From NCBI GenBank assembly GCA_025463265.1, contig JAOBWH010000109.1:1-64000 (forward strand): a DNA stretch of 64,000 nt, given 5' to 3'. Shown here piece after piece: positions 1 through 64,000 of this stretch (its first letter is position 1; each line of letters begins with the position of its first letter). Source of the stretch: Ilumatobacteraceae bacterium. GTDB lineage: Bacteria; Actinomycetota; Acidimicrobiia; Acidimicrobiales; Iamiaceae. Below the pieces are notes generated by a model. The model ran no database searches. It saw only the letters and a list, made by a program, of their open reading frames with translations, and was not told where the DNA came from. The position numbers were made by a program, and so were the translations under genes.

Positions 1-976
1 CGCCGGTGGCAGCACCGGCGACGGCTCCGGCGGGGCCGGCGGGAACGTCGTCGGCGGAGCGGGTGGGGGCGGCTTCGTCGGCGGTGGCGCAGGCGCCAAG
101 GCGAGCCTCGGCTGCAAGGGTGCCGGCGGTGGTGGGGGCGGCTCCTCGTGGATCCGCTCCACAGGGTCGGCCACCTCGTTCGCCCAGGCCACCTCGGCCG
201 GCGTGACCCTCACCTTCACCATCCAGACGCCCGCCACCACCACGACGACGTCGACGACGACATCCACGACCGCACCGACCACGACCACGACCACCACGGC
301 GCCGTGCTCGGCCGACAAGGTCCCGTTCGCCACGGTGCAGGCCCTGGTCACCCAGCAGTACCAGGACTTCACGGGTGCGGCGCCCACCACGGCGCAGAAC
401 AACCAGTGGGTCCCCGCCATCACGAACTGCACGGCCACCGCCGAGGCCCTCATCGTGAGCCTCGCCCCCGCGGACCAGACCCTCGATGACGCCCGGCTGG
501 TGCGCCTCTACCTGGCCTACTTCAAGCGGCCGCCGGACCCCGACGGCTTCGCCTACTGGCAGCGCCAGCTCGACAACGGCAAGGGCCTCATCAACGCGGC
601 GAAGAAGTTCGCCGAGAGCAGCGAGTTCACGACCAAGTACGGCTCGGTGTCCAACGCCTCCTTCATCGAGCTCGTCTACCAGAACGTCCTCGGCCGGCCG
701 TCGGACCCCACTGGCAAGTCCTTCTGGCTCACCCGCCTCGACAACAAGACCAAGAACCGCGGCGACGTCATGATCAACTTCTCGGAGTCCTCCGAGAACG
801 TGAACAAGAAGGTCAAGCAGGTCCAGGTCTTCCGGATCTCCCGCTCGATGATGCAGAAGTTCCCCAACAAGGCGACCTTCGACGCCCTGATGCAGCCGCT
901 CCTCGAGAACGGCAAGACCGTCGGCGACGCGGCCAAGGCCATCCGCCTCAGCCCCGCGTACGACGCACGCGTCTGA
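1..976 (+). CDS. Secreted glycine-rich protein with C-terminal DUF4214 domain (5' partial)
   Basis: The reading frame is already open at base 2, so the start lies outside the window. The visible N-terminal part is a Gly/Ala-rich stretch, then a low-complexity threonine linker (about bases 230-300), then roughly 220 residues of DUF4214-type sequence with the hallmarks RLYLAYFKRPPDPDGFAYW, SEFTTKYGS and VYQNVLGRPSDPTG. DUF4214 occurs in secreted and surface proteins; its function is not established. The same C-terminal module ends the proteins at 23.8-28.7 kb and 38.5-40.2 kb. I infer a cell-surface or extracellular protein; the signal peptide would lie upstream of the window. The TGA stop sits inside a 13-bp tandem duplication. 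Confidence 0.85.
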   Translation, partial: AGGSTGDGSGGAGGNVVGGAGGGGFVGGGAGAKASLGCKGAGGGGGGSSWIRSTGSATSFAQATSAGVTLTFTIQTPATTTTTSTTTSTTAPTTTTTTTAPCSADKVPFATVQALVTQQYQDFTGAAPTTAQNNQWVPAITNCTATAEALIVSLAPADQTLDDARLVRLYLAYFKRPPDPDGFAYWQRQLDNGKGLINAAKKFAESSEFTTKYGSVSNASFIELVYQNVLGRPSDPTGKSFWLTRLDNKTKNRGDVMINFSESSENVNKKVKQVQVFRISRSMMQKFPNKATFDALMQPLLENGKTVGDAAKAIRLSPAYDARV

Positions 977-993
977 CCCGCGCGTCTGACCCG
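968..993. repeat. 13-bp perfect tandem duplication over a stop codon
   Basis: The 13-mer CGCGTCTGACCCG occurs twice head to tail (968-980 and 981-993). The first copy contains the TGA stop of the upstream DUF4214 gene. It looks like a recent slippage or duplication event with no effect on the protein. Confidence 0.8.
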
Positions 994-1037
994 CGCCCGC
1001 TGCCCCCGAAGCCGCACGGCGGCTCGTCCACCTGTGT

Positions 1038-1055
1038 CTTGACCCGCGGGTCAAG
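1038..1055. promoter_or_regulatory. Perfect 18-bp palindrome upstream of the MFS gene (candidate operator)
   Basis: CTTGACCCGCGGGTCAAG is a perfect dyad with 9-bp arms and no spacer. It lies just upstream of a TANNNT -10-like hexamer (TACGCT, 1057-1062) and 16 nt before the ATG of the exporter gene. A symmetric site in the promoter of a drug-type exporter is typical of TetR or MarR family repressor binding, but no such regulator gene is adjacent, so the binder is unknown. Confidence 0.55.
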
Positions 1056-1070
1056 TTACGCTCGGTGACG

Positions 1071-2417
1071 ATGTCCGCCACCCCCGATGCCACCCCCGGT
1101 GCCGAGCCCGACGCCGACGCGGGCGGCGTCGAGGAGCTCGAGGACGCCTATCTGGAAGGTGACCGGACGTTCGAGCCGGGCACCGCCCGCGCCGCGTTCT
1201 CCCACCGCACGTTCCGGATCGTCTACCTCGGTGCCTTCGCGTCGAACATCGGCACCTGGATGCAGAACGTCGTCTTGGGCGCCCTCGCCTGGCAGATGAC
1301 GAAGTCGGGGCTCTACCTGGGCCTCGTCACCGCCGCCCAGCTCGGCCCGCTGCTCCTCTTCTCGGTGGTCGGCGGGATGATCGCCGACAGCTACGACCGG
1401 AAGCGGTCGCTGCTCGCCCTGTGCCTGCAGCAGGCCGCGTTCTCCCTGGTCCTGGCGCTCGTCACCGTCCCGTCCCACCCCTCCGAAGCGCTGCTCCTCG
1501 TGGTGGTGCTCATCATCGGCATCGGCAACGCCCTCTACGCACCGATCTTCAGCGCCGTCGTCCCGATCCTCGTGCCCCGGCGCGACCTGCCCGGCGCCAT
1601 CTCGCTCAACTCGGTGCAGATGAACGCCTCGCGCGTCATCGGGCCCATCATCGGGGCCCCGATCTACGCCGCATTCGGCCCGTCGTGGGTCTTCGTGCTC
1701 AACGCCGCCAGCTTCGGCTTCGTCCTGCTGGCGCTCAACCGGGTCACCCTCCCCGCCCCCAAGCCCACGGGAGCCCAGGGCCTGCACCGCCTTCTCGAGG
1801 GCTTCCAGGCGGCTCGGGACAACCGGGTCATCGGGCAGTGCCTCATCGTCATCGCCGTGTTCTCGTTCTGGTGCCTGCCCTGGATCCCGCAGATGGCGGC
1901 CATCGCCGACCACAACCTCGACATCGACTCCAAGAGCGCGGCGTTCGGGATCCTCTACGGCTGCTTCGGCTTCGGCGCCGTGCTCGGAGCGCTGTCGATC
2001 GGGACCATCTTCACGTCGGCGTCCAAGGAGCGGCTCACCAGGATCGGCCTGGTCGGCTTCGCCGGGATGATCCTGGTGTTCGGCACGATGCACGCCGCGG
2101 CGCCGGCCTTCGTGGCGATCATCGTCCTCGGTGCGGTGTACTTCGCGGTCATCACGTCGCTGTCCACCGTGCTGCAGCAGTCGCTCGACGACTCGGTCCG
2201 CGGCAAGGTGATGGCGCTGTGGATCATGGGCTTCGGCGGGATGGTCCCCTTCGGCGGGATCGTCGGCGGGATCATGATCGAGCAGTTCGGCATCACGCCG
2301 ATGATCGTCGTGTGCTCGATCGTGTCGCTCGGCCTGGCCTGGTGGGCCGATCTGCTCCCCACGCGGCCTCCGGGTGTGCTGGCGCGGGAGCCGGCCGGGG
2401 CCCGGCCCCTTCCGTAG
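1071..2417 (+). CDS. MFS transporter, MFS_3 / EntS-like exporter
   Basis: This is a roughly 448-residue, 12-helix major facilitator of the enterobactin-exporter/MFS_3 type. The first helix region reads YLGAFASNIGTWMQNVVLG, and the loop between helices 2 and 3 has the family's DSYDRKR basic motif. It sits in the inner membrane and probably exports a small molecule by proton antiport; the substrate cannot be read from the sequence. I prefer ATG 1071 because a TACGCT hexamer lies 8 nt upstream; GTG 1065 is the alternative. The gene converges on murF with only 3 bp between the stop codons. The palindrome at 1038-1055 suggests repressor control. Confidence 0.88.
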   Translation: MSATPDATPGAEPDADAGGVEELEDAYLEGDRTFEPGTARAAFSHRTFRIVYLGAFASNIGTWMQNVVLGALAWQMTKSGLYLGLVTAAQLGPLLLFSVVGGMIADSYDRKRSLLALCLQQAAFSLVLALVTVPSHPSEALLLVVVLIIGIGNALYAPIFSAVVPILVPRRDLPGAISLNSVQMNASRVIGPIIGAPIYAAFGPSWVFVLNAASFGFVLLALNRVTLPAPKPTGAQGLHRLLEGFQAARDNRVIGQCLIVIAVFSFWCLPWIPQMAAIADHNLDIDSKSAAFGILYGCFGFGAVLGALSIGTIFTSASKERLTRIGLVGFAGMILVFGTMHAAAPAFVAIIVLGAVYFAVITSLSTVLQQSLDDSVRGKVMALWIMGFGGMVPFGGIVGGIMIEQFGITPMIVVCSIVSLGLAWWADLLPTRPPGVLAREPAGARPLP

Positions 2418-2420
2418 CCC

Positions 2421-3737
2421 TCAGGCGAGCAGGGCGGTGGCGACCCGGTCGAGGCCGGCGGAGCGGCTGGCCTTGACCAGGACCACATCGCCGTCGCCGA
2501 GGCCCAGTTCACGCAGACGGGCCACCGCCGCGTCGACGTCGGCCGCTGCGTCGTCGCCCTCGACCCGGTACCAGGGCTGGTCGACGGTGATCAGGTGGAT
2601 GCCCAGCTCCCGGGCGAGCACGGCGATGGCGTGGTGCTCAGCCGCCTCGTCGGGGCCCAGCTCCGCCATGGTCCCGAGCACGGCGAAGCGCCGCTGGGCC
2701 GGCAGCTCGTCGATGGAGCGCAGCGCCGCCGCCATGGAGGTCGGGTTGGCGTTGTAGCTGTCGTTCAGCACCCGCTCGCCTCCAGCCGCGGTGACGAGGT
2801 CCATCCGCAGGGCCGAGAGGCGGGCCCCGCCGAGGCCGACGACCACCTGGTCGAGGGGCACGCCGAGCGCCAGGCCTGCGGCGGCCGCACCGAGGGCGTT
2901 CACCACCTGGTGGCGGCCGGCGATGGCGAGGTGCACGTCGGCGTCGCCCCAGGGGGTGCGCAGGGAGAAGGTGGGGTGCAGGTGCTCGTCGAGCGACACG
3001 CCGGTGGCCCGCACCTCCCCCGCCTCCTGCCCGAAGGTGAGGACGGTGGCGTCGGTGCGCTCGGCCATGGCGGCCACCCGGACGTCGTCGGCGTTGAGCA
3101 CGGCGGTCCCGCTGGCCGGCAGGGAGGCGACGAGCTCGCCCTTGCCCCGGGCGACCTCCTCGATGCTCCCGAACTCCGACAGGTGGACGCCCGCCACCAC
3201 GGTGACCACGCCGACGGTCGGCCGGCCGATCTCGCACAGGCTGGCGATGTGGCCCACGCCGCGGGCGCCCATCTCGAGGACCGTGCACTCGGTGCCGTCC
3301 GGCGCGTTGGCCAACGTGAGCGGCACGCCCAGCTCGTTGTTGAACGAGCCGGTGCTGGCCGTGGTGGCGAACGTGGTGGCGGCCACCGAGGCCAGCAGGT
3401 CCTTGAGGGAGGTCTTGCCGACGCTGCCGGTGATGCCCACCACCCGGTCGCCCAACCGGGCCCGAGCCGCGAGGCCGATGGCCCGCAGTCCGGCCGCGGT
3501 GTCGGCGACCTTCACGGCGGTGCCGGCCTCGATGGGCCCCGACGTCAGGTACGCCGACGCCCCCGCGCCCAGCGCGGTGCCGATGAAGTCGTGCCCGTCC
3601 CGCTCCGCCACCAGGGGGACGAACAGCTGGCCGAGCTGGACGAGCCGCGAGTCGATGGCGACCCCGTCGACCTCGGTCTCCCGCCCGAACACCTCGCCAC
3701 CGGTGGCCTCGGCGAGCGCTGACGTCGTGAACCGCAT
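2421..3737 (-). CDS. murF: UDP-N-acetylmuramoyl-tripeptide--D-alanyl-D-alanine ligase
   Basis: A 438-residue Mur ligase that adds D-Ala-D-Ala to UDP-MurNAc-tripeptide in the cytoplasm, the last soluble step of the peptidoglycan precursor. The N-terminal substrate domain (IDSRLVQLGQLFVPL) is followed by the ATP loop GITGSVGKTSLKD, the central domain with TVLEMGARGVGHI, and the C-terminal domain with LNDSYNANPTSM. Length is normal for MurF. It is divergent from ddl, whose product makes its substrate, across 41 bp. A TACGGT hexamer (minus strand, 3745-3750) lies 7 nt before the ATG, which suggests a leaderless transcript. The other mur genes are not in this window. Confidence 0.95.
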   Translation of the reverse strand: MRFTTSALAEATGGEVFGRETEVDGVAIDSRLVQLGQLFVPLVAERDGHDFIGTALGAGASAYLTSGPIEAGTAVKVADTAAGLRAIGLAARARLGDRVVGITGSVGKTSLKDLLASVAATTFATTASTGSFNNELGVPLTLANAPDGTECTVLEMGARGVGHIASLCEIGRPTVGVVTVVAGVHLSEFGSIEEVARGKGELVASLPASGTAVLNADDVRVAAMAERTDATVLTFGQEAGEVRATGVSLDEHLHPTFSLRTPWGDADVHLAIAGRHQVVNALGAAAAGLALGVPLDQVVVGLGGARLSALRMDLVTAAGGERVLNDSYNANPTSMAAALRSIDELPAQRRFAVLGTMAELGPDEAAEHHAIAVLARELGIHLITVDQPWYRVEGDDAAADVDAAVARLRELGLGDGDVVLVKASRSAGLDRVATALLA

Positions 3738-3778
3738 GCGCCGGACCGTACCCGAGCCGGCCGATAGGTTCGGGCGCC
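3738..3778. promoter_or_regulatory. Divergent murF/ddl promoter region
   Basis: The 41-bp gap between two divergent start codons has a -10-like hexamer for each direction: TACGGT on the minus strand (3745-3750, 7 nt before the murF ATG) and TAGGTT on the plus strand (3765-3770, 8 nt before the ddl ATG). Neither side shows a Shine-Dalgarno sequence, consistent with leaderless mRNAs on both sides. Confidence 0.5.
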
Positions 3779-4864
3779 ATGAGCGAAGCGCCCAAGCCCG
3801 TCCGCATCGTCCTGCTGTACGGCGGGCAGTCGGCCGAGCACGAGGTGTCTCGGATCTCGGCGGCCAGCGTGCTCAAGGCCATCGACACCAGCCGCTACGA
3901 CGTGGTCCCCGTCGCCATCACGCCGGACGGGCGCTGGCTGCGCTCCGACGCCACCCTCGAGCTGATGGCCGACGCCACCCGGCCGCTGCCGGAGTCGCTC
4001 GACGCCAGCGGCACCGACCTGGCGCCCCTCGCCAGCATCGCCCCGGCCCACCCGGACCAGCAGGTGGTGGTCCTGCCCATCCTGCACGGCCCCCGGGGCG
4101 AGGACGGCACGGTGCAGGGCCTGCTCGAGCTGGCCGACGTGGCCTACGTGGGCGCCGGCGTGCTCGGCTCCGCCCTCAACATGGACAAGGCCACGGCCAA
4201 GGTGGTCGCCCGGGCGGCGGGCATCCCGGTGTGCCGGTGGATCTCGGCCCGGGACTCGGAGCTCGACGATGCGTTCGTGGCCCGGGTGGGCTCCGAGCTG
4301 GGCTGGCCGGTGTTCGTGAAGCCCTCGAACATGGGCTCATCGGTCGGGGTGACCAAGGCGGACGACCCCGCCGGCCTGCGTGCCGCGCTCGCGGAAGCCG
4401 TGAAGTACGACGAGTGGGTGGTGGTCGAGGAGGCCGTGGTGGGCGCCCGCGAGCTCGAGGTCGGCGTCATGGGCAACGAGGAGCCCCGCGCCTCGGTGGT
4501 GGGCGAGATCATCCCCACCCACGAGTTCTACGACTACGAGGACAAGTACGTCGACGGCACGTCGCAGATGGTGATCCCCGCGGACGTCCCCGGCGAGGTC
4601 GCCGCAGAGATGCGGGCCCTGGCCGTGCGGGTGTACCGGGCCCTGCGCTGCGACGGGCTGTCCCGGGTCGACTTCTTCTACGAGGCCGACGGACGGGGCC
4701 TGCTGTTCAACGAGATCAACACCATGCCCGGCTTCACGAAGTACTCGATGTTCCCGTCGCTGTGGGACGCGAGCGGACTCCCCTACGCCGAGCTGATCGA
4801 TGAGCTGGTGCGCCTCGCCCTGGCCCGCCACCAGCACCGGGCCTCGCACCGCCGCCTCCGCTGA
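3779..4864 (+). CDS. ddl: D-alanine--D-alanine ligase
   Basis: A 361-residue ATP-grasp enzyme that joins two D-alanines for the peptidoglycan stem peptide. Typical Ddl motifs are visible in order: LLYGGQSAEHEVSRISA at the N-terminus, GPRGEDGTVQGLLEL, KPSNMGSSVGVTKA in the ATP-grasp domain, and FNEINTMPGFTKYSMFP at the magnesium and substrate site near the C-terminus. Length matches the family. It pairs functionally with the divergent murF. Its stop codon is 3 bp from the stop of the convergent small gene downstream. Confidence 0.96.
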   Translation: MSEAPKPVRIVLLYGGQSAEHEVSRISAASVLKAIDTSRYDVVPVAITPDGRWLRSDATLELMADATRPLPESLDASGTDLAPLASIAPAHPDQQVVVLPILHGPRGEDGTVQGLLELADVAYVGAGVLGSALNMDKATAKVVARAAGIPVCRWISARDSELDDAFVARVGSELGWPVFVKPSNMGSSVGVTKADDPAGLRAALAEAVKYDEWVVVEEAVVGARELEVGVMGNEEPRASVVGEIIPTHEFYDYEDKYVDGTSQMVIPADVPGEVAAEMRALAVRVYRALRCDGLSRVDFFYEADGRGLLFNEINTMPGFTKYSMFPSLWDASGLPYAELIDELVRLALARHQHRASHRRLR

Positions 4865-4867
4865 GGC

Positions 4868-5206
4868 TCAGCGGGCGACGCGCTCGCCGAGGAAGGTCCA
4901 GCGGTCGTCGGCGACGCCGAACGCCCGGGCGCAGCGACCGAACGTGGACAGCTCCTCGATGCTGATCTCGACGTGGCGGTCCCGCACCGAGCGGGCGAGG
5001 TCCTCGAGCGCGGTCGCCTCGGCTCCACCGCTCGAGACGGTGATGGCGGCGCGCACGTCGTCGTCGAACGACGAGCCCTCCGTCGCCTCGCGCCCCAGGA
5101 GCGACGTGGCGAGCGTGAAGAACACCTGGCGGTCCTCCCCGGTCACCGCACGCGGCCGGCCCGACCGGTCGAAGAGCCGTTCGATGCGCAGGCGGATCCG
5201 GGACAC
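4868..5206 (-). CDS. Hypothetical protein, 112 aa
   Basis: A small soluble protein that I do not recognise. It starts with GTG at 5206, has a basic beginning (MSRIRLRIERLF), and no signal peptide or membrane segment. It lies 9 bp downstream of the TetR gene on the same strand and is probably co-transcribed with it, so it may be linked to the lipid-type operon on the other side of the regulator. It converges on ddl. The coding frame is supported by the tight packing and the lack of a better frame, not by homology. Confidence 0.6.
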   Translation of the reverse strand: MSRIRLRIERLFDRSGRPRAVTGEDRQVFFTLATSLLGREATEGSSFDDDVRAAITVSSGGAEATALEDLARSVRDRHVEISIEELSTFGRCARAFGVADDRWTFLGERVAR

Positions 5207-5215
5207 GTCGAGAGC

Positions 5216-5830
5216 CTAGGGAGCCTGCAGCGAGGTGGTGAGCGATGCGATGAGCGCGCCACGCCGGTCCCGGAGCCAGGCCAGGTCGGCCGGGAGGCCC
5301 AGGTCGGCGCGCACCTCGGCCTCGGTGGCGATGCCGACCACCCGGGCCCCGGCGGCGAGGAGCACCCGGCGGATGCGGACATCGTCGACCCGTCCGGAAG
5401 GGGACAGGACCGATGAGGCGGTGGCGACGAGCGGGTCAGCCGCCCGAGCGAGGTGGGTGGAGGCCGGCGGGCCGAGGCGGGCCACCTCCCGGACCACGGC
5501 GAGCAGCTCCGGGCGGATCGATCCCAGCCGGAACGTGGCGTCGACCACCGCGGTGATCTGGCCGACGAGGTCGGTCCCGCCGGAGACCGCGGCGAGCGAC
5601 AGGACCCGGCCCAGCTCGTCGACCGCGTGGTCGACGACACCGAAGAGCAGCTGCTCCTTGGACGGGAACCAGTACAGGAGCGTCTGCTTGCGGACGCCGA
5701 CCTCGGCGGCCACGGAGTCCAGCGACGTCGCCTCGACCCCCCGCTCGGCGAAGGCCGCGAGGGCGGCGGCGAGGATCCGCTCCCTCGTGCTGGGCGCCAT
5801 CGCGGCTGCTGCCTCGCTCACGGCCGTCAT
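5216..5830 (-). CDS. TetR/AcrR family transcriptional regulator
   Basis: A 204-residue one-component repressor. Residues about 12-60 form the helix-turn-helix region: TRERILAAALAAFAERG, then SLDSVAAEVGVRKQTLLYWF, the classic TetR recognition helix followed by PSKEQLL. The C-terminal ligand domain is not assignable. I start it at ATG 5830; a second ATG at 5800 (MAPSTRERI) is possible. The gene is divergent from the acyl-CoA reductase operon across 37 bp that contain an inverted repeat, so it probably represses both itself and that operon. The ligand may be an acyl-CoA or lipid, by analogy with other regulators beside such genes; that is inference. Confidence 0.92.
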   Translation of the reverse strand: MTAVSEAAAAMAPSTRERILAAALAAFAERGVEATSLDSVAAEVGVRKQTLLYWFPSKEQLLFGVVDHAVDELGRVLSLAAVSGGTDLVGQITAVVDATFRLGSIRPELLAVVREVARLGPPASTHLARAADPLVATASSVLSPSGRVDDVRIRRVLLAAGARVVGIATEAEVRADLGLPADLAWLRDRRGALIASLTTSLQAP

Positions 5831-5843
5831 GGTCGCACAGTTC

Positions 5844-5859
5844 TCTACCAAGTGGTAGA
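5844..5859. promoter_or_regulatory. Inverted repeat TCTACCA-AG-TGGTAGA, likely TetR operator
   Basis: Two perfect 7-bp arms flank a 2-bp spacer in the 37-bp gap between the TetR gene and the reductase operon. The right arm overlaps a TANNNT-like hexamer (TAGACA, 5856-5861) placed 6 nt before the operon's GTG start, so bound repressor would cover the promoter. On the minus strand the left arm gives TAGAGA, near the tetR start. Position and symmetry are as expected for an autoregulated TetR switch. Confidence 0.7.
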
Positions 5860-5867
5860 CAGAACCG

Positions 5868-8219
5868 GTGATCGCCGACGACCTGGCCGGGAAGCGCATC
5901 GCCGTCACCGGCTCCACCGGATTCCTCGGGACGGCGCTGGTCGAGCGCCTCCTGCGCTCGGTGCCCGACTGCGAGCTGGTCCTGTTGATCCGCGCCGGGC
6001 GCATGCGCAACGTGGAGCAGCGCGCCCAGCGGGAGATCTTCAAGAACAACTGCTTCGACCGGCTCCGCGACGAGCTCGGGGGCAAGGCCCCGTTCGACGA
6101 ACTGGTCGACCGCCGCGTCCAGATCGTCGAAGGCGACGTCGGCACCGACGGCCTCGGCCTCACCGAGACCGGCCGGGAGCTGCTCGCCTCGTGCGACGTC
6201 GTGATCCACTCGGCCGCCACCGTCAGCTTCGACTCGCCGCTCGACCTCGCCGTCGAGGTGAACCTCCTCGGACCCACCCGCATCGCCCTCACGTTCCAAG
6301 ACCTCGGGGTCGCGCCCCACCTCGTCACCGTGTCCACCTGCTACGTCGCCGGTCACCGCCGCGGGGACGCACCAGAGATCCGGGTCGACGAGAGCCCGTT
6401 CTGGATCAGCGACATCAACTGGAGGCGGGAGGTGGAGGGCGCTCGCCGCGTGCGAGCCGACGCCGAGGCCGCCAGCCGCAAGCCCGACCAGCTGGCCACG
6501 TTCATGGTCGCGGCCCGCAAGGAGCTCGGCGGAGCCGGCACCCCCCTGCTGGCCACCAAGTCCGAGCAGCTCCGCCAGGAGTGGGTGAAGGCCCAGCTGG
6601 TCGACGCCGGCCGGGCCCGGGCCACCAGCCTCGGCTGGCCCGACGCCTACGCCTACACCAAGGCCCTGGGCGAGAAGGCCCTTGCGGAGAACCGCGGCGA
6701 CGTCCCCGTCAGCGTCGTCCGTCCCGCCATCATCGAGTCGGCGTGGGCCGAGCCCGTGCCGGGCTGGATCCGTGGCTTCCGCATGGCCGAGCCGGTGATC
6801 ATCAGCTACGCCCGCGGCCTGCTCACGGAGTTCCCGGGGGTGCCCGAGGGGACCGTCGACGTGATCCCGGTGGACCTGGTGGTGGGCGCCATCATCGGCG
6901 TCGCCGCCCGCGGCCCGTCCAACGAGGACGGCTCGCCCGACATCACCCAGGTCGCCTCCGGCTCCGCCAACCCGCTCAAGTACGAGCGTCTGGTGGAGCT
7001 GGTGCAGGGCTGGTTCAGCGAGCACCCGCTGTACGACGCCTCCGGCCAGCCCATCGCCGTGCCGGACTGGGGCTACACCACCCGCAACCGGGTCCAGGGC
7101 CAGCTGGAGCGGGCCAAGGGGCTGCTGGAGCGGACCGAGTCGGTCATCGGCGCCCTCCCCCTCCGCGGCAAGCAGGCGGCCTGGTCGGCCAAGATCGAGG
7201 AGCAGCGCGACACGGTGAGCCGAGCGCTGACCTACGTCGAGCTCTACGGCGCCTACACCGCCTGCGAGGCGATCTACGGCGTCGACCGGCTCCTGGAGCT
7301 GCAGGACTCGCTGGCGCCCAGCGACCAGGTGGACTTCTCGATGGATCCGCGCATCGTGGACTGGACGCACTACGTGCACCAGATCCACCTCCCGTCGGTG
7401 GTCGAGCACGCCCGGGTCCGCACGGACGGCAAGCGGGGCCGGGGCGAGTCGCGCGAGACCCGCCTGCGCCGCCAGGTCCTCGCACCGGAGCGCCAGCTGG
7501 CCGCGTTCGACCTCGAGAACACGCTCATCGCCTCGAACGTGGTCACGTCCTACGCCTGGCTCGCCTCCCGCCGCCTCGATCGCGACGACAAGCTCCGGCT
7601 CACCGCCAAGCTGATCGGCGAGGCCCCCGGCCTGCTCAGGATGGACCGGGCCGACCGCAGCGACTTCCTGCGCTCGTTCTACCGCCGCTACGAGGGCGCC
7701 TCGGTGCAGCAGATCCAGGAGGACTCGGCCGAGATGCTCTCGCAGCTGATCTTGACCAAGAGCTTCCCCGCCGCCATCCGCCGGGTGCGCGAGCACCGGG
7801 CCCTCGGCCACCGCACGGTGCTCATCACCGGCGCCCTCGACTTCGTGGTGGCGCCGCTGAAGCCGTTGTTCGACGACATCGTGTCGGCCTCGCTGGCGGT
7901 GGGCGACGACGGGCGCTACCTCGGCCAGATGGTCGACGTGCCCCCCACCGGCGAGAGCCGGGCATCGGCGCTGTTCGCCTACGCCGCCCGCCACGACATC
8001 GACCTGGCGGAGTCCGTGGCCTACGCCGACTCGTCGAACGACCTCCCCATGCTCGAGGTCGTCGGCTTCCCCGTCGCGGTCAACCCGGAGACCCGCCTCG
8101 CCAGCCTCGCCCGCAAGCGCGGATGGCTGGTCGAGCAGTGGTCGAAGGCACCCGGCTTCAAGCCGAGCCCCATCCCGCTGGCGCCCACCCGCACCGTCGC
8201 CAAGGCGGCGCCGCGGTGA
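5868..8219 (+). CDS. Fatty acyl-CoA reductase-like SDR fused to HAD-IB phosphatase
   Basis: A 783-residue two-domain protein. Residues 1 to about 500 are an extended SDR of the male-sterility/fatty acyl-CoA reductase type: NAD(P) loop GSTGFLG at 15-21 and catalytic Y261-x3-K265. Residues about 540-760 are a HAD subfamily IB phosphatase: motif I FDLENTLI (nucleophile D548), motif II region VLITGALDF, motif IV YADSSNDLPM (about 719-728). Motif I has Glu at 550 where most HAD phosphatases have Asp, which may alter catalysis. The first domain should reduce an activated acyl group; the second should dephosphorylate a phospho-substrate. GTG start at 5868 without Shine-Dalgarno; its end overlaps the next gene as GTGA. 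Confidence 0.88.
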   Translation: MIADDLAGKRIAVTGSTGFLGTALVERLLRSVPDCELVLLIRAGRMRNVEQRAQREIFKNNCFDRLRDELGGKAPFDELVDRRVQIVEGDVGTDGLGLTETGRELLASCDVVIHSAATVSFDSPLDLAVEVNLLGPTRIALTFQDLGVAPHLVTVSTCYVAGHRRGDAPEIRVDESPFWISDINWRREVEGARRVRADAEAASRKPDQLATFMVAARKELGGAGTPLLATKSEQLRQEWVKAQLVDAGRARATSLGWPDAYAYTKALGEKALAENRGDVPVSVVRPAIIESAWAEPVPGWIRGFRMAEPVIISYARGLLTEFPGVPEGTVDVIPVDLVVGAIIGVAARGPSNEDGSPDITQVASGSANPLKYERLVELVQGWFSEHPLYDASGQPIAVPDWGYTTRNRVQGQLERAKGLLERTESVIGALPLRGKQAAWSAKIEEQRDTVSRALTYVELYGAYTACEAIYGVDRLLELQDSLAPSDQVDFSMDPRIVDWTHYVHQIHLPSVVEHARVRTDGKRGRGESRETRLRRQVLAPERQLAAFDLENTLIASNVVTSYAWLASRRLDRDDKLRLTAKLIGEAPGLLRMDRADRSDFLRSFYRRYEGASVQQIQEDSAEMLSQLILTKSFPAAIRRVREHRALGHRTVLITGALDFVVAPLKPLFDDIVSASLAVGDDGRYLGQMVDVPPTGESRASALFAYAARHDIDLAESVAYADSSNDLPMLEVVGFPVAVNPETRLASLARKRGWLVEQWSKAPGFKPSPIPLAPTRTVAKAAPR

Positions 8220-9379
8220 AGGCGCTGCGGTTCTCCCGCAAGCCGGGCCGGTACGTCGCCGCCGGCGTGGCCGGTCGCCTCGCCGCCGGCAAGGGCGCGT
8301 CGGTCGGCCCGCTCAAGCTGGTCGACGTCGACGACCTGAAGCTCCCCGCCGACGACTGGGTGCGGCTGCGGCCCCGCCTGGCCGGCATCTGCGGGTCGGA
8401 CCTGGCCACCATCGACGGCCACTCGAGCCGGTACTTCGAGCCCATCGTCTCGTTCCCGTTCACGCCCGGCCACGAGGTCGTCGGCGACCTCGAGGACGGC
8501 TCCCGAGCGGTGCTCATCCCCATCCTCTCGTGCGTCACCCGGGGCATCGACCCCATGTGCGGCGCCTGCTCGGCCGGACGGACGAACCGGTGCGGCCGCA
8601 TCGCCTTCGGGCACCTCGAGCCGGGCCTCCAGACCGGGTTCTGCGCCGACACCGGCGGCGGGTGGTCCGGCGAGCTGGTCGCCCACCCGAGCCAGCTGCT
8701 CCCGGTCCCCGAGGATCTGAGCGACGAGGCCGCGGTCATGGTCGAGCCCCTCGCGTGCGCCGTCCACGCCGCCCGCAAGGTCGCCGCCTCCGGTCCGCAC
8801 CAGCGCATCGCCGTCATCGGATCGGGCACCCTCGGGCTGCTCACCATCGCCGCCCTGCGCAGCGAAGACCCGTTCGGCACCATCATCGCCACCGGCAAGT
8901 ACCCGCATCAGCAGGGCCTGGCCAAGGCGCTCGGCGCAGACCAGGTGGTCAGCCCCCGCACGCTCCCCCGCGTCGTCCGCAGCCTGACCGGGGCGTTCGT
9001 GCTCGACGGCGGGCAGCTCACCGACGGCGTCGAGGTGGTGGTCGACTGCGTGGGCAGCGAGGCCAGCCTCACCCAGGCCCTCCAGGTGGTGGCACCCGGC
9101 GGGCAGATCGTCGTCGTCGGCATGCCCGGCCACACCGCCCTCGACCTCACGTCGCTGTGGCACCGCGAGAGCACCATCTCGGGCTGCTACGCGTACACCC
9201 GGTCGGACTTCGAGCGGGCGCTGGAGCTGGCGCAGGAGCATGATCTCGGCCGCCTGGTCAGCGCCACCTACCCGCTCAGCCGCTCCACCGAGGCCATCGA
9301 GCACGCCGCCAACGCCGGAGCGCGCGGCGCCGTGAAGATCGCGTTCGACCTCCGCAAGCCGGCCAAGGCCAAGCGATGA
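8216..9379 (+). CDS. Zinc-dependent medium-chain alcohol dehydrogenase
   Basis: A 387-residue MDR-family enzyme. Catalytic zinc ligands are C59 (GICGSD) and H86-E87 (GHEVVGD); a structural zinc lobe is formed by C106, C115, C118 and C126. The Rossmann domain carries VIGSGTLGLL. It should oxidise an alcohol or reduce an aldehyde with NAD(P). Next to an acyl-CoA reductase an alcohol/aldehyde step is plausible, though the substrate is unknown. The GTG start overlaps the previous stop (GTGA) and its own stop overlaps the next ATG (ATGA), so translation is probably coupled. The N-terminal region about residues 10-30 is longer than usual for the family. Confidence 0.9.
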   Translation: MKALRFSRKPGRYVAAGVAGRLAAGKGASVGPLKLVDVDDLKLPADDWVRLRPRLAGICGSDLATIDGHSSRYFEPIVSFPFTPGHEVVGDLEDGSRAVLIPILSCVTRGIDPMCGACSAGRTNRCGRIAFGHLEPGLQTGFCADTGGGWSGELVAHPSQLLPVPEDLSDEAAVMVEPLACAVHAARKVAASGPHQRIAVIGSGTLGLLTIAALRSEDPFGTIIATGKYPHQQGLAKALGADQVVSPRTLPRVVRSLTGAFVLDGGQLTDGVEVVVDCVGSEASLTQALQVVAPGGQIVVVGMPGHTALDLTSLWHRESTISGCYAYTRSDFERALELAQEHDLGRLVSATYPLSRSTEAIEHAANAGARGAVKIAFDLRKPAKAKR

Positions 9380-9849
9380 GCCCGCGCCTCGGCCCCGAGC
9401 CCACCAAGTACAAGAAGCTGCGAGCACCGGTCGACATCGTCCGGTCCTTCTGGGAGCGCCTGGAGGCACGCGACTGGGACGACGCCCGAGCGCTGCTCGC
9501 CGACGACCTCGTGGTCCTCTGGCCCGCCACCCGCGAGCGGTTCGAGGGCGCCGACACGTTCATGGCCCTCCAGCAGGCGTATCCCGGCGACTGGCACATC
9601 AGCGTCGAGGTCGTGCACGCGGACGGCCGCGAGGTCCTCGCCTGGGTCGAGGTCCGCATCGGCGAGACCCTCTCCATCTGCGCCCAGCGCGCCACCGTCA
9701 CCGACCGGCTCATCCGCTCGTCGATCGAGCTCTGGGTCGACGAAGGCGAGATCACCCCGCCGGGGTGGCGCGCCGACGTCATGGCCCGCATCGACCGCAC
9801 CGCCGGCTCCACCACCGAGCCCGTCCCTGCTCTGAACGAGGAATCCTGA
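9376..9849 (+). CDS. SnoaL/NTF2-like fold protein
   Basis: A 157-residue protein with a SnoaL-type cone fold pattern: an initial helix (VRSFWERLEARDWDDARALL), then ADDLVVLWP and later beta strands ending at SIELWVDEGEI. Members are isomerases, cyclases, hydratases or accessory proteins, and the fold alone does not give the reaction. It is coupled by overlap to both neighbours (ATGA before, TGATG after), so it is made with the dehydrogenase and the LarA-like protein. It may act on the same small-molecule intermediate or stabilise a partner. Confidence 0.75.
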   Translation: MSPRLGPEPTKYKKLRAPVDIVRSFWERLEARDWDDARALLADDLVVLWPATRERFEGADTFMALQQAYPGDWHISVEVVHADGREVLAWVEVRIGETLSICAQRATVTDRLIRSSIELWVDEGEITPPGWRADVMARIDRTAGSTTEPVPALNEES

Positions 9850-11441
9850 TGCCCCGTCCCGGTTTCGTGCTCGACGTCGACAAGTCGACGCCGCCCATCC
9901 TCTTCCACCACGGCGAGGGCTTCCGACTCGAGAAGCTGCCCGCCGACCGCACGCGCGTGATCTACCCGGGCGAGCCGCTCGACGCCCTCGACGACGTCGA
10001 CGCCGAGATCCAGCGCGCCCTGCTCGACCCCCTCGACATGGATCCCCTGCCGACGCTGCTCACCCCCGGCATGAAGCTGACCATCGCGTTCGACGACGTG
10101 TCCCTGCCCCTGCCGCCCATGAAGCGGCCCGACATCCGCCAGCGGGTCATCGAGGCCGTCCTCGACATGGCCGCCACCGCAGGCGTCGACGACGTCCACC
10201 TCATCGCCGCCCTGGCCCTGCACCGACGCATGACCGAGGACGAGCTGCGCCACGCCGTCGGCGACCGGGTCTACGACGCCTTCGCCCCGCAGGGGGCGCT
10301 CTACAACCACGACGCCGAGGACCCCGACAACCTGGCGTTCCTGGGCGAGACCAAGCACGGCGAAGAGGTCGAGATCAACAAGCGGGCCGCCGAGTCCGAC
10401 CTGTTGATCTACGTCAACATCAACATCGTCTCCATGGACGGCGGCCACAAGAGCACCGCCACCGGCCTCGCCAGCTACCGGTCCATCAAGCACCACCACA
10501 ACGTGCACACGATGGAGCACTCGAAGAGCTTCATGGACCGCCACAACTCCGAGCTGCACCACAGCAACTGGCGGATGGGCAAGGTCATCGCGGACGCCGG
10601 CGTCAAGGTCTTCCAGATCGAGACCACCATCAACAACGACACGTTCGGCGACGCCCTCCCCATGTCCGTGCTGGCCAAGCGCGAGTGGGAGTGGTCGGGC
10701 AAGGACCGGGTGGCCTTCGTCGGCATGCAACAGGGCCTCAAGCGCCTGCCCGCGTCGACCAAGCGCAAGATCTTCCAGGGCCACCGGGCGCCCTACGGCG
10801 TCACGTCGGTCTCCGCCGGCGCCATCGAGCCGGTGCACGAGAAGACCCTCCAGCACTGCTTCGACCAGCACCTGGTCGAGGTCGAGGGCCAGACCGACAT
10901 CCTCACCATGGGGCTGCCGTACATCTGCCCCTACAACGTGAACTCGATCATGAACCCGATCCTGGTCATGTGCCTGGGCCTCGGGTACTTCTTCAACATG
11001 TACCGGGGGAAGCCGCTGGTCCGCGAGGGCGGCGTGCTGATCATGACCCACCCCACGCCGTGGGAGTTCCACCCGGTCCACCACCCCAGCTACATCGACT
11101 TCTTCGAGCAGGTCCTGGCCGACACCACCGACCCCAAGGAGATCGAGCAGAAGTGGGAGAAGCAGTTCGCCGAGGACGAGTGGTACCGCCACCTGTACCG
11201 GACGAGCTACGCCTACCACGGCGTCCACCCCTTCTACATGTGGTACTGGGGCTCGCACGCGCTGAAGCACCTGGGTCGGGTGATCATCGTCGGCGGCGAC
11301 AAGCGGGCGGTCCACCGCCTCGGCTTCAAGGCCGCCTCCACCCTCAACGACGCCTTCGAGATGGCCGAGGACGTGGTCGGCCGCCACCCCACCATCACCC
11401 ACCTCAAGAACCCGCCCATCGTCATGGCCGACGTCAAGTGA
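9849..11441 (+). CDS. LarA-like protein (lactate racemase N-terminal/DUF2088 family), divergent
   Basis: A 530-residue protein with a LarA-type N-terminal domain: FDDVSLPLPPMKRPDIR (D82-D83), ALALHRRMTEDELRHAVG (H125), and MDGGHKSTATG (K201). In characterised LarA the lysine of a GGxK motif binds the nickel-pincer cofactor, and K201 is in the matching place. The histidine that normally precedes this motif in LarA (PHxxxG-type) is not evident here; the segment reads VNINIVSMDGGHK. The C-terminal half is rich in His, Trp and Tyr (HPVHHPSY, YMWYWGSHALKH) and looks specialised. LarA relatives racemise or epimerise 2-hydroxy acids. Cofactor genes larB, larC and larE are not in the window. The 1-nt overlap TGATG links it to the SnoaL gene. 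Confidence 0.75.
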   Translation: MPRPGFVLDVDKSTPPILFHHGEGFRLEKLPADRTRVIYPGEPLDALDDVDAEIQRALLDPLDMDPLPTLLTPGMKLTIAFDDVSLPLPPMKRPDIRQRVIEAVLDMAATAGVDDVHLIAALALHRRMTEDELRHAVGDRVYDAFAPQGALYNHDAEDPDNLAFLGETKHGEEVEINKRAAESDLLIYVNINIVSMDGGHKSTATGLASYRSIKHHHNVHTMEHSKSFMDRHNSELHHSNWRMGKVIADAGVKVFQIETTINNDTFGDALPMSVLAKREWEWSGKDRVAFVGMQQGLKRLPASTKRKIFQGHRAPYGVTSVSAGAIEPVHEKTLQHCFDQHLVEVEGQTDILTMGLPYICPYNVNSIMNPILVMCLGLGYFFNMYRGKPLVREGGVLIMTHPTPWEFHPVHHPSYIDFFEQVLADTTDPKEIEQKWEKQFAEDEWYRHLYRTSYAYHGVHPFYMWYWGSHALKHLGRVIIVGGDKRAVHRLGFKAASTLNDAFEMAEDVVGRHPTITHLKNPPIVMADVK

Positions 11442-11454
11442 GGGGCGCTGACTG

Positions 11455-12420
11455 ATGGGCCACGAGAAGGGGTTGGAGAAGGTCGCATCTTCGGTGCGGG
11501 CGGCTCGGGCAAAGGTGCCGCCGGTGCGCGCCCTGGTGGCCCAGACCACGTTCCCGTACCGGGCCCCGACCACGCCGCTGACGGTTGAGCCCAAGCCGGC
11601 GGAGCAGAAGCTGCTCGGGCACTACGACTCGGGCTGGGCCCGCAAGCTGCCCGCCCGCTACGCCCGGTTCTTCCTCACCGAGGGGGTGGTCCGCCCGGTC
11701 ATCGCCGGCCTGGCCCAACCCGAGCGCAGGGGCCTCGACCGCCTGGCCGACCTCGACGGGCCGGTCATCTTCGCCGCCAACCACCACAGCCACCTCGACG
11801 CCGGCCTCCTCATCACCTCGCTGCCCGAGCCGCACCGCCACCAGGTGTTCGCCGCCGCGGCGGCCGACTACTTCTTCGACACCCGGGTGAAGGCCACCGC
11901 CTCGGCCCTCGTGCTCAACGCCATCCCGATCGAGCGCACCAAGGTCGGGCGCCGCTCCGCCGACGAGGCCGCTGGGCTCATCGACGACGGTTGGTCGATG
12001 ATCATCTTCCCCGAGGGGGGCCGCTCCCCCGACGGCTGGGGCCAGCCGTTCCGCGGCGGAGCCGCCTACCTGGCCATCCGCTGCGGCGTCCCCGTCGTTC
12101 CGATCCACCTCGCCGGCACCGGCCGCATCCTGCCCAAGGGGAAGAACCGGCCGAAGCCCCAGCGCACCGTCGTCACGTTCGGCAGCCCGATCCGGGCGGA
12201 CGAGGGCGAGCGGTCCCAGGCGTTCTCGGACCGCATCGAGTCCGCGGTCGCCGCCCTGGCCGACGAGGCCACCACCGACTGGTACTCCGCCCGCCGCCGC
12301 GCCGCAGCCGGGGAGACGCCCGCCCTGGCCGGTCCCCAGTCCGGAGCGTGGCGCCGCACCTGGGCCCTCACCGCGAACCGCAAGCGGCCCTCCACCGCCA
12401 AGCGGTGGCCCGAGCTCTGA
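11455..12420 (+). CDS. 1-acylglycerol-3-phosphate acyltransferase-like protein (PlsC family)
   Basis: A 321-residue membrane-associated acyltransferase. The catalytic box is NHHSHLD (HxxxxD) and the substrate box is FPEGGRSPDG, both typical of PlsC/LPLAT enzymes that transfer acyl groups to lysophosphatidate or related alcohols. It closes the operon, 13 bp after the LarA-like gene. With an acyl-CoA reductase, a phosphatase domain and an alcohol dehydrogenase upstream, it points to synthesis of a modified glycerolipid, ether lipid, diol lipid or wax-type product; the exact product cannot be deduced. The N-terminal 90 residues and the basic C-terminus exceed the minimal PlsC core. Confidence 0.9.
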   Translation: MGHEKGLEKVASSVRAARAKVPPVRALVAQTTFPYRAPTTPLTVEPKPAEQKLLGHYDSGWARKLPARYARFFLTEGVVRPVIAGLAQPERRGLDRLADLDGPVIFAANHHSHLDAGLLITSLPEPHRHQVFAAAAADYFFDTRVKATASALVLNAIPIERTKVGRRSADEAAGLIDDGWSMIIFPEGGRSPDGWGQPFRGGAAYLAIRCGVPVVPIHLAGTGRILPKGKNRPKPQRTVVTFGSPIRADEGERSQAFSDRIESAVAALADEATTDWYSARRRAAAGETPALAGPQSGAWRRTWALTANRKRPSTAKRWPEL

Positions 12421-12438
12421 CCTCAGACCCCGGGCCCC

Positions 12439-12912
12439 TCAGGGGGTGGTGGCGGCAGCGGTCGTGGTGGTCGAGGCCGGGTTGAGCTCGGCGCCCTGGG
12501 TGCCGTCCGCGATGGTGGTCACGGCGCCGGCGTTGGCGCCGTCGTCATCGGGGATCGGGATGGTGGTGCTCGGCGTCTCGGCCACCTGGAGGTCCCGGCA
12601 CCTCGCCATGGCGGCCACGAGCTTGTCGGCGCTCTCGTCGGTCTGCTTGGGGTCGTCGACCGGTGCGCCACCGGCACCTCGTTCGGTGATCTCGGCCAGC
12701 TCGCTCGGCGTCAGTGACTTCGCCAGGGCGTCGGCGGTGCACTCGGACACCTTCTTGCTGATCCCCGAGGTCATCAGGGCGGCGGCCAGGTCCTCCTCCG
12801 ACGGTGCCGGAGTCGAGCAGGCTGCGGCGCCGAGCAGGCCGGCGACGAGGACCGTGCCGGCGGCGGCGCGGCGCAGGCGGGCGCGACGGGGGGCGGAGGC
12901 GGTGGTGGGCAC
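12439..12912 (-). CDS. Putative lipoprotein, 157 aa
   Basis: The GTG start at 12912 gives a basic n-region, a hydrophobic segment (GTVLVAGLLGAAAC) and a probable lipidated Cys32. The mature part is a small helical domain with two more cysteines (SECTADAL, ARCRDL), then an acidic and threonine-rich tail. Function unknown. TAGCCT on the minus strand (12921-12926) lies 8 nt before the start, a leaderless pattern. It converges with plsC (18 bp) and lies downstream of the lipase-like lipoprotein on the same strand. Confidence 0.7.
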   Translation of the reverse strand: MPTTASAPRRARLRRAAAGTVLVAGLLGAAACSTPAPSEEDLAAALMTSGISKKVSECTADALAKSLTPSELAEITERGAGGAPVDDPKQTDESADKLVAAMARCRDLQVAETPSTTIPIPDDDGANAGAVTTIADGTQGAELNPASTTTTAAATTP

Positions 12913-12959
12913 GAGGGTCGAGGCTACCGGTCGACGTCCCGTCCTCCCGGTCGACCGGG

Positions 12960-14930
12960 TCAGCCCGGGGCCTGGCACGGTCCGTCGCCGCACACGTCGA
13001 TGATGGTTCCGTCGGTGACGAACGACAGGACCAGCGCCAGGGCCTCCGGCACGCTGGCGAGCTTGCCGTGGGGGTCGTCGCCCGCCCGGTTCGGCACGTT
13101 CGCCACCGGCGGGGCGGGCGTCCCGAAGTCCCACACCATCAGTCCCGAGCCGGTGCTGGGGACCGGGCCGGCGTCGATGCCCCAGTAGGGCTCCTCATCG
13201 CTCGAGCGCCCGTCCGCCAGGGTCGGCTCCCGCCTCGTGATGCCCAGGGTGCGGGCGAGCTTCTCGGTGGACACGTTCGCCACCTGGTGGTCGCCGAAGG
13301 CCTCGAGCAGCAGGACGTCCTTGGCCTCGACCCCGGGGTACGGATCTGCGGTCAGGTGCTGGGCGTACCCGGCGTTCTCGCCCCGCTGCCACAGCTGCTC
13401 GAGGAGCTCGAGCACGAGGGTCTGGTCGAGCTCGTCGGGGTAGCTGGCCTCGACCGCCGGGAAGAACTCGTCGAAGTCGACCGAGCGGCGGAGCAGCAGG
13501 TTGTAGCCCATCCCGGGCACGCCGAGGATCACCTGGTGCCAATCGTCGGTCAGCGACGAGGCCACGCCGCCGAGGATGCCGCCCTGGCTGGCACCCAGCA
13601 GGGCCACCTCGCCGGTGTCGATGGTGGGGTTCCCGTCCGCGTCTTGGAACGTCGGGTCCGAGGCGAACCCCTCGTCGCTGGCGAGCAGCCGGCCGAGCAG
13701 GAGGAAGCTGAGGTGCCCCTGCTGGAGGCGGTCCGGGAGGCTCCGGAACGCGGACAGGTCTTCGAACGAGGCGACGATCGACGGGATGTCCGGGGCGCTC
13801 ATGCCGAGGTAGTCGAGACCGCAGAAGCCGAGGCCCACCGACGCACCGAGCATGCCGATGTCGAGCGCCTGGTCGCGCGTGCCCAGCAGGCCGTGCCCGT
13901 AGATCACGGTGCCGGCCGGGTCCTTCGCTGTCGCCGCCTTCGGCACCACGCACACGAAGTCGGCGTCCATGGTGCCGTCGGCGGTGGGGATGCCATCGGG
14001 ATCGTCGTCGTTGTTCATCACCGAGCCCGGCCCGCCGTCGCCCTGGAGGTACTTCGGCATCTCGAACGTGCCGCGGATGATGCGGGCGGCGCCGGACTCC
14101 TCGTCGGAGTCGATGGTGAAGGGCGGGGCGCCGTCACCGACCTGCTCGCTGGTCTCCTCCCACATCGAGCGCAGGCGCCCGGAGATGTCGTCGCCGGAGC
14201 CGACGGTGAACGACCACGCCACGTCGAGGTCGTCCCGGTCGACGCCGGCGTCCTCCAGGTCGGCGAAGGTGGCAGCGGCGATCGCATCGGGGTCCGCGAG
14301 CTGGGCGGCGAACCCGTCCGACGGCCCCACCTCGCTGCCGTCGGTGCGGACCAGGTGCCGCAGGCCGACCACGTGGCGGTGGCCCTCGACCAGCGCCGTC
14401 GCGGGCTGGACCATCAGCGCCTGCTCCGCCGGACCCTCGGCGTTCGCGTCGAGCTCCGCCCACGCCGGGACCCGGGTCCCGTCCGCGGCATCGATGAGGA
14501 CCAGTGGCGAGTCGTCGTCCAGCGATGCGCCGATGTCGGTGACCGGCGGCAGACCGGAGGCCTCCACATCGAGGTCGGGGACCACCGTGAGCAGCGCCGA
14601 CGCCGGAGCGAAGCCGTCGTTGCGGTTCCACTCGGTGGCATCGATCGGCTTGCCGTCGGCGTTGGCCGGCATGCCGTCGGCGGGCAGGTCCACCCGCAGT
14701 CCGGTCGCCGTGGTGGCGTCGGCGCGGGTGAACCGGTCGTTCGGCCACGGGAGCAAGCAGGCCGCAGGGTCGATGTCATCGCACGCACCGGCCTTCGGCG
14801 CCGCCGGCGCCTTCGCCGTCGTGGTGGTCGTGCGGCCGGGACCGGCGCCGTCGGCTCCACCACCGCTGCTGCCGGAGCAGCCGGCCGCCAGCACCGCCAT
14901 CGCCACCAGTGCCAGCCCCAGTCGCCGCAT
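12960..14930 (-). CDS. Lipase-like alpha/beta hydrolase lipoprotein
   Basis: A 656-residue exported protein. The signal ends in LAAGC (lipid anchor at Cys18), followed by a Gly/Thr-rich linker. ACLLPWPNDRF near residue 60 resembles the N-terminal domain of bacterial virulence-factor lipases. The C-terminal half is an alpha/beta hydrolase: oxyanion region VIYGHGLLG, nucleophile elbow GASQGG (S448), and a late FGDHQV that may supply the acid and histidine. It probably hydrolyses an ester outside the membrane. A Shine-Dalgarno-like AGGGGGA precedes the ATG at 14930. It is divergent from the cytochrome c-PQQ gene across 87 bp. Confidence 0.82.
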   Translation of the reverse strand: MRRLGLALVAMAVLAAGCSGSSGGGADGAGPGRTTTTTAKAPAAPKAGACDDIDPAACLLPWPNDRFTRADATTATGLRVDLPADGMPANADGKPIDATEWNRNDGFAPASALLTVVPDLDVEASGLPPVTDIGASLDDDSPLVLIDAADGTRVPAWAELDANAEGPAEQALMVQPATALVEGHRHVVGLRHLVRTDGSEVGPSDGFAAQLADPDAIAAATFADLEDAGVDRDDLDVAWSFTVGSGDDISGRLRSMWEETSEQVGDGAPPFTIDSDEESGAARIIRGTFEMPKYLQGDGGPGSVMNNDDDPDGIPTADGTMDADFVCVVPKAATAKDPAGTVIYGHGLLGTRDQALDIGMLGASVGLGFCGLDYLGMSAPDIPSIVASFEDLSAFRSLPDRLQQGHLSFLLLGRLLASDEGFASDPTFQDADGNPTIDTGEVALLGASQGGILGGVASSLTDDWHQVILGVPGMGYNLLLRRSVDFDEFFPAVEASYPDELDQTLVLELLEQLWQRGENAGYAQHLTADPYPGVEAKDVLLLEAFGDHQVANVSTEKLARTLGITRREPTLADGRSSDEEPYWGIDAGPVPSTGSGLMVWDFGTPAPPVANVPNRAGDDPHGKLASVPEALALVLSFVTDGTIIDVCGDGPCQAPG

Positions 14931-15017
14931 GTGTCCCCCTCGTGCGTCGTCCCCGACCCCGGATCGTAGGGGCGAAGCCGGTCGAGGGACCGGACCGCCG
15001 CTGTAGGGTCCGCCGCC

Positions 15018-16856
15018 ATGGGGAGCAGGAGCCGGTGGGCACTCGTCGGGATGGTCGCGGTCGGGATCGCCGCCGGGGCGGCGGCCTGCTGGTCCGGCAC
15101 CGACGAGAAGCAGCCGGCGGCGTCGGAGCCGTCGGGCGCATCCGTCTACGAGTCGAACTGCGCCACCTGCCACGCCGCGGACGGCAGCGGCGGCCAGGGG
15201 CCGGCCATCGGCGACGGCAAGGCCGCAGCGACGTTCACCGAGGCCGAGATGATCGAGCTGGTCAGCAACGGGAAGAACGCCATGCCGGCGTGGAAGGGCC
15301 GGCTCACCGACCTCGAGATCGCCCGGGTCGTGGGCCACGTCCGCGACGACCTCGGCCGCGATGCGCCGAACGGCGGCGGCACCACCACGACCGGCGCCGA
15401 GGGCAGGCGGGGCACGCTGTCCGGTGTGCCTCCGGAGCTGGAGGTCGACGGCGACTGGGCCATCGCCAACGGCGACTACGCCTCCACCCGGGCGGCGACC
15501 GACTCCCCCATCACCTCGGAGACCGTCGACGACCTGGAGCTGGCGTGGACCTACGAGGCGGAGGGAGGCGGCACCTTCGGCAACCTCACCACCACGCCGC
15601 TCGTCGTGGGCGATCACGTCTACCTGGGTGCCCTCACCACCGAGGTCCACGCCATCGACCGCGAGACCGGGGAGGGCGAGTTCGTGGTGGGCGGCGAGGT
15701 GGGGATCTTCGGGCCCACCGGCGTCGGCGTGGGCTGGGGGCAGCTCTACGGCACCAAGGCGGACGATGCGGGCGACGGCTCGGTGGTCGTGGCCTACGAC
15801 GCCGAGACGGGCGAGGAGGTGTGGGCCACCGACGTCGGCGAGCACGGGGGCATCGTCAACATGCAGCCGTCGGCCTACGACGGCCTCGTCTTCGCATCCA
15901 CCTCCGGCTACGGGAACGGGACGATCGCGACCATCTACGCACTCGACGCCGAGACCGGATCGATCGTGTGGGACTTCCCGGTGATCGACGACCCGGATCT
16001 GTGGGGCGACCCGGAGCTCAACAGCGGCGGCGGCGTCTGGTACCCGCCGGCCATCGACACCGAGCGCCGCATCGCCTACTTCGGCACCGGCAACCCGTAC
16101 CCGTTCCCCGGTGCCGAGGGCTTCCCCAACGGCTCGAGCCGGCCCGGCGACAACCGGTGGACCGACTCCACCGTGGCCCTCGACATCGACACCGGGAAGC
16201 TGGCGTGGGGCCACCAGGCCATCGCCCACGACATCTTCGACCGGGACAACATGCTCGCCGCCCGCACCTCCATCGGGGTCGACGGGACGGAGCGCGACGT
16301 CGTCATCAGCTCGGGGAAGCTGGGCGTCGTCTACGCCCTGGACGCCGAGACCGGCGAAGAGATCTGGTCGACGCCGGTGGGCACGCACCAGAACGACGAG
16401 CTGACCGAGATCGACGGGCCGACGCTGGTGTACCCGGGCTCGCTCGGCGGCGTCCAGACCCCGCTCGCCGTCGCCGACGGGACGATCTACGCCTGCGTCA
16501 TGAACGCCCCGACCGAGTACGAGGGGCCGGAGGAGACCAGCTACGGCTTCACCGTCCAGCTGGGCAAGGCCGACAGCCAGATGGCGGCGATCGACGCCGA
16601 CACCGGCGAGATCCGGTGGGAGGTCGACCTGCCCGGCGATTCGTTCGGCGGATCCACCGTGGCGGGCGATCTGGTGTTCACGTCATCGTTCGGCGGCGAG
16701 ATCCTGGCTCTCGACGCCGAGACCGGCGAGACGGTCTGGAGCTACGACGCGCCCGGCGGCATCAACGGGTGGCCGGCCGTGGCGGGCGACGAGCTGTACG
16801 TCCCGGTCGGGATGGCCGACCCGCCGGTGCTGTTGAAGTTCGAGCTGCCCGCCTGA
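15018..16856 (+). CDS. Exported cytochrome c - PQQ-type beta-propeller fusion lipoprotein
   Basis: A 612-residue protein. A lipoprotein signal ends at Cys24. It is followed by a c-type cytochrome domain with CATCH (C48, C51, H52) and a likely sixth ligand M89 (KNAMPAW). From about residue 150 there is an eight-blade-type PQQ propeller with repeats such as YALDAETGEEIW and LALDAETGETVW. Quinohaemoprotein dehydrogenases usually have the cytochrome at the C-terminus; here it is N-terminal. It may oxidise an alcohol or sugar outside the membrane and pass electrons to the respiratory chain, or it may be a non-catalytic propeller. TAGGGT (15004-15009) lies 8 nt before the ATG. Confidence 0.85.
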   Translation: MGSRSRWALVGMVAVGIAAGAAACWSGTDEKQPAASEPSGASVYESNCATCHAADGSGGQGPAIGDGKAAATFTEAEMIELVSNGKNAMPAWKGRLTDLEIARVVGHVRDDLGRDAPNGGGTTTTGAEGRRGTLSGVPPELEVDGDWAIANGDYASTRAATDSPITSETVDDLELAWTYEAEGGGTFGNLTTTPLVVGDHVYLGALTTEVHAIDRETGEGEFVVGGEVGIFGPTGVGVGWGQLYGTKADDAGDGSVVVAYDAETGEEVWATDVGEHGGIVNMQPSAYDGLVFASTSGYGNGTIATIYALDAETGSIVWDFPVIDDPDLWGDPELNSGGGVWYPPAIDTERRIAYFGTGNPYPFPGAEGFPNGSSRPGDNRWTDSTVALDIDTGKLAWGHQAIAHDIFDRDNMLAARTSIGVDGTERDVVISSGKLGVVYALDAETGEEIWSTPVGTHQNDELTEIDGPTLVYPGSLGGVQTPLAVADGTIYACVMNAPTEYEGPEETSYGFTVQLGKADSQMAAIDADTGEIRWEVDLPGDSFGGSTVAGDLVFTSSFGGEILALDAETGETVWSYDAPGGINGWPAVAGDELYVPVGMADPPVLLKFELPA

Positions 16857-16918
16857 TCTGCCCGTTGCGGGGCGGCGAGGCGGACCTCGCTGTCACTCCC
16901 CCGTCCTAGGGTGGGTTC

Positions 16919-17914
16919 GTGGCCACCGTGCAGGAAGACCAGGCAACGCTCGACGACTTCGAGCAGTACCGCGGCGAGCTCGTCGGGTACTGCTACCGCA
17001 TGCTCGGATCGTCGTCGGAGGCCGAGGACGCCGTGCAGGACACGTTCACCAAGGCGTGGCGGAACCTGGACCGCTTCGAGGGGAGGTCGTCGCTGCGCAC
17101 CTGGCTCTACAAGATCGCGAGCAACGCCTGCTTCGACCAGCTGCGCTCCAGCCAGCGCCGCGCCCGCCCGATGGACCTCTCCGACACCTGGTCGGTCGAC
17201 GGGCCCATCGGCGAGCTGCTCCCCGAGGTCACCTGGATCCAGCCGGTGCCGGACCGTCTGGTCCGCGGCTCGCTGGCGGACCCTGCCGAGGTGGCCGAGG
17301 GCCGCGACACCATCCGGCTCGCGTTCATCTCGGCGCTGCAGCACCTGCCGCCCAAGCAGCGTGCCGCGCTGATCCTCTGCGAGGTCCTGCGCTGGCCCGC
17401 CGCGGACGTCGCCGACCTGCTCGACTCCACCGTCGCCTCGGTGAACAGCGCCCTGCAGCGGGCCCGCGCCACGCTGGAGGAGGTCAACGCCCGGACCATC
17501 ACCAACGCGGTGCCGGCCAAGCAGCAGGTCGACCCGGCGGTGCTCGACCGCTGGGTGGAGGCGTTCGAGGCCTACGACATCGATGCCCTCACCCTGCTGG
17601 TCCGTGAGGATGCCATCCAGTCCATGCCGCCCTACGAGCTGTGGCTCCAGGGCCGTGACGCCGTGGTCGGCTGGTGGGTCGGCCCGGGGGCCGAGTGCGC
17701 CGGCTCCCGTCTCCTGCCCACCTCGGCCAACGGCCTGCCGGCGTTCGGCCAGTACCGGCCCAGCGGCCCCGGAGGCCGCCACGAGCCGTGGGCGCTGATG
17801 GTGCTCGAGTTCGACGGCGACCAGGTGGCGGAGTTCAGCTTCTTCCTCGACACGGACACGCTCTTCCCACTGTTCGGGCTGCCACAGCACCCCGACGACC
17901 CCGTGGACGCCTGA
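16919..17914 (+). CDS. ECF sigma factor with C-terminal SnoaL-like domain (SigG/TIGR02960 type)
   Basis: A 331-residue extracytoplasmic-function sigma factor. Region 2 includes RMLGSSSEAEDAVQDTF and RGxSSLRTWLYKIASNAC; region 4 includes HLPPKQRAALILCEVLRW and DLLDSTVASVNSALQRAR. The last ~130 residues are an NTF2/SnoaL-like domain, as in actinobacterial SigG/SigJ-like factors, where such tails modulate activity instead of an anti-sigma factor. No anti-sigma gene is adjacent. TAGGGT (16907-16912) lies 6 nt before the GTG start. It is followed after 61 bp by a PilZ gene in the same orientation. Confidence 0.92.
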   Translation: MATVQEDQATLDDFEQYRGELVGYCYRMLGSSSEAEDAVQDTFTKAWRNLDRFEGRSSLRTWLYKIASNACFDQLRSSQRRARPMDLSDTWSVDGPIGELLPEVTWIQPVPDRLVRGSLADPAEVAEGRDTIRLAFISALQHLPPKQRAALILCEVLRWPAADVADLLDSTVASVNSALQRARATLEEVNARTITNAVPAKQQVDPAVLDRWVEAFEAYDIDALTLLVREDAIQSMPPYELWLQGRDAVVGWWVGPGAECAGSRLLPTSANGLPAFGQYRPSGPGGRHEPWALMVLEFDGDQVAEFSFFLDTDTLFPLFGLPQHPDDPVDA

Positions 17915-17975
17915 CGGGTCCGTCATTTCTCTCGGACCCTCGGACTTCCCCTTCAGTCGGGGTCCAGGCGGACCG

Positions 17976-18374
17976 ATGCACACAGGAATGGAGTGGATGC
18001 CCGGAGAAAGGCGGATCGGCGCGCGGCGCCAGATCCGGTCGGTGCCGATGGCGTGGTGCCGCGATCCGGCGAAGCCTTCGCCGTTCGAGGCCGAGACCCG
18101 GCCCGACGGCAACATCGTCGAGGTCTCGGTGAGCGGCATCGGCCTGATCGCCGTGACCCACCCGTACCTCGCGGTCGGCCAGACCGTGATCATCGCCAGC
18201 ATGGGCCTCACCGGCGCGGTCGTCGTCCGCCGCATCGAGCAGGACCGGTACCCCGGTGAGAGCTACTACGGCGTGGAGCTCGCCGAACCCAACGGCCGTC
18301 TCGGCGAGGTCCTCACGGAGACCTTCCTCGTGAAGGCCCGCCACGCCCCCACCGAGTACCTGCCCAAGGGCTGA
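17976..18374 (+). CDS. PilZ-domain protein with degenerate c-di-GMP motif
   Basis: A 132-residue single-domain protein. An arginine-rich start (RRIGARRQIR) matches the PilZ RxxxR box, and VEVSVSGIGL matches the second box, but Ser stands where the motif wants Asp or Asn. PilZ domains bind cyclic di-GMP and control motility, surface or polysaccharide functions; binding here is uncertain. The start could be ATG 17976, 17988 or 17997; an AGGA at 17984-17987 best fits 17997. It ends 11 bp from the convergent DinB-like gene. Confidence 0.7.
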   Translation: MHTGMEWMPGERRIGARRQIRSVPMAWCRDPAKPSPFEAETRPDGNIVEVSVSGIGLIAVTHPYLAVGQTVIIASMGLTGAVVVRRIEQDRYPGESYYGVELAEPNGRLGEVLTETFLVKARHAPTEYLPKG

Positions 18375-18385
18375 GCTGCCCGCCG

Positions 18386-18961
18386 TCAGGCGGGAGCGCG
18401 GCCGGTCCAGGCGACGAAGCGATCGGTGGGGCTGGCATCGGCCGGGACGTCAGCTTCGGGCCCGAAGGCGCCGTTCGGCCCGCGGACGGCCTCGGCGGGG
18501 AGCGGGTCGATGTACGAGTGGGTGAACTCGATGACGTCTCCGGGGATCTCGACGTCGATGCCCGCGGTCCGGCCGATGTCCCAGGCGTGGACGTAGAGGT
18601 CGACCGCCGGGAATGCGAGGCGGTCGGCGACCGTGCGACGGCCCATGGGCGTGTCCATCTCGACCGTGAGGTCGGCGTCGCCGAAGGCTGTGCGGCAGCG
18701 AGCGGCGACCTCGGCGTAGGCCGCAGCGGGATCGCCCTCCACCAGGTCCGCGGGACGATCGACCTCGGGCCAGCTGGGCTGTTCGCCGGCGAACAGCGAC
18801 AGCCCCATGTTCAGCGACGTCGTGAGGTGGCCCAGCACGTCGAGCGCCGTCCACCCTTCGCACGGCGACGGGCGGTCCCAGTCCTCCGCCCCGAGCTGAT
18901 CGACCACCGCCCCGCAGAAGTCGAGGCCGTCGAGGAACAAGGTGCCGGAGTCTGAGGTCAT
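18386..18961 (-). CDS. TIGR03086-type DinB/mycothiol-dependent isomerase-fold protein
   Basis: A 191-residue four-helix-bundle protein. It contains PSPCEGWTALDVLGHLTTS near the N-terminus and VDLYVHAWDIGR in the second half, the His-containing signature of the TIGR03086/MDMPI metal-binding family common in actinobacteria. Relatives transfer mycothiol or isomerise maleylpyruvate; most are uncharacterised. CATCAT lies 6 nt before the ATG on the minus strand and could be the -10 of a leaderless transcript. It is divergent from the LLM oxidoreductase. Confidence 0.85.
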   Translation of the reverse strand: MTSDSGTLFLDGLDFCGAVVDQLGAEDWDRPSPCEGWTALDVLGHLTTSLNMGLSLFAGEQPSWPEVDRPADLVEGDPAAAYAEVAARCRTAFGDADLTVEMDTPMGRRTVADRLAFPAVDLYVHAWDIGRTAGIDVEIPGDVIEFTHSYIDPLPAEAVRGPNGAFGPEADVPADASPTDRFVAWTGRAPA

Positions 18962-19027
18962 GCGGTCATGATGCCCGATCGCTGCGCCGGAGATCCGAGC
19001 GGGGCGGCGGTGCGCTAGCAAGGGCCG

Positions 19028-20038
19028 GTGCACGTCTCGATGACCGTCCCCACCGAGGATCTCCGCCAGGCCCGGACGGTGTACCGGGAGCTCGAGGACA
19101 TCGGCTACGACCGGGCGTTCAGCTTCGAAGCCAAGCACGACCCGTTCGTCCCGCTCGCGGTGGCTGCCGAGCACACCGACCGGATCGCGCTGGGCACGGC
19201 CATCGCCATCGCGTTCGCCCGGACGCCGATGACGCTCGCCAACGTCGCGTGGGACCTGCAGACCGTGACCGGCGGACGGTTCGTGCTGGGCCTCGGTTCG
19301 CAGATCAGGCCGCACATCGAGCAGCGGTTCTCGATGCCGTGGGGCAACCCGGTGGCTCGCATGGACGAGCTGGTGCGGGGCATCCGCGCCATCTGGCAGG
19401 CGTGGGAGACGGGCGAGCGGCTGGCGTTCGAGGGCGAGTACTACACCCACACCCGGATGATCCCGGCGTTCTCCCCCGGCCCCAACCCCTACGGCACGCC
19501 GCCGATCTTCACGGCCGGGTTCGGCCCCCAGATGACCGAGGTCGCCGGCCGGGTGGCCGACGGCTTCCTCGTCCATCCGGTGAACAGCAGGCGGTCGCTC
19601 CAGGAGCTGACCCTGCCGGCGCTCGCACGGGGAGCGGCCCAGGCCGACCGTTCGGTGGACGACATCGAGGTGGTCTGCGTGACCATCGTCGTGACCGGCC
19701 GCACCGAGGAGGAGCTGACCCGCTCCCGGGAGGCGGTGCGCGAGCAGCTGGCCTTCTACGGCACCACTCCGGCGTACCTCCCGGTGTTCGATCTCCACGG
19801 CTACGGCGACCTGCACCCGGAGCTCCAGGCGCTCGCCCGCCAGGACCGCTGGAAGGAGATGGCGGCGCTGATCGACGACGACCTCATCGAGACCATCGCC
19901 GTCGTCGGCGAGCCGCGGGACGTGGCGGCCAAGGTGCGCGACCGCCTCGACGGCATCTCGAGCTCGGTGAGCCTGGTGAACAACCGAGCCCCCGACCCCG
20001 AGCACTTCGCCGAGGTCGTCGGCGCCCGCGCCGACTAG
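19028..20038 (+). CDS. LLM-class F420-dependent oxidoreductase (TIGR03617 type)
   Basis: A 336-residue luciferase-like TIM-barrel oxidoreductase. Features are the N-terminal TVYRELEDIGYDRAFSFEAKHDPF, the core LGTAIAIAFARTPMTLAN with DLQTVTGGRFVLGLGSQ, and GFGPQMTEVAGRVADGFLVHP. Actinobacterial members use reduced coenzyme F420. The substrate is unknown. TAGCAA (19016-19021) lies 6 nt before the GTG. Its TAG stop overlaps the stop of the convergent nitroreductase in a shared CTAG. Confidence 0.92.
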   Translation: MHVSMTVPTEDLRQARTVYRELEDIGYDRAFSFEAKHDPFVPLAVAAEHTDRIALGTAIAIAFARTPMTLANVAWDLQTVTGGRFVLGLGSQIRPHIEQRFSMPWGNPVARMDELVRGIRAIWQAWETGERLAFEGEYYTHTRMIPAFSPGPNPYGTPPIFTAGFGPQMTEVAGRVADGFLVHPVNSRRSLQELTLPALARGAAQADRSVDDIEVVCVTIVVTGRTEEELTRSREAVREQLAFYGTTPAYLPVFDLHGYGDLHPELQALARQDRWKEMAALIDDDLIETIAVVGEPRDVAAKVRDRLDGISSSVSLVNNRAPDPEHFAEVVGARAD

Positions 20039-20736
20039 AGGAACGGCTGGTTGCCGTAGCGGTCGAGGTGGACCACCTCGCCGATGGGGCGGCGCGTCGT
20101 GGGGCCGTAGTTGCCCTTGGCCCAGCCGATCGGGATGATGCAGACGGGGACCAGGTTGCGGGGCAGGCCGAGGATCTTGCGGGCGCGTGGGATGTACCAG
20201 ATGGGCAGGGTCTGGAGTGACGCTCCGAGGCCGACCGCCCGGCAGCCGAGGAGCAGGTTCTGCACGGCGGGGTACACCGACCCGTAGAACGACGCCACCT
20301 TGATCTGCGGCCAACCCACGGGACTGTGCTTGAGGTTGCGCTTGTAGCAGGGGATCACGAACACGGGCAGGTCGGCGAAGTTCTCGGCCTGCCAGCGCCC
20401 CGGGGCGATGTTGCGCAGCTCCTGGGGATCGCCCCTGGTCGCTTTGACCGCGATGGGGTCGACGATCTTGAACAGGCGGTTCCAGAGCTTGCCGATGGCC
20501 GCCTTCTGCGCCCGGTCCTCGACCACCACGTACAGCCAGTCCTGGGTGTTGGAGCTGGTGGGCGCCTTCAGCGACAGCTCGAGCAGCGGGAGCAGCACCT
20601 CGTGGGACACCGGCTCGAGGTGGAGCCGGCGAACCGCCCGCTGGGTGCGCATGGCGTCGGCCAGGGGCATGCCGAGCCCCGCGAGGGCCTCGGCCGGGTC
20701 GGGCGGGACGAACGGCTCGTCGGTGCGGTCCGCCAT
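20035..20736 (-). CDS. Nitroreductase family protein
   Basis: A 233-residue flavin (FMN) oxidoreductase of the nitroreductase fold. MRTQRAVRRLHLEPVS and LKAPTSSNTQDW form the FMN phosphate and isoalloxazine region at the N-terminus, and NLLLGCRAVGLGASLQTLP is the conserved C-terminal helix region. Substrate unknown. Its ATG shares TGATG with the stop of the upstream membrane protein gene, so the two are co-translated. Confidence 0.9.
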   Translation of the reverse strand: MADRTDEPFVPPDPAEALAGLGMPLADAMRTQRAVRRLHLEPVSHEVLLPLLELSLKAPTSSNTQDWLYVVVEDRAQKAAIGKLWNRLFKIVDPIAVKATRGDPQELRNIAPGRWQAENFADLPVFVIPCYKRNLKHSPVGWPQIKVASFYGSVYPAVQNLLLGCRAVGLGASLQTLPIWYIPRARKILGLPRNLVPVCIIPIGWAKGNYGPTTRRPIGEVVHLDRYGNQPFL

Positions 20737-21407
20737 CAGCCGAGCCCGCCGAAACCGTCGCCGAGGATCTTGGCGCCGAGTATCACGAGGATCACGACCA
20801 TGATCACGGCGTTGTGCTCGGACATGAACTCCTTGAGCGAGGCCAGCGGGGCCCTCGCCCGCTCCTCGGCCACCAGGTAGAAGACCACCGCCCCCACCAC
20901 GGTGATGGAGGCGATCAGCACGAAGACGACCACGGCGATGGCTCTGTCGGCGGTGCTGAGCCCGGCCTGGGAGATCGTCGCTGCGGCCGCCGCGGTCAGC
21001 GCGAGGTTCTTGGGGTTGAGGCCCGACAGTCCGGCTCCGAGGACGAACGCCCGGCCCGGCTCGAGCTCATCGATCGTGCGCATCCAGCCCGGCACCTCGG
21101 CCTGCTGGCCCTTGGCCGGGCGGCTCTGCCACTGGCGCTTCGCCAGGACGAGGAAGAGGATGCCGATGGCGACCTTCAGCCAGTTCACGCCGTCTGAGGC
21201 CGTGCTGCTGGTGTCGGAGGTCCCGGTGAGCAGCAGCACGACGGCGGCCACGGTGACCATCCCGACGATCCAGCCGGCTGCGAACGCCGGGCCGTCGGTG
21301 CGCGCTCGCGGGGTGCCCAGCATGAGGACGACCGCGATGATCGGGATGGGGCTGATGGCCACCCCGATCGCCGTGGGGAGGAAGCTCCCGATCACCTGCT
21401 GCAACAT
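20736..21407 (-). CDS. GAP family (SfLAP/LysE-like) membrane protein
   Basis: An integral membrane protein with about six helices: AIGVAISPIPIIAVVLML at the start, GPAFAAGWIVGMVTVAAVVLL, GLSGLNPKNLALTAAAAA in the middle and two C-terminal helices. It matches the GAP/sulfolipid-1-addressing protein family of actinobacteria, a LysE-like fold proposed to move small molecules or lipids. I start it at ATG 21407, which has GGAGG 9 nt upstream; GTG 21416 would add three residues. It precedes the nitroreductase as a two-gene operon. Confidence 0.85.
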   Translation of the reverse strand: MLQQVIGSFLPTAIGVAISPIPIIAVVLMLGTPRARTDGPAFAAGWIVGMVTVAAVVLLLTGTSDTSSTASDGVNWLKVAIGILFLVLAKRQWQSRPAKGQQAEVPGWMRTIDELEPGRAFVLGAGLSGLNPKNLALTAAAAATISQAGLSTADRAIAVVVFVLIASITVVGAVVFYLVAEERARAPLASLKEFMSEHNAVIMVVILVILGAKILGDGFGGLG

Positions 21408-21481
21408 GTCGCCCACCCTCCGAGCACGCTCGTGCGCGCCCCGCGGGCGAGGCTAGCGACGGCTCACCCTGCGGTCTCGGA

Positions 21482-22423
21482 TCATGCCGGGCGTGGCGTC
21501 GGGCCCTCCGAGGCGAACGGTCCCCGACCGAGCTGGTCGCGGACGGTGGTGACCGGCGGGTTGGTGAGGTGGCGGCGCTGCCAGTTGGCGCCGTCGACCA
21601 CGAGGGTGTGACCCGAGATGAAGGCACCGTACGGCGAGGCAAGGAAGGTGGCGGCCCAGCCCAGCTCCCGCGGCAGTCCCACCCGCAGGGCCGGCTGCGA
21701 GGCGGCGTTGCTCCGGTTGCGGGCCAGGTTGTCCACGATGTCCGCCGTCATGTCCTCGTGCGGAACCAGCCCGGGGACCAGACCGTTGACCTGGATGCCG
21801 TAGGGGCCCCACTCGACGGCCAGCGTCTCCACCAGGTTCTTGACGCCCGCCTTGGCCGCCGCCGAGTGGGCGAACCCGGGGCCGCCCGTCCAGGCGTAGG
21901 AGGCGCCGACGTTCACGATCGAACCCGGCGTCCGCGCTTCGAGGTGGCGGCGGGCGAACTCCCGGCTGCACAGGTACGTGCCGTTGAGCGTGATGTCGAC
22001 GACGGTCCGCCAGGCGTTGGGCGACAGGTCCTCGGCCGGCGACGGGAAGTTGGCGGCGGCGTTGTTGACGAGCACATCGGGCAGGCCGAACGCCTCCACC
22101 GCGACGTCGAACGCGGTGGCGATCTGGTCGGCGTCGCGGATGTCGCAGGCGACCGTCCGCACCGGCCCCAGCGGGGCGAGGGCCTCCTCCGCGGCCGCCA
22201 GGTGCTCGGGCTTTCGGCTGGCGACCACGAGCGACGCGCCGAGGCGGGCGAACTCGGCGGCGATCGCCTTGCCCAGCCCCGTGCCGCCACCGGTGACGAG
22301 CACCACCCTGCCGTCGTAGCTGCCCGCCGGGAGGGCCGCCTCGCCCAGCGGCGGCGGTGCCGGGAGGCCGATCGGCCCGTCGGTCCAGCCCTCGTGCCCA
22401 TCGTCGGTCGCATCGTCGGTCAC
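21482..22423 (-). CDS. SDR oxidoreductase, 2,4-dienoyl-CoA reductase-like
   Basis: A 313-residue short-chain dehydrogenase with a 35-residue N-terminal extension. The NAD(P) loop is VTGGGTGLGKAIA, followed by NNAAANFPSPAEDLS. The active site reads HSAAAKAG: Ser takes the place of the usual Tyr in YxxxK, as in 2,4-dienoyl-CoA reductases. It lies 4 bp after the enoyl-CoA hydratase gene on the same strand, so both probably serve beta-oxidation of unsaturated acyl-CoAs. Confidence 0.88.
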   Translation of the reverse strand: MTDDATDDGHEGWTDGPIGLPAPPPLGEAALPAGSYDGRVVLVTGGGTGLGKAIAAEFARLGASLVVASRKPEHLAAAEEALAPLGPVRTVACDIRDADQIATAFDVAVEAFGLPDVLVNNAAANFPSPAEDLSPNAWRTVVDITLNGTYLCSREFARRHLEARTPGSIVNVGASYAWTGGPGFAHSAAAKAGVKNLVETLAVEWGPYGIQVNGLVPGLVPHEDMTADIVDNLARNRSNAASQPALRVGLPRELGWAATFLASPYGAFISGHTLVVDGANWQRRHLTNPPVTTVRDQLGRGPFASEGPTPRPA

Positions 22424-22427
22424 GGTG

Positions 22428-23207
22428 TCAGCTCCCCGTGTAGCGGGGCTCGCGCCCCTCGGCCTGGGCCGCCCGGCGCTCGGCGGCGTCGTCCGAACGG
22501 CTGATGAAGGTCTGGGCGATGAGCTCCTCGGCCATCGAGGACCGGATCTCGGGCTCGGCCAGGTGGGCGATCACCCGGCGGGCCATCTTGACGGTGACGG
22601 CCGGGGCGGCGGCGATCTTCTCGGCCATCTCCCGGACCGTGGGGTCGAGCTCCTCGGCCGGCACCACCCGGGACACCACGCCGTGGGCCAACGCCTCAGC
22701 GGCATCCATGGGCCGCCCGGTGAGCACCAGGTCCGATGCCACCCCGTGACCGCAGATCTGGAACAGGCGCCCCACCCCGCCCGTGTCCGGGATCACCCCG
22801 TGCCCCACCTCCGGCAGCAGGAACCGGGCCCCTTCGGCGGCGACCCGGAGGTCGCAGAGCAGCGCCCGCTGGAACGAGGCACCGATCGACCACCCCTGGC
22901 ACGCCACGATGATCGGCGCACCGAGGTCGAAGATCTGCTGGATCCCCCGGTGGCCCCGGCTCATCAGCTCGTGGTGGGTCATCGCCACCTGGCCCCCGCC
23001 GATGGCCGACACGTCCCGACCGGAGGAGAACGACCGGCCCTCGCCCCGCCAGATCACGGCCCGCACATCCTTGCGGTCCCGCAGCTCACCCAGGATCTCG
23101 AACAGGCGCTGGTCCATCTCGTCGTCGAACGCGTTGTGCTTGTCGGGATTGTCGTTGGTGATGGTGGCGATGGCGCCGTCCACCTCCAGCCGGACCTTGT
23201 CGGTCAT
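22428..23207 (-). CDS. Enoyl-CoA hydratase/isomerase family protein
   Basis: A 259-residue crotonase-fold protein. Features are NDNPDKHNAFDDEM, the oxyanion-hole segments GRSFSSGRDVSAI and CQGWSIGASFQRALLCDL, and LPEVGHGVIPDTGGVGRLFQ. The usual second catalytic Glu position and the substrate are not certain. The ATG at 23207 has a strong GAGGAG Shine-Dalgarno. It is first of a two-gene operon with the DECR-like SDR and is divergent from the DoxX gene. Confidence 0.92.
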   Translation of the reverse strand: MTDKVRLEVDGAIATITNDNPDKHNAFDDEMDQRLFEILGELRDRKDVRAVIWRGEGRSFSSGRDVSAIGGGQVAMTHHELMSRGHRGIQQIFDLGAPIIVACQGWSIGASFQRALLCDLRVAAEGARFLLPEVGHGVIPDTGGVGRLFQICGHGVASDLVLTGRPMDAAEALAHGVVSRVVPAEELDPTVREMAEKIAAAPAVTVKMARRVIAHLAEPEIRSSMAEELIAQTFISRSDDAAERRAAQAEGREPRYTGS

Positions 23208-23271
23208 CTGCGCTCCTCGTCTGCCGGGGACGGAGCATCGCACGACCGGCGATGGTCCGTAGGGTGCACCC

Positions 23272-23709
23272 GTGACCGCCGACGCCCCGAGTCCGAGCCG
23301 GCTCCAGCACGCCGCCCGCATTGTGCTCGGCGCGGCGCTCGTCTACGCCGGGATCAGCCACCTCACCTGGTCCCGCACCGACTTCCTCGCCCAGGTCCCC
23401 GGCTGGGTCCCGCTCGACGCCGACCTCGTGGTGGTGCTGTCGGGGATCGTCGAGATCGCCCTCGGCCTCTCGCTCATCGTGCTGGTCCGGTACCGGGTCC
23501 CGCTCGGCTGGATCGCGGCGGCGTTCTTCGTGGCCGTGTTCCCCGGGAACCTCTCGCAGTACGTCGACGGCGATGCCGCCTTCGGGCTCGACTCCGACGC
23601 GGCCCGGGCCATCCGGCTCGTGTTCCAGCCGGTTCTGGTGGCGTGGGCGCTTTGGTCCACGGGCGCCTGGTCGGCGTGGCGGACCGGCCGGTCCCGCCCG
23701 ACCCCTTGA
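23272..23709 (+). CDS. DoxX-like membrane protein
   Basis: A 145-residue protein with four predicted membrane helices: IVLGAALVYAGISHL, LVVVLSGIVEIALGLSLIVL, GWIAAAFFVAVFPGN and LVFQPVLVAWALW. The GISHL and GIVEIALG pattern is typical of DoxX-like proteins, whose biochemical role is poorly defined. TAGGGT (23260-23265) lies 6 nt before the GTG start and no Shine-Dalgarno is seen. Confidence 0.8.
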   Translation: MTADAPSPSRLQHAARIVLGAALVYAGISHLTWSRTDFLAQVPGWVPLDADLVVVLSGIVEIALGLSLIVLVRYRVPLGWIAAAFFVAVFPGNLSQYVDGDAAFGLDSDAARAIRLVFQPVLVAWALWSTGAWSAWRTGRSRPTP

Positions 23710-23830
23710 CCCGGTCCCGGCAGCGGCGCCCCCCTTCGGAGAGCAGCAGAAGAGGCTCAACCCACGCGGACGTCCTGCCGAAGTAGGCTCTGGGTCCGGT
23801 CGCGAGGGAGCGCCCGCCGACGGGAGCAAC

Positions 23831-26800
23831 GTGATCAGTGGGCAGCGGTATGTGCGGCGAGCGGTGCTCGTCGTCTCCTTGGGCGTCGCAGCCGCCCTCC
23901 TTCCGATGGCGGCCGTCACCGCCTCCGCCCAGGCGACATCGCCGCCCACCCGGGACGGCAACGTGTCGGGTCGGCTCGAGACGCTGGCCGCTGCGCCGGT
24001 GGCCAGGACCGAGTCGGCGGAGAACCGGACCGCCGGACTCCCGAGCGACGGTCCCGGATCGCTGCTCCACCAGGACGACGGCACGTTCCTGGTCAACGCC
24101 CGCCTCGCAACGGTCGACCGCGCCACGAAGGCGGCCCTCCAGCGGGCCGGTGCCCGGGTCACCGCGGAGCGCGCGCCCGACCACGTCGTCACCCTGGCGA
24201 TCGGCGCCAGCGCGATCGACGCCGTCGCCGCCGTCCCCGGTGTCGAGTGGCTCGAAGAGGTGCTCGCCCCCCGGGTCGGCAAGGCGGACCTCCAGGGCCT
24301 GACCAGCGCCCTCCAGGAGGACGGGGTCGGCACCAACGCCGTCTGCGGCACCCAGATCATCTCCGAGGGCGACACCCAGCTCGGCGCCGCCTCCGCCCGC
24401 ACCACCTACGGCGTGGACGGGACCGGCATCAAGATCGGCGTCTTGTCGGACTCCTACAACAACCTCGGTGGCGCGGCCGCCGACGTCACCAACGGCGAGC
24501 TCCCCGGCGCCGGCAACCCCTGCGGGCGCACGACGCCCGTCGTCGTCCAGGCCGACGAGCCCAGCGGCGGCAGCGACGAGGGCCGGGCCATGGCCCAGGC
24601 CGTCCACGACCTCGCCCCCGGCGCCACGCTCATGTTCGCCACGGCGTTCAACGGCGACGTCGACTTCGCCAACCAGATCCGCGCCCTGCGCGACAACGGC
24701 GCCAAGGTCATCGTGGACGACATCTCCTACTTCAACGAGCCGGTGTACCAGGACGGCATCATCGCCAAGGCGATCGCCGACGTGACCGCCAGCGGCGTGA
24801 CCTACTTCTCGTCGGCCGCCAACTCCAACGTGATCCTCGGCGGCCAGAACGTGGCCTCCTACGAGGCGCCCAGCTACCGGCCCACGACCTGCCCCGGCAC
24901 CATCACCTCCACCTCCGGCGATGCCGACTGCCACGACTGGAACCCGGGGGCGGGCGCCGACGGCGGCAACCTGCTCACGGTCAACAACGGCGGCGTGCTC
25001 CAGATCAAGCTCGGCTACAACGAGCCGCAGTACGGCGTGACCACGGACCTGGACCTCTTCCTGCTGGACAACTCGACCAACGCGGTCGTCGCGTCGGGGG
25101 TCCTGGGCAACCCGACCGGATCGAAGCAGGCCTACGAGCTGATCTCGTGGACGAACAGCACCGGCGGCGCCAAGACGTACCGCCTCGTCGTCGGGCGCTA
25201 CCAGAGCGCCAGCGCCCCGCGGTTCAAGCTCATCTACCAGCGGGCGAGCCAGCTCACGGCTGCGCAGTGGAACACCTCGTCGAGCGGCGACGTCGTCGGC
25301 CCGACCTCCTACGGCCACAACATGATGCGCGGCGCCGGATCGATCGCCGCCATCCGCTACGACACCAACTCGGCCCCCGAGACGTTCTCGTCGCGCGGTC
25401 CGGCCACGTACTGCTGGAACCCCGTGGTGGGGACCACCGCGGCCACGGCGCTCGCCTCGTGCGAGACCGACACCATCGACGTGACCGCCACCAACGGCGC
25501 GGCCAACTCGTTCTTCGGCCAGCTGGTGTCCGGCGTGTGGCGCTTCTTCGGGACATCGCAGGCGGCACCGCACGCCGCCGCGGTCGCCGTGCTGCAGGTG
25601 GCCGCCCGCCCCTGTCGCACCCCCGCCGAGATCCTCGCCGCCCAGCGGTCCTCCGGCATCGCCATCGGGGCCCACGGCGTCGACGCCGTCGGCGGTGGCC
25701 GCCTCAACGCCAGCGCTGCGATCAGCGGCCTCGCCTCCTGCCAGACGGTCCCGGGCGCACCCACGGGCGTGAGCGGCACCGCCGGCAACGGCCAGGTCGC
25801 CCTCACCTGGACGGCCCCCACCTCCCCCGGGACCAGCGCCATCACCGGTTATCGGGTCACCCCCTTCATCGGGGCGTCAGCGCAGCCGTCGCAGACGTTC
25901 AACTCCACCTCGACCAGCCAGACCGCCACCGGCCTCACCAACGGCACGGCGTACACGTTCAAGGTCGCGGCCATCAACGCATCCGGAACCGGCGCCGACT
26001 CCGCGTCGTCACCCGCGGTCACGCCTCGCACGCTGCCCGGCGCCCCGACCGGCGTCAACGGCACCCCCGGCAACAGCCAGGTCGACCTGTCGTGGACCGC
26101 TCCCGGTTCCACCGGCGGCTCCGTCATCACCGGCTACACCGTCACCCCCTACATCGGGGCCAGCGCCCAGACCGCCGTCGCCTTCAACTCGGCGGCCACC
26201 AGCCAGACCATCACTGGGCTCACCAACGGCACCGCCTACACCTTCAAGGTCAAGGCCACCAACGCCGCCGGCTCCGGGGCGGACTCCGCCGCATCGGCCG
26301 CCATCACCCCGGCTGCGCCGCTGACCGCTCCTGGCGCCCCCACCGGCGTCACCGGAACCCCCGGCAACGCCCAGGTCGACCTGTCGTGGACCGCACCCGG
26401 ATCCAACGGCGGCTCCGCCATCACCGGCTACACCGTCACCCCGTTCATCGGCGCTACCGCCCAGACCCCCGTCACCTTCTCCTCGACGGCCACGGCCCAG
26501 ACCATCACCGGGCTCGCCAACGGCACCGCCTACACCTTCACCGTCAAGGCCACCAACGCCGTGGGAACCGGCGCCGACTCCGCGGCGTCACCCGCGGTCA
26601 CGCCTCGCACCGTGCCCGGCGCCCCCGCCGGCGTCACCGGAACCCCCGGCAACAGCCAGGTCGACCTGTCGTGGACCGCACCCGGTTCCACCGGCGGCTC
26701 CGCCATCACCGGCTACACCGTGACGCCTTACATCGGCGCCACCGCCCAGACCGCCATCGTGTTCAACTCCGCCGTCACCAGCCAGACGATCACCGGGCTC

Positions 26801-28720
26801 ATCAACGGCACCGCCTACACCTTCAAGGTCAAGGCCACGAACGCCGCAGGGACTGGCGCCGATTCCACCGCATCGGCCGCCATCACCCCGGTCACCGTCC
26901 CCGGAGCGCCCACCGGCGTCAGCGGCACGCCGGGCAACGCCAAGGTCGACCTGTCGTGGACCGCGCCGGGTTCCAGCGGCGGCTCCGCCATCACCGGCTA
27001 CACCGTCACCCCCTACATCGGCGCCTCCGCCCAGACCGCCGTGGTCTTCTCCTCGACGGCCACGGCCCAGACCATCACCGGCCTCACCAACGGCACCGCC
27101 TACACCTTCAAGGTCAAAGCCACCAACGCCTCCGGGACTGGCGCCGACTCCGCCGCATCCGCCGCCGTCACCCCGCGGACCGTGCCCGGTGCCCCCACGG
27201 CGGTGACCGCCACGCCGGGCGACACCACCGTGTCCCTGAGCTGGACGGCCCCCGCCTCCAACGGCGGCTCCGCCATCACCGGCTACACCGTCACCCCCTA
27301 CATCGGCATCGTCGCCCAGAGCGACCGGATCTTCGCCTCCACCGCCACGACGCAGACGATCACCGGCCTCACCAACGGCACCTCGTACACGTTCCGGGTG
27401 AAGGCCACGAACGCGGCCGGCACCGGCGTCGAGTCTGGCGCCTCGCTCGCCGTCACGCCCCGCTCGCTCCCCTCCGCTCCCACCGGCGTGACCGGGACCC
27501 CGGGCAACACCCAGGTGGCGCTCTCGTGGACCGCACCCTCCTCAGATGGCGGCTCCGCCATCACCGGCTACACCGTCACCCCCTCCATCGGGGGCACCGC
27601 CCAGACCCCTGTCCCCTTCAACTCGACGGCCACAGCCCAGACGATCACCGGACTCACCAACGGCACCGCCTACACCTTCAAGGTCGCCGCCACCACCACC
27701 GCCGGCACCGGGGCCAGCTCCACCGCATCGCCGGCCATCACGCCCCGCACCGTGCCCGGCGCCCCCACCGCAGTGACCGGGACCCCCGGCGACACCGCCG
27801 TCTCCCTGAGCTGGAACACCCCCGCCTCAGACGGTGGCTCCCCCATCACCGGCTACACCGTCACCCCCTCCATCGGCGCCACCGCCCAGACCCCCGTCGT
27901 CTTCAACTCGACGGCCACGGCTCAATCCATCACCGGGCTCACCAACGGCACCGCCTACACCTTCAAGGTCAAGGCCACGAACGCCGCCGGCACCGGCGCC
28001 GACTCGGCAGCGTCTGCTGCGGTCACACCCACGGCACCGGGCGCGGCATGGGCGCCGTTCGCGTCTTGGGGCGCGATGGTCGACCGGTTCTACCTGGACA
28101 TGCTCGGCCGGCCGCCCACCGCAACGGAGCGCACCGACCGCGTCGCCCAGCTCGCCGCCGGCACCATCACCCCGGGGGGCCTCGTCGCCGCCCTGCGCCT
28201 GGATCCCGACAACGTCAACAACGTCGACCCGGTGACCCGCCTCTACCGGGCGTACTTCCTGCGCATCCCGGACAAGGGCGGCCTCACCTACTGGATCCGC
28301 CAGCGCCGGGTGAACGGCAAGAAGCTGAACACCATCTCCGACTCGTTCGCCACATCCAACGAGTTCAAGACCAAGTACGGGTCGCTGAGCAACCGGAAGT
28401 TCGTCGAGCTCATCTACGAGAACGTCCTCGACCGTCCGGGCGAGGCATCCGGGGTGAACTACTGGACGTCCCGCCTCGACCGGAAGGTCAACACCCGGGG
28501 CCAGGTCATGACCGGGTTCTCCGAGTCGAACGAGTACCGGACCAAGCAGGTCAGCGAGGTCCACGTCTCGGTGATCTTCATCCTGATGCTCGGTCGGGCA
28601 CCGACGACGTCGGAGTTCGCCGAGCTGGTGGCGAACCTCGACGATGCCTCCACCACACCCGCCGCCATCGCCCAGGCGATCATCGACAGCTCCGCCTACG
28701 CCACCAGGATCGGCGGCTGA
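23831..28720 (+). CDS. Giant secreted subtilase-like protein with eight FN3 repeats and DUF4214 end
   Basis: A 1629-residue exported protein. GTG 23831 gives a signal peptide ending near ASAQA (about residue 36). Residues about 195-640 are an S8 subtilase-like domain with D207 (IGVLSDSYNN) and S576 (GTSQAAPHAAAVAVL). The position of the usual HGT histidine reads SDEGRAM (E250), so the triad may be Asp-Glu-Ser, reminiscent of sedolisins. Eight fibronectin type III repeats follow (about 640-1402), then two DUF4214 units ending at the C-terminus (LYRAYFLRIPDKGGLTYW; NVLDRPGEASGVNYW). It is probably a cell-surface or extracellular protease or adhesin. The previous 120 bp hold no gene. Confidence 0.88.
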   Translation: MISGQRYVRRAVLVVSLGVAAALLPMAAVTASAQATSPPTRDGNVSGRLETLAAAPVARTESAENRTAGLPSDGPGSLLHQDDGTFLVNARLATVDRATKAALQRAGARVTAERAPDHVVTLAIGASAIDAVAAVPGVEWLEEVLAPRVGKADLQGLTSALQEDGVGTNAVCGTQIISEGDTQLGAASARTTYGVDGTGIKIGVLSDSYNNLGGAAADVTNGELPGAGNPCGRTTPVVVQADEPSGGSDEGRAMAQAVHDLAPGATLMFATAFNGDVDFANQIRALRDNGAKVIVDDISYFNEPVYQDGIIAKAIADVTASGVTYFSSAANSNVILGGQNVASYEAPSYRPTTCPGTITSTSGDADCHDWNPGAGADGGNLLTVNNGGVLQIKLGYNEPQYGVTTDLDLFLLDNSTNAVVASGVLGNPTGSKQAYELISWTNSTGGAKTYRLVVGRYQSASAPRFKLIYQRASQLTAAQWNTSSSGDVVGPTSYGHNMMRGAGSIAAIRYDTNSAPETFSSRGPATYCWNPVVGTTAATALASCETDTIDVTATNGAANSFFGQLVSGVWRFFGTSQAAPHAAAVAVLQVAARPCRTPAEILAAQRSSGIAIGAHGVDAVGGGRLNASAAISGLASCQTVPGAPTGVSGTAGNGQVALTWTAPTSPGTSAITGYRVTPFIGASAQPSQTFNSTSTSQTATGLTNGTAYTFKVAAINASGTGADSASSPAVTPRTLPGAPTGVNGTPGNSQVDLSWTAPGSTGGSVITGYTVTPYIGASAQTAVAFNSAATSQTITGLTNGTAYTFKVKATNAAGSGADSAASAAITPAAPLTAPGAPTGVTGTPGNAQVDLSWTAPGSNGGSAITGYTVTPFIGATAQTPVTFSSTATAQTITGLANGTAYTFTVKATNAVGTGADSAASPAVTPRTVPGAPAGVTGTPGNSQVDLSWTAPGSTGGSAITGYTVTPYIGATAQTAIVFNSAVTSQTITGLINGTAYTFKVKATNAAGTGADSTASAAITPVTVPGAPTGVSGTPGNAKVDLSWTAPGSSGGSAITGYTVTPYIGASAQTAVVFSSTATAQTITGLTNGTAYTFKVKATNASGTGADSAASAAVTPRTVPGAPTAVTATPGDTTVSLSWTAPASNGGSAITGYTVTPYIGIVAQSDRIFASTATTQTITGLTNGTSYTFRVKATNAAGTGVESGASLAVTPRSLPSAPTGVTGTPGNTQVALSWTAPSSDGGSAITGYTVTPSIGGTAQTPVPFNSTATAQTITGLTNGTAYTFKVAATTTAGTGASSTASPAITPRTVPGAPTAVTGTPGDTAVSLSWNTPASDGGSPITGYTVTPSIGATAQTPVVFNSTATAQSITGLTNGTAYTFKVKATNAAGTGADSAASAAVTPTAPGAAWAPFASWGAMVDRFYLDMLGRPPTATERTDRVAQLAAGTITPGGLVAALRLDPDNVNNVDPVTRLYRAYFLRIPDKGGLTYWIRQRRVNGKKLNTISDSFATSNEFKTKYGSLSNRKFVELIYENVLDRPGEASGVNYWTSRLDRKVNTRGQVMTGFSESNEYRTKQVSEVHVSVIFILMLGRAPTTSEFAELVANLDDASTTPAAIAQAIIDSSAYATRIGG
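25748..28038 (+). repeat. Eight tandem FN3-coding repeats
   Basis: Eight units of roughly 280-290 bp each start with codons for (V/L/A)PGAPTGV-type sequence and contain near-identical DNA for AITGYTVTP, TITGLTNGTAYTFKVKATN and DSAASAA. Similarity at the nucleotide level is high, especially in units 2-5, which suggests recent duplication or gene conversion within the array and a potential for copy-number change. Confidence 0.85.
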
Positions 28721-28748
28721 GCCGTCGACCGTCGGTAGCGTCGGCGCC

Positions 28749-29258
28749 ATGACCTCGGTGCGCTTCGACCTCGTCCCCGACCGTTCGCAGGTGTGGGTCG
28801 AGGGCTCGTCGTCCATCCACCCCATCCACGCCACCGCCACCGGCCTCACGGGCTGGGTGGAGCTGAGCTTCGGCCCCGACGGGCTGGCCGCCACCCCTGC
28901 GGTGACGGGCGAGGTCCGCATCGAGGTCGAGCGCCTCCGTTCGGGCAATCCGCTCGTCGACGCCGAGACGCGGCGGCGGATCGATGCCCGGCGCTTCCCG
29001 GAGATCATCGGCCGGGTCACCTCGTCGGCCCGAGCGGGCGCTGACCAGCTCGCGCTGGCCGGGGAGATCTCGTTCCGGGGCGAGACCCAACCGGTGGAGG
29101 GCGACCTGTTCGTGGGCCGCCACGGCGACGAGCTGCGGCTGGCGGGCGAGCAGACCATGGACGTCCGGCAGTGGGGCCTCCAACCGCCGCGCATCGGCCT
29201 GGTCAAGGTCCACCCGCAGATCGAGGTCCGGCTCCAGGCGGTGGCCCTCCCCGCCTGA
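28749..29258 (+). CDS. YceI-family lipid-binding-like protein
   Basis: A 169-residue YceI-type lipocalin-like barrel: FDLVPDRSQVWVEGSSSIHPIHATATG at the start and DARRFPEIIGRVTS in the middle are standard family features. YceI proteins bind isoprenoid-type lipids. No signal peptide is present with this start, so it should be cytoplasmic. TAGCGT (28736-28741) lies 7 nt before the ATG. It is convergent with the SRPBCC gene. Confidence 0.88.
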   Translation: MTSVRFDLVPDRSQVWVEGSSSIHPIHATATGLTGWVELSFGPDGLAATPAVTGEVRIEVERLRSGNPLVDAETRRRIDARRFPEIIGRVTSSARAGADQLALAGEISFRGETQPVEGDLFVGRHGDELRLAGEQTMDVRQWGLQPPRIGLVKVHPQIEVRLQAVALPA

Positions 29259-29278
29259 CGGGGCCCGGCCCGCTGGTA

Positions 29279-29776
29279 TCAGCCCCGACGGCGGCGGACG
29301 GTCCGGTCGAGGACCCCGAGCGTGGCGCGGAGCGCGCCTTCGGAGATGATGGGGAAGATGGCGGCTTCGCGCCACACCGGGTCGATGTCGGACCAGTCGT
29401 AGTACGAGGTCACCAACGTGCCCTCGTCCAGCGGCTCGAGGCGGTAGCCGTAGGTGTGGCCGATCTGGGGCTTGATCTGGCCCTGGATGCTCCACGAGAT
29501 ATCGCGGTCCTGCTCGAACGTCTCGATGTGCACCGTCACGTCGTAGAGCCCCAGCGGGTAGTCGTTGAGGGCCTCGCGATCCATGTGCACGACGAACGTG
29601 TCCCCTGCGGCGGTCACGCGGTCGCCCGTCGCGTCCATGAGCATGCCGGTGCTGTCGATGTCGACGTGGCCCTGCGGGTCGCTGAGCACGGCGAAGATCT
29701 CCGCCGCGCTCGACGGCATGGTCCTCGCCACCTCGATCCGTTCGACGGGGGTCTCCTCGGTCACGTCGTCAGCCAT
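29279..29776 (-). CDS. SRPBCC (START/polyketide cyclase-like) family protein
   Basis: A 165-residue helix-grip-fold protein: IEVARTMPSSAAEIFAVLSDPQGHVDID is the typical opening, and DEGTLVTSYYDWS the C-terminal strand. Such proteins bind hydrophobic ligands; the ligand here is unknown. ATG 29776 (MADD) is preferred over an upstream in-frame start at 29836, which would run toward the divergent flavoprotein gene. Confidence 0.82.
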   Translation of the reverse strand: MADDVTEETPVERIEVARTMPSSAAEIFAVLSDPQGHVDIDSTGMLMDATGDRVTAAGDTFVVHMDREALNDYPLGLYDVTVHIETFEQDRDISWSIQGQIKPQIGHTYGYRLEPLDEGTLVTSYYDWSDIDPVWREAAIFPIISEGALRATLGVLDRTVRRRRG

Positions 29777-29862
29777 GGCCAGGAGCCTGCCAGGCGGAGG
29801 GTCGATGTGCACCACGTCGATGCCAGATGTGGACATCTGCCCGGGTGTGGGAGAGTTCCGCC

Positions 29863-31539
29863 ATGAATCCGGTGATCCTCCTCGTGTGCGACGAGAACGC
29901 GCACCTCCTCGACGGCGAGTTCAGCCGCTACGCACGGGACTACGAGGTCCGCACCGCCCGTTCCTCCGACGATGCCATCGCGGTCGCCATCGAGGTCGGC
30001 GCCCGCGGCGGTCGCCTCGCCCTCGTGGTGGCCGACACGGCGCTGTTCGCCGCGACCGACCCCGATGACCCGCACCGGGCGGCGCTGGTCACGCTCCACG
30101 GGTGGCGCCAGATCGTGCCGTCGGCCCGGACGCTCGTGGTCGCACCGTTCGACCGGTTCCTCATCGACACCGATGCGCTGCGCAACGGCCAGGCCAAGGG
30201 CAAGTTCGATGCGCTTCTGCTCATGCCGCGCGGCGCCCGGGACGAGGAGTTCCACGGCGCCGTCACCGAGCTCCTGTCCGACTGGGGGTCCACGGTCGCC
30301 GACCCGGAGGTCGAGGCCGTGCGGGTGGTGGGCGACCCCGGCGACTCGCTCACCCTCGGCCTGCGCGACGTGCTCGTGCGCATGGGGATGCCCCACCGGG
30401 TCCACGAGCCCGACTCCGACGTGGGCCGGGAGGTCATCGCCGCCTACGACGGGCCGCCCACCCTGCCGCTCGTCGACGTGCTCACCCGCGGCGTCATCGC
30501 CGTGCACAGCACCCGCGAGCTGTCCGCCGCGTTCTACGGCCGGCCCGACGAGATCGATCAGGACACCGTCTTCGACCTGTGCGTCGTCGGGGCCGGCCCC
30601 GCCGGCCTGGCCACCGCCGTCTACGGAGCATCGGAGGGACTCACGACCGTCGTGGTGGAGGCCGACGTCATCGGCGGCCAGGCCGGCGCCAGCTCGATGA
30701 TCCGCAACTACCTCGGATTCCCTCGCGGCATCTCCGGCATGCGTCTCGCCCAGCGGGCCCGGGCCCAGGCCGCCCGCTTCGGCGCCCAGTTCATCACCGG
30801 GTGGGACGTGGCGGGCCTCACCCCGTGCACCGACGACACCCCGCACCGCATCCACACCGAAGGCGGCGACATCCGGGCCCGAGCGGTCGTCATCTCCACC
30901 GGTGCCGCCTACCGGAAGCTGAACATCGCCTCGATCGAGGCCATGACCGGACGGGGCGTGAACTACGGCAGCGCCATGACATCCGCCCGGGAGATGGAGG
31001 GGCTCGATGTGATCGTGGTGGGCGGTGGCAACTCAGCCGGCCAGGCGGCCCTGCACCTCGCCCGCTTCGCCCGGTCGGTCACCATCGCCGTGCGCCGGGC
31101 GGGGCTCGAGGAGACGATGTCGCGCTACCTGATCGACGAGATCGAGTACAACAGCCGCGTCGAGGTCCGGCCGCGCGCCGAGGTGATCGACGGCGGCGGC
31201 GCGGGCCGGCTCGAGTGGGTCGACCTCTGCCACACCGAGACCCGGGAGGTGGAGCGCCGCCGCTGCGACGGCCTGTTCCTGCTGCTGGGCGCCGACCCCC
31301 GCTGCGAGTGGCTGCCGGCCGGGGTCGCCCTCGACGAGCGCGGCTTCGTCCTGACCGGTCGTGACGTCCCGCAGGAGGCCTGGGTCGGCGACCTCCCGCC
31401 CGAGAGCCTGGCCACGTCGGTGACGGGCATCTTCGCCGTCGGCGACGTGCGGGCCGGCTCGATGAAGCGGGTGGCCGCCGCCAGCGGCGAGGGCTCCTCG
31501 GTCGTGCCCCTCGTCCACGCCTACCTCGAGAACCTCTGA
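29863..31539 (+). CDS. Thioredoxin-reductase-like flavoprotein with receiver-like N-terminus, no CxxC
   Basis: A 558-residue protein. Residues 1 to about 140 resemble a response-regulator receiver (VILLVCDENAHLLDGEF ... ARTLVVAPFDRF). A short linking domain follows (about 145-225), then a thioredoxin-reductase-like module with FAD loop VVGAGPAGLATAVYG (from G243) and NAD(P)H loop VIVVGGGNSAGQAA. The place of the TrxR redox cysteines reads NYGSAMTSA (367-375), with no cysteine. It may transfer electrons directly from flavin, like TrxR-fold ferredoxin-NADP reductases, or be a sensor. A purine-rich GGGAGAG precedes the ATG. It is divergent from the SRPBCC gene. Confidence 0.85.
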   Translation: MNPVILLVCDENAHLLDGEFSRYARDYEVRTARSSDDAIAVAIEVGARGGRLALVVADTALFAATDPDDPHRAALVTLHGWRQIVPSARTLVVAPFDRFLIDTDALRNGQAKGKFDALLLMPRGARDEEFHGAVTELLSDWGSTVADPEVEAVRVVGDPGDSLTLGLRDVLVRMGMPHRVHEPDSDVGREVIAAYDGPPTLPLVDVLTRGVIAVHSTRELSAAFYGRPDEIDQDTVFDLCVVGAGPAGLATAVYGASEGLTTVVVEADVIGGQAGASSMIRNYLGFPRGISGMRLAQRARAQAARFGAQFITGWDVAGLTPCTDDTPHRIHTEGGDIRARAVVISTGAAYRKLNIASIEAMTGRGVNYGSAMTSAREMEGLDVIVVGGGNSAGQAALHLARFARSVTIAVRRAGLEETMSRYLIDEIEYNSRVEVRPRAEVIDGGGAGRLEWVDLCHTETREVERRRCDGLFLLLGADPRCEWLPAGVALDERGFVLTGRDVPQEAWVGDLPPESLATSVTGIFAVGDVRAGSMKRVAAASGEGSSVVPLVHAYLENL

Positions 31540-31611
31540 TCCCACGGCATGGCCGGCGGCCCCGCACCTGTGTCCACGATTCACACCGCTGGGTCCGGGG
31601 TAGTGAGCCGC

Positions 31612-31821
31612 ATGGCTGATCATCTGCGTTCCGGAAGTCGGGTGGCGTGGAACACGCCGCAGGGCGAGACGGAGGGGAAGGTCATCCGCAAGCTCATCGA
31701 GCCGTGCAACATCGAGGGCCACCACGTCGCGGCGAGCGACGACGACCCCCAGTACCTGGTCGAGAGCGATGCGACGGGCGCCCGCGCCGCCCACCGGCCC
31801 GAGGCCCTGCGCCGCCTCTGA
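31612..31821 (+). CDS. DUF2945 / HVA1 Tudor-like small protein
   Basis: A 69-residue protein: LRSGSRVAWNTPQGETEGKV, then DPQYLVESDATGARAAHRPEALRRL. This is the compact barrel known as DUF2945 or hypervirulence-associated Tudor domain. The role is unknown. TAGTGA lies 5 nt before the ATG. The AlkB gene follows on the same strand. Confidence 0.78.
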   Translation: MADHLRSGSRVAWNTPQGETEGKVIRKLIEPCNIEGHHVAASDDDPQYLVESDATGARAAHRPEALRRL

Positions 31822-31943
31822 GCGGACCCACCAAGCGCCGCTCGACCCGGCGGGAGCCGCAGAACCGGAGCACGCCGCCACCTGCGGCCGCACGGGCCCG
31901 CCCGGGGGCAGCCGCCGGTACCGTCGGGGAGGTGGAACCGTCG

Positions 31944-32585
31944 GTGGCTGCTGAGCCGGTCGTGGAGCGCATCGAGCTCGATGCCACGTCGTGGGTGGAC
32001 GTCGTGCGGGGGTTCGTGCACGAGGCCGACGCCGTGCACGATCAGGTGGCAGAGGCGACGGCGTGGAGCGAGGAGAAGGTGTTCCGGTACGACCACTGGG
32101 TCGAGGTGAACCGCCTCGGTGCGTCCTGGAGGCGGGGCGACCCCGTCGCCCATCCCGTGCTGCTCGATGCCCACCGGTGGCTCCAGCACCGGTACCGGGT
32201 CCAGTTCGAGGGCTTCGGCCTCGTCCGCTACCGCGACGGACGCGACGGCCAGGGGTTCCACCGAGACCGGGACATGCGGTGGCTCGACGAGACGGTGATC
32301 GGCGTGCTGACGCTCGGCGCCCAACGGCCGTGGCTGCTCCGGCCGCGAGCGAACCGGAACCGCCACGACCTCGCCCAGCGCGGCGCCACCCACGACCTCG
32401 CACCGGCCAGCGGCGATCTCCTCGTGATGGGTGGACGGTGCCAAGCCGACTGGGAGCACTCGGTGGCCCCGGTGCCCGACCGCCGAGTCGGCGACCGCAT
32501 CTCGCTCCAATGGCGCTGGACGTCGCGCCACGGCCGGCCCGAGCGCGGCGGCAGCTGGAACAGCCCTCGCCACTACGGCGGCTAG
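31944..32585 (+). CDS. AlkB-like 2-oxoglutarate/Fe(II) dioxygenase
   Basis: About 213 residues with the iron-binding set HRD (H106, D108 in GFHRDRD) and H172 (DWEHSVAPV), plus RISLQWRW at the 2-oxoglutarate site. This matches AlkB-family enzymes, which oxidatively dealkylate nucleic acids or act on proteins. The start is uncertain: GTG 31944 has GGGGAGG 11 nt upstream; GTG 31932 is in frame but too close to that site. The stop overlaps the P-type ATPase stop through CTAG. Confidence 0.85.
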   Translation: MAAEPVVERIELDATSWVDVVRGFVHEADAVHDQVAEATAWSEEKVFRYDHWVEVNRLGASWRRGDPVAHPVLLDAHRWLQHRYRVQFEGFGLVRYRDGRDGQGFHRDRDMRWLDETVIGVLTLGAQRPWLLRPRANRNRHDLAQRGATHDLAPASGDLLVMGGRCQADWEHSVAPVPDRRVGDRISLQWRWTSRHGRPERGGSWNSPRHYGG

Positions 32586-35104
32586 GGGTCTGGGATCGTG
32601 ACCTCGTGGCGACGCGCCGCCCCAGCCTCCTGCGCTGGAGGACGCAGCTCGGCGCGGTACCCGAGGAGGCGCAGGGCGTTGACCACCACAACCAGGGTCG
32701 AGCCCTCGTGGAGGATCACCGCCGGGCCGATGCCCAGGTACCCGAGGAGCGTGGCCGGGATCAGGAACGCCACCATGGCGAGGCTCAGGTAGAGGTTCTG
32801 GCGGATGATCCTGCTGGCCTTGCGGCTCAGTCCGATGACCACCGGCAACTTGGAGAGGTCGTCGCCCATCAGCGCGATGTCGGCGGTCTCGAGCGCCACA
32901 TCCGAGCCGGCGGCACCCATGGCGATCCCGACGGTGGCGTGAGCGAGGGCGGGGGCGTCGTTGACGCCATCGCCGACCATGGCCACCTTGCCCTCCTCGG
33001 TGCGGAGGCGCTCGATGGCGGTGACCTTGTCCTCGGGCATGAGGTCCCCCCAGACATCGGTGACCCCGACCTGCCGGCCGATCGCTTCGGCCACCAGCTG
33101 GTGATCGCCCGAGAGCATCACGGCTCGGCGGATCCCCACGGCCTCCAGCGCTTCGATCGCGAGGCGGGCGTCGGCACGGGGCGCGTCCATCAGCCCCATG
33201 ACGCCGAGGAACTGCGTGCTGCGCTGCACGATCATGATCGTGCGGCCCTCCGCCTGAAGGGCGGCCACCACCTCGGCCGTCTCGGAGGGGACGCCGCCGA
33301 CGTCGTCGAACAGGGCGGCGTTGCCGATGCGCACCTCGTCGCCGCCGATGCGGGCCCGCACCCCACGGCCGGTGACCGCCGTGACACCGCTGGCCTCGAG
33401 CGCGCCAGCCGCTCCCAGACGGGCGGCGCCGTCGCGGGTGATGGCCGAGGCGAGCGGGTGGTCGCTCCGTCGCTCGACGGCCACCGCCACCGCCAGGAGG
33501 TCGGCCTCGGTCGATCCCACCGACGCCACCACATCGGTCAGCTGCGGACGGCCCTCGGTGAGCGTGCCGGTCTTGTCGAAGGCGATGGCCCGCAGGGTGC
33601 CCAGGTTCTCCAGCGGCCCACCGCCCTTGACCAGGACGCCGAGCTGACCGGCCCGGGCCACCGCGGCGAGCACGGCGCTGGGCGTGGCGATGGCGAGGGC
33701 GCACGGGCTGGCCGCCACCAGCACCGCCATCGCCCGGTAGAAGGCCTCGGACCAGTCTCCGAGCAGGCCGCCGATCACCAGCACCACGACGACCAGCACC
33801 AGGACCGCCGGCACGAACGCCCGCTCGAAGCGGTCCGTGAAGCGCTGCGTGGGCGAGGCCTGGGTCTCGGCCTCGCGGACCAGGGAGGCCAGCTTCGCGA
33901 GCGTGGAGTCGGCCGCCGGTCGGGTGACCACCAGGTCGAGCTGGCCGGCGCCGTTGATGGTCCCGGAGAACAACCGGGACGTGGCCGCCACCTGGTCCGG
34001 TGCGGCGAGCGCCGCCTCCCGGTCGACCACGGGGACCTTGTCGACGGGGATGCTCTCGCCGGTGAGCGGCGCCTGGTCCACGCTGCTCGTCCCGGAGAGG
34101 ACGAACCCGTCTGCAGGGATGCGCTCGTTCGGCTTCACCACGACGGTGTCGCCGACGGCCAGCTCCTCGACCGGCACCTCCCGCTCCCCCGTCGCATCGC
34201 GGACGACCGCGGTCGGCGGCGCCAGCTCGGCGAGCGCCTCGATGGCCCGGCGTGCCCGGCCCATGGCGTAGCCCTCCAGGGCGTGGCCCAGGCTGAACAG
34301 GGCGAGGAGGAGCGCCCCCTCCTCCCACTTGCCCAGCACCGCCGCTCCGGCCGCGGCGAACAGCATGAGGAAGTCGATCTCGAACCGGCCGTTGCGGACG
34401 CTGTCGATGGCCTCCCGGCTGGTGAAGTAGCCGCCGAGGAGCGCAGCGGCGATGAAGACCGCCGTCACCGGGGCACCCTCGGCGCTCCCGGTCAGGTCGA
34501 GGATCAGGCCGATGACCCAGAGCGAGGCCGAGGTCATGGCGAAGACGATCTCGCTGCGCTCGCCGAACGGCCCGCCGTGGTCGTGCTGGCCGCCCTCGCG
34601 GTCGTGACCTTCGTGACCGTCGTGCTCGTCGTGCTCGTCGTGCTCGGGCGGTCCCGGTCCGCCGGTGACCGAGACCTTCCGGGCCAGCAGCGCCTGGCGG
34701 AGCCCGTCCTCGTCGAGCTCGGTCCGGTCGAACTCGACCCGGACCAGGCCAGGGGCGACATCTGCCTCCATCACCCCGTCGATGCGGCTGAGGGACTCGC
34801 CCACCGAGCGGGCCTTGCGGATGTGGCCGACGCCGGTGACGGGCCAGAGCACGTGGGCGTAGCGCTCGGTGAGCTCGGCGCCGGCGGCCTCGGCCCGGGC
34901 CCGGATCCGGGCGACGCTCGTGGTGGCCGGGTCGTAGTGCAGGCACAGCTGGGCCGGACCGCCGCCGCTCGCGTCCACCAGGTGCACGTCCTCGATGCCG
35001 GGCGCTCCGTCGAGCGTCTCGGTGAGGCGGTGGACGCACCCGTCTCGGCCGTCGAGCGCGTCGGGCAGCAGGACCGACAGCTCGAGCTGCAGCTTCTCGC
35101 TCAC
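32582..35104 (-). CDS. P1B-type heavy-metal translocating ATPase
   Basis: An 840-residue metal pump. It has two N-terminal HMA-like folds without CxxC, a His/Asp/Glu-rich segment (EHDEHDEHDGHEGHD, residues about 155-180), transmembrane helices with AASPCALA (C468; the SPC type, compatible with Zn/Cd/Co), the phosphorylation site DKTGT (D510), SDHPLA and VGDGVNDAP. It probably exports a divalent metal; the His-rich loop suggests zinc, nickel or cobalt binding. The GTG start at 35104 has no clear Shine-Dalgarno. It lies downstream of the ZIP transporter gene, 108 bp apart. Confidence 0.93.
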   Translation of the reverse strand: MSEKLQLELSVLLPDALDGRDGCVHRLTETLDGAPGIEDVHLVDASGGGPAQLCLHYDPATTSVARIRARAEAAGAELTERYAHVLWPVTGVGHIRKARSVGESLSRIDGVMEADVAPGLVRVEFDRTELDEDGLRQALLARKVSVTGGPGPPEHDEHDEHDGHEGHDREGGQHDHGGPFGERSEIVFAMTSASLWVIGLILDLTGSAEGAPVTAVFIAAALLGGYFTSREAIDSVRNGRFEIDFLMLFAAAGAAVLGKWEEGALLLALFSLGHALEGYAMGRARRAIEALAELAPPTAVVRDATGEREVPVEELAVGDTVVVKPNERIPADGFVLSGTSSVDQAPLTGESIPVDKVPVVDREAALAAPDQVAATSRLFSGTINGAGQLDLVVTRPAADSTLAKLASLVREAETQASPTQRFTDRFERAFVPAVLVLVVVVLVIGGLLGDWSEAFYRAMAVLVAASPCALAIATPSAVLAAVARAGQLGVLVKGGGPLENLGTLRAIAFDKTGTLTEGRPQLTDVVASVGSTEADLLAVAVAVERRSDHPLASAITRDGAARLGAAGALEASGVTAVTGRGVRARIGGDEVRIGNAALFDDVGGVPSETAEVVAALQAEGRTIMIVQRSTQFLGVMGLMDAPRADARLAIEALEAVGIRRAVMLSGDHQLVAEAIGRQVGVTDVWGDLMPEDKVTAIERLRTEEGKVAMVGDGVNDAPALAHATVGIAMGAAGSDVALETADIALMGDDLSKLPVVIGLSRKASRIIRQNLYLSLAMVAFLIPATLLGYLGIGPAVILHEGSTLVVVVNALRLLGYRAELRPPAQEAGAARRHEVTIPDP

Positions 35105-35212
35105 GCGTCTGCGCCCGAACCCCGTGCCGGTGCTGCCATCCGCAGGAACCTACCGACGGCCCGTCGTCCCGTCGAGGATGCGGTCAGCCGTGCGACGTCG
35201 GCCGGGAGCCGG

Positions 35213-35938
35213 TCAGAGCGAGGTCAACATGAGCGAGACGGCGAAGCCGACGGCGACCCACGAACCGGTGAAGGCCCGTTCGACCTTGTACGACTCCGGG
35301 AGGAGCGCGTCGGCGACCATGGCGAGCAGCGCGCCCGCGGCGAAGCCCTGGGCGAGCGCCGCGCCGGCGTCGTTGGTCGGGTCACCGAGGATCTGGTAGC
35401 CGAGCGCCGCGCTGATCCCCGACACGGCCATGACCGCGAGCCACATGCCGAAAACTCGGCCGCGAGGCCAGCCGGCGATGCGGAGCCCGGCCGACGACGA
35501 CATGCCCTCCGGCAGGTTGCTGAGCAAGATGCCGGCGAGGAGGCCCACGCTGACCCCGCCCTGCAGGACCGTGAGGCCGAGGACGAACGACTCGGGGATG
35601 CCGTCGAGGATCGATCCGAACACGATCGCCAGCGGCGATCCGTCCTGCTGCGTGCCGGTCGGGTCCTTGCGACCCCCAGCGCCCCGTCGGTCGAGGTACC
35701 AGTTGCCGAGGGTGAACACCCCGGCGCCGATCAGCGTGTACACCCCGACCCTGGCGACCTCCTCGACCTTCAGGGCGTCGTCGATGAGCTCGAACGACAC
35801 CGATCCGATCAGCAGTCCGGCACCGAGCGCCATCACGATCGCGATGAACCGCTGGCTGGGCGATCCGACGTAGGCGATCACGGCCCCGAGGAGCAGCGCC
35901 GACGCCCCCACCGCTCCCCAGACGAAGGCCATGCCCAT
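35213..35938 (-). CDS. ZIP-family metal transporter
   Basis: A 241-residue membrane protein with about seven or eight helices. GSILDGIPESFVLGL and LLSNLPEGMSSSAGLR are the ZIP metal-site helices, with Asp or Asn where many members carry His. ZIP proteins carry zinc or other divalent metals into the cytoplasm; some bacterial ones act in either direction. It is followed by the P1B ATPase gene, so both could balance the same metal. The start is ATG 35938, with TAGGGT 8 nt upstream. Confidence 0.85.
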   Translation of the reverse strand: MGMAFVWGAVGASALLLGAVIAYVGSPSQRFIAIVMALGAGLLIGSVSFELIDDALKVEEVARVGVYTLIGAGVFTLGNWYLDRRGAGGRKDPTGTQQDGSPLAIVFGSILDGIPESFVLGLTVLQGGVSVGLLAGILLSNLPEGMSSSAGLRIAGWPRGRVFGMWLAVMAVSGISAALGYQILGDPTNDAGAALAQGFAAGALLAMVADALLPESYKVERAFTGSWVAVGFAVSLMLTSL

Positions 35939-35946
35939 CGCCCGAG

Positions 35947-35952
35947 ACCCTA
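35947..35952 (-). promoter_or_regulatory. TAGGGT -10-like element of the ZIP gene
   Basis: On the minus strand TAGGGT lies 8 nt before the ATG at 35938. The same hexamer and spacing recur at the cytochrome-PQQ, sigma, DoxX and rapZ genes, which supports a leaderless promoter. Confidence 0.5.
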
Positions 35953-35987
35953 TCGGCCGGTGATCGGGCTCGACCGAGGCGGGGCCG

Positions 35988-36998
35988 TCAGGACTTCGGG
36001 TGATCCATGAGCCAGTCGAGGAGCTGGACGGAGAAGTCCGCGGTGAACGGCGGGATGTGCTTCCCGTCGGGCTGGGTCCAGAGCTCGACCGCAGCACCGC
36101 CTTCGCAGCCCGCGTGGGCGGTGACGGTGGCCGGAGGAAGGTCCTCGACGATCTGGTGGTCGGCGGGCGCCGGATCCTCGGCTGCCTCGTCGCATCCGTC
36201 CAGTGCGACCCACCGGTCGAGGGTGCCCTCTGCGCTGGGGAACGAGTTCGGGCCGATCGACCCACCGTCGTAGGGGATCGTGGTGTCGGCGGTGCCGTGG
36301 ACCAGGAGCACCGAGACCGGCTCGCTGGGGGTGCAGTCATCCGCGTCCTCGTAGGTGGCGCCCTCGATGCTGACGATCGCAGCGACCATGTCGGCGTGGT
36401 CGCAGGCCATGCGGTTCGCCATGAACCCGCCGTTGCTGTGCCCGACGACGAAGATCCGCTCCGGGTCCACCGCGTGGTCCTGGGAGACCTTGGTGATGAC
36501 GTCGGTGATGTAGCCGGAGTCGTCGATGTCGCTGCCGGGTCCGCAGCAGGCGTCGGTGGCGTTCCAGAACTGCTTGCCGGTGGCGTTCTCCGTGCCATCG
36601 GCAGCGACGAGGAGCATCCCGGCCTCGTCGGCCGCCTCTTCCATGCGCAGGTAGGCGGCCTGTCCCTCTCCGTTCGCGCCGTACCCGTGGAGGAGCACCA
36701 CCAGCGGGGCCGGGTCGTCGCCGGTCACCGATGCCGGGATGTGCACCTCGATCGGGCGGTCAGCCGGAAGCTCCATCGGCGGAGCGGCGGTCGTCGAGGT
36801 CGGCGCAGCCGCCTTCGTGGTGGACGCGCCCGAGGAATCAGCCGCATCGCTGCTGCACGAGGTCGCCCCCGCCGCCACGCAGACCGCAAGTGCGATCACG
36901 GCCGACCGGCGGCGCAGGGTGCTCGTTCGGATGGTGCGGTGCTGTCGGCTCAAGTCGTCTCCCAGGTTCGGTCCCGCAGCTTCCCTAGTTCGAACCAT
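35988..36998 (-). CDS. Exported PHB-depolymerase/feruloyl-esterase-like lipoprotein
   Basis: About 336 residues. A long basic n-region, hydrophobic segment and GATSC (Cys48 from ATG 36998) suggest a lipoprotein, then an Ala/Thr linker. The catalytic domain is an alpha/beta hydrolase of the CE1/LpqC type: LLHGYGANGEGQ, nucleophile GHSNGG (S188), VHGTADTTIPYDGG and a late KHIPP histidine. It should cleave esters outside the membrane. A TTG codon about 15 residues further in is an alternative start giving a more normal signal. Confidence 0.85.
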   Translation of the reverse strand: MVRTREAAGPNLGDDLSRQHRTIRTSTLRRRSAVIALAVCVAAGATSCSSDAADSSGASTTKAAAPTSTTAAPPMELPADRPIEVHIPASVTGDDPAPLVVLLHGYGANGEGQAAYLRMEEAADEAGMLLVAADGTENATGKQFWNATDACCGPGSDIDDSGYITDVITKVSQDHAVDPERIFVVGHSNGGFMANRMACDHADMVAAIVSIEGATYEDADDCTPSEPVSVLLVHGTADTTIPYDGGSIGPNSFPSAEGTLDRWVALDGCDEAAEDPAPADHQIVEDLPPATVTAHAGCEGGAAVELWTQPDGKHIPPFTADFSVQLLDWLMDHPKS

Positions 36999-37128
36999 CT
37001 TGGACTTCAAACCGAAAGAACCACCTGTACCCACCGAAGGGATCGAAGCATCCCGCCAGCCAGATCGCGGAGAAGACCGCGAACGCTCACCGGTGATTCC
37101 GCGACCACGGCTCGGGGAACAGCATCGA

Positions 37129-37728
37129 TCATGGAAGCCGCCGAGCTGTTGCGAGGAGATCACCTGTCGCGGGGCCGAGCTTGTCCCGCCAGGTTCCCAT
37201 GTGGCACTCGTCGCCCGGTTCTGACGATGAGCGAACCCGCACCACCAGCCAAGCGGTGCTGCCCGCCTGTTCACCGATCGAACGCAGCGGCTGAACGAGT
37301 GCACCAACGACTCGAACCGCGTCGGCGGCAGCGGCCCGACGAGACACGCGCCAGACCGCTGACCCGCGCTCACCGGCGTCCAAGGTCCGCCATCCTTGCG
37401 GCAGAATGGATTCGACCACGGGGAGCGGTGTGCTCTCGTGTTGCAGGCGCACTTCTGCGGAGACGGTGACCCGATAGTGACAACCCGGGGAACCCGAGCG
37501 GAACGTGACCCGAGTTCGCGCTCCGTCAACTCGCTCCCAGTCGGTCGGGACCGACAGACGGACCCGCTCGTGGGCGTCGATCGAGGCTGGCGCCTCCACC
37601 GAGAGCGTGGTCACCACCGTGCCCGGCCGCACCGGGACCGCCGCTGGATCGCCGCTGGAAGAACAAGCCGCCGCTGCGAGGCCGAATGCAGCAATGAAGA
37701 CGATCGGCATCGCTCGGATCTGCTTCAT
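37129..37728 (-). CDS. Putative lipoprotein, 199 aa
   Basis: ATG 37728, preceded by GGAAGG, gives a clear signal (MKQIRAMPIVFIAAFGLAAAAC, anchor Cys22, shown here only as landmark). The mature part has two cysteines (SGSPGCHYR and GDECHMG) and pairs such as LSVPTDWERVDGARTRVTF that read like a beta-rich domain. I do not recognise the family. It lies upstream of the esterase on the same strand. Base composition seems less GC-rich than in surrounding genes. The next 244 bp toward the NUDIX gene show no convincing gene. Confidence 0.65.
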   Translation of the reverse strand: MKQIRAMPIVFIAAFGLAAAACSSSGDPAAVPVRPGTVVTTLSVEAPASIDAHERVRLSVPTDWERVDGARTRVTFRSGSPGCHYRVTVSAEVRLQHESTPLPVVESILPQGWRTLDAGERGSAVWRVSRRAAAADAVRVVGALVQPLRSIGEQAGSTAWLVVRVRSSSEPGDECHMGTWRDKLGPATGDLLATARRLP

Positions 37729-37972
37729 GCCAGCAGCCTTCCACCTGGGTGGCGACCGATCCGGTTGGTGTCGACGAGGCGAGACACTCGGACTCCACCC
37801 GCCCACGACGATGTTCTGCGGTCAGCGGTAGCAGCCGACGATGTCGAGGACGATGTCGGTGGCGGCACTGGCCGAGGCCTGGAGCCTGGCGGCAGTGTCG
37901 AGGGCGCAGATGGTGGAGGAGGTGGAGCGGCCAAACCGGCACCATCGCAGCCAAGTGCACTGATCGGGCCGG

Positions 37973-38407
37973 TCAACGCTCGTCGATGTAGACCGGGGTC
38001 GGTTGCCAAGGTTTCTCGCTCATCACAAGTTCGGCAATGGCAGAAGGCAGTGTCCTAGCCGGATCGACCTCGTCGATCGGCAACCAAACTGCCCGGAACG
38101 TGCCCGAAACCTCGTCCATGGCCTCTGGGCCGCAGAACTCGATCTCGCCTTCACCGAGGGTCGCCTCGAAGTACCACTGTCGTTGAATCGAACCATCGAG
38201 CTCTCGATGGTCGATCCAGACCCGCAACGGGCCGAGTGCCACGGGCAGCCCGAGCTCCTCCAGCGCCTCGCGTGACGCCGCCTCCTCCACCGTCTCGCCG
38301 GGCTCGACCCCTCCGCCTGGAATGACCCAATAGCGACGGCCGTCCACCCGCTCGATGAGAGCGACACAACGTTCCCGCACGATCAGGACCCCAGCTCGAT
38401 CACCCAC
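37973..38407 (-). CDS. NUDIX hydrolase
   Basis: About 144 residues with a complete Nudix box: GGGVEPGETVEEAASREAL followed by EELGL. It hydrolyses nucleoside-diphosphate-linked substrates with magnesium; the specific substrate is unknown. GTG 38407 is taken as start; a TTG at 38425 would add six residues. No Shine-Dalgarno is clear for either. It is isolated between the orphan lipoprotein and the broken DUF4214 gene. Confidence 0.88.
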   Translation of the reverse strand: MGDRAGVLIVRERCVALIERVDGRRYWVIPGGGVEPGETVEEAASREALEELGLPVALGPLRVWIDHRELDGSIQRQWYFEATLGEGEIEFCGPEAMDEVSGTFRAVWLPIDEVDPARTLPSAIAELVMSEKPWQPTPVYIDER

Positions 38408-38502
38408 CTCGGCAGTCGAGCACAAATGTCGAGCAACGGCTTGTGACGAAGGGCTGCTGCGTCGGGGTCACCTCTGGGTCGGTCAGAACCGGCGCCGCTC
38501 GG

Positions 38503-40192
38503 TTAGCTCGTGATGTGCGCTGAGTACGCACTGCTCGTGAGGAGCTCGGTGAGCAGGGCGGCGTGGGTGGTACCCGCCTTCTCACGGTTGACCCAGTCCG
38601 TGGTCTCGCTCGGGGTCGGCGCCCGGCCCAGGAGGTAGACGTACGCGACGGAGACGTCGGTGTTCTGAGCCTGTTTCGTCTTGTACTCGTTCGACTCGGA
38701 GAAGCCGACCATCACCTGCGCCTTGGTCTTCTCCTTGCGATCGAGCTTGCCGGTCCAGTAGTTCACACCTGCGGTGTCAGCCGTCCGTCCGAGGACGTCG
38801 GTGTAGATGCGCGTCACGAACTGTCGGTTCGTCAACGATCCGTACTTCGTCTGGAACTCGTTGCTGTTGGTGAACTCCGTGGAGATCTGGGTGACCGACC
38901 ATGTCTTGGCCGGCGCGATGTTGCGCTTGCGCTTGATCCAGAACTGGAGGCCGCCAGCGTCGGGCGCACGGCCGAGGAACGCACGGTAGATGCGAACCAC
39001 CGGATCGACGTTTGCCAGGTTCTCGGAGCCACGCCGGAGGGCGTCGTCGAGGTCACCCTTGGTCTTGGTGCCACTGCCGAGCTGGGAGACCCAGCTGGAC
39101 AGGCTCGATGCGCTCGGCGCCTTGGTGGTCAGGTCGAGGTACTGGCGCTGCACGAACGCAGACCACGACGAGAACGGCGCGTAGGGCGCCGGGATCACCG
39201 GGTTCGAGGCGCCGGAGCTCGGACCGGTGCCCACAGCGTTGTAGGCGGCGACCCGGAACGTGTAGGTCGTCCCGTTTGTGAGGCCGGTGTAGATCAGGCT
39301 CGTTGCTGGACCGATCGCTTGAGCGGGCCCGGCAGTGGCGCCGACGTAGGGGGTGATGACGTATCCGGTGATGGGGCTGCCCCCATCGGAGGTCGGGGCC
39401 GTCCAGGTGACGCGGGCTTGGTGGTCGCCGGCGGTTGCGGGACCGATCACCGGAGCTGACGGCACGGTTCCGGGTGGCTTGACGGTGATGGCGGGGGGTG
39501 GCGGTGTTGCTCTGCAGCCTGCCGTCGCTGGCCTTGTACTGGAAGCTGTCCTGGCCGGTGAACCCGGCCGTGGGTGTGTAGGTGAACGAACCGTCCGCGG
39601 CGAGGGCGAGGTTGCCGTGGGAGACGGTGGCGACGAGCGACGCAGTGAGCGCATCGCCGTTGGTGTCGGTGTCGTTGGCGAGGACTCCGGGTGCGGCCAC
39701 GGTGAGGGTCGTGCCCGCAGTGGTGGTGTAGGCGTCAGCCACTGCGCTGGGAGCGCCGTTGACCTTGATCGTGACCACGGCCAGGTTGCTCTGGAAGGTG
39801 CCATCGCTGGCGCGGTAGGTGAACGTCACGGTGCCCACGAATGCGGTGCTGGGGGTATAGGTGAACGACCCGTTTGCGGCGAGCGTGACCGCTCCGGCCG
39901 TCGGGAGGTCCACGAGCACCGCAGTGAGGGGCTGGGAGGTCGGGTCGGTGTCGTTGGCGAGCACTCCGGTCGCGGCGGAGCGGGTGAGCACGACGTCCTT
40001 GGTGGTGACGTAGGAATCGTCGACGGCGGCGGGAACCGATCCGTTGGCGTCGCAGGCCGGGGCAGCACAGTTCGGCGACGAAGCCCCGCCGGGTGCCCCA
40101 ACACCGGTGGGAGCGCCGTCGGTTCCGATTCCGCCGTCGGCCCCGTCAGCGCCGCGGTTTCCGTCTGCTTTGGTGGGTGAGCCCTTTCCCAT
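38503..40192 (-). pseudogene. Frameshifted, 5'-truncated surface protein (Ig-like repeats, FN3, DUF4214)
   Basis: Two frames encode one protein. From 40192 downward there is a Gly-rich start without signal peptide, then two cadherin-like/Big_9 repeats (GVLANDTDP...FTYTPSTAFVGTVTF; GVLANDTDTNGD...FTYTPTAGFTG). After a run of six G (39493-39498 on the plus strand) the frame must shift by one base to continue into an FN3 domain (TPYVGATAGPAQA; GLTNGTTYTFRVAAYN) and two DUF4214 units ending SSAYSAHITS. Removing one base of the run restores a single frame. The missing signal peptide suggests the 5' end is lost too; a sequencing error or slippage-based phase variation could explain the frameshift alone. 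Confidence 0.75.
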
Positions 40193-40310
40193 CGCCCTCG
40201 GCACAAGCGTCGATGGGGGCGACGTGGCTGGCGTCGAGGCGGCCACCATCGGGAACGCTCGGCCGTCGATCTGCGAGGCTGCGGACGTGGACGAAGGAGA
40301 AGCCGATCAC

Positions 40311-40688
40311 GTGAGCCTCTGGCCCGCAGCACCGTACGAGTACGCGAGGATCGCCCCCGCGGGTGCCTTGTTGTTCACGGCCGGGGCCTGCTCGCTCGAC
40401 GCAGCCGGGAGCGTCGTCGGCGTCGGCGACATCGCGGCGCAGACGCGTCGAGCGGTCGAGAACCTCGATGCGGTGCTTGCCGGGCATGGAGTCGACTCGA
40501 GCCACATCGTCCAGCTCACGGTCTACGTCGTTGCCGACCAACGCGACGTGCTCGCGGAAGCCTGGTCGTCACTCGGTGCCTGGTTCGGTCCTGTGGGGCC
40601 CCCGAGCACCTTGCTAGGCGTCGCTCTGCTCGGATACCCGGATCAACTCGTGGAGTTGGTCGCGGTAGCGGCGATCCCACCCGCGTGA
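40311..40688 (+). CDS. RidA/YjgF-family protein
   Basis: About 125 residues: YEYARIAPAGALLFTAGACSLD opening, QTRRAVENLDAVLAGHG middle and a late LLGYPDQLVELVAVAAI strand. RidA proteins deaminate reactive imine or enamine intermediates. The canonical Arg of RidA, usually in the segment after the pressured V-R pattern, is not obvious, so catalytic activity is uncertain. GTG 40311 has AGGAG 11 nt upstream and gives the normal family length. It is divergent from the broken DUF4214 gene. Confidence 0.82.
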   Translation: MSLWPAAPYEYARIAPAGALLFTAGACSLDAAGSVVGVGDIAAQTRRAVENLDAVLAGHGVDSSHIVQLTVYVVADQRDVLAEAWSSLGAWFGPVGPPSTLLGVALLGYPDQLVELVAVAAIPPA

Positions 40689-41100
40689 ACGGGTGGAAGG
40701 GGGGACGCACGGCTGGCACTCCGCTCACGACCACGATCGGCCTGGGTCGTGAGCGGTGGACCGAGGCAGGGAGTCGCTAACCCATGCGGATGTTGGCGGG
40801 GACGGCGCATGCGTCGCCCCAAGCAGTGTCCGGGGTGGAGGTGCAGCCCGTGGTGACCGTGATGGGGGTGGCGCTGGTGCGGGAGAGGACGTCGCCGTAC
40901 CAGCGGACCTGGTAGTCGGCACGGACGACGTCGAACTCGTAGGTGCCCGTGAGACGGAGCGTGCGCGGTCTCTCCGACCATGCCCGACAACAGCAGGATC
41001 GGCCGCTGCGGGTGGAGGCGGCGAACTCGTGCGCAAGATCCGCCCTCGCCCCGGAACGACGAAACCCCAGGTCTGTGACCTGGGGTTTCGTGGACTTGCT
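40689..41100. other. Intergenic region with a possible C-terminal gene remnant
   Basis: No complete gene is convincing. On the minus strand about 60 codons ending at TAG 40777-40779 read like genuine protein (TGTYEFDVVRADYQVRWYG ... TTGCTSTPDTAWGDACAVP), with no plausible start or N-terminal half. This could be the tail of a lost exported protein. The right end of the region carries the hairpin at 41060-41090 next to tRNA-Leu. Confidence 0.4.
41060..41090. terminator. Perfect 14-bp stem hairpin downstream of tRNA-Leu
   Basis: CGAAACCCCAGGTC pairs perfectly with GACCTGGGGTTTCG around a 3-nt loop. It starts 10 nt after the 3' end of the tRNA on the minus strand. No U-tract follows on either strand, so it is an unusual intrinsic terminator or a processing or barrier structure. 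Its symmetry lets it act in both directions. Confidence 0.6.
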
Positions 41101-41187
41101 TGGTGTCGAAGGGGGGACTTGAACCCCCACGCCCCTAAGGGCACTAGCCCCTCAAGCTAGCGCGTCTGCCAATTCCGCCACTTCGAC
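41101..41187 (-). tRNA. tRNA-Leu(GAG)
   Basis: Minus-strand sequence folds into a class II tRNA: acceptor GTCGAAG pairs with CTTCGAC (41181-41187 and 41105-41111), anticodon stem CTAGC/GCTAG encloses loop TTGAGGG with anticodon GAG, a long variable arm follows, and the T-loop GGTTCAAGTCC is canonical. The CCA end is encoded (41101-41103). It reads CUC and CUU leucine codons. The secG gene lies upstream on the same strand. Confidence 0.95.
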
Positions 41188-41264
41188 GTGGCTGGCCGGG
41201 GTGACCCGGCCGGGGTGTCACCTTAGCCGACCCGATGGGGCGGCCAAGAACCCAGATCCGGCCG

Positions 41265-41510
41265 TCAGGCCGGGGTCGAGAGGAACAGACCCAGCGAGAG
41301 CGTGGTGAAGGTGAACAGCACCGTGGCGATCACCGTGGCCCGGTCCAGGTTCTTCTCCACAACCGTGGAGCCCTGGGCTGCGGCACCCATGCCGCCGCCG
41401 AACATGTCCGACAGACCGCCGCCCTTGCCGCTGTGCAGGAGCACGAGGAACAGGAGCGCCAGCGAGTCGATGACGTGGAGTCCGACGAGGAACCATTTGA
41501 ACGGGGTCAT
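41265..41510 (-). CDS. secG: Preprotein translocase subunit SecG
   Basis: An 81-residue protein with two membrane helices (KWFLVGLHVIDSLALLFLVLL and ATVIATVLFTFTTLSLGLFL) joined by a loop LHSGKGGGLSDMFGGGMG, the SecG signature. It assists the SecYE channel. GAGAGG lies upstream of the ATG. In many actinobacteria it directly follows tpiA; here the opp operon stands between them. Confidence 0.93.
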   Translation of the reverse strand: MTPFKWFLVGLHVIDSLALLFLVLLHSGKGGGLSDMFGGGMGAAAQGSTVVEKNLDRATVIATVLFTFTTLSLGLFLSTPA

Positions 41511-41583
41511 GAAAGCCTCTCGAGAGCATGCCCCTGTCTCCAGAGGCCGGTTCAGGTTAGCCGCAGCGCCGCGCCGCCCCGAA

Positions 41584-42597
41584 TCAGGGGGCGGCGGTGG
41601 TGGAGCCGAGCAGGACGGGGGTCTCCACGGGGTGGTGGCAGGCGAACAGGTGGTCGGGGGAGTCGCCGCTGAGCGGCGGCTCCTCGGCCGCACAGATCTC
41701 GGTCGCTTTCCAGCAGCGGGTGCGGAAGTGGCAGCCGCTCGGCGGGTCGATCGGGCTGGGCACCTCGCCCTCGAGGATGATCCGCTTGCGGCGGCGCTCC
41801 AGGGTGGGATCGGGGATCGGCACCGCCGACATGAGGGCCCGGGTGTAGGGGTGGCGAGCCTCGCCGTAGATGGCGTTGCGGGTGCCGACCTCGACGATCT
41901 TGCCCAGGTACATCACCGCCACCCGGTCCGAGATGTGCTTCACCACCGACAGGTCGTGGGCGATGAAGAAGTACGCCATCCCCCGCTCGTCCTGCAGCTT
42001 CTTCAGCAGGTTGACGACGCCCGCCTGGATCGACACGTCGAGCGCGGAGACCGGCTCGTCGAGGACCACCACATCGGGGTTGAGGGCCAGGGCCCGGGCG
42101 ATGCCGACGCGCTGGCGCTGGCCGCCGGAGAACTCGTGCGGGTAGCGCCCGGCGTGCTCGGGCGACAGGCCCACCACCGACAGCAGCTCGGCCACCTCGG
42201 ACTGGGCGTCTTTGCGCTTGGTGCGGTCGTGGACCAGGAACGGCTCGGCCAGCACCTCACCGACGGTCATGCGGGGGTTGAGCGACGCGTACGGATCCTG
42301 GAACACCATCTGCATGCGACGGCGCAGAGCCTTCTTGTCCTGCTTCTCCAGCACCGCGGTGTCCTGCCCGTCGAGCAGGACGACCCCATCGGTGGCGGGG
42401 AGCAGGCGCATGACCACGCGGCCGAGGGTGGACTTGCCGCAGCCCGACTCCCCCACCACCCCCAGGGTCTCGCCCCGGTCCAGGGTGAACGAGACGCCGT
42501 TCACCGCGTGCACCGTGAGGTGGCGCAGACCCAGCGGATCCTTGCGCGGCCCCTTGAACTCCTTGACGACATCGATCGCCTCGACCAGGTGGGTCAC
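41584..42597 (-). CDS. Oligopeptide ABC transporter ATP-binding protein (OppF/DppF type)
   Basis: 337 residues. Walker [13 protein letters not shown]-loop [15 protein letters not shown], signature [15 protein letters not shown] and Walker [13 protein letters not shown] are all intact. The C-terminal oligopeptide-transporter extension has the cysteine cluster [15 protein letters not shown], as in OppF-type subunits. It energises peptide import with the OppD-like partner. The GTG start overlaps the oppD stop as GTGA. Last gene of the five-gene operon. Confidence 0.94.
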
Positions 42598-43835
42598 GAC
42601 TCGACCTCCACTCGACGGACCAGGTTCCCGGCTTGCAGGAGCTCGGCGGAACGGTGGCAGGCGGCGTACTGGCCACCCGGCTTGAGGTCGAGCTCCGGCA
42701 TGACGCTCATGCAGCCGGCCTCCTCGCTCGCGAACAGGCACCGGGGGTGGAAGGCGCACCCGGTGGGCGGCTGGAGCATCGACGGCGGCTGGCCGCCGAT
42801 GGGGACGAGCGGCTGGTCGATGTCCCCGTGCAGGCGGGGCAGCGAGGCCAGCAGCCCGGCCGTGTAGGGGTGCGAGGTGGAGTCGAAGGTGTCGTCGACG
42901 GACCCGGTCTCCACCACCCGACCGGCGTACATGACGCCGATGTGGTCGGCCATGCCGGCCACCACGCCGAGATCGTGGGTGATCAACACGACGGCGACGG
43001 ACAGGCGGTGGGCCAGATCGGCCAGCACCTCCAGCACCTGGGCCTGGACGGTGACGTCGAGGGCGGTGGTGGGCTCGTCGGCGATGATCAGCTGCGGGTT
43101 GCACGACAGCGCCATGGCGATCATCGCCCGCTGCCGCATGCCGCCCGAGAACTCGTGGGTGTACTGGTCGATGCGCTTGTCGGGCTGCGGGATCCCCACC
43201 AGGTCGAGCATCTCGATGGCGCGGGCCCGCGCCTCCTTCTTCGAGATCTTCTCGTGGACCTGGATCATCTCGACGATCTGGTCGCCCACCCGGTACACGG
43301 GGTTCAAGGCGGTGAGCGGGTCCTGGAAGATCATGGCGATCTCCGCACCGCGCACCTTGCGCATCCGCTCGTCGCTGACTTGGAGCAGGTCCTCGCCCCG
43401 CCACGACACCTTGCCCTGCACGTGCGCGGACGGGGGCAGGAGCTTGAGGATGCTCATGGCCGTGACCGACTTGCCGGAACCGGATTCGCCGACGATGGCC
43501 AGCACCTCGCCGGCCGACACAGCGAAGTCGACGCCGCGCACGGCGTGCACCTCACCGTCGTCGGTGCGGAAGTCGACCGTGAGGCCCTGCACCTCGAGGA
43601 TGGGGGCCGACAGCGGGCCGTCGACCGGGCCGTGGGCGATCTCGCCCAGCTGGGGGGCTGCGCCGCCCGGGTCCGCCAGGACGGCCTCGTCGGTGAGCAG
43701 CGTGGGGTCGGCCATGGTCTGGGGCAGCGGACCGGGGTCGACCGGAACCTCGGACACGGGCACCTCGACCACGGGCACCTCGGTGGGCGGCGGCGGCTCG
43801 GAGCCCGAGTCGGCGGTGGTGGGGTCGTCGGCCAT
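42594..43835 (-). CDS. Oligopeptide ABC transporter ATP-binding protein (OppD/DppD type)
   Basis: 413 residues. An unusual Pro/Val/Glu-rich N-terminal extension of about 75 residues ([19 protein letters not shown]) precedes the ABC domain. Walker [13 protein letters not shown], signature [15 protein letters not shown], Walker [13 protein letters not shown] and a C-terminal cysteine cluster ([11 protein letters not shown]) are present. ATG 43835 shares TGATG with the oppC stop; GTG 43838 is possible. The extension has no obvious domain and may be a disordered linker. Confidence 0.93.
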
Positions 43836-44743
43836 CACGTGTCCTTCACGTCGAGCGCGTCCCGCAGGCCATCGCCCACGAGGAGGAAGCCCAGGACGGT
43901 CATGGCGATGGCCAGGCCCGGGAAGATGAGCAGGTGCGGTGCGGAGCTGAACGAGGACTGCGATTCCGAGATCATCAGTCCGAGCGACGGCGCCGGCTTC
44001 TTGACGCCGACGCCCAGGAAGCTCAGAGCGGCCTCGGCGAGGATGGCCGAGCCGACGCCGACCGCCGCCAGCACCACCACCGGCTGGAACACGTTCGGCA
44101 GGATGTGGCGGGCCATGATCCGCTTCGACGACACGCCGACCGCCTTGGCCGCCTCGACGTACTCCGTCTCACGGGCCTGGAGGAAGCCGGCTCGCACGTT
44201 GCGGGCCGTCTGCAGCCAGGCGGTCACGGCGAGGGTCAAGATCACGGCGGCGACGCCCTTGCCGATGATGGTCACCATCGCCAGCGCCAGCACCAGGTAC
44301 GGGATGCCGAGGAGGACGTCGACGAAGCGCATCAGCACGCTGTCGACCCAGCCGCGCCGCCAGCCGGCGACGGCGCCGACGAGGATCCCGATGAACGTCT
44401 CGATCAGGGTCACGACGATGCCGATGAACAGCGAGAGGCGGATGCCGTAGACGATGCGGGACATCACGTCGCGGCCCAGGCTGTCGGTGCCCATGAGGTG
44501 GCCGTTGCCCGGGCTCTGCTTGGCGAGCCCCGACGTGTCGAGCGGGTCCTGGACCAGGAACGGTCCGGCCAGCGACACGACGGCGAGGAACACGACGAGC
44601 ACCAAGCCGAACATCGCCAGCTTGTTGCGCTTGAAGCGCCGCCACGCGTCGCTGGCGAGCGAGCGGCTCGGGCCGACGTCCGCGAGCGATGCGTTCACGT
44701 CGGGCGGCGGCACCGGGTTGGGGGTGAGGATCAGGTCGCTCAT
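43835..44743 (-). CDS. Oligopeptide ABC transporter permease (OppC/DppC type)
   Basis: 302 residues, six membrane helices. The N-terminal OppC-type segment includes AWRRFKRNKLAMFGLVLVV, followed by HLMGTDSLGRDVMSRI. The coupling EAA loop is YVEAAKAVGVSSKRIMARHILPN. It forms the import channel with the OppB-like subunit. Start and stop overlap both neighbours (TGATG). Confidence 0.94.
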   Translation of the reverse strand: MSDLILTPNPVPPPDVNASLADVGPSRSLASDAWRRFKRNKLAMFGLVLVVFLAVVSLAGPFLVQDPLDTSGLAKQSPGNGHLMGTDSLGRDVMSRIVYGIRLSLFIGIVVTLIETFIGILVGAVAGWRRGWVDSVLMRFVDVLLGIPYLVLALAMVTIIGKGVAAVILTLAVTAWLQTARNVRAGFLQARETEYVEAAKAVGVSSKRIMARHILPNVFQPVVVLAAVGVGSAILAEAALSFLGVGVKKPAPSLGLMISESQSSFSSAPHLLIFPGLAIAMTVLGFLLVGDGLRDALDVKDT

Positions 44744-45744
44744 CAGTCGTCTCCCAGCTTCACGCGCGGGTCGAAGTAGGCGTACGAGATGTCGACGGCC
44801 ATGGAGGCCAGGCCGTAGACGAGGGTCACGATCAGCGTCAGGCCGAGCACCACCGGTGCATCGAACGCCTTGGCCGAGTTCACGATCTGGCTGCCCAGCC
44901 CCGGGAGGTTGAACACCGTCTCGGTGAGGATGGCGGCGCCCACCAGGGTGCCGAAGTCGATGCCGATCACGGTGACCACCGGGATCATGGCGTTGCGCCG
45001 CACGTGCTTGCGCATCACCCGCTTCTCGGTGAGGCCCTTGGCCCGGGCGGTGCGCACGTGGTCGAGCCGCATGGTCTCGAGCATCGAGGTGCGGGTGATG
45101 CGGGCGAGGATGGCGGTGCCCACCGATGCCAGCACGAACACCGGCTGGACGAGGTACCTCCAGGTCCCGTTGATCGGGACGACGCCGAGGGCGTACTCGT
45201 CGGGGCCGTACCCGAGGGTCGGGAAGCGCACCCACTCGGGCCAGTCGTGCTGGAAGGCGTACACGCCGGTCACCTGTTTGATCAGGTACGCGAGCACGAA
45301 CACCGGGATGGCGCTCAGCACCACGGCCGTGATGGTGGTGACCCAGTCGCCGGCGGAGTTCCGCTTCCGGGCGGACAGCGCGCCCGCCGAGATGCCGATC
45401 GCCGACTCCACGAGGATTGCCCAGAAGGCGAGCCGCAGGCTGTGAGGAAGCGTCTCGGCCACGATGTCCGAGACGGGCTCGCGGGTCACGTACGACGTGC
45501 CCAGATCGCCGTGCAGGAGGTCCGTCATGTAGTTGACGTACTGCTCGGACAACGGCTTGTCGATGCCCATCTGGTGCTCGAGGTTCGCCACGACCTGCGG
45601 GTCGGGCGCACGGTTGCCGCCACCAGAGGCGAACTGCTCGGCCGGGTTGGTGGGCAGCGCGTAGAAGAGGAAGAAGAGGAGCGTGGCGCCACCCCACAGC
45701 ACGAAGATCAGCTGCAGGGAGCGACGCAGGAGGAACGAACCCAT
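44743..45744 (-). CDS. Oligopeptide ABC transporter permease (OppB/DppB type)
   Basis: 333 residues, six membrane helices. FLLRRSLQLIFVLWGGATLLFFL opens the protein, and the EAA-type coupling segment reads VRTARAKGLTEKRVMRKHVRRN. GDLGTSYVTREPV is typical of OppB. A GAGG lies upstream of the ATG. It is first of the BCDF block and separated from the binding-protein gene by 164 bp containing a strong hairpin. Confidence 0.94.
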   Translation of the reverse strand: MGSFLLRRSLQLIFVLWGGATLLFFLFYALPTNPAEQFASGGGNRAPDPQVVANLEHQMGIDKPLSEQYVNYMTDLLHGDLGTSYVTREPVSDIVAETLPHSLRLAFWAILVESAIGISAGALSARKRNSAGDWVTTITAVVLSAIPVFVLAYLIKQVTGVYAFQHDWPEWVRFPTLGYGPDEYALGVVPINGTWRYLVQPVFVLASVGTAILARITRTSMLETMRLDHVRTARAKGLTEKRVMRKHVRRNAMIPVVTVIGIDFGTLVGAAILTETVFNLPGLGSQIVNSAKAFDAPVVLGLTLIVTLVYGLASMAVDISYAYFDPRVKLGDD

Positions 45745-45835
45745 GGGGCCTCGTGTTTCGGCTAGCTCAGGGGGAGGTGCATCCTCGTTCCCCCATCTGG
45801 GGGAGACGAGACGCGAGTCGCGGGGTCGCGATGAC

Positions 45836-45863
45836 GGGGGCCGAGCCGCTCGGCTCGGCCCCC
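45836..45863 (-). terminator. 11-bp GC-rich hairpin between binding-protein and permease genes
   Basis: GGGGGCCGAGC pairs perfectly with GCTCGGCCCCC around a 6-nt loop. It lies 45 nt after the stop of the solute-binding protein gene and 91 nt before the oppB start. A second smaller hairpin (TCCCCC/GGGGGA) follows at about 45790-45805. No U-tract is seen. It probably reduces read-through or protects the 3' end, so that binding protein is made in excess of the membrane parts. Confidence 0.6.
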
Positions 45864-45908
45864 GGCCATCGCACTGCGTGTCAGCTGACCGACGTCAGCT
45901 GGTTCGGA

Positions 45909-47621
45909 TCAGACCTCGACCTGCTCCCACAGCATGATGCCGAGGGGAGTGGACGGGTAGGCCTTCACGCTGTCGCGGAACACCTGGCTGCCGGTGTAGA
46001 AGACCAGCGGCACGGCGCCGGTCTCCTTGTTGAGGAGGACGTCCTCAGCCTGGTTGTACAGCTCGCCGCGAGCGGTGTCGTCGGTCTCGGCCTGCGCCTG
46101 TGCGATCAGGTCCTCGAACTCGTCGTTCTCGAAGCGGCCGAAGTTGTTGCCACCGATCGACGCCTTGGAGAAGAGGTCGACCATGAAGTTGCCGTACGTC
46201 GGGTAGTCGGCGTACCAACCGGAGCGGCACAGCTGGCAGCCGCCGGGCTCGGCGACGACCACGAAGTAGTCCTCGGCGACACCGGAGATCTCGGCATCGA
46301 TGCCCAGGTTGTCCTTCAGGTTGGCCTGGATGATCGTGGCGACGTCACCGTGGCTGCCGCCCTCGTTGAAGTTGATCTTGATCGGCGAGGTGAGCTTGCC
46401 GCCGTCGGCCTCCCACTCCGAGAGCAGGTCCTTCGCCTTGTCGACGTCGAGGTCGCAGTACTCGCAGAGGTCCTTCTTGTAGCCCGGGATGCCGGGGGGC
46501 GTGATGCCCGTGGCGATCGGACGGGTGTCCTCGTAGACCTTCTGGTTGATCTCGTCGCGGTCGATGGCGAGCGAGATGGCCTGGCGCAGCTTCACGTTGT
46601 CCGGGCCACCGACCTGCGGGTCGTCTTCGCCGAAGTCGAAGTAGTACGAACCGACGTTGGTGGTGGTGATGGTGTTCTGCGGGTAGGCCGCCTGGGCGTC
46701 CTTGTACTTGCCGGCCGGCACGGGGGCGTCGTCGCCCTCGCCGGCTTCGAACGCCTGGTAGGCGGTCTCGACGTCGATGGTCTGCTTGAAGACCAGCTTG
46801 TCGAGCTTCACCTCGGTGTCACCCAGCACGTTGCCGCCCCACTTCTTGTTCGGGACGAGCACGACCTCCTTGGAGTTCGCGCTTTCGAGCTTGAAGGGGC
46901 CGTTGCCGACGGTGAGGCCCTTGGTGCCCCAGCCGGTGGTGTTGCCGATCTTCTCGATGTCCTTGGCGTTGGCCGGGGAGAAGAACGGGTGCGACACGAT
47001 CGACGGGAAGTCGGCGTTGGGCGCCTCCAGCGTGGTCGTGAGGGTCATGGCGTCGTCATCGGCGACGATCGACTCCAGGCCGGCGGCGGGGTCGACCTTC
47101 TCCTTGCAGTCGGCAGCCTCTTCCGGCGGCTCGGCGTCGAGGCAGCCGCTGTTCCATGCGGCGCCGCCCTTGAGGTTGTTGATCAGGTAGCCGTAGGGCG
47201 AGGCGAGCTCGGGCGAGCCCGCACGCTCCCAGGCGGCCTTGAAGCTGGAGGGCAGCACCGGGCTGCCGTCGGAGAAGACCTGGTCGGGCTTCAGGGTGAA
47301 GGTGAACTCGGTGGCGTCGTCGTTCGCCTCCCACTTCTCGGCGACGTTGCCCTTGAGCTCGGGCTTCTCGGGGTCGCTGAAATCGAAGTCGGTGAGGCCG
47401 TCGTAGAGGGCCGTGGTGATCTGCGACTCCGAGAGCGTCTGCACGACACCGGGGTCGAAGCTGGTGTTGGTGCCCGAGTCGCTGAGGTACGCGTAGTCGG
47501 TGAACACCTTTTCATCGGAGGACGAACCTCCGCTGTCGCTGCTGCTGCCGCAACCCGTGGCGACGACGCCAAGGGTCAGGGCACCGGCAACGACGCCGGT
47601 CCAGATCGAACGACGGGCCAT
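45909..47621 (-). CDS. ABC transporter solute-binding lipoprotein (peptide family 5)
   Basis: 570 residues. Signal ends at VVATGC (Cys24), then a Ser/Gly linker and a family 5 binding domain (SQITTALYDGLTDFD; KWEANDDATEFTFTLKPDQVFSDG; DNVKLRQAISLAIDRDEIN). Two cysteine pairs (CEYCDLD; GCQLCRSGW) may form disulfides. It captures peptides or similar ligands and feeds the OppBCDF-like system. ATG 47621 has a perfect GGAGG 7 nt upstream. An inverted repeat at 47700-47717 lies in the promoter region. Confidence 0.94.
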   Translation of the reverse strand: MARRSIWTGVVAGALTLGVVATGCGSSSDSGGSSSDEKVFTDYAYLSDSGTNTSFDPGVVQTLSESQITTALYDGLTDFDFSDPEKPELKGNVAEKWEANDDATEFTFTLKPDQVFSDGSPVLPSSFKAAWERAGSPELASPYGYLINNLKGGAAWNSGCLDAEPPEEAADCKEKVDPAAGLESIVADDDAMTLTTTLEAPNADFPSIVSHPFFSPANAKDIEKIGNTTGWGTKGLTVGNGPFKLESANSKEVVLVPNKKWGGNVLGDTEVKLDKLVFKQTIDVETAYQAFEAGEGDDAPVPAGKYKDAQAAYPQNTITTTNVGSYYFDFGEDDPQVGGPDNVKLRQAISLAIDRDEINQKVYEDTRPIATGITPPGIPGYKKDLCEYCDLDVDKAKDLLSEWEADGGKLTSPIKINFNEGGSHGDVATIIQANLKDNLGIDAEISGVAEDYFVVVAEPGGCQLCRSGWYADYPTYGNFMVDLFSKASIGGNNFGRFENDEFEDLIAQAQAETDDTARGELYNQAEDVLLNKETGAVPLVFYTGSQVFRDSVKAYPSTPLGIMLWEQVEV

Positions 47622-47699
47622 GAGCAAGCCTCCATGTAGGCGGATCGGCGGGGCGCCCGCTTCGGGGGCATCGCCGGGTAAGGGTGGGGAGAGACGGTG

Positions 47700-47717
47700 A
47701 CGCAGGTCACCCTGCGT
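47700..47717. promoter_or_regulatory. Inverted repeat ACGCAGG-TCAC-CCTGCGT upstream of binding-protein gene
   Basis: Perfect 7-bp arms with a 4-bp spacer, 79 bp upstream of the solute-binding protein ATG in the 239-bp gap to tpiA. The position suits a regulator binding site near the transporter promoter; the regulator is unknown. An RNA hairpin is the alternative. Confidence 0.45.
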
Positions 47718-47860
47718 TCACCGAAAGACGACCATAACGCGGGTCCGATGTCCCCTGGTGAAACGCGTGTGCCTCGAGGCGGCCCGAACTGGCACGTTTG
47801 TTCGATCACCCACCTGCGGTCAGGCGTGTGACCTGCGGATACGCGAAGGTGACGAAACCG

Positions 47861-48646
47861 TCAGCCGGGCTGGGAAAATTCCACGATTCCGGCGAAATCT
47901 TCGGCGACGAGCGACGCGCCGCCCACCAGAGCGCCATCGATGTCGGGCTGCGACATCAGCTCGGCTGCGTTCGCCGGCTTCACCGAGCCGCCGTACTGGA
48001 TGCGGACCGACGCCGCCGCGTCGGCTCCGGCGACCTCCTCGACCACGGTGCGGACCAGCTTGCAGGTCTCCTGCGCGTCCGCAGCGCTCGCCGTCTTGCC
48101 GGTGCCGATGGCCCAGATGGGCTCGTAGGCGATGACCATCGCGCCCACCTGCTCGGCGGTGAGTCCGGCGAGCCCGGCGCGCACCTGGCCGGCGACCTTC
48201 TCCTCGGTCCGGCCCGCCTCACGCTCCTCCTCGGTCTCGCCGCAGCACAGGATCGGCGTCATCCCCCACGTGAAGATGGCGTGCACCTTCTTTTTCACGA
48301 GGTCGTCGGTCTCCCCGAAGATCTCGCGGCGCTCGGAGTGCCCGGCGATCACGTACTCCACGTTCAACTTGGCGAGCATCGCGGGCGACACCTCTCCGGT
48401 GAACGCTCCCTTCTCCTCGATGTAGCAGTGCTGCGCCCCGATGCTGATCGGCGTGTCGTCGGCCTCGAGCACCGTCTGGACCGAGCGGATGTCGGTGAAC
48501 GGCGGGTGCACGGACACGTCGACCTTGTCGTAGACGTCCTTGTGGAGCAGGTACGCCAGCTTCTGGACCGTGGAGATGGCCTCGAAGTGGTTGTGGTGCA
48601 TCTTCCAGTTGCCCGAGATGAGCGGCGTGCGGGTGGTCTTGGGCAT
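47861..48646 (-). CDS. tpiA: Triosephosphate isomerase
   Basis: 261 residues, the complete TIM barrel. SGNWKM carries the catalytic Lys, AGHSERREIFGE the catalytic His, and AYEPIWAIGTGKTAS the catalytic Glu with the flexible loop; YGGSVKPANAAEL closes the phosphate site. It interconverts glyceraldehyde-3-phosphate and dihydroxyacetone phosphate. AGGAG precedes the ATG. It follows pgk after 13 bp. Confidence 0.97.
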   Translation of the reverse strand: MPKTTRTPLISGNWKMHHNHFEAISTVQKLAYLLHKDVYDKVDVSVHPPFTDIRSVQTVLEADDTPISIGAQHCYIEEKGAFTGEVSPAMLAKLNVEYVIAGHSERREIFGETDDLVKKKVHAIFTWGMTPILCCGETEEEREAGRTEEKVAGQVRAGLAGLTAEQVGAMVIAYEPIWAIGTGKTASAADAQETCKLVRTVVEEVAGADAAASVRIQYGGSVKPANAAELMSQPDIDGALVGGASLVAEDFAGIVEFSQPG

Positions 48647-48659
48647 CAGGAGCTCCTGG

Positions 48660-49793
48660 TCAGTTCGCGTTGGGAGCCGCCCTCAAGGCGGCGAGGCCGG
48701 GGAGGTCGCCCTGCTCGATGAGCTCGAGGGAGGCGCCGCCGCCGGTGGAGACGTGGTCGATCTGGTCGGCGAGGCCGAACTGCGCAGCCGCCGCCGCGCT
48801 GTCGCCGCCGCCGATCACGGTGAAGCCCCGGTTGTCGGCGACCGCTTCGGCGACGGTGCGCGTGCCGGCTTCGAACCGCGGGTCCTCGAACACGCCCATC
48901 GGGCCGTTCCACAGGACCTGGCGAGCCTCGCCGATGACGTCGGAGAACTCAGCGGCGGTGCCCGGGCCGATGTCGAGGCCCATCCAGCCCTCGGGGATGC
49001 TGCGGCCGAACTGGCGCACCTCTCCCCCGGCGGACGGGTCGCCGATCTTGCCGCCGGGGCCGAGGGCGGTGATGTCCGACGGCAGGTGGATGACGGCGCC
49101 GCTGTCGAGCAGCCTGGCGCACGTCTCGACCTGGTCGTCCTCGCACAGCGAGGAGCCGACCTGGTGGCCGAGGGCCTTGAGGAAGGTGAAGCACATGCCT
49201 CCGCCGATGATGAGGCCGTCGGCGACCCCGAGCAGGGCGTCGATGACACCGAGCTTGTCGGAGACCTTCGAGCCGCCGAGGATGGCGATGAACGGACGGC
49301 GTGGGTCGTTGCGGAGACCGAGGAGGACCTCGACCTCCTTCTCCAGCAGCCGACCGGCCGCGGACGGGAGCGACCGCGGCGGACCGACGATGGAAGCGTG
49401 CGCGCGGTGCGAGGCACCGAACGCGTCGTTGACGTAGAGGTCCTGCCCGGCCACGAGCTCCGCGACGAAGGCGGCCTCGTCGGCGGTCTCGCCGGCGTTG
49501 AAGCGCAGGTTCTCCAGCAGCTCGACGCCCGGTGCGAGCTCGGCGAGGCGAGCACGCACCGGGTCCATCGAGAAGGCGGGGTCCGGTGCGCCCTTGGGGC
49601 GACCCAGGTGGCTGCACGTGGTGACGGTGGCCCCGTGCTGCTGCAGCCACCCGATGGTGGGCAGCGCGGCGCGGATGCGCAGGTCGTCGGTGATCCGCCC
49701 GTCGCGGATCGGCACGTTGAAGTCGCACCGGACCAAGACCCGCTTCCCGGCGACGTCGCCGAGATCTTCCAGTTGGGGGACCCCGTTGATCAC
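48660..49793 (-). CDS. pgk: Phosphoglycerate kinase
   Basis: 377 residues. RVLVRCDFNVPIRDGRITDDLRI is the N-terminal signature, followed by CSHLGRPKG, LENLRFNAGE, the hinge and ILGGSKVSDKLGVID, VLWNGPMGVFE and GGGDSAAAAAQ at the nucleotide site. It makes ATP from 1,3-bisphosphoglycerate in glycolysis. GTG 49793 is the start, with AGAAGG a few bases upstream. It is slightly short compared with typical PGKs but shows no missing motif. Confidence 0.97.
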   Translation of the reverse strand: MINGVPQLEDLGDVAGKRVLVRCDFNVPIRDGRITDDLRIRAALPTIGWLQQHGATVTTCSHLGRPKGAPDPAFSMDPVRARLAELAPGVELLENLRFNAGETADEAAFVAELVAGQDLYVNDAFGASHRAHASIVGPPRSLPSAAGRLLEKEVEVLLGLRNDPRRPFIAILGGSKVSDKLGVIDALLGVADGLIIGGGMCFTFLKALGHQVGSSLCEDDQVETCARLLDSGAVIHLPSDITALGPGGKIGDPSAGGEVRQFGRSIPEGWMGLDIGPGTAAEFSDVIGEARQVLWNGPMGVFEDPRFEAGTRTVAEAVADNRGFTVIGGGDSAAAAAQFGLADQIDHVSTGGGASLELIEQGDLPGLAALRAAPNAN

Positions 49794-49840
49794 GCTCGTT
49801 GCCTTCTGGTTGTCCGTCGTCGACGTGTGCCGGAGACCGG

Positions 49841-50851
<1,011 letters not shown>

Positions 50852-50996
50852 GGGTGATGCAACCTCTCTGGTGCTGCGGCGCGGCGGGCCGATCGGCCCG
50901 ATCCTGAAGGCGCCTCTTGTGCTTCGGAACCTACCCGACCCCGTGGAGGTCGGCCCAACGCAGCGCGAGCCCCTCGCACCGGCTCCTGACGGCTCG

Positions 50997-51971
50997 TCAG
51001 GAGCCGAGGTCCTCGAGTGCGGCCGCCAGCAGTTCGGGATCGTGGACCCGGCCGTCCCCGGCCGCGACGGGCCGGACGGTCACCGTGGCGCCCTCCGCGA
51101 CCGCCCCCAGATCGCCCAGATCCCGGGACGGGTCGACGATGATGGCATCGACGTCGACGCCGTGGCGGTGCAGCGCGGCGACCTCGGACTCCACCGTGAA
51201 GCCGGCGGTCTCGGGAACCTGGGGGCCGAGGTTTGCCACGAAGATCCGGCGGGCCGCGGTGGCCAGGAGCGCCTCGTGCACCGCAGGCACGATGGCGGCG
51301 GCGAGCACGCTGGTGAACAGCGATCCGGGACCGATCACGACCTGGTCGGCACCGAGGATGGCGGCCCGCACCGCCGGGTCCGACGGAGGTGACGCCGGCT
51401 CCAGCCGCACCTCGAACACCCCCGACGCGTTCTGGACCGCGACCTGCCCGTCGACCTCGGCGACCGCGCCTTCGGGCCCGTCGGGGCCGTCGGACCGGAG
51501 GCGCCAGCCGTGCAGGTCCACCGGACCGATAGTGGCGGGCAGGACCCGACCGACCGCACCCACCCGCTTGGCCAGCTCGTCGACGGCCGCCGAGAACGAT
51601 CCGAGGTCCTGGGAGAGGGCGACGAGCAGCAGGTTGCCGAGGGCGTGGCCCTCGAGGTCGCCGCCGCTGAAGCGGTGCTCGAGGACCCGGCCGATGGGCG
51701 AGTCGGCCTCGGCCAGCGCGCCCAGGCTCTTGCGCACGTCGCCCGGCGCCGGCAGGTCGGGCAGCATCGCCCGCAGGGCGCCGGTGGAACCGCCGTCGTC
51801 GGCCACCGACACGATGGCGGTGATGGTGCTGGCGTAGCGCCGGACGGCTTGGAGCGAGGCGGAGAGCCCGTGCCCGCCGCCGACGGCGACCACCCGAGGG
51901 CCCGTTGACCCGAGCGCCGGCCTCGGCGCTGATGTCAGGTCGGGCCGCGGCGCGGCAGCGTCGGGCGGCAC
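50997..51971 (-). CDS. yvcK: YvcK/CofD-like gluconeogenesis factor
   Basis: About 324 residues. VVAVGGGHGLSASLQAVRRY is the nucleotide-binding opening, SVADDGGSTGALR and GDVRKSLGAL follow, and VIGPGSLFTSVLAA and NLGPQVPETAGFTVE complete the YvcK pattern. YvcK proteins bind UDP-GlcNAc and are needed for normal growth on gluconeogenic carbon and for cell shape. GTG 51971 starts 5 bp after the rapZ stop. A short Pro/Ala stretch precedes the core. Confidence 0.92.
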   Translation of the reverse strand: MPPDAAAPRPDLTSAPRPALGSTGPRVVAVGGGHGLSASLQAVRRYASTITAIVSVADDGGSTGALRAMLPDLPAPGDVRKSLGALAEADSPIGRVLEHRFSGGDLEGHALGNLLLVALSQDLGSFSAAVDELAKRVGAVGRVLPATIGPVDLHGWRLRSDGPDGPEGAVAEVDGQVAVQNASGVFEVRLEPASPPSDPAVRAAILGADQVVIGPGSLFTSVLAAAIVPAVHEALLATAARRIFVANLGPQVPETAGFTVESEVAALHRHGVDVDAIIVDPSRDLGDLGAVAEGATVTVRPVAAGDGRVHDPELLAAALEDLGS

Positions 51972-51976
51972 CGGAC

Positions 51977-52834
51977 TCAGCCGCCTTTGGCGATGTCGCG
52001 GTGCTGAACTCCGGGGGTGAGGCCACGGCTGCGGAGCCGGTTGGCCACCTCCTCGGAGATCGCCACCGAGCGGTGGCGTCCGCCGGTGCACCCGAACGCA
52101 AGCGTCAGGTACGCCTTGCCCTCCTGCTGGAACGCAGGGAGCAGCACATCGAGGAGCCCGTCGACCTTCGTCAGGAACTCCTCTGCCAGGTCCGAGCCCA
52201 GCACGTAGTCCCGCACCGGCGCGTCGGTGCCGTTCTGCGGGCGCAGCTCGTCGACCCAGTGCGGGTTCGGGAGGAACCGGCAGTCGAGCACCATGTCGAC
52301 GTCGCTGGGCAGCCCGTGCTTGAAGCCGAACGACGTGACCGTGACCTGCATGCCCGGCGAGCGGTCGTCGTCGCCGAACAGGTCGGTCATCCGGTCGCGC
52401 AGCTGGTGCACGTTGAGCTCGCTGGTGTCGACGACCACATCGGCGGCGGCGCGCAGCGACTCCAGGACCTGGCGCTCCTGCTCGATGGCGGCGCCCAAGA
52501 GATCGCCCGAGCTCGCTGGGTGGCGGCGCCGGGTGCTCTCGTAGCGCCGGATCAACACGTCGGTGCGGGCGTCGAGGAACACCGTGCGCACCCGCGCCCC
52601 GGACGCCCGCAGGTCATCCAACATGGGGCTGAGCTCGCTCGGGTCCGTGCCCCACCCCGCCACGAAGCCCACGCGGTCGCTGGCGGTGCCCGGCGCGTCG
52701 GCCAGCTCGGCCACCTTGGGCATCAAGGCGACCGGCATGTTGTCGATCACGAACCAGCCCTGGTCCTCGAGGACGTCTGCTGCGGTGGAACGCCCGGCGC
52801 CCGACATCCCGGTGATCACGACGAAGTCCGTCAT
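51977..52834 (-). CDS. rapZ: RapZ/YvcJ nucleotide-binding protein
   Basis: 285 residues. P-loop VVITGMSGAGRSTAADVLED, then GWFVIDNMPVALMPKV, VFLDARTDVLIRRYESTRRRHP, and the C-terminal TLAFGCTGGRHRSVAISEEV. RapZ proteins bind nucleotides or GlcN6P and, in E. coli, act as an RNase E adaptor; actinobacterial roles are less clear. The P-loop has Arg where many members have Lys (GAGRST). TAGGGT lies 6 nt before the ATG, so rapZ-yvcK has its own promoter. Confidence 0.94.
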   Translation of the reverse strand: MTDFVVITGMSGAGRSTAADVLEDQGWFVIDNMPVALMPKVAELADAPGTASDRVGFVAGWGTDPSELSPMLDDLRASGARVRTVFLDARTDVLIRRYESTRRRHPASSGDLLGAAIEQERQVLESLRAAADVVVDTSELNVHQLRDRMTDLFGDDDRSPGMQVTVTSFGFKHGLPSDVDMVLDCRFLPNPHWVDELRPQNGTDAPVRDYVLGSDLAEEFLTKVDGLLDVLLPAFQQEGKAYLTLAFGCTGGRHRSVAISEEVANRLRSRGLTPGVQHRDIAKGG

Positions 52835-52840
52835 GACCCC

Positions 52841-52846
52841 ACCCTA
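52841..52846 (-). promoter_or_regulatory. TAGGGT -10-like element of rapZ
   Basis: On the minus strand TAGGGT stands 6 nt before the rapZ ATG (52834) with no Shine-Dalgarno, matching the leaderless pattern found elsewhere in the window. Confidence 0.5.
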
Positions 52847-52889
52847 CGGGCGCGCCGCTCCCCCGGCGGCCACCCCCGCCGTGCGGCGC

Positions 52890-53984
52890 TCACGCCGGGC
52901 GCGGGCCGACCGGGCTGTCGACGACCGCCGCACCGGTGGGTGCCGGCAGGGCGACCAGCGCCGCGACCGCAGCGCCCACCAGGCCCGCCAGCACGACCGT
53001 GCCCGACCACATGGCGGTGCTCCACTGGAGCCGGCCGTCGCGCTCGAGCAGGGCGAAGGTGGAGAGCCAGACCATGGACCCCAGGAGCGCGCCGGTGGCC
53101 GCGGCCGCGAGGCGGCCGAGGGTGGGCTTGCCGGTGAGCGCCACCATGACCTCGGTGACCACGCCCGCCACGGCGTACCCGATGACCAGGGGCCCGATGA
53201 CCTCGGGGCTGGTGAGCAGCAGCGCCGGCGCTCCGCACAGGAACACGCTCACCGCCACCAGGCCCGTCACCGGCCGGAACCGAACGAGCACCAGCGTGAA
53301 CGCCGCCACGAGCACGGCGGTGGTCCACACGGCGATACCGAGGCCGCGCACCTGGTCGTAGTCCACCGGCGACTCCCCGATGAGCGGCTCCACGTAGCCG
53401 AACGACAGCGACATGCCGCTGGCCAGCGGCGAGAGGAACCCGGTGAACAGCGAGATGACCAGGACGGTGGTCACCACCGACACCAGCGCCACGATCGACG
53501 CCAGCCACCCGAGCCGGCGCGCCGGCCGCCGCCACAGCACCACCACCGGCGAGGCCAGCAGGAACGTCAGCCCGGCGAACACCACGAGGTGGGGCGGGCT
53601 GACGAGCGCCTCGACGTTGGCCTCCGTGCCGAACTGGGCGTGCCAGGCCGAGTCGAACGCCCCGCCGAACGCGAGCAGCAGGAACCCGGTGGTGGTGGTC
53701 CCGGCGGACCACACGAAGTGCGGACCGTGCCGCAGCGCGCCGATGCCGAGCCACAGCGCCACCGTGGTCACCCCGCCGTAGAGGACCAGGTGCCAGCCCG
53801 ACAAGAAGTCGCCGGCGAGGTCGTCGGGGTTCTGGAGGTGGCGGGCGATGTCGCCGGTGAGCCCGACGGTGGTCAGCACGTTGCAGGCGATGAGCACCAG
53901 GAGGGCGGCATCGCTGATGTCGAGCGGGCCGTCGCCGCGCAGGCGGCGGATCCGCTCCCGCACCACCCAGCCCCGGTTGCTCAC
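52890..53984 (-). CDS. Multipass membrane protein, unknown function
   Basis: 364 residues, about ten hydrophobic helices from DISDAALLVLIACNVLTTVG to the C-terminus; loops hold conserved-looking HLVLYGGV, GGAFDSAWHAQFG and SPPHLVVFAG, with histidines in or near the membrane. I do not recognise the family; the His-containing helices could bind a metal or haem. GTG 53984 overlaps the DUF2085 gene stop (GTGA). Last of a three-gene unit between rapZ and tag. Confidence 0.75.
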   Translation of the reverse strand: MSNRGWVVRERIRRLRGDGPLDISDAALLVLIACNVLTTVGLTGDIARHLQNPDDLAGDFLSGWHLVLYGGVTTVALWLGIGALRHGPHFVWSAGTTTTGFLLLAFGGAFDSAWHAQFGTEANVEALVSPPHLVVFAGLTFLLASPVVVLWRRPARRLGWLASIVALVSVVTTVLVISLFTGFLSPLASGMSLSFGYVEPLIGESPVDYDQVRGLGIAVWTTAVLVAAFTLVLVRFRPVTGLVAVSVFLCGAPALLLTSPEVIGPLVIGYAVAGVVTEVMVALTGKPTLGRLAAAATGALLGSMVWLSTFALLERDGRLQWSTAMWSGTVVLAGLVGAAVAALVALPAPTGAAVVDSPVGPRPA

Positions 53985-54484
53985 GCCGCGCTCCGGCGGG
54001 ACTTCCCGACGATGACGCCGACGACGCACACCGTCGTGTACACCGCCACCACCGCCCAGACCGTGGCATCGAACGTGTCCTGGATGTACATCGAGTAGCC
54101 GACCCCGGCGGCGATCGCCCCGAGCGCCGACAGCCACATCTGACGGCGCGGCTCATAGGTGACGACCCCGACGTTGTCCAGGACGAACTCGATCACGCCC
54201 GGCAGCGGAAAGAGCCACAGCACCAGCGGGTTGACGCCGTCGGGCCACCACGACCCGAGGCTGATCAGCACGCCGGTCACCAGCGCGACCGGGTAGAGGA
54301 CCAGGCAGCGCCGGCACACGTGCATCCCACCGATGACCGCGCACCGGTCGTACTCGTCGGGCCAGTGGTGCGACAGGTACATGGGCGTGTCGGCCACCGG
54401 CCCCCCGTCCGAGGCGCTGAGGGGGACGTACGGCTCGAGCGGCTCGAACGGCTCGTCGTCTCCGTCGGATCGGTCCGGGGTCAC
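53981..54484 (-). CDS. DUF2085 membrane protein
   Basis: 167 residues. A charged N-terminal part, then HHWPDEYDRCAVIGGMHVCRRCLVLYP, a His/Cys cluster typical of DUF2085 (possible metal site), and three or four helices (LVTGVLISLG, LFPLPGVIEFVLDNVG, VWAVVAVYTTVCVVGVIVG). Function unknown. Both ends overlap neighbours as GTGA, so it is co-translated with the methyltransferase upstream and the membrane protein downstream. Confidence 0.8.
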   Translation of the reverse strand: MTPDRSDGDDEPFEPLEPYVPLSASDGGPVADTPMYLSHHWPDEYDRCAVIGGMHVCRRCLVLYPVALVTGVLISLGSWWPDGVNPLVLWLFPLPGVIEFVLDNVGVVTYEPRRQMWLSALGAIAAGVGYSMYIQDTFDATVWAVVAVYTTVCVVGVIVGKSRRSAA

Positions 54485-55227
54485 GGCGAGCCCAGGTCCA
54501 GCTTGTCCGCCACCAGGACGAGCAGCCGCGGGATGGTGGAGGCCTCCTGGTACTCGATGGCTCGGATCAGGAACCCGGGCGGCGGCGCCGGCTCCATCAT
54601 CCGGCGCAGCACCAGGCCGGCTTCGGACATGGCGTTCACGTACCGGCTCATCGGCCGGTGGATGAACGGGATGAAGACGTCCTTCTCCACCTCCTCGATC
54701 GAGTTGTCCTCCACCAGGTACGGCCCGATGCGCCAGTACTGCTCCGGCGGCTCGACCATGTGGTCGTCGATCCAGCCGCTGTTGGGCGTCTGGAGCAGCG
54801 GGTGGTTCAAGAAGAAGGCGAACCGCCCGCCGGGTCGGAGCACGCGGGCGACCTCCTCGATGGCATCATCGACCGCCTCGATGTGCTCGAAGACCAGGCA
54901 GGCGACGACCGCGTCGAACGTCTCGTCGGCGAACGGCAGGGCGTCGGCGGCGGAGCGGGCGTACAACGGGCCGCCGGCGCGCTCGGCCGCCACCCGGACC
55001 TGGTTGGCGGTGGGGTCGATGCCGGCCACCAACGACGAACCCTGGGCGGCGGCCAGGCGGGCCACCTGGCCCTCGCCGGTCCCCACGTCGAGGATCCGGT
55101 CGTACCCGCTCAGCAGGTTGGCGGCGATGGGGAGGATCTGCTCCTCGTACTCCGGGTCGGCCCCATCGGTGAACCCGTCCTGCCACCAGTCCGAGTGCGC
55201 TTCCCAGAGGTCGATGTCATCAGCCAC
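54481..55227 (-). CDS. Class I SAM-dependent methyltransferase
   Basis: 248 residues with a Methyltransf_11-type core: motif I ILDVGTGEGQVARLAA, AGIDPTANQV, DALPFADETFDAVVACLVFEH and VARVLRPGGRFAFFLNHP. Small-molecule or lipid substrate; unidentified. The GTG start at 55227 has TACCGT 6 nt upstream (minus strand 55234-55239) and no Shine-Dalgarno. It heads the coupled three-gene unit with DUF2085 and the membrane protein. Confidence 0.88.
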   Translation of the reverse strand: MADDIDLWEAHSDWWQDGFTDGADPEYEEQILPIAANLLSGYDRILDVGTGEGQVARLAAAQGSSLVAGIDPTANQVRVAAERAGGPLYARSAADALPFADETFDAVVACLVFEHIEAVDDAIEEVARVLRPGGRFAFFLNHPLLQTPNSGWIDDHMVEPPEQYWRIGPYLVEDNSIEEVEKDVFIPFIHRPMSRYVNAMSEAGLVLRRMMEPAPPPGFLIRAIEYQEASTIPRLLVLVADKLDLGSP

Positions 55228-55264
55228 GCCTCGACGGTACGCGCCTGGCGGTACCGTCCGGGCC
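55228..55264. promoter_or_regulatory. Divergent leaderless promoters for the methyltransferase unit and tag
   Basis: A 37-bp gap between start codons carries TACCGT in each direction: minus strand 55234-55239 (6 nt before GTG 55227) and plus strand 55252-55257 (7 nt before ATG 55265). The two hexamers face outward symmetrically. Confidence 0.5.
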
Positions 55265-55846
55265 ATGGCCGACGAGGTGGGTGACGACCGGGTTGACGAC
55301 GTGGTGCCGGCGGGCTCGTACTGCGCGGTGGCGCCGGGCCACGAGTGGCACGGGCCCTACCACGACGAGGTGTACGGGTTCCCGACCAGCGAGGAGTCCG
55401 TCCTGTTCGAGCGGCTGGTGCTGGAGATCAACCAGGCCGGACTCTCGTGGCTCACGATCCTCAAGAAGCAGGCCGGGTTCCGCGCCGCGTACGACGGGTT
55501 CGACGTCGACGCGGTCGCCGCCTACGGCGAGACCGAGCGGGACCGGCTCCTCAACGACGCCAGCATCATCCGCAACCGGCTCAAGGTCGACGCCGCCATC
55601 GCCAACGCCAGGGTGATCGTCGGCATGCGGGACACCCACGGCGGGTTCGGCGGCTGGCTGAGTGCGCACCACCAGCTCGACAAGCCGGACTGGGTGAAGC
55701 TGTTCAAGACGACGTTCCGCTTCACCGGCGGCGAGATCACCGGCGAGTTCCTCATGTCGACCGGCTGGATCGACGGCGCCCACCACCCGGCCTGCCCCGT
55801 CTACGCCGAGATCGCCGCCCTCGACCCGCCCTGGATGTACACCTAG
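55265..55846 (+). CDS. tag: DNA-3-methyladenine glycosylase I
   Basis: 193 residues. GHEWHGPYHDEVYGFPTSEESVLFERLVLE, INQAGLSWLTILKKQAGFRAAY (with the catalytic-pocket Glu upstream) and the C-terminal HHPACP zinc ligands match the Tag family. The N-terminal zinc Cys and His are in AGSYCAVAPGHEW. It excises 3-methyladenine from alkylated DNA. The stop is shared with uvrC through CTAG. The window also has an AlkB homologue and UvrC. Confidence 0.93.
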   Translation: MADEVGDDRVDDVVPAGSYCAVAPGHEWHGPYHDEVYGFPTSEESVLFERLVLEINQAGLSWLTILKKQAGFRAAYDGFDVDAVAAYGETERDRLLNDASIIRNRLKVDAAIANARVIVGMRDTHGGFGGWLSAHHQLDKPDWVKLFKTTFRFTGGEITGEFLMSTGWIDGAHHPACPVYAEIAALDPPWMYT

Positions 55847-57696
55847 GTGGGGCCGTGGATCTTGTCGAAGACTGCTTCGGCCACGGCGTCGGGCAGCCAG
55901 CTCAGGTCCTTGAGCGTCTCCAGGGATGCGGTCTTGACCGCGTTCACGCCGCCGAGCTCCTTGGTGAGGCGCTTCTTGCGGGTGTCGCCCAGACCGGGGA
56001 TGCCATCGAGGACGGACGTGGTCATGCGCTTGCCGCGGAGCTCGCGGTGGAACGTGATGGCGAAGCGGTGCGACTCGTCGCGCAGCCGCTGGAGCATGTA
56101 CAGCGCCTCGGACTGCCGGGGGATGCGGACCGGGTCGGCCAGGCCCGGCACGTAGACCTCCTCGAAGCGCTTGGCGAGCGAGGCGACCGGGATCTCCTCG
56201 TCGAGCCCGAGCTCCTGGAGCACCCGGACCGCCACGCTGAGCTGGCCCTTGCCGCCGTCGACCAACAGCAGCTGCGGCGGGTACTGGAAGCGGCCCCGCT
56301 CGCTGACCGGCAGCTTCCGCTCGGCGAGATAGGCGGTGAGGCGACGGGTGAGCACCTCTTCCATGGCCCGGAAGTCGTCGTTGCCCTGACCGCTCTTGAT
56401 CTTGAACCGGCGGTACTCGGACTTCTTGGGGAGGCCGTCCTCCATCACCACCATCGAGCCGACGTAGTCGGTGCCCTGGAGGTGGCTCATGTCGTAGCAC
56501 TCGATGCGCAGCGGCGGCTCCGGTAGGCCGAGCGCGTCCTGCAGCTCGTTGAGCGCCTTGGCCCGGCTGTTGTGGTCCTGCGCCCGCTTCAGCCGGTGGC
56601 GGACCAGCTCCTCCTTCGCGTTCTTCGTGACGGTCTCGTGGAGGGTGCGCTTGTCGCCCCGCTGCGGCACCCGGATGGTGACCGCCGAGCCCCGTTCCAG
56701 GCTGAGCCACTGCTGGTAGAGATCCACGTCGTCGGGATCGCTGGGCACCAGGACCTGCTTCGGCATGCCGACGCGCGGCGGGTCGTCGTAGATCCCCTCG
56801 AGGATGCGGCCGGTGAGCTCGTGCTCGTCGAGGTCCTCGACCTTGTCCATGACGAACCCCTTGCGCCCGACCACGCGGCCCTTGCGCACGTGGAACACCT
56901 GGACGGCCGCTTCGAGCTCGTCGTCGGCCACGCCGATCACGTCGATGTCCTCGTTGCGGTCCGCAACCATCTGCTGGCGGGCGATCGCCTTGTTGACCGA
57001 GGTCAACCGGTCGCGCAGGCGCGCCGCCCGCTCGAACTCGAGCTCGTCGGCGGCCTGGCGCATCCCCGTCTCCAACCGCTTCACGACCTCGTCGGTGTCG
57101 CCCTCCAGGAACTGGATGAGGTCGTCGACGTAGCCCTGGTACTGCTCCTTGGTGACCTCGCCGACACAGGGTCCCGAGCACTGCTCGATGTGGAAGAGGA
57201 GGCACGGCCGACCGAGGCGCTCGTGGTGGCCGAACTTGTTGTCCGAGCAGGTCCGCACCGGGAAGGTGCGCAGCAGCAGGTCGAGCGTCTCACGGATCGC
57301 GTAGGCGTGCCCGTAGGGGCCGAAGTACCGGACGCCCTTCTTCCGCGCCCCCCGCATGACCGTGGGGCGGGGCCACTCGTCGCCGACGGTGATGGCGAGG
57401 AACGGGTAGCTCTTGTCGTCGACCAACCGGATGTTGAACCGCGGCCGGTGCTGCTTGATGAGGCTGTACTCCAGCATCAGCGCCTCGACCTCGTTGCCCA
57501 CCTGCATCCACTCGACCGTCTCGGCGGTGGCCACCATCTGCGCGGTGCGCACCGGCAGGTTCGTCTGGAAGTAGTTCGACAGGCGCGAGCGCAGGCTCTT
57601 GGCCTTGCCGACGTAGATCACGCGGCCGTGGGCGTCTCGGAACTGGTACGAGCCGGGCGCGTCGGGGATCGTGCCGGCGGGAGGACGTTGGACCAC
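55843..57696 (-). CDS. uvrC: Excinuclease ABC subunit C
   Basis: 617 residues. N-terminal GIY-YIG nuclease (GSYQFRDAHGRVIYVGKAKSL), a cysteine-containing segment (GRPCLLFHIEQCSGPC), UVR motif (ADELEFERAARLRDRL), RNase H-like nuclease (RIECYDMSHLQGTDYVGSMV; LLLVDGGKGQL) and C-terminal helix-hairpin-helix (LDGIPGLGDTRKKRL). It makes both incisions in nucleotide excision repair. GTG 57696 follows a GGGAG that nearly touches it. Confidence 0.96.
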   Translation of the reverse strand: MVQRPPAGTIPDAPGSYQFRDAHGRVIYVGKAKSLRSRLSNYFQTNLPVRTAQMVATAETVEWMQVGNEVEALMLEYSLIKQHRPRFNIRLVDDKSYPFLAITVGDEWPRPTVMRGARKKGVRYFGPYGHAYAIRETLDLLLRTFPVRTCSDNKFGHHERLGRPCLLFHIEQCSGPCVGEVTKEQYQGYVDDLIQFLEGDTDEVVKRLETGMRQAADELEFERAARLRDRLTSVNKAIARQQMVADRNEDIDVIGVADDELEAAVQVFHVRKGRVVGRKGFVMDKVEDLDEHELTGRILEGIYDDPPRVGMPKQVLVPSDPDDVDLYQQWLSLERGSAVTIRVPQRGDKRTLHETVTKNAKEELVRHRLKRAQDHNSRAKALNELQDALGLPEPPLRIECYDMSHLQGTDYVGSMVVMEDGLPKKSEYRRFKIKSGQGNDDFRAMEEVLTRRLTAYLAERKLPVSERGRFQYPPQLLLVDGGKGQLSVAVRVLQELGLDEEIPVASLAKRFEEVYVPGLADPVRIPRQSEALYMLQRLRDESHRFAITFHRELRGKRMTTSVLDGIPGLGDTRKKRLTKELGGVNAVKTASLETLKDLSWLPDAVAEAVFDKIHGPT

Positions 57697-57745
57697 CTCC
57701 CTAGGTTGCCGGATCGAACAGCGGTTCGTGCGCGTCGTCCGGGAG

Positions 57746-58945
57746 TCAGCCCACGAGGGCGGCCGCGGCCACCTCGGGACCGTCCGGACCGACCGCCTCG
57801 GACCGGCCGAACAGCGCCGGGATCACCGCGAGCAGGGACCAGACGCCGAGCGGCAACAGAACACGGGTGAAGTCGGGGAAGCGGTGCCACACCGGCTCGC
57901 CGAGCGTGGCGGCCAAGACGAGGTTGGCGGCGATCAGGGGGCGGAGCCCGGAACGGCGGCCGAGCACCAGCGCCGCCACCGCCAGCCCGACCAGGAGCAC
58001 GGCGAACACCACCTCGGCCGCCTTCCAGTTCGACGTGGCATCAAGCAGTCCGCGGAACGGCAGCACCGACAGCCGCCCGTCCACCGAGCCCCGCGGCCAC
58101 GCGCCGATGCGGACCTTCAACACCAGCACCCAGAGCAGGTACGGCACCGCCGACAGGGCAGCGGCGAAGGCCCGACGCCACCGGCCGGCGAACGCCGCTG
58201 TGACCATGAGCACGAACGGCGCCAGCAGGAGGGTCTCCCGGCACAGCCCGGCGGCGGCGAAGCAGGCGACGGCCACCCAGTCCGGCTGAGCCTGCGCAGG
58301 GAGCGACCGCTCGGCCGGATCGGTGCGGTGCCGGACGTCGAACCACCGGTGGAGACCGAGGACCGTGAGCGCCACGCCAAGGACCTCCGGACCGATCCAG
58401 GTGACATCGACGAACACGCCCGGCACCAGCAGCACCACGAGGCCCCAGCGCGGGTCGGCACCCTTGTCCACCAGCCAGCGCGCTGCGGCGAAGGCCAGGA
58501 GCACCGACGAGAGCACGGTCACGCCGATGAGGGCCACGGCGACGTTGCCGGGCCGGCCGCCTGAGGCGATCCACCCCAGCCAGCCGAAGAGCGGGCGCTG
58601 GTAGCGGTAGGCCTGCTCGGCCTCGGAGCCCCGCACCATCTCCGGGCGGCGCACCGCGGGGTCGGTGGCCTGCCCGGCGAAGAGCTGGCCGTCGCCCTTC
58701 ACGATCCCGTTCTCGATCGCGGTCTCGGGCGGGTCGTACATCGAGCTGATGAGCCTCCCCCGGCCCTCGGCCCGGTCCGCAGCAGTAGGCGCAGACACCA
58801 CCGACGTGAACCAGTACCCGGCCACCGCCGTGCAGAGGATGAGGGCGATCACCGTGACGGCCACCAGATCCGTGCGGCGATCGGCGGGGGCGGCCTCCGA
58901 CGTCGAGGCGGAAGCGGGGTCCACGGGCTGCTGTCGGCCGATCAC
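57746..58945 (-). CDS. Multipass membrane protein, possibly GT-C-like
   Basis: 399 residues with about nine helices. After a Pro/Ala-rich cytoplasmic start and a first helix (LVAVTVIALILCTAVAGYWF) there is an exterior loop (SSMYDPPETAIENGIVKGDGQ; QRPLFGW) and helices such as LVVLLVPGVFVDVTWIG and LVIGLAVAALVLG-type. A polytopic layout with large first loop resembles polyprenyl-phosphate sugar transferases (GT-C), but the loop lacks a clear DxD or similar catalytic motif. It lies between uvrC and nadA; the substrate is unknown. Confidence 0.65.
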   Translation of the reverse strand: MIGRQQPVDPASASTSEAAPADRRTDLVAVTVIALILCTAVAGYWFTSVVSAPTAADRAEGRGRLISSMYDPPETAIENGIVKGDGQLFAGQATDPAVRRPEMVRGSEAEQAYRYQRPLFGWLGWIASGGRPGNVAVALIGVTVLSSVLLAFAAARWLVDKGADPRWGLVVLLVPGVFVDVTWIGPEVLGVALTVLGLHRWFDVRHRTDPAERSLPAQAQPDWVAVACFAAAGLCRETLLLAPFVLMVTAAFAGRWRRAFAAALSAVPYLLWVLVLKVRIGAWPRGSVDGRLSVLPFRGLLDATSNWKAAEVVFAVLLVGLAVAALVLGRRSGLRPLIAANLVLAATLGEPVWHRFPDFTRVLLPLGVWSLLAVIPALFGRSEAVGPDGPEVAAAALVG

Positions 58946-59174
58946 CGGCCCAGTTGAGCAAGCACCCGGTCCCGAGTCGGGGACCCTGTGCCGGGAATCA
59001 CCCGTCGCGCCGGGTGGTTGTTGGAGTGCTCGGGACATCCGGGCACGTACACTGCCCCTGCCGGCCTGGAATCCGGCCCCCTATCGATCCCGTGCCGACA
59101 TCCCCGTGGCGAGGCGTCCAGGCTGTCCCCACCGGCACCAAGCGGGATCACTCACCTCACCGGAGACCCACAAC

Positions 59175-60329
59175 ATGCTCAGGCTCCAGACCCCCCTCCC
59201 CGAGCGGTACCGCGACGCATCACCCGAAGCGCTCGACGAGATGATCGGCGCAGCCAAGGCCACCCTCGGCGAGCGGCTCTTCATCCTCGGCCACCACTAC
59301 CAGCGCGACGAGGTCATGAAGTGGGCCGACGCCCGCGGTGACTCCTACCGCCTCTCGGTGCTCGCCCAGGAGCGCCCCGACGCCGAGTACATCGTCTTCT
59401 GCGGCGTGCACTTCATGGCCGAGTCCGCCGACGTGCTCACCGGTGACCACCAGGCCGTCGTCCTCCCCGACCTGAACGCCGGCTGCTCCATGGCCGACAT
59501 GGCCGACCTCGACGAGGTCACCGAGGCGTGGGAGTCGCTGGGCGACGTCATCGACACCGGCGAGCTCATCCCCATCACCTACATGAACTCGTCCGCCGCG
59601 CTGAAGGCGTTCGTCGGCCAGCACGGCGGCGCCGTCTGCACCTCGACGAACGCACGGGAGATCCTGGACTGGGCGTTCACCCAGGGCCGCAAGGTCCTGT
59701 TCTTCCCGGACCAGCACCTCGGCCGCAACACCGGCATCGCCATGGGGTACACCCACGACGACATGCGGGTCTGGAACCCGCGCTTCGAGCTCGGCGGGCT
59801 CACCCCCGAGGAGGTGCAGGCGTCCACGTTCCTGCTGTGGAAGGGCCACTGCTCGGTGCACCAGCGGTTCAGCCCGGCGCACGTCGATGCGTTCCGGGCG
59901 CAGCACCCCGACGGCATCGTGATCGCACACCCGGAGTGCAGCCACGAGGTCTGCAGCGTCGCCGATCAGGTCGGTTCCACGGACTTCATCATCAAGGCGG
60001 TGGCCGCCGCCCCCGCCGGGTCCACCATCGCCATCGCGACGGAGATCCACCTGGTCAACCGGCTCCGCGACGAGACGCCCGACAAGACCATCATCTCGCT
60101 GGACCCGCTCATCTGCCCGTGCTCGACGATGTTCCGCATCGACGGTCCGCACCTGGCCTGGGTGCTCGAGAACCTGGTCGAGGGCCGCGTGATCAACCAG
60201 ATCACGGTGGATCCCGAGACCACCGAATGGGCCAAGGTCGCGCTGCAGCGCATGCTCGACATCACCCAGGGCAACCCGGTCGAGGCGGTCCGCGACCCCG
60301 CCACCGACAGCCGCGCCCTCCCCGTCTGA
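59175..60329 (+). CDS. nadA: Quinolinate synthase A
   Basis: 384 residues. [17 protein letters not shown] opens the first domain, AGCSMADM carries a cluster Cys (C104), [11 protein letters not shown] and [10 protein letters not shown] the middle part, and LICPCSTMF (C314, C316) the third-domain region that binds the 4Fe-4S cluster. It makes quinolinate for NAD from iminoaspartate and dihydroxyacetone phosphate. nadB and nadC are not nearby. The 229-bp upstream gap contains TACACT (59048-59053), a possible -10, giving a leader of about 115 nt; no known riboswitch is recognised. Confidence 0.95.
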
Positions 60330-60409
60330 GTCCGGCGCGCATCCCGACCATCGCTCACGACACCCCGTATCCTGCCGATGGGACGACGCCCATTGCCGAG
60401 GGAGCGGAC

Positions 60410-61360
60410 ATGACCGAACAATCGCCCGACGCACGCATCTTCGTCGCCGGCCACCGAGGCCTCGTGGGCTCCGCCATCGTCCGCCGGCTGGAGTCCGCCG
60501 GCCACACGAACATCCTCACCGCCACCCGCGACCAGCTCGACCTGCGGGACCAGGCGGCGGTCAACTACTGGTTCCGGGCCAACCGCCCCGACTTCGTGTA
60601 CCTGGTGGCCGGCACCGTGGGCGGCATCGTGGCCAACTCCACCCGCCCGGCGGAGTTCCTCTACGACAACATGATGATCCACGCCACGGTCGTCGATGCC
60701 GCCCACCGTCACGACGTGACCAAGCTGCTCTACCTCGGCAGCTCGTGCATCTACCCCCGCCTCGCCGAGCAGCCCATCTCCGAGGACGCACTGCTCACCG
60801 GGCCGCTGGAGCCCACCAACGAGGCCTACGCCATCGCCAAGATCGCGGGCATCAAGCTCTGCCAGAGCTACCGCCGCCAGTACGGCTCCAACTTCATCTC
60901 GGCGATGCCCACCAACCTGTACGGGCCCAACGACAACTTCGACCTCACCTCGAGCCACGTGCTCCCCGCCCTGATGCGCAAGTTCGACGACGCCCGCGTC
61001 GCCGGTGAGACCGAGGTCGAGGTGTGGGGCTCGGGCACCCCGTACCGGGAGTTCCTCCACGTCGATGACCTGGCCGACGCCTGCGTCCACCTCATGGACA
61101 CCTACGACGACGAGGAGCACGTCAACGTCGGCACCGGCGACGACCTCACCATCCGCCAGCTGGCCGAGACCATCCGCGACGTGGTCTACCCCGAGGCGGA
61201 GATCCGCTTCGACGCCTCCAAGCCCGACGGCATGCCCCGCAAGCAGCTCGACGTGTCCAAGCTCCACGCCCTCGGCTGGCACCACCGCATCGAGCTCGTC
61301 GATGGCATCCGCTCGACCTACGAGTGGTACCAGTCGCAGCACGCTGCCAGCGTCAGCTGA
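60410..61360 (+). CDS. fcl: GDP-L-fucose synthase
   Basis: 316 residues, extended [20 protein letters not shown] binds [24 protein letters not shown] is specific for the family, SSCIYP and YAIAK (Y140, K144) are catalytic, and the C-terminal [16 protein letters not shown] and [11 protein letters not shown] bind the sugar nucleotide. It epimerises and reduces GDP-4-keto-6-deoxymannose to GDP-L-fucose. GAGGGAG lies upstream of the ATG. The gmd partner is not in the window. Followed by a flippase after 9 bp. Confidence 0.94.
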
Positions 61361-61369
61361 CCCGGGTCG

Positions 61370-62623
61370 GTGTTCCCCGAAGCTGACGGGCCTCTCCCGC
61401 CGGCTGCGAGCTCCAGCGGTCGCCAGACGGCGGTGATCGCCGGTGGCCGCATCGTCGCCGCCGGGCTCTCCGCCCTGTGGCTCGTGGTCGCCGCCCGCCA
61501 GCTCGACCTCGACGAGTTCTCGGACCTGGCGCTGGTTCTGGCCCTCGGCTCGGCGCTGTTCTTCCTCACCGACGCCGGCTACTCGGTCCTGTTGAGCGCC
61601 CACGTGGCCAAGGTCGGCGCCGTGCAGCGAGACGCGGTGGCCGCCACCGTCGCCCGGCGCGTGGGCGGATCGTTCCTGGCCCTGGTGATCCTGGTGCCGG
61701 GCTATCTCGTCGCCGCCAACAACCCCGATCCGGTCATCCCCCTGCTCTTCCTCGGCTCGCTCGTCGGCAACGCGATCCACGGGTCGGTGGTGGCCGCCTT
61801 CCGATCCATCGGGCTGTCCCGGGCCGAAGCCGCCAACGAGATCACGTCCCGGGCCTTCCTGGTCGTGACCGGCTTCGTCCTGCTCCGCCACGGCGGCGGC
61901 GTGCAGACCGCCGTGGTGCTGTACTCGGTGACCGACCTGGGTTCAGCGGCGGTCATCGGCGTCTTGGGCCTGCGATGGATCCGCTCCCACCCGGCGCCCG
62001 CCGAGCCGCTGCCGGACCTGCACTGGCGGCGCGCGCTCCCCATCGCCATCGGCTCGGGCTTCACCACCATCTACGGGCGCATCGACACCTGGCTCGTCGC
62101 CCTCCTCGCCCCGCCCGGCGTCTCGGGCGTGTACGCCGCCTGCTACCGGATCACCGAGACCCTCCGCCTGCCCGCCCAAGCCGCCGGTTCGGTGACCCTG
62201 GCCGACGTCAATCGGGCGGGCTCAGCGGGTGCGGCCCTGGCCCGCAACCGGGCGATCCGCTACCTCGCCCTGGCGGCCATCCCGGCCATCGTGCTGGTGG
62301 CGGCGGCCGAACCGATCCTGCGCCTCCTGTTCGGCGCCGACTTCGCCACGGGCGCAGCGACGCTGCGGATCCTCGCCCTGTCGTCGCTGGCCAGCGCGGT
62401 GGTCTCGGTGCTGAGCCCCACCGTCGCGGTGCGTGCCGGCGTGCGCTTCGCCGTCGCGCTGGGCGTCGTCACCGGCTTGAACCTGGCCCTCAACGTCGTG
62501 CTCGTGCCGCACCTCGGCGGCGCCGGCGCCGCCTGGGCCAACGTGGCGAGCGAGGGCGCCCTCGCCGTGCTCCTGGCGGCGGCGATCGGCCGCCACCGCG
62601 CTCAGGACCTGGTGAACGTGTAG
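61370..62623 (+). CDS. Polysaccharide flippase (Wzx-type, MATE-like)
   Basis: 417 residues, about twelve helices of the oligosaccharide-flippase type: GGRIVAAGLSALWLVVAARQ, ALGSALFFLTDAGYSVLL, IGSGFTTIYGRIDTWLVALL and AEPILRLLFGADFATGAATL are typical landmarks. It likely moves lipid-linked glycan repeats to the outer face. GTG 61370 is 9 bp after the fcl stop, so both may be one transcript. The end overlaps the convergent DUF268 gene by 22 bp. Confidence 0.85.
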   Translation: MFPEADGPLPPAASSSGRQTAVIAGGRIVAAGLSALWLVVAARQLDLDEFSDLALVLALGSALFFLTDAGYSVLLSAHVAKVGAVQRDAVAATVARRVGGSFLALVILVPGYLVAANNPDPVIPLLFLGSLVGNAIHGSVVAAFRSIGLSRAEAANEITSRAFLVVTGFVLLRHGGGVQTAVVLYSVTDLGSAAVIGVLGLRWIRSHPAPAEPLPDLHWRRALPIAIGSGFTTIYGRIDTWLVALLAPPGVSGVYAACYRITETLRLPAQAAGSVTLADVNRAGSAGAALARNRAIRYLALAAIPAIVLVAAAEPILRLLFGADFATGAATLRILALSSLASAVVSVLSPTVAVRAGVRFAVALGVVTGLNLALNVVLVPHLGGAGAAWANVASEGALAVLLAAAIGRHRAQDLVNV

Positions 62624-63372
62624 ATCCCGAGGCCGTACTCGTTGCCGGCCAGATCGGCGGGCTGGGCCTCGGCGAGGAACCGCCCGCCGTCGTCAATCCC
62701 GTCGAAGCGCTCGAGGGTGAGTCCGCTGAGCAGTTCCACCGGGTCGCGGGGGTCGAACACGCGATGGGCGTTGAAGTCGATCCGGCGGCGGCCCACGGGG
62801 ACCGACAGGTACAGGCGGCCGCCCGGCGCCAGGACCCGCTCGAACGAGGCCAGGGCCTTGGCCGACCCCGCCGGGTCGAGCGGATCGCCGTAGCGGCCGA
62901 GGCCGAAGTGCTCGACGGCGTGCAGGCTCGACAGCGAGGGGACCGAGCCATCGGCGAACCCGGCCATGGTCGTGCCGTCTCCCTGCAGGAACGTCAGGCC
63001 CTCGATGGTGGATTCGAGCGGGCGGACATCGACCACCTCGACGGTGCGGAACAGGAGCAGGTGGGCGATGAACCCGTCGATCCGGCTGCCGACGTCGACG
63101 TGGCGCGGCGGATCTGCCGCCAGCACGAGCCGGGCGACGTGGAGGTCCTGCTGGAAGTACTGGTCGCCTGCGGTGCCGGCCTCCTCCCCACGGTCGGCGA
63201 GCACCGGCAGCGCCGTCATCGGCCAGTCACGTCCGCCAGCAGCAGACCGGAACGCACGACGCTCGGACAGGAACGGCCCGAGCGCCCTCGCCGAGGTGGC
63301 GAGCCGACCGAGGTCGAGGCCGTTGAGGGCCAGTGACTGACGGGTGCGAGACGCCGCCCGACGCCAGCTCAC
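62602..63372 (-). CDS. DUF268 methyltransferase-like protein
   Basis: 256 residues. QYFQQDLHVARLVLAADPPRHVDVGSRIDGFIAHLL is the DUF268 hallmark, followed by VVDVRPLES, LHAVEHFGLGRYGDPLDP and RVLAPGGRLYLSVPVG, a degenerate class I methyltransferase fold. DUF268 proteins cluster with surface polysaccharide genes; the reaction is unknown. GTG 63372 overlaps the FkbM stop (GTGA). The 3' end overlaps the flippase gene. Confidence 0.85.
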   Translation of the reverse strand: MSWRRAASRTRQSLALNGLDLGRLATSARALGPFLSERRAFRSAAGGRDWPMTALPVLADRGEEAGTAGDQYFQQDLHVARLVLAADPPRHVDVGSRIDGFIAHLLLFRTVEVVDVRPLESTIEGLTFLQGDGTTMAGFADGSVPSLSSLHAVEHFGLGRYGDPLDPAGSAKALASFERVLAPGGRLYLSVPVGRRRIDFNAHRVFDPRDPVELLSGLTLERFDGIDDGGRFLAEAQPADLAGNEYGLGIYTFTRS

Positions 63373-64000
63373 CGCGCACCGCTGCGGAGTGCCACGTAGT
63401 TCTGGAGCACGAAGATCTCGTTGCGCTCCACCGGCTGGACCGGCGTGCCGAGAGCGCCGGGGAGCATCCGCCGGACCTCCCAGCCCGGGCCCAGCGCGTC
63501 GAAGACGTCCCGGAGGAACGTCCGGGTGTCGATGCTGGTGCCCCCGAACTCGAACTGGACGCGCTCGATCTGACCTCGCTCGAGCAGACCGCTCGCCCCC
63601 CGCAGGACGTCGGCCTCGTGGCCCTCGACGTCGACCTTCAGGAGGTCGACGTGGTCGATCCCGACCTCGGCGGCCCAGGAGTCGAGGGTCTGCACCTCGA
63701 CCGTGGTGTGGTGGTCGACCTCCAGGCCGAACGCCCGCAGGTCGCGCGGGGTCAGGCTGGCGAGTCCGTCGTGGCCGTCGGGCCAGTGCAGCGTGGCGGT
63801 GCCCGCCTCCGCTCCCAGGGCGTGGTTCCAGCACGACACGTTGGGGTGGTCGGCGAACCGCCCCTCGATCTGGGCGAAGACATCAGCAGACGGCTCGAAG
63901 GCGTGCACCACCGACCGGGGGTTCGCGCTGAGGACGGCTTGGACGTAGTCGCCGTGGTTGGCCCCGACGTCGAGCACCAGGGGTGCCGAGGCCGACCCGA
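63369..64000 (-). CDS. FkbM-family methyltransferase (5' partial)
   Basis: At least 210 residues; the frame stays open to the window edge, so the true start is beyond 64000. LVLDVGANHGDYVQAVL is the SAM site, HAFEPSADVF and TLDSWAAEVGIDHVDLLKVDVEGHEADVLRGA the FkbM signature, and QFEFGGTSIDTRTFLRDVF the C-terminal part. Such enzymes O-methylate sugars or lipids in polysaccharide clusters. It is co-translated with the DUF268 gene. Confidence 0.88.
   Translation of the reverse strand, partial: GSASAPLVLDVGANHGDYVQAVLSANPRSVVHAFEPSADVFAQIEGRFADHPNVSCWNHALGAEAGTATLHWPDGHDGLASLTPRDLRAFGLEVDHHTTVEVQTLDSWAAEVGIDHVDLLKVDVEGHEADVLRGASGLLERGQIERVQFEFGGTSIDTRTFLRDVFDALGPGWEVRRMLPGALGTPVQPVERNEIFVLQNYVALRSGAR

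Follow-up and report, generated by a model that had tools for sequence, protein, structure and literature searches.

We asked what is made by an operon that places a nickel enzyme of the LarA family among genes for fatty acyl-CoA reduction and glycerolipid acylation. The operon lies in a 64,000-nucleotide stretch of an Ilumatobacteraceae contig (JAOBWH010000109.1), referred to here as the window. Five plus-strand genes occupy positions 5868 to 12420, and a tetR gene is divergent from them (Table 1). They encode a fatty acyl-CoA reductase (FAR) fused to a HAD domain (FAR-HAD, with a GTG start codon), a medium-chain dehydrogenase (MDR), a SnoaL-like protein, a LarA-like protein, and a PlsC-family acyltransferase. 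Successive genes overlap by GTGA (FAR-HAD/MDR; 8216 to 8219), ATGA (MDR/SnoaL), and TGATG (SnoaL/LarA; 9847 to 9851), and a 13-bp gap separates the LarA and PlsC genes. These coordinates agree with a preliminary description of this DNA, which reported five genes joined by overlaps and a 13-bp gap beside a divergent tetR gene with a symmetric operator, and they support its proposal that the genes are probably a single transcription unit under a dedicated TetR.

Table 1. Features of the operon and its putative control region in the window.
Feature	Position	Strand	Evidence
TetR-family regulator, divergent	5216..5830	-	TetR_N PF00440 2e-13 (HMM)
Candidate TetR operator TCTACCAAGTGGTAGA, 7-bp arms and 2-bp spacer	5844..5859		Palindrome shared with relatives
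FAR-HAD fusion	5868..8219	+	NAD_binding_4 7.6e-54, HAD 3.1e-27 (HMM)
Zinc-dependent medium-chain dehydrogenase (MDR), polyol-dehydrogenase-like	8216..9379	+	ADH_N/ADH_zinc_N, ADH_zinc_N 8.6e-23 (HMM)
SnoaL-like protein, accessory	9376..9849	+	SnoaL_2 3.4e-10 (HMM)
LarA homologue, LarAH14/15/16 family, predicted single catalytic His	9849..11441	+	NF052592 917.8 bits
PlsC/AGPAT-family acyltransferase	11455..12420	+	Acyltransferase PF01553 3.9e-19 (HMM)

The FAR-HAD gene was upstream of the LarA gene in 52 of 52 informative relatives, and PlsC was encoded directly downstream of LarA in 75 of 75 informative loci; conserved synteny of this extent is far beyond chance. The core of the operon was kept in distant families in which LarA identity was 54 to 63%. 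Among 396 Actinomycetota genomes, 84 of the 86 with LarAH14 also had FAR-HAD, and only 7 genomes, mostly incomplete, had FAR-HAD without any LarAH14 (Fisher P = 7e-71, with kinship ignored). A failure of the genes to co-occur in related genomes had been named beforehand as grounds for refuting the pathway; they co-occur widely. A second LarA group of ~42% identity (L129-L132) was found without the FAR-HAD operon, and plasmid records contained no LarAH14. The proposed gene set holds for FAR-HAD, LarA, and PlsC. The MDR, present in only 26 of 52 Acidimicrobiia-type loci, is optional, and SnoaL, which the preliminary description had included in the gene set, is incidental; we rejected it as a pathway step because only 1 of 52 relatives encodes it.

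The FAR-HAD protein consists of a NAD_binding_4 fatty acyl-CoA reductase (amino acids 1 to 525) and a HAD-IB domain (amino acids 543 to 755), and its best PDB match was the fatty acyl-CoA reductase 7eoz (4.8e-62). The YxxxK motif of the FAR domain is invariant (Y261 and K265 in 73/73), and a C-terminal Sterile domain (PF03015) scored 26.6 bits (7e-6), under the cut-off of 35.4. In the HAD domain, the Asp nucleophile and the motif IV acidic pair were found in 83/83 sequences. Phosphatase activity of this domain is nevertheless uncertain, because the acid/base Asp of the DxD motif is Glu (DxE) in 76/83 sequences (Asp in 7/83) and the motif III Lys is replaced by Arg in 83/83. The MDR ligands C59, H86, E87, and E177 are invariant in 75/75 sequences, with ketose reductase 1e3j and xylitol and sorbitol dehydrogenases as the nearest PDB entries. 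The HxxxxD and EGxR residues of PlsC are invariant in 110/110. The earlier suggestion of a lipid pathway that would open with acyl reduction and include a glycerolipid acyltransferase is supported.

The score of the LarA-like protein against NF052592 (Table 1), above the curated cut-off of 740, places it in LarA groups 14/15/16 (PMC7583248); Lar_N (PF09861) was detected at 7e-41. An alignment of 122 LarA homologues showed conservation of H125, K201, H217, D83, and N192. K201, H217, and H125 correspond, in at least 99% of the 122, to the Lys that binds the nickel-pincer nucleotide (NPN) (K184), the Ni-binding His (H200), and the catalytic His (H108). In contrast, the second catalytic His (H174) is replaced by an invariant Asn192, as judged by alignment to 9q2u and the 122 homologues, and the Arg75/Lys76 position (NPN phosphate/substrate carboxylate) aligns with Leu86. 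The predicted model was nearest the single-His LarA 9q3k (TM, 0.76/0.83; ~24% identity by structural alignment). The single-His LarAs of Blautia/Streptococcus (PDB 9q2u/9q3j/9q3k) share Lar_N, the catalytic His, the Lys, and the Ni-binding His, and likewise have lost the second His; however, these nearest relatives are located among glycolytic genes, whereas the window LarA has a lipid-synthesis context and Leu86 at Arg75/Lys76 (PMC12611868). We rejected a lactate or hydroxyacid racemase on the absence of the second His and Arg75. The preliminary view of LarA as a racemase setting hydroxy-acid stereochemistry is unsupported, because the second catalytic His is missing; moreover, a Frankia group-14 homologue had none of seven activities tested (PMC7583248). 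The best reading of these residues is a non-racemizing NPN enzyme. Our literature search found no link between DUF2088/LarA and lipids, and we know of no NPN enzyme that acts on lipids.

Genes for supply of the nickel cofactor accompany the operon. The window genome carries larB and larC adjacent to each other (contig C181) and larE (contig C172), with nothing convincing as a further pathway gene around them. LarC was found in 19 of 21 Acidimicrobiia genomes with the operon versus 0 of 17 without it. Two operon-bearing MAGs (G263 and G294) lack both LarC and LarE and have an intact LarA.

In Rubrobacteraceae, the gene order is PlsY-FAR-HAD-MDR-LarAH14. In 10 of 10 loci, the PlsY gene is the immediate upstream, same-strand neighbor of FAR-HAD, and no PlsC was detected at these 10 loci, which were assigned to the family by an MPG synthase that is almost identical to PDB 3f1y. 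In both loci tested, PlsY scored above the cut-off for TIGR00023. PlsY is the glycerol-3-phosphate acyltransferase of phospholipid synthesis; its presence in Rubrobacter implies a glycerol-phosphate backbone. Judged by operon position, PlsC and PlsY, two unrelated acyltransferases of phospholipid synthesis, occupy one role. The window operon differs from that of the Rubrobacterales, organisms reported to have mixed ether/ester lipids, in having PlsC behind LarA rather than PlsY ahead of FAR-HAD, and in its TetR and SnoaL genes.

From the gene structure, its conservation, gene co-occurrence, active-site residues, co-occurrence of cofactor genes, and the PlsC/PlsY exchange, we infer the reactions of what is likely a glycerolipid pathway that is based on fatty alcohols and includes an NPN enzyme. 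The FAR domain would reduce acyl-CoA to a fatty alcohol, and the acyltransferase (PlsC, or PlsY in Rubrobacteraceae) would transfer an acyl chain to a glycerol-phosphate backbone. LarA, with a tethered NPN and one catalytic His, may perform a hidden-redox step on the backbone that does not invert stereochemistry. Where present, the MDR might supply or reduce a keto or secondary-alcohol intermediate, e.g., an alkyl-DHAP-like compound, and the HAD domain would handle phosphate. Among the several products offered in the preliminary description, an ether lipid is the best supported as the predicted product, and the chances that it is specifically an alkyl ether lipid, here a glycerophospholipid with a chain derived from the fatty alcohol, are about even.

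To our knowledge, the synthesis of ether-linked membrane lipids in aerobic bacteria is largely unsolved. In Myxococcus xanthus, the elbA-E and MXAN_1676-1674 operons make alkyl ether lipids/plasmalogens (PMC9131029). The elb operon, likewise from aerobic organisms, also combines a FAR domain, a HAD protein, an AGPAT/GNPAT-like acyltransferase, and an NAD(P)-dependent dehydrogenase (PMC9131029). However, elb-type operons encode ElbD with ACS/ACP domains, whereas the window operon unites FAR, HAD, and a glycerolipid acyltransferase with neither AGPS nor an ACS/ACP protein among its genes; its FAR and HAD domains form one protein, its dehydrogenase is a zinc MDR in place of SDR-type proteins, and its central, conserved LarA-family NPN enzyme has no counterpart named in the elb descriptions consulted (PMC9131029). 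The mammalian aerobic route (FAR1, GNPAT, AGPS) shares FAR and a glycerolipid acyltransferase, but AGPS is outside the window operon. An AGPS-like gene is present elsewhere in the window genome, so AGPS could still make the ether there. As an operon-specific hidden partner AGPS was rejected, since AGPS-like proteins are also encoded by Acidimicrobiia that lack the operon, and we saw none in three Rubrobacter genomes (G041, G011, and G053); the PF02913 proteins checked in G041 and G011 were glycolate-oxidase- or D-lactate-dehydrogenase-like. The anaerobic Ger/PlsA route was rejected because DUF2229 was absent from ten genomes tested, including Rubrobacter. Core lipids of Rubrobacterales are ~46% ether linked, according to PMC10821996 citing doi 10.1016/j.syapm.2023.126404. 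The sole FAR at E ≤ 1e-20 in two Rubrobacter genomes (G041 and G011) is FAR-HAD, although the ethers could come from other genes, e.g., an ElbD-like protein without FAR. In our best reading, the operon probably provides a route to ether-linked membrane lipids without known ether-forming enzymes (AGPS independent). Counting against this reading are the lack of the MDR in half of the Acidimicrobiia loci, the altered HAD motifs, the two MAGs without LarC and LarE, the glycolytic neighbors of the nearest single-His LarAs, the want of any known lipid-acting NPN enzyme, and the AGPS-like gene of the window genome. The label "undescribed" holds only in part: the LarA family is already defined in NCBIfam, and Sinninghe Damste et al. 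reportedly proposed in 2023 a putative elb-like operon for 1-O-alkyl glycerol phosphate in Rubrobacterales, which may be the Rubrobacter version of this operon.

Other products would use the same enzymes differently. Characterized LarA homologues use 2-hydroxy acids (PMC7583248, PMC11770544), and a FAR and an acyltransferase would fit a 2-hydroxy-fatty-acid or 1,2-diol lipid, in which LarA would act on a 2-hydroxyacyl substrate, FAR would produce the diol, and PlsC would acylate it. We consider this unlikely, given Asn in place of the second His and Leu86 in place of the carboxylate-binding Arg (PMC12611868), the negative result of the Frankia enzyme with seven hydroxyacid activities (PMC7583248), the absence of a hydroxylase among conserved neighbors, and the backbone implied by Rubrobacter PlsY. 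A glycolipid is similarly doubtful; in such a pathway, LarA and the MDR would make a head group from a sugar or sugar acid, and FAR and PlsC would add the fatty chains. The MDR is closest to polyol and ketose dehydrogenases, and single-His LarAs have glycolytic neighbors and a ligand speculatively modeled as a phosphorylated aldose (PMC12611868), but no glycosyltransferase, kinase, or nucleotidyltransferase is among the most widely conserved neighbors, and PlsY/PlsC indicate glycerol phosphate.

Wax ester synthesis begins with a FAR, and genes for the synthesis of neutral lipids are commonly found in Acidimicrobiia (PMC10351704). Storage of fatty alcohol or wax ester, with PlsC as the esterifying enzyme and LarA and the MDR as a side branch, is nonetheless quite improbable: LarA is bound to FAR-HAD as tightly as any gene and a wax pathway does not need it, the annotated conserved neighbors include no WS/DGAT, and Rubrobacter PlsY uses glycerol-3-phosphate rather than alcohols. 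Since the LarAH14/15/16 family is still uncharacterized, LarA could also act on an unrelated small molecule beside some other fatty-alcohol glycerolipid or a route of lipid remodeling or salvage. We give this little credence, because tight synteny over a wide phylogenetic range favors sequential steps.

Within the preferred fatty-alcohol glycerolipid pathway, LarA might itself form the ether and so replace AGPS, although we think this improbable. The NPN would take the C2 hydride of acylated glycerol phosphate to give a ketone, the acyl group would be lost by beta-elimination, the fatty alcohol would add, and the same hydride would return to the same face, for net substitution with retention. 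Such a reaction would be analogous to that of S-adenosylhomocysteine hydrolase, and a single catalytic His would be enough. If true, lipid metabolism would gain its first NPN enzyme, and the LarA superfamily would gain a new type of reaction.

If the glycerolipid pathway is correct, nickel-pincer chemistry would extend from small hydroxy acids to lipids. The gene set would connect aerobic ether-lipid synthesis with LarAH14/15/16 chemistry, with four enzymes to reconstitute, and predicts which Actinomycetota contain fatty-alcohol-derived lipids, which would be useful for environmental ether-lipid biomarkers.

Of the 52 relatives whose upstream sequence was long enough to judge, 41 have the divergent TetR. 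The candidate operator in the window reads TCTACCA-AG-TGGTAGA, and many relatives carry the palindrome TCTACCANNTGGTAGA between their tetR and FAR genes. A scan of seven genomes yielded no further regulon members. Five of them had a single perfect copy of the palindrome each, located at this operon, and the three copies with one mismatch that we inspected appear to fall within coding regions.

The five genes of the operon lie on one strand, with tetR divergent (see the table). Re-examination of the window reproduced the gene overlaps and 13-bp gap reported in the preliminary description, and an HMM search recovered every domain named there, including the fused fatty acyl-CoA reductase and HAD-IB domains (FAR-HAD) and the zinc-dependent medium-chain dehydrogenase (MDR).

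Positions of the operon genes, the divergent tetR gene, and the intervening palindrome in the window
Feature	Position	Strand	Basis or location
tetR (divergent)	5216-5830	-	HMM domain match
Palindrome TCTACCAAGTGGTAGA	5844-5859		between tetR and FAR
FAR-HAD	5868-8219	+	HMM domain match
MDR	8216-9379	+	HMM domain match
SnoaL	9376-9849	+	HMM domain match
LarA-like	9849-11441	+	HMM domain match
PlsC	11455-12420	+	HMM domain match

When named genome contigs were scanned with the window LarA, 80 loci were obtained. Nearly all were labeled Acidimicrobiia, Acidimicrobiales, or unclassified Actinomycetota, and the closest ones with a name were from Aquihabitans (LarA identity, 92%). For 52 loci, 5 kb or more of upstream sequence was available; FAR-HAD was upstream of LarA in all 52, a divergent TetR gene was present in 41, MDR in 26, and SnoaL in 1, and PlsC directly followed LarA in 75 of the 75 loci with enough downstream sequence; these counts are not independent, as the loci are related to each other and were all retrieved through LarA. 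Of the set put forward in the preliminary description, FAR-HAD and PlsC were thus constant companions of LarA in these loci, MDR was present in half of the 52, and SnoaL was not part of the conserved unit. Distant families of the phylum (LarA identity, 54 to 63%) kept the unit of FAR-HAD, MDR, and LarA, mostly with PlsC. The operator motif TCTACCANNTGGTAGA recurred in the tetR/FAR gap of many relatives. Its exact form was found in 5 of 7 genomes scanned, once in each and always at this operon, and the one-mismatch sites inspected were apparently inside coding sequence. The typical operon also occurred in records titled Acidobacteria (locus L075) and Bifidobacterium breve (L032), which are probably mislabeled or misbinned MAGs.

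In a sample of 396 Actinomycetota genomes, LarAH14/15/16 proteins (counted above the family cutoff) were found in 86, and 84 of these had FAR-HAD (Fisher P = 7e-71, uncorrected for kinship). Only seven genomes, mostly incomplete, had FAR-HAD without a counted LarAH14 match, and one of them has a LarA fragment. Given this co-occurrence, FAR-HAD behaves as a marker for the pathway rather than as an enzyme of fatty-alcohol synthesis in general. A second LarA group (loci L129 to L132; roughly 36 to 43% identity) is without FAR-HAD; at L130, it comes after a CoA-transferase family III gene (PF02515).

We aligned the window LarA to a single-His LarA (9q2u) and to 122 homologues. Conserved residues were H125 (catalytic His108), K201 (Lys184, which tethers the nickel-pincer nucleotide [NPN] cofactor), H217 (Ni ligand His200), and D83 (Asp72). 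The second catalytic histidine, His174, is an invariant Asn192, as placed by gapped sequence alignment, and Leu86 stands at the position of Arg75. The protein is by sequence a member of NCBIfam NF052592 (LarAH14/15/16), but with these two replacements its active site is not of the racemase type, which does not support the proposal that it sets stereochemistry. LarA groups 14 and 15, which lack His174, may not invert a stereocenter (PMC7583248, PMC12611868), and none of the activities tested was found for a Frankia group-14 enzyme (PMC7583248). In the window genome, the NPN synthesis gene for LarB adjoins that for LarC on contig C181, and LarE is encoded on C172. Within the class, LarC was found in 19 of 21 operon-bearing genomes versus 0 of 17 without the operon, and no LarA match other than the operon's own was found in any of the operon-bearing genomes; hence, NPN synthesis is apparently maintained to serve the operon LarA. 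LarC and LarE were not found in two operon-bearing, nearly complete MAGs (G263 and G294; loci L154 and L155), possibly owing to missing contigs or salvage; LarA keeps its ligands in both despite this.

The best solved relative of the FAR is a fatty acyl-CoA reductase (7eoz), and the YxxxK motif does not vary. All four catalytic zinc ligands are present in MDR, which is similar to polyol/ketose dehydrogenases, and both HxxxxD and EGxR are retained in PlsC. In the HAD domain, the nucleophile and motif IV are intact; because the domain has DxE in 76 of 83 cases and a motif III Arg in 83 of 83, its phosphatase activity is, judged from these motifs, doubtful or altered.

Family f25, one of the distant families sampled, was assigned to Rubrobacteraceae because its genomes G041 and G011 encode mannosylphosphoglycerate synthases nearly identical to PDB 3f1y, a protein from R. 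xylanophilus. All 10 loci, from ten Rubrobacteraceae genomes, had the one-strand order PlsY, FAR-HAD, MDR, LarA, with PlsY abutting FAR-HAD; PlsC was not detected in the stretches of these loci examined. In three, a protoglobin (PF11563) gene lies between MDR and LarA (L117 [11804-12394, -], L118, and L136). PlsY is a glycerol-3-phosphate acyltransferase. The gene set is served by two unrelated phospholipid-synthesis acyltransferases, PlsC or, in Rubrobacteraceae, PlsY, which argues for a glycerol phosphate backbone.

From what was observed (operon anatomy and conservation, co-occurrence of its genes and of the cofactor genes, retained active sites, and acyltransferase exchange), we drew a pathway in which every reaction step and the 1-O-alkyl product are predicted. 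FAR would convert acyl-CoA to a fatty alcohol, and PlsC or PlsY would make an acylated glycerol phosphate, on which LarA would carry out hidden-redox chemistry without inversion. MDR, where present, would reduce or oxidize a keto intermediate, the HAD domain would perform a phosphate step, and the pathway would end in a 1-O-alkyl glycerolipid. We consider it improbable that, as the boldest version has it, the ether bond is formed by LarA itself. Among the known ether-forming enzymes are AGPS and Ger/PlsA. The window genome has an AGPS-like gene outside the operon, on contig C34 (best PDB matches, 2uuu and 4bby), and relatives without the operon also have such a gene. No AGPS-like protein was found among the Rubrobacter PF02913 proteins checked (one of three in G041 was judged by family resemblance), and DUF2229 of Ger/PlsA was absent from the Rubrobacter genomes examined. 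In G041 and G011, the operon FAR is the only FAR at an E value of ≤1e-20. About 46% of Rubrobacterales core lipids are ether linked, according to a passage of PMC10821996 citing doi 10.1016/j.syapm.2023.126404.

Myxobacterial elb/AGPS ether-lipid operons have the same activity set of FAR, HAD, acyltransferase, and dehydrogenase (PMC9131029). The window operon, however, has no AGPS and no ACS/ACP and is therefore not a member of that type, though similar in activities. A putative operon for 1-O-alkyl-glycerol-phosphate has reportedly been noted in a 2023 paper on Rubrobacterales lipids. Should the two be identical, the Rubrobacter version has already been published, and what is added here would be the distribution across Acidimicrobiia, the association with NPN genes, the His-to-Asn family, and the exchange between PlsC and PlsY. 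The original observation of the operon was thus confirmed, and its reading as an undescribed lipid pathway was supported in part: it is probably an operon of the ether-lipid type with a LarAH14/15/16 enzyme at its center.

Just upstream of tetR are a MurF-like gene (2421-3737, -) and a D-Ala-D-Ala-ligase-like (ddl) gene (3779-4864, +), and a reading frame of 112 aa whose GC3 is typical of coding sequence (4868-5206, -) lies between ddl and tetR. Gene clusters that recur in 45 and 36 related loci occupy this MurF/ddl flank, so it is probably an ancestral chromosomal site of the operon. Downstream, positions 15018-16856 (+) encode a CxxCH heme motif protein with apparent PQQ-dehydrogenase-type repeats after the motif, and an aconitase-family gene is downstream of the operon in 37 related loci (e.g., 13870-16152 in L008).
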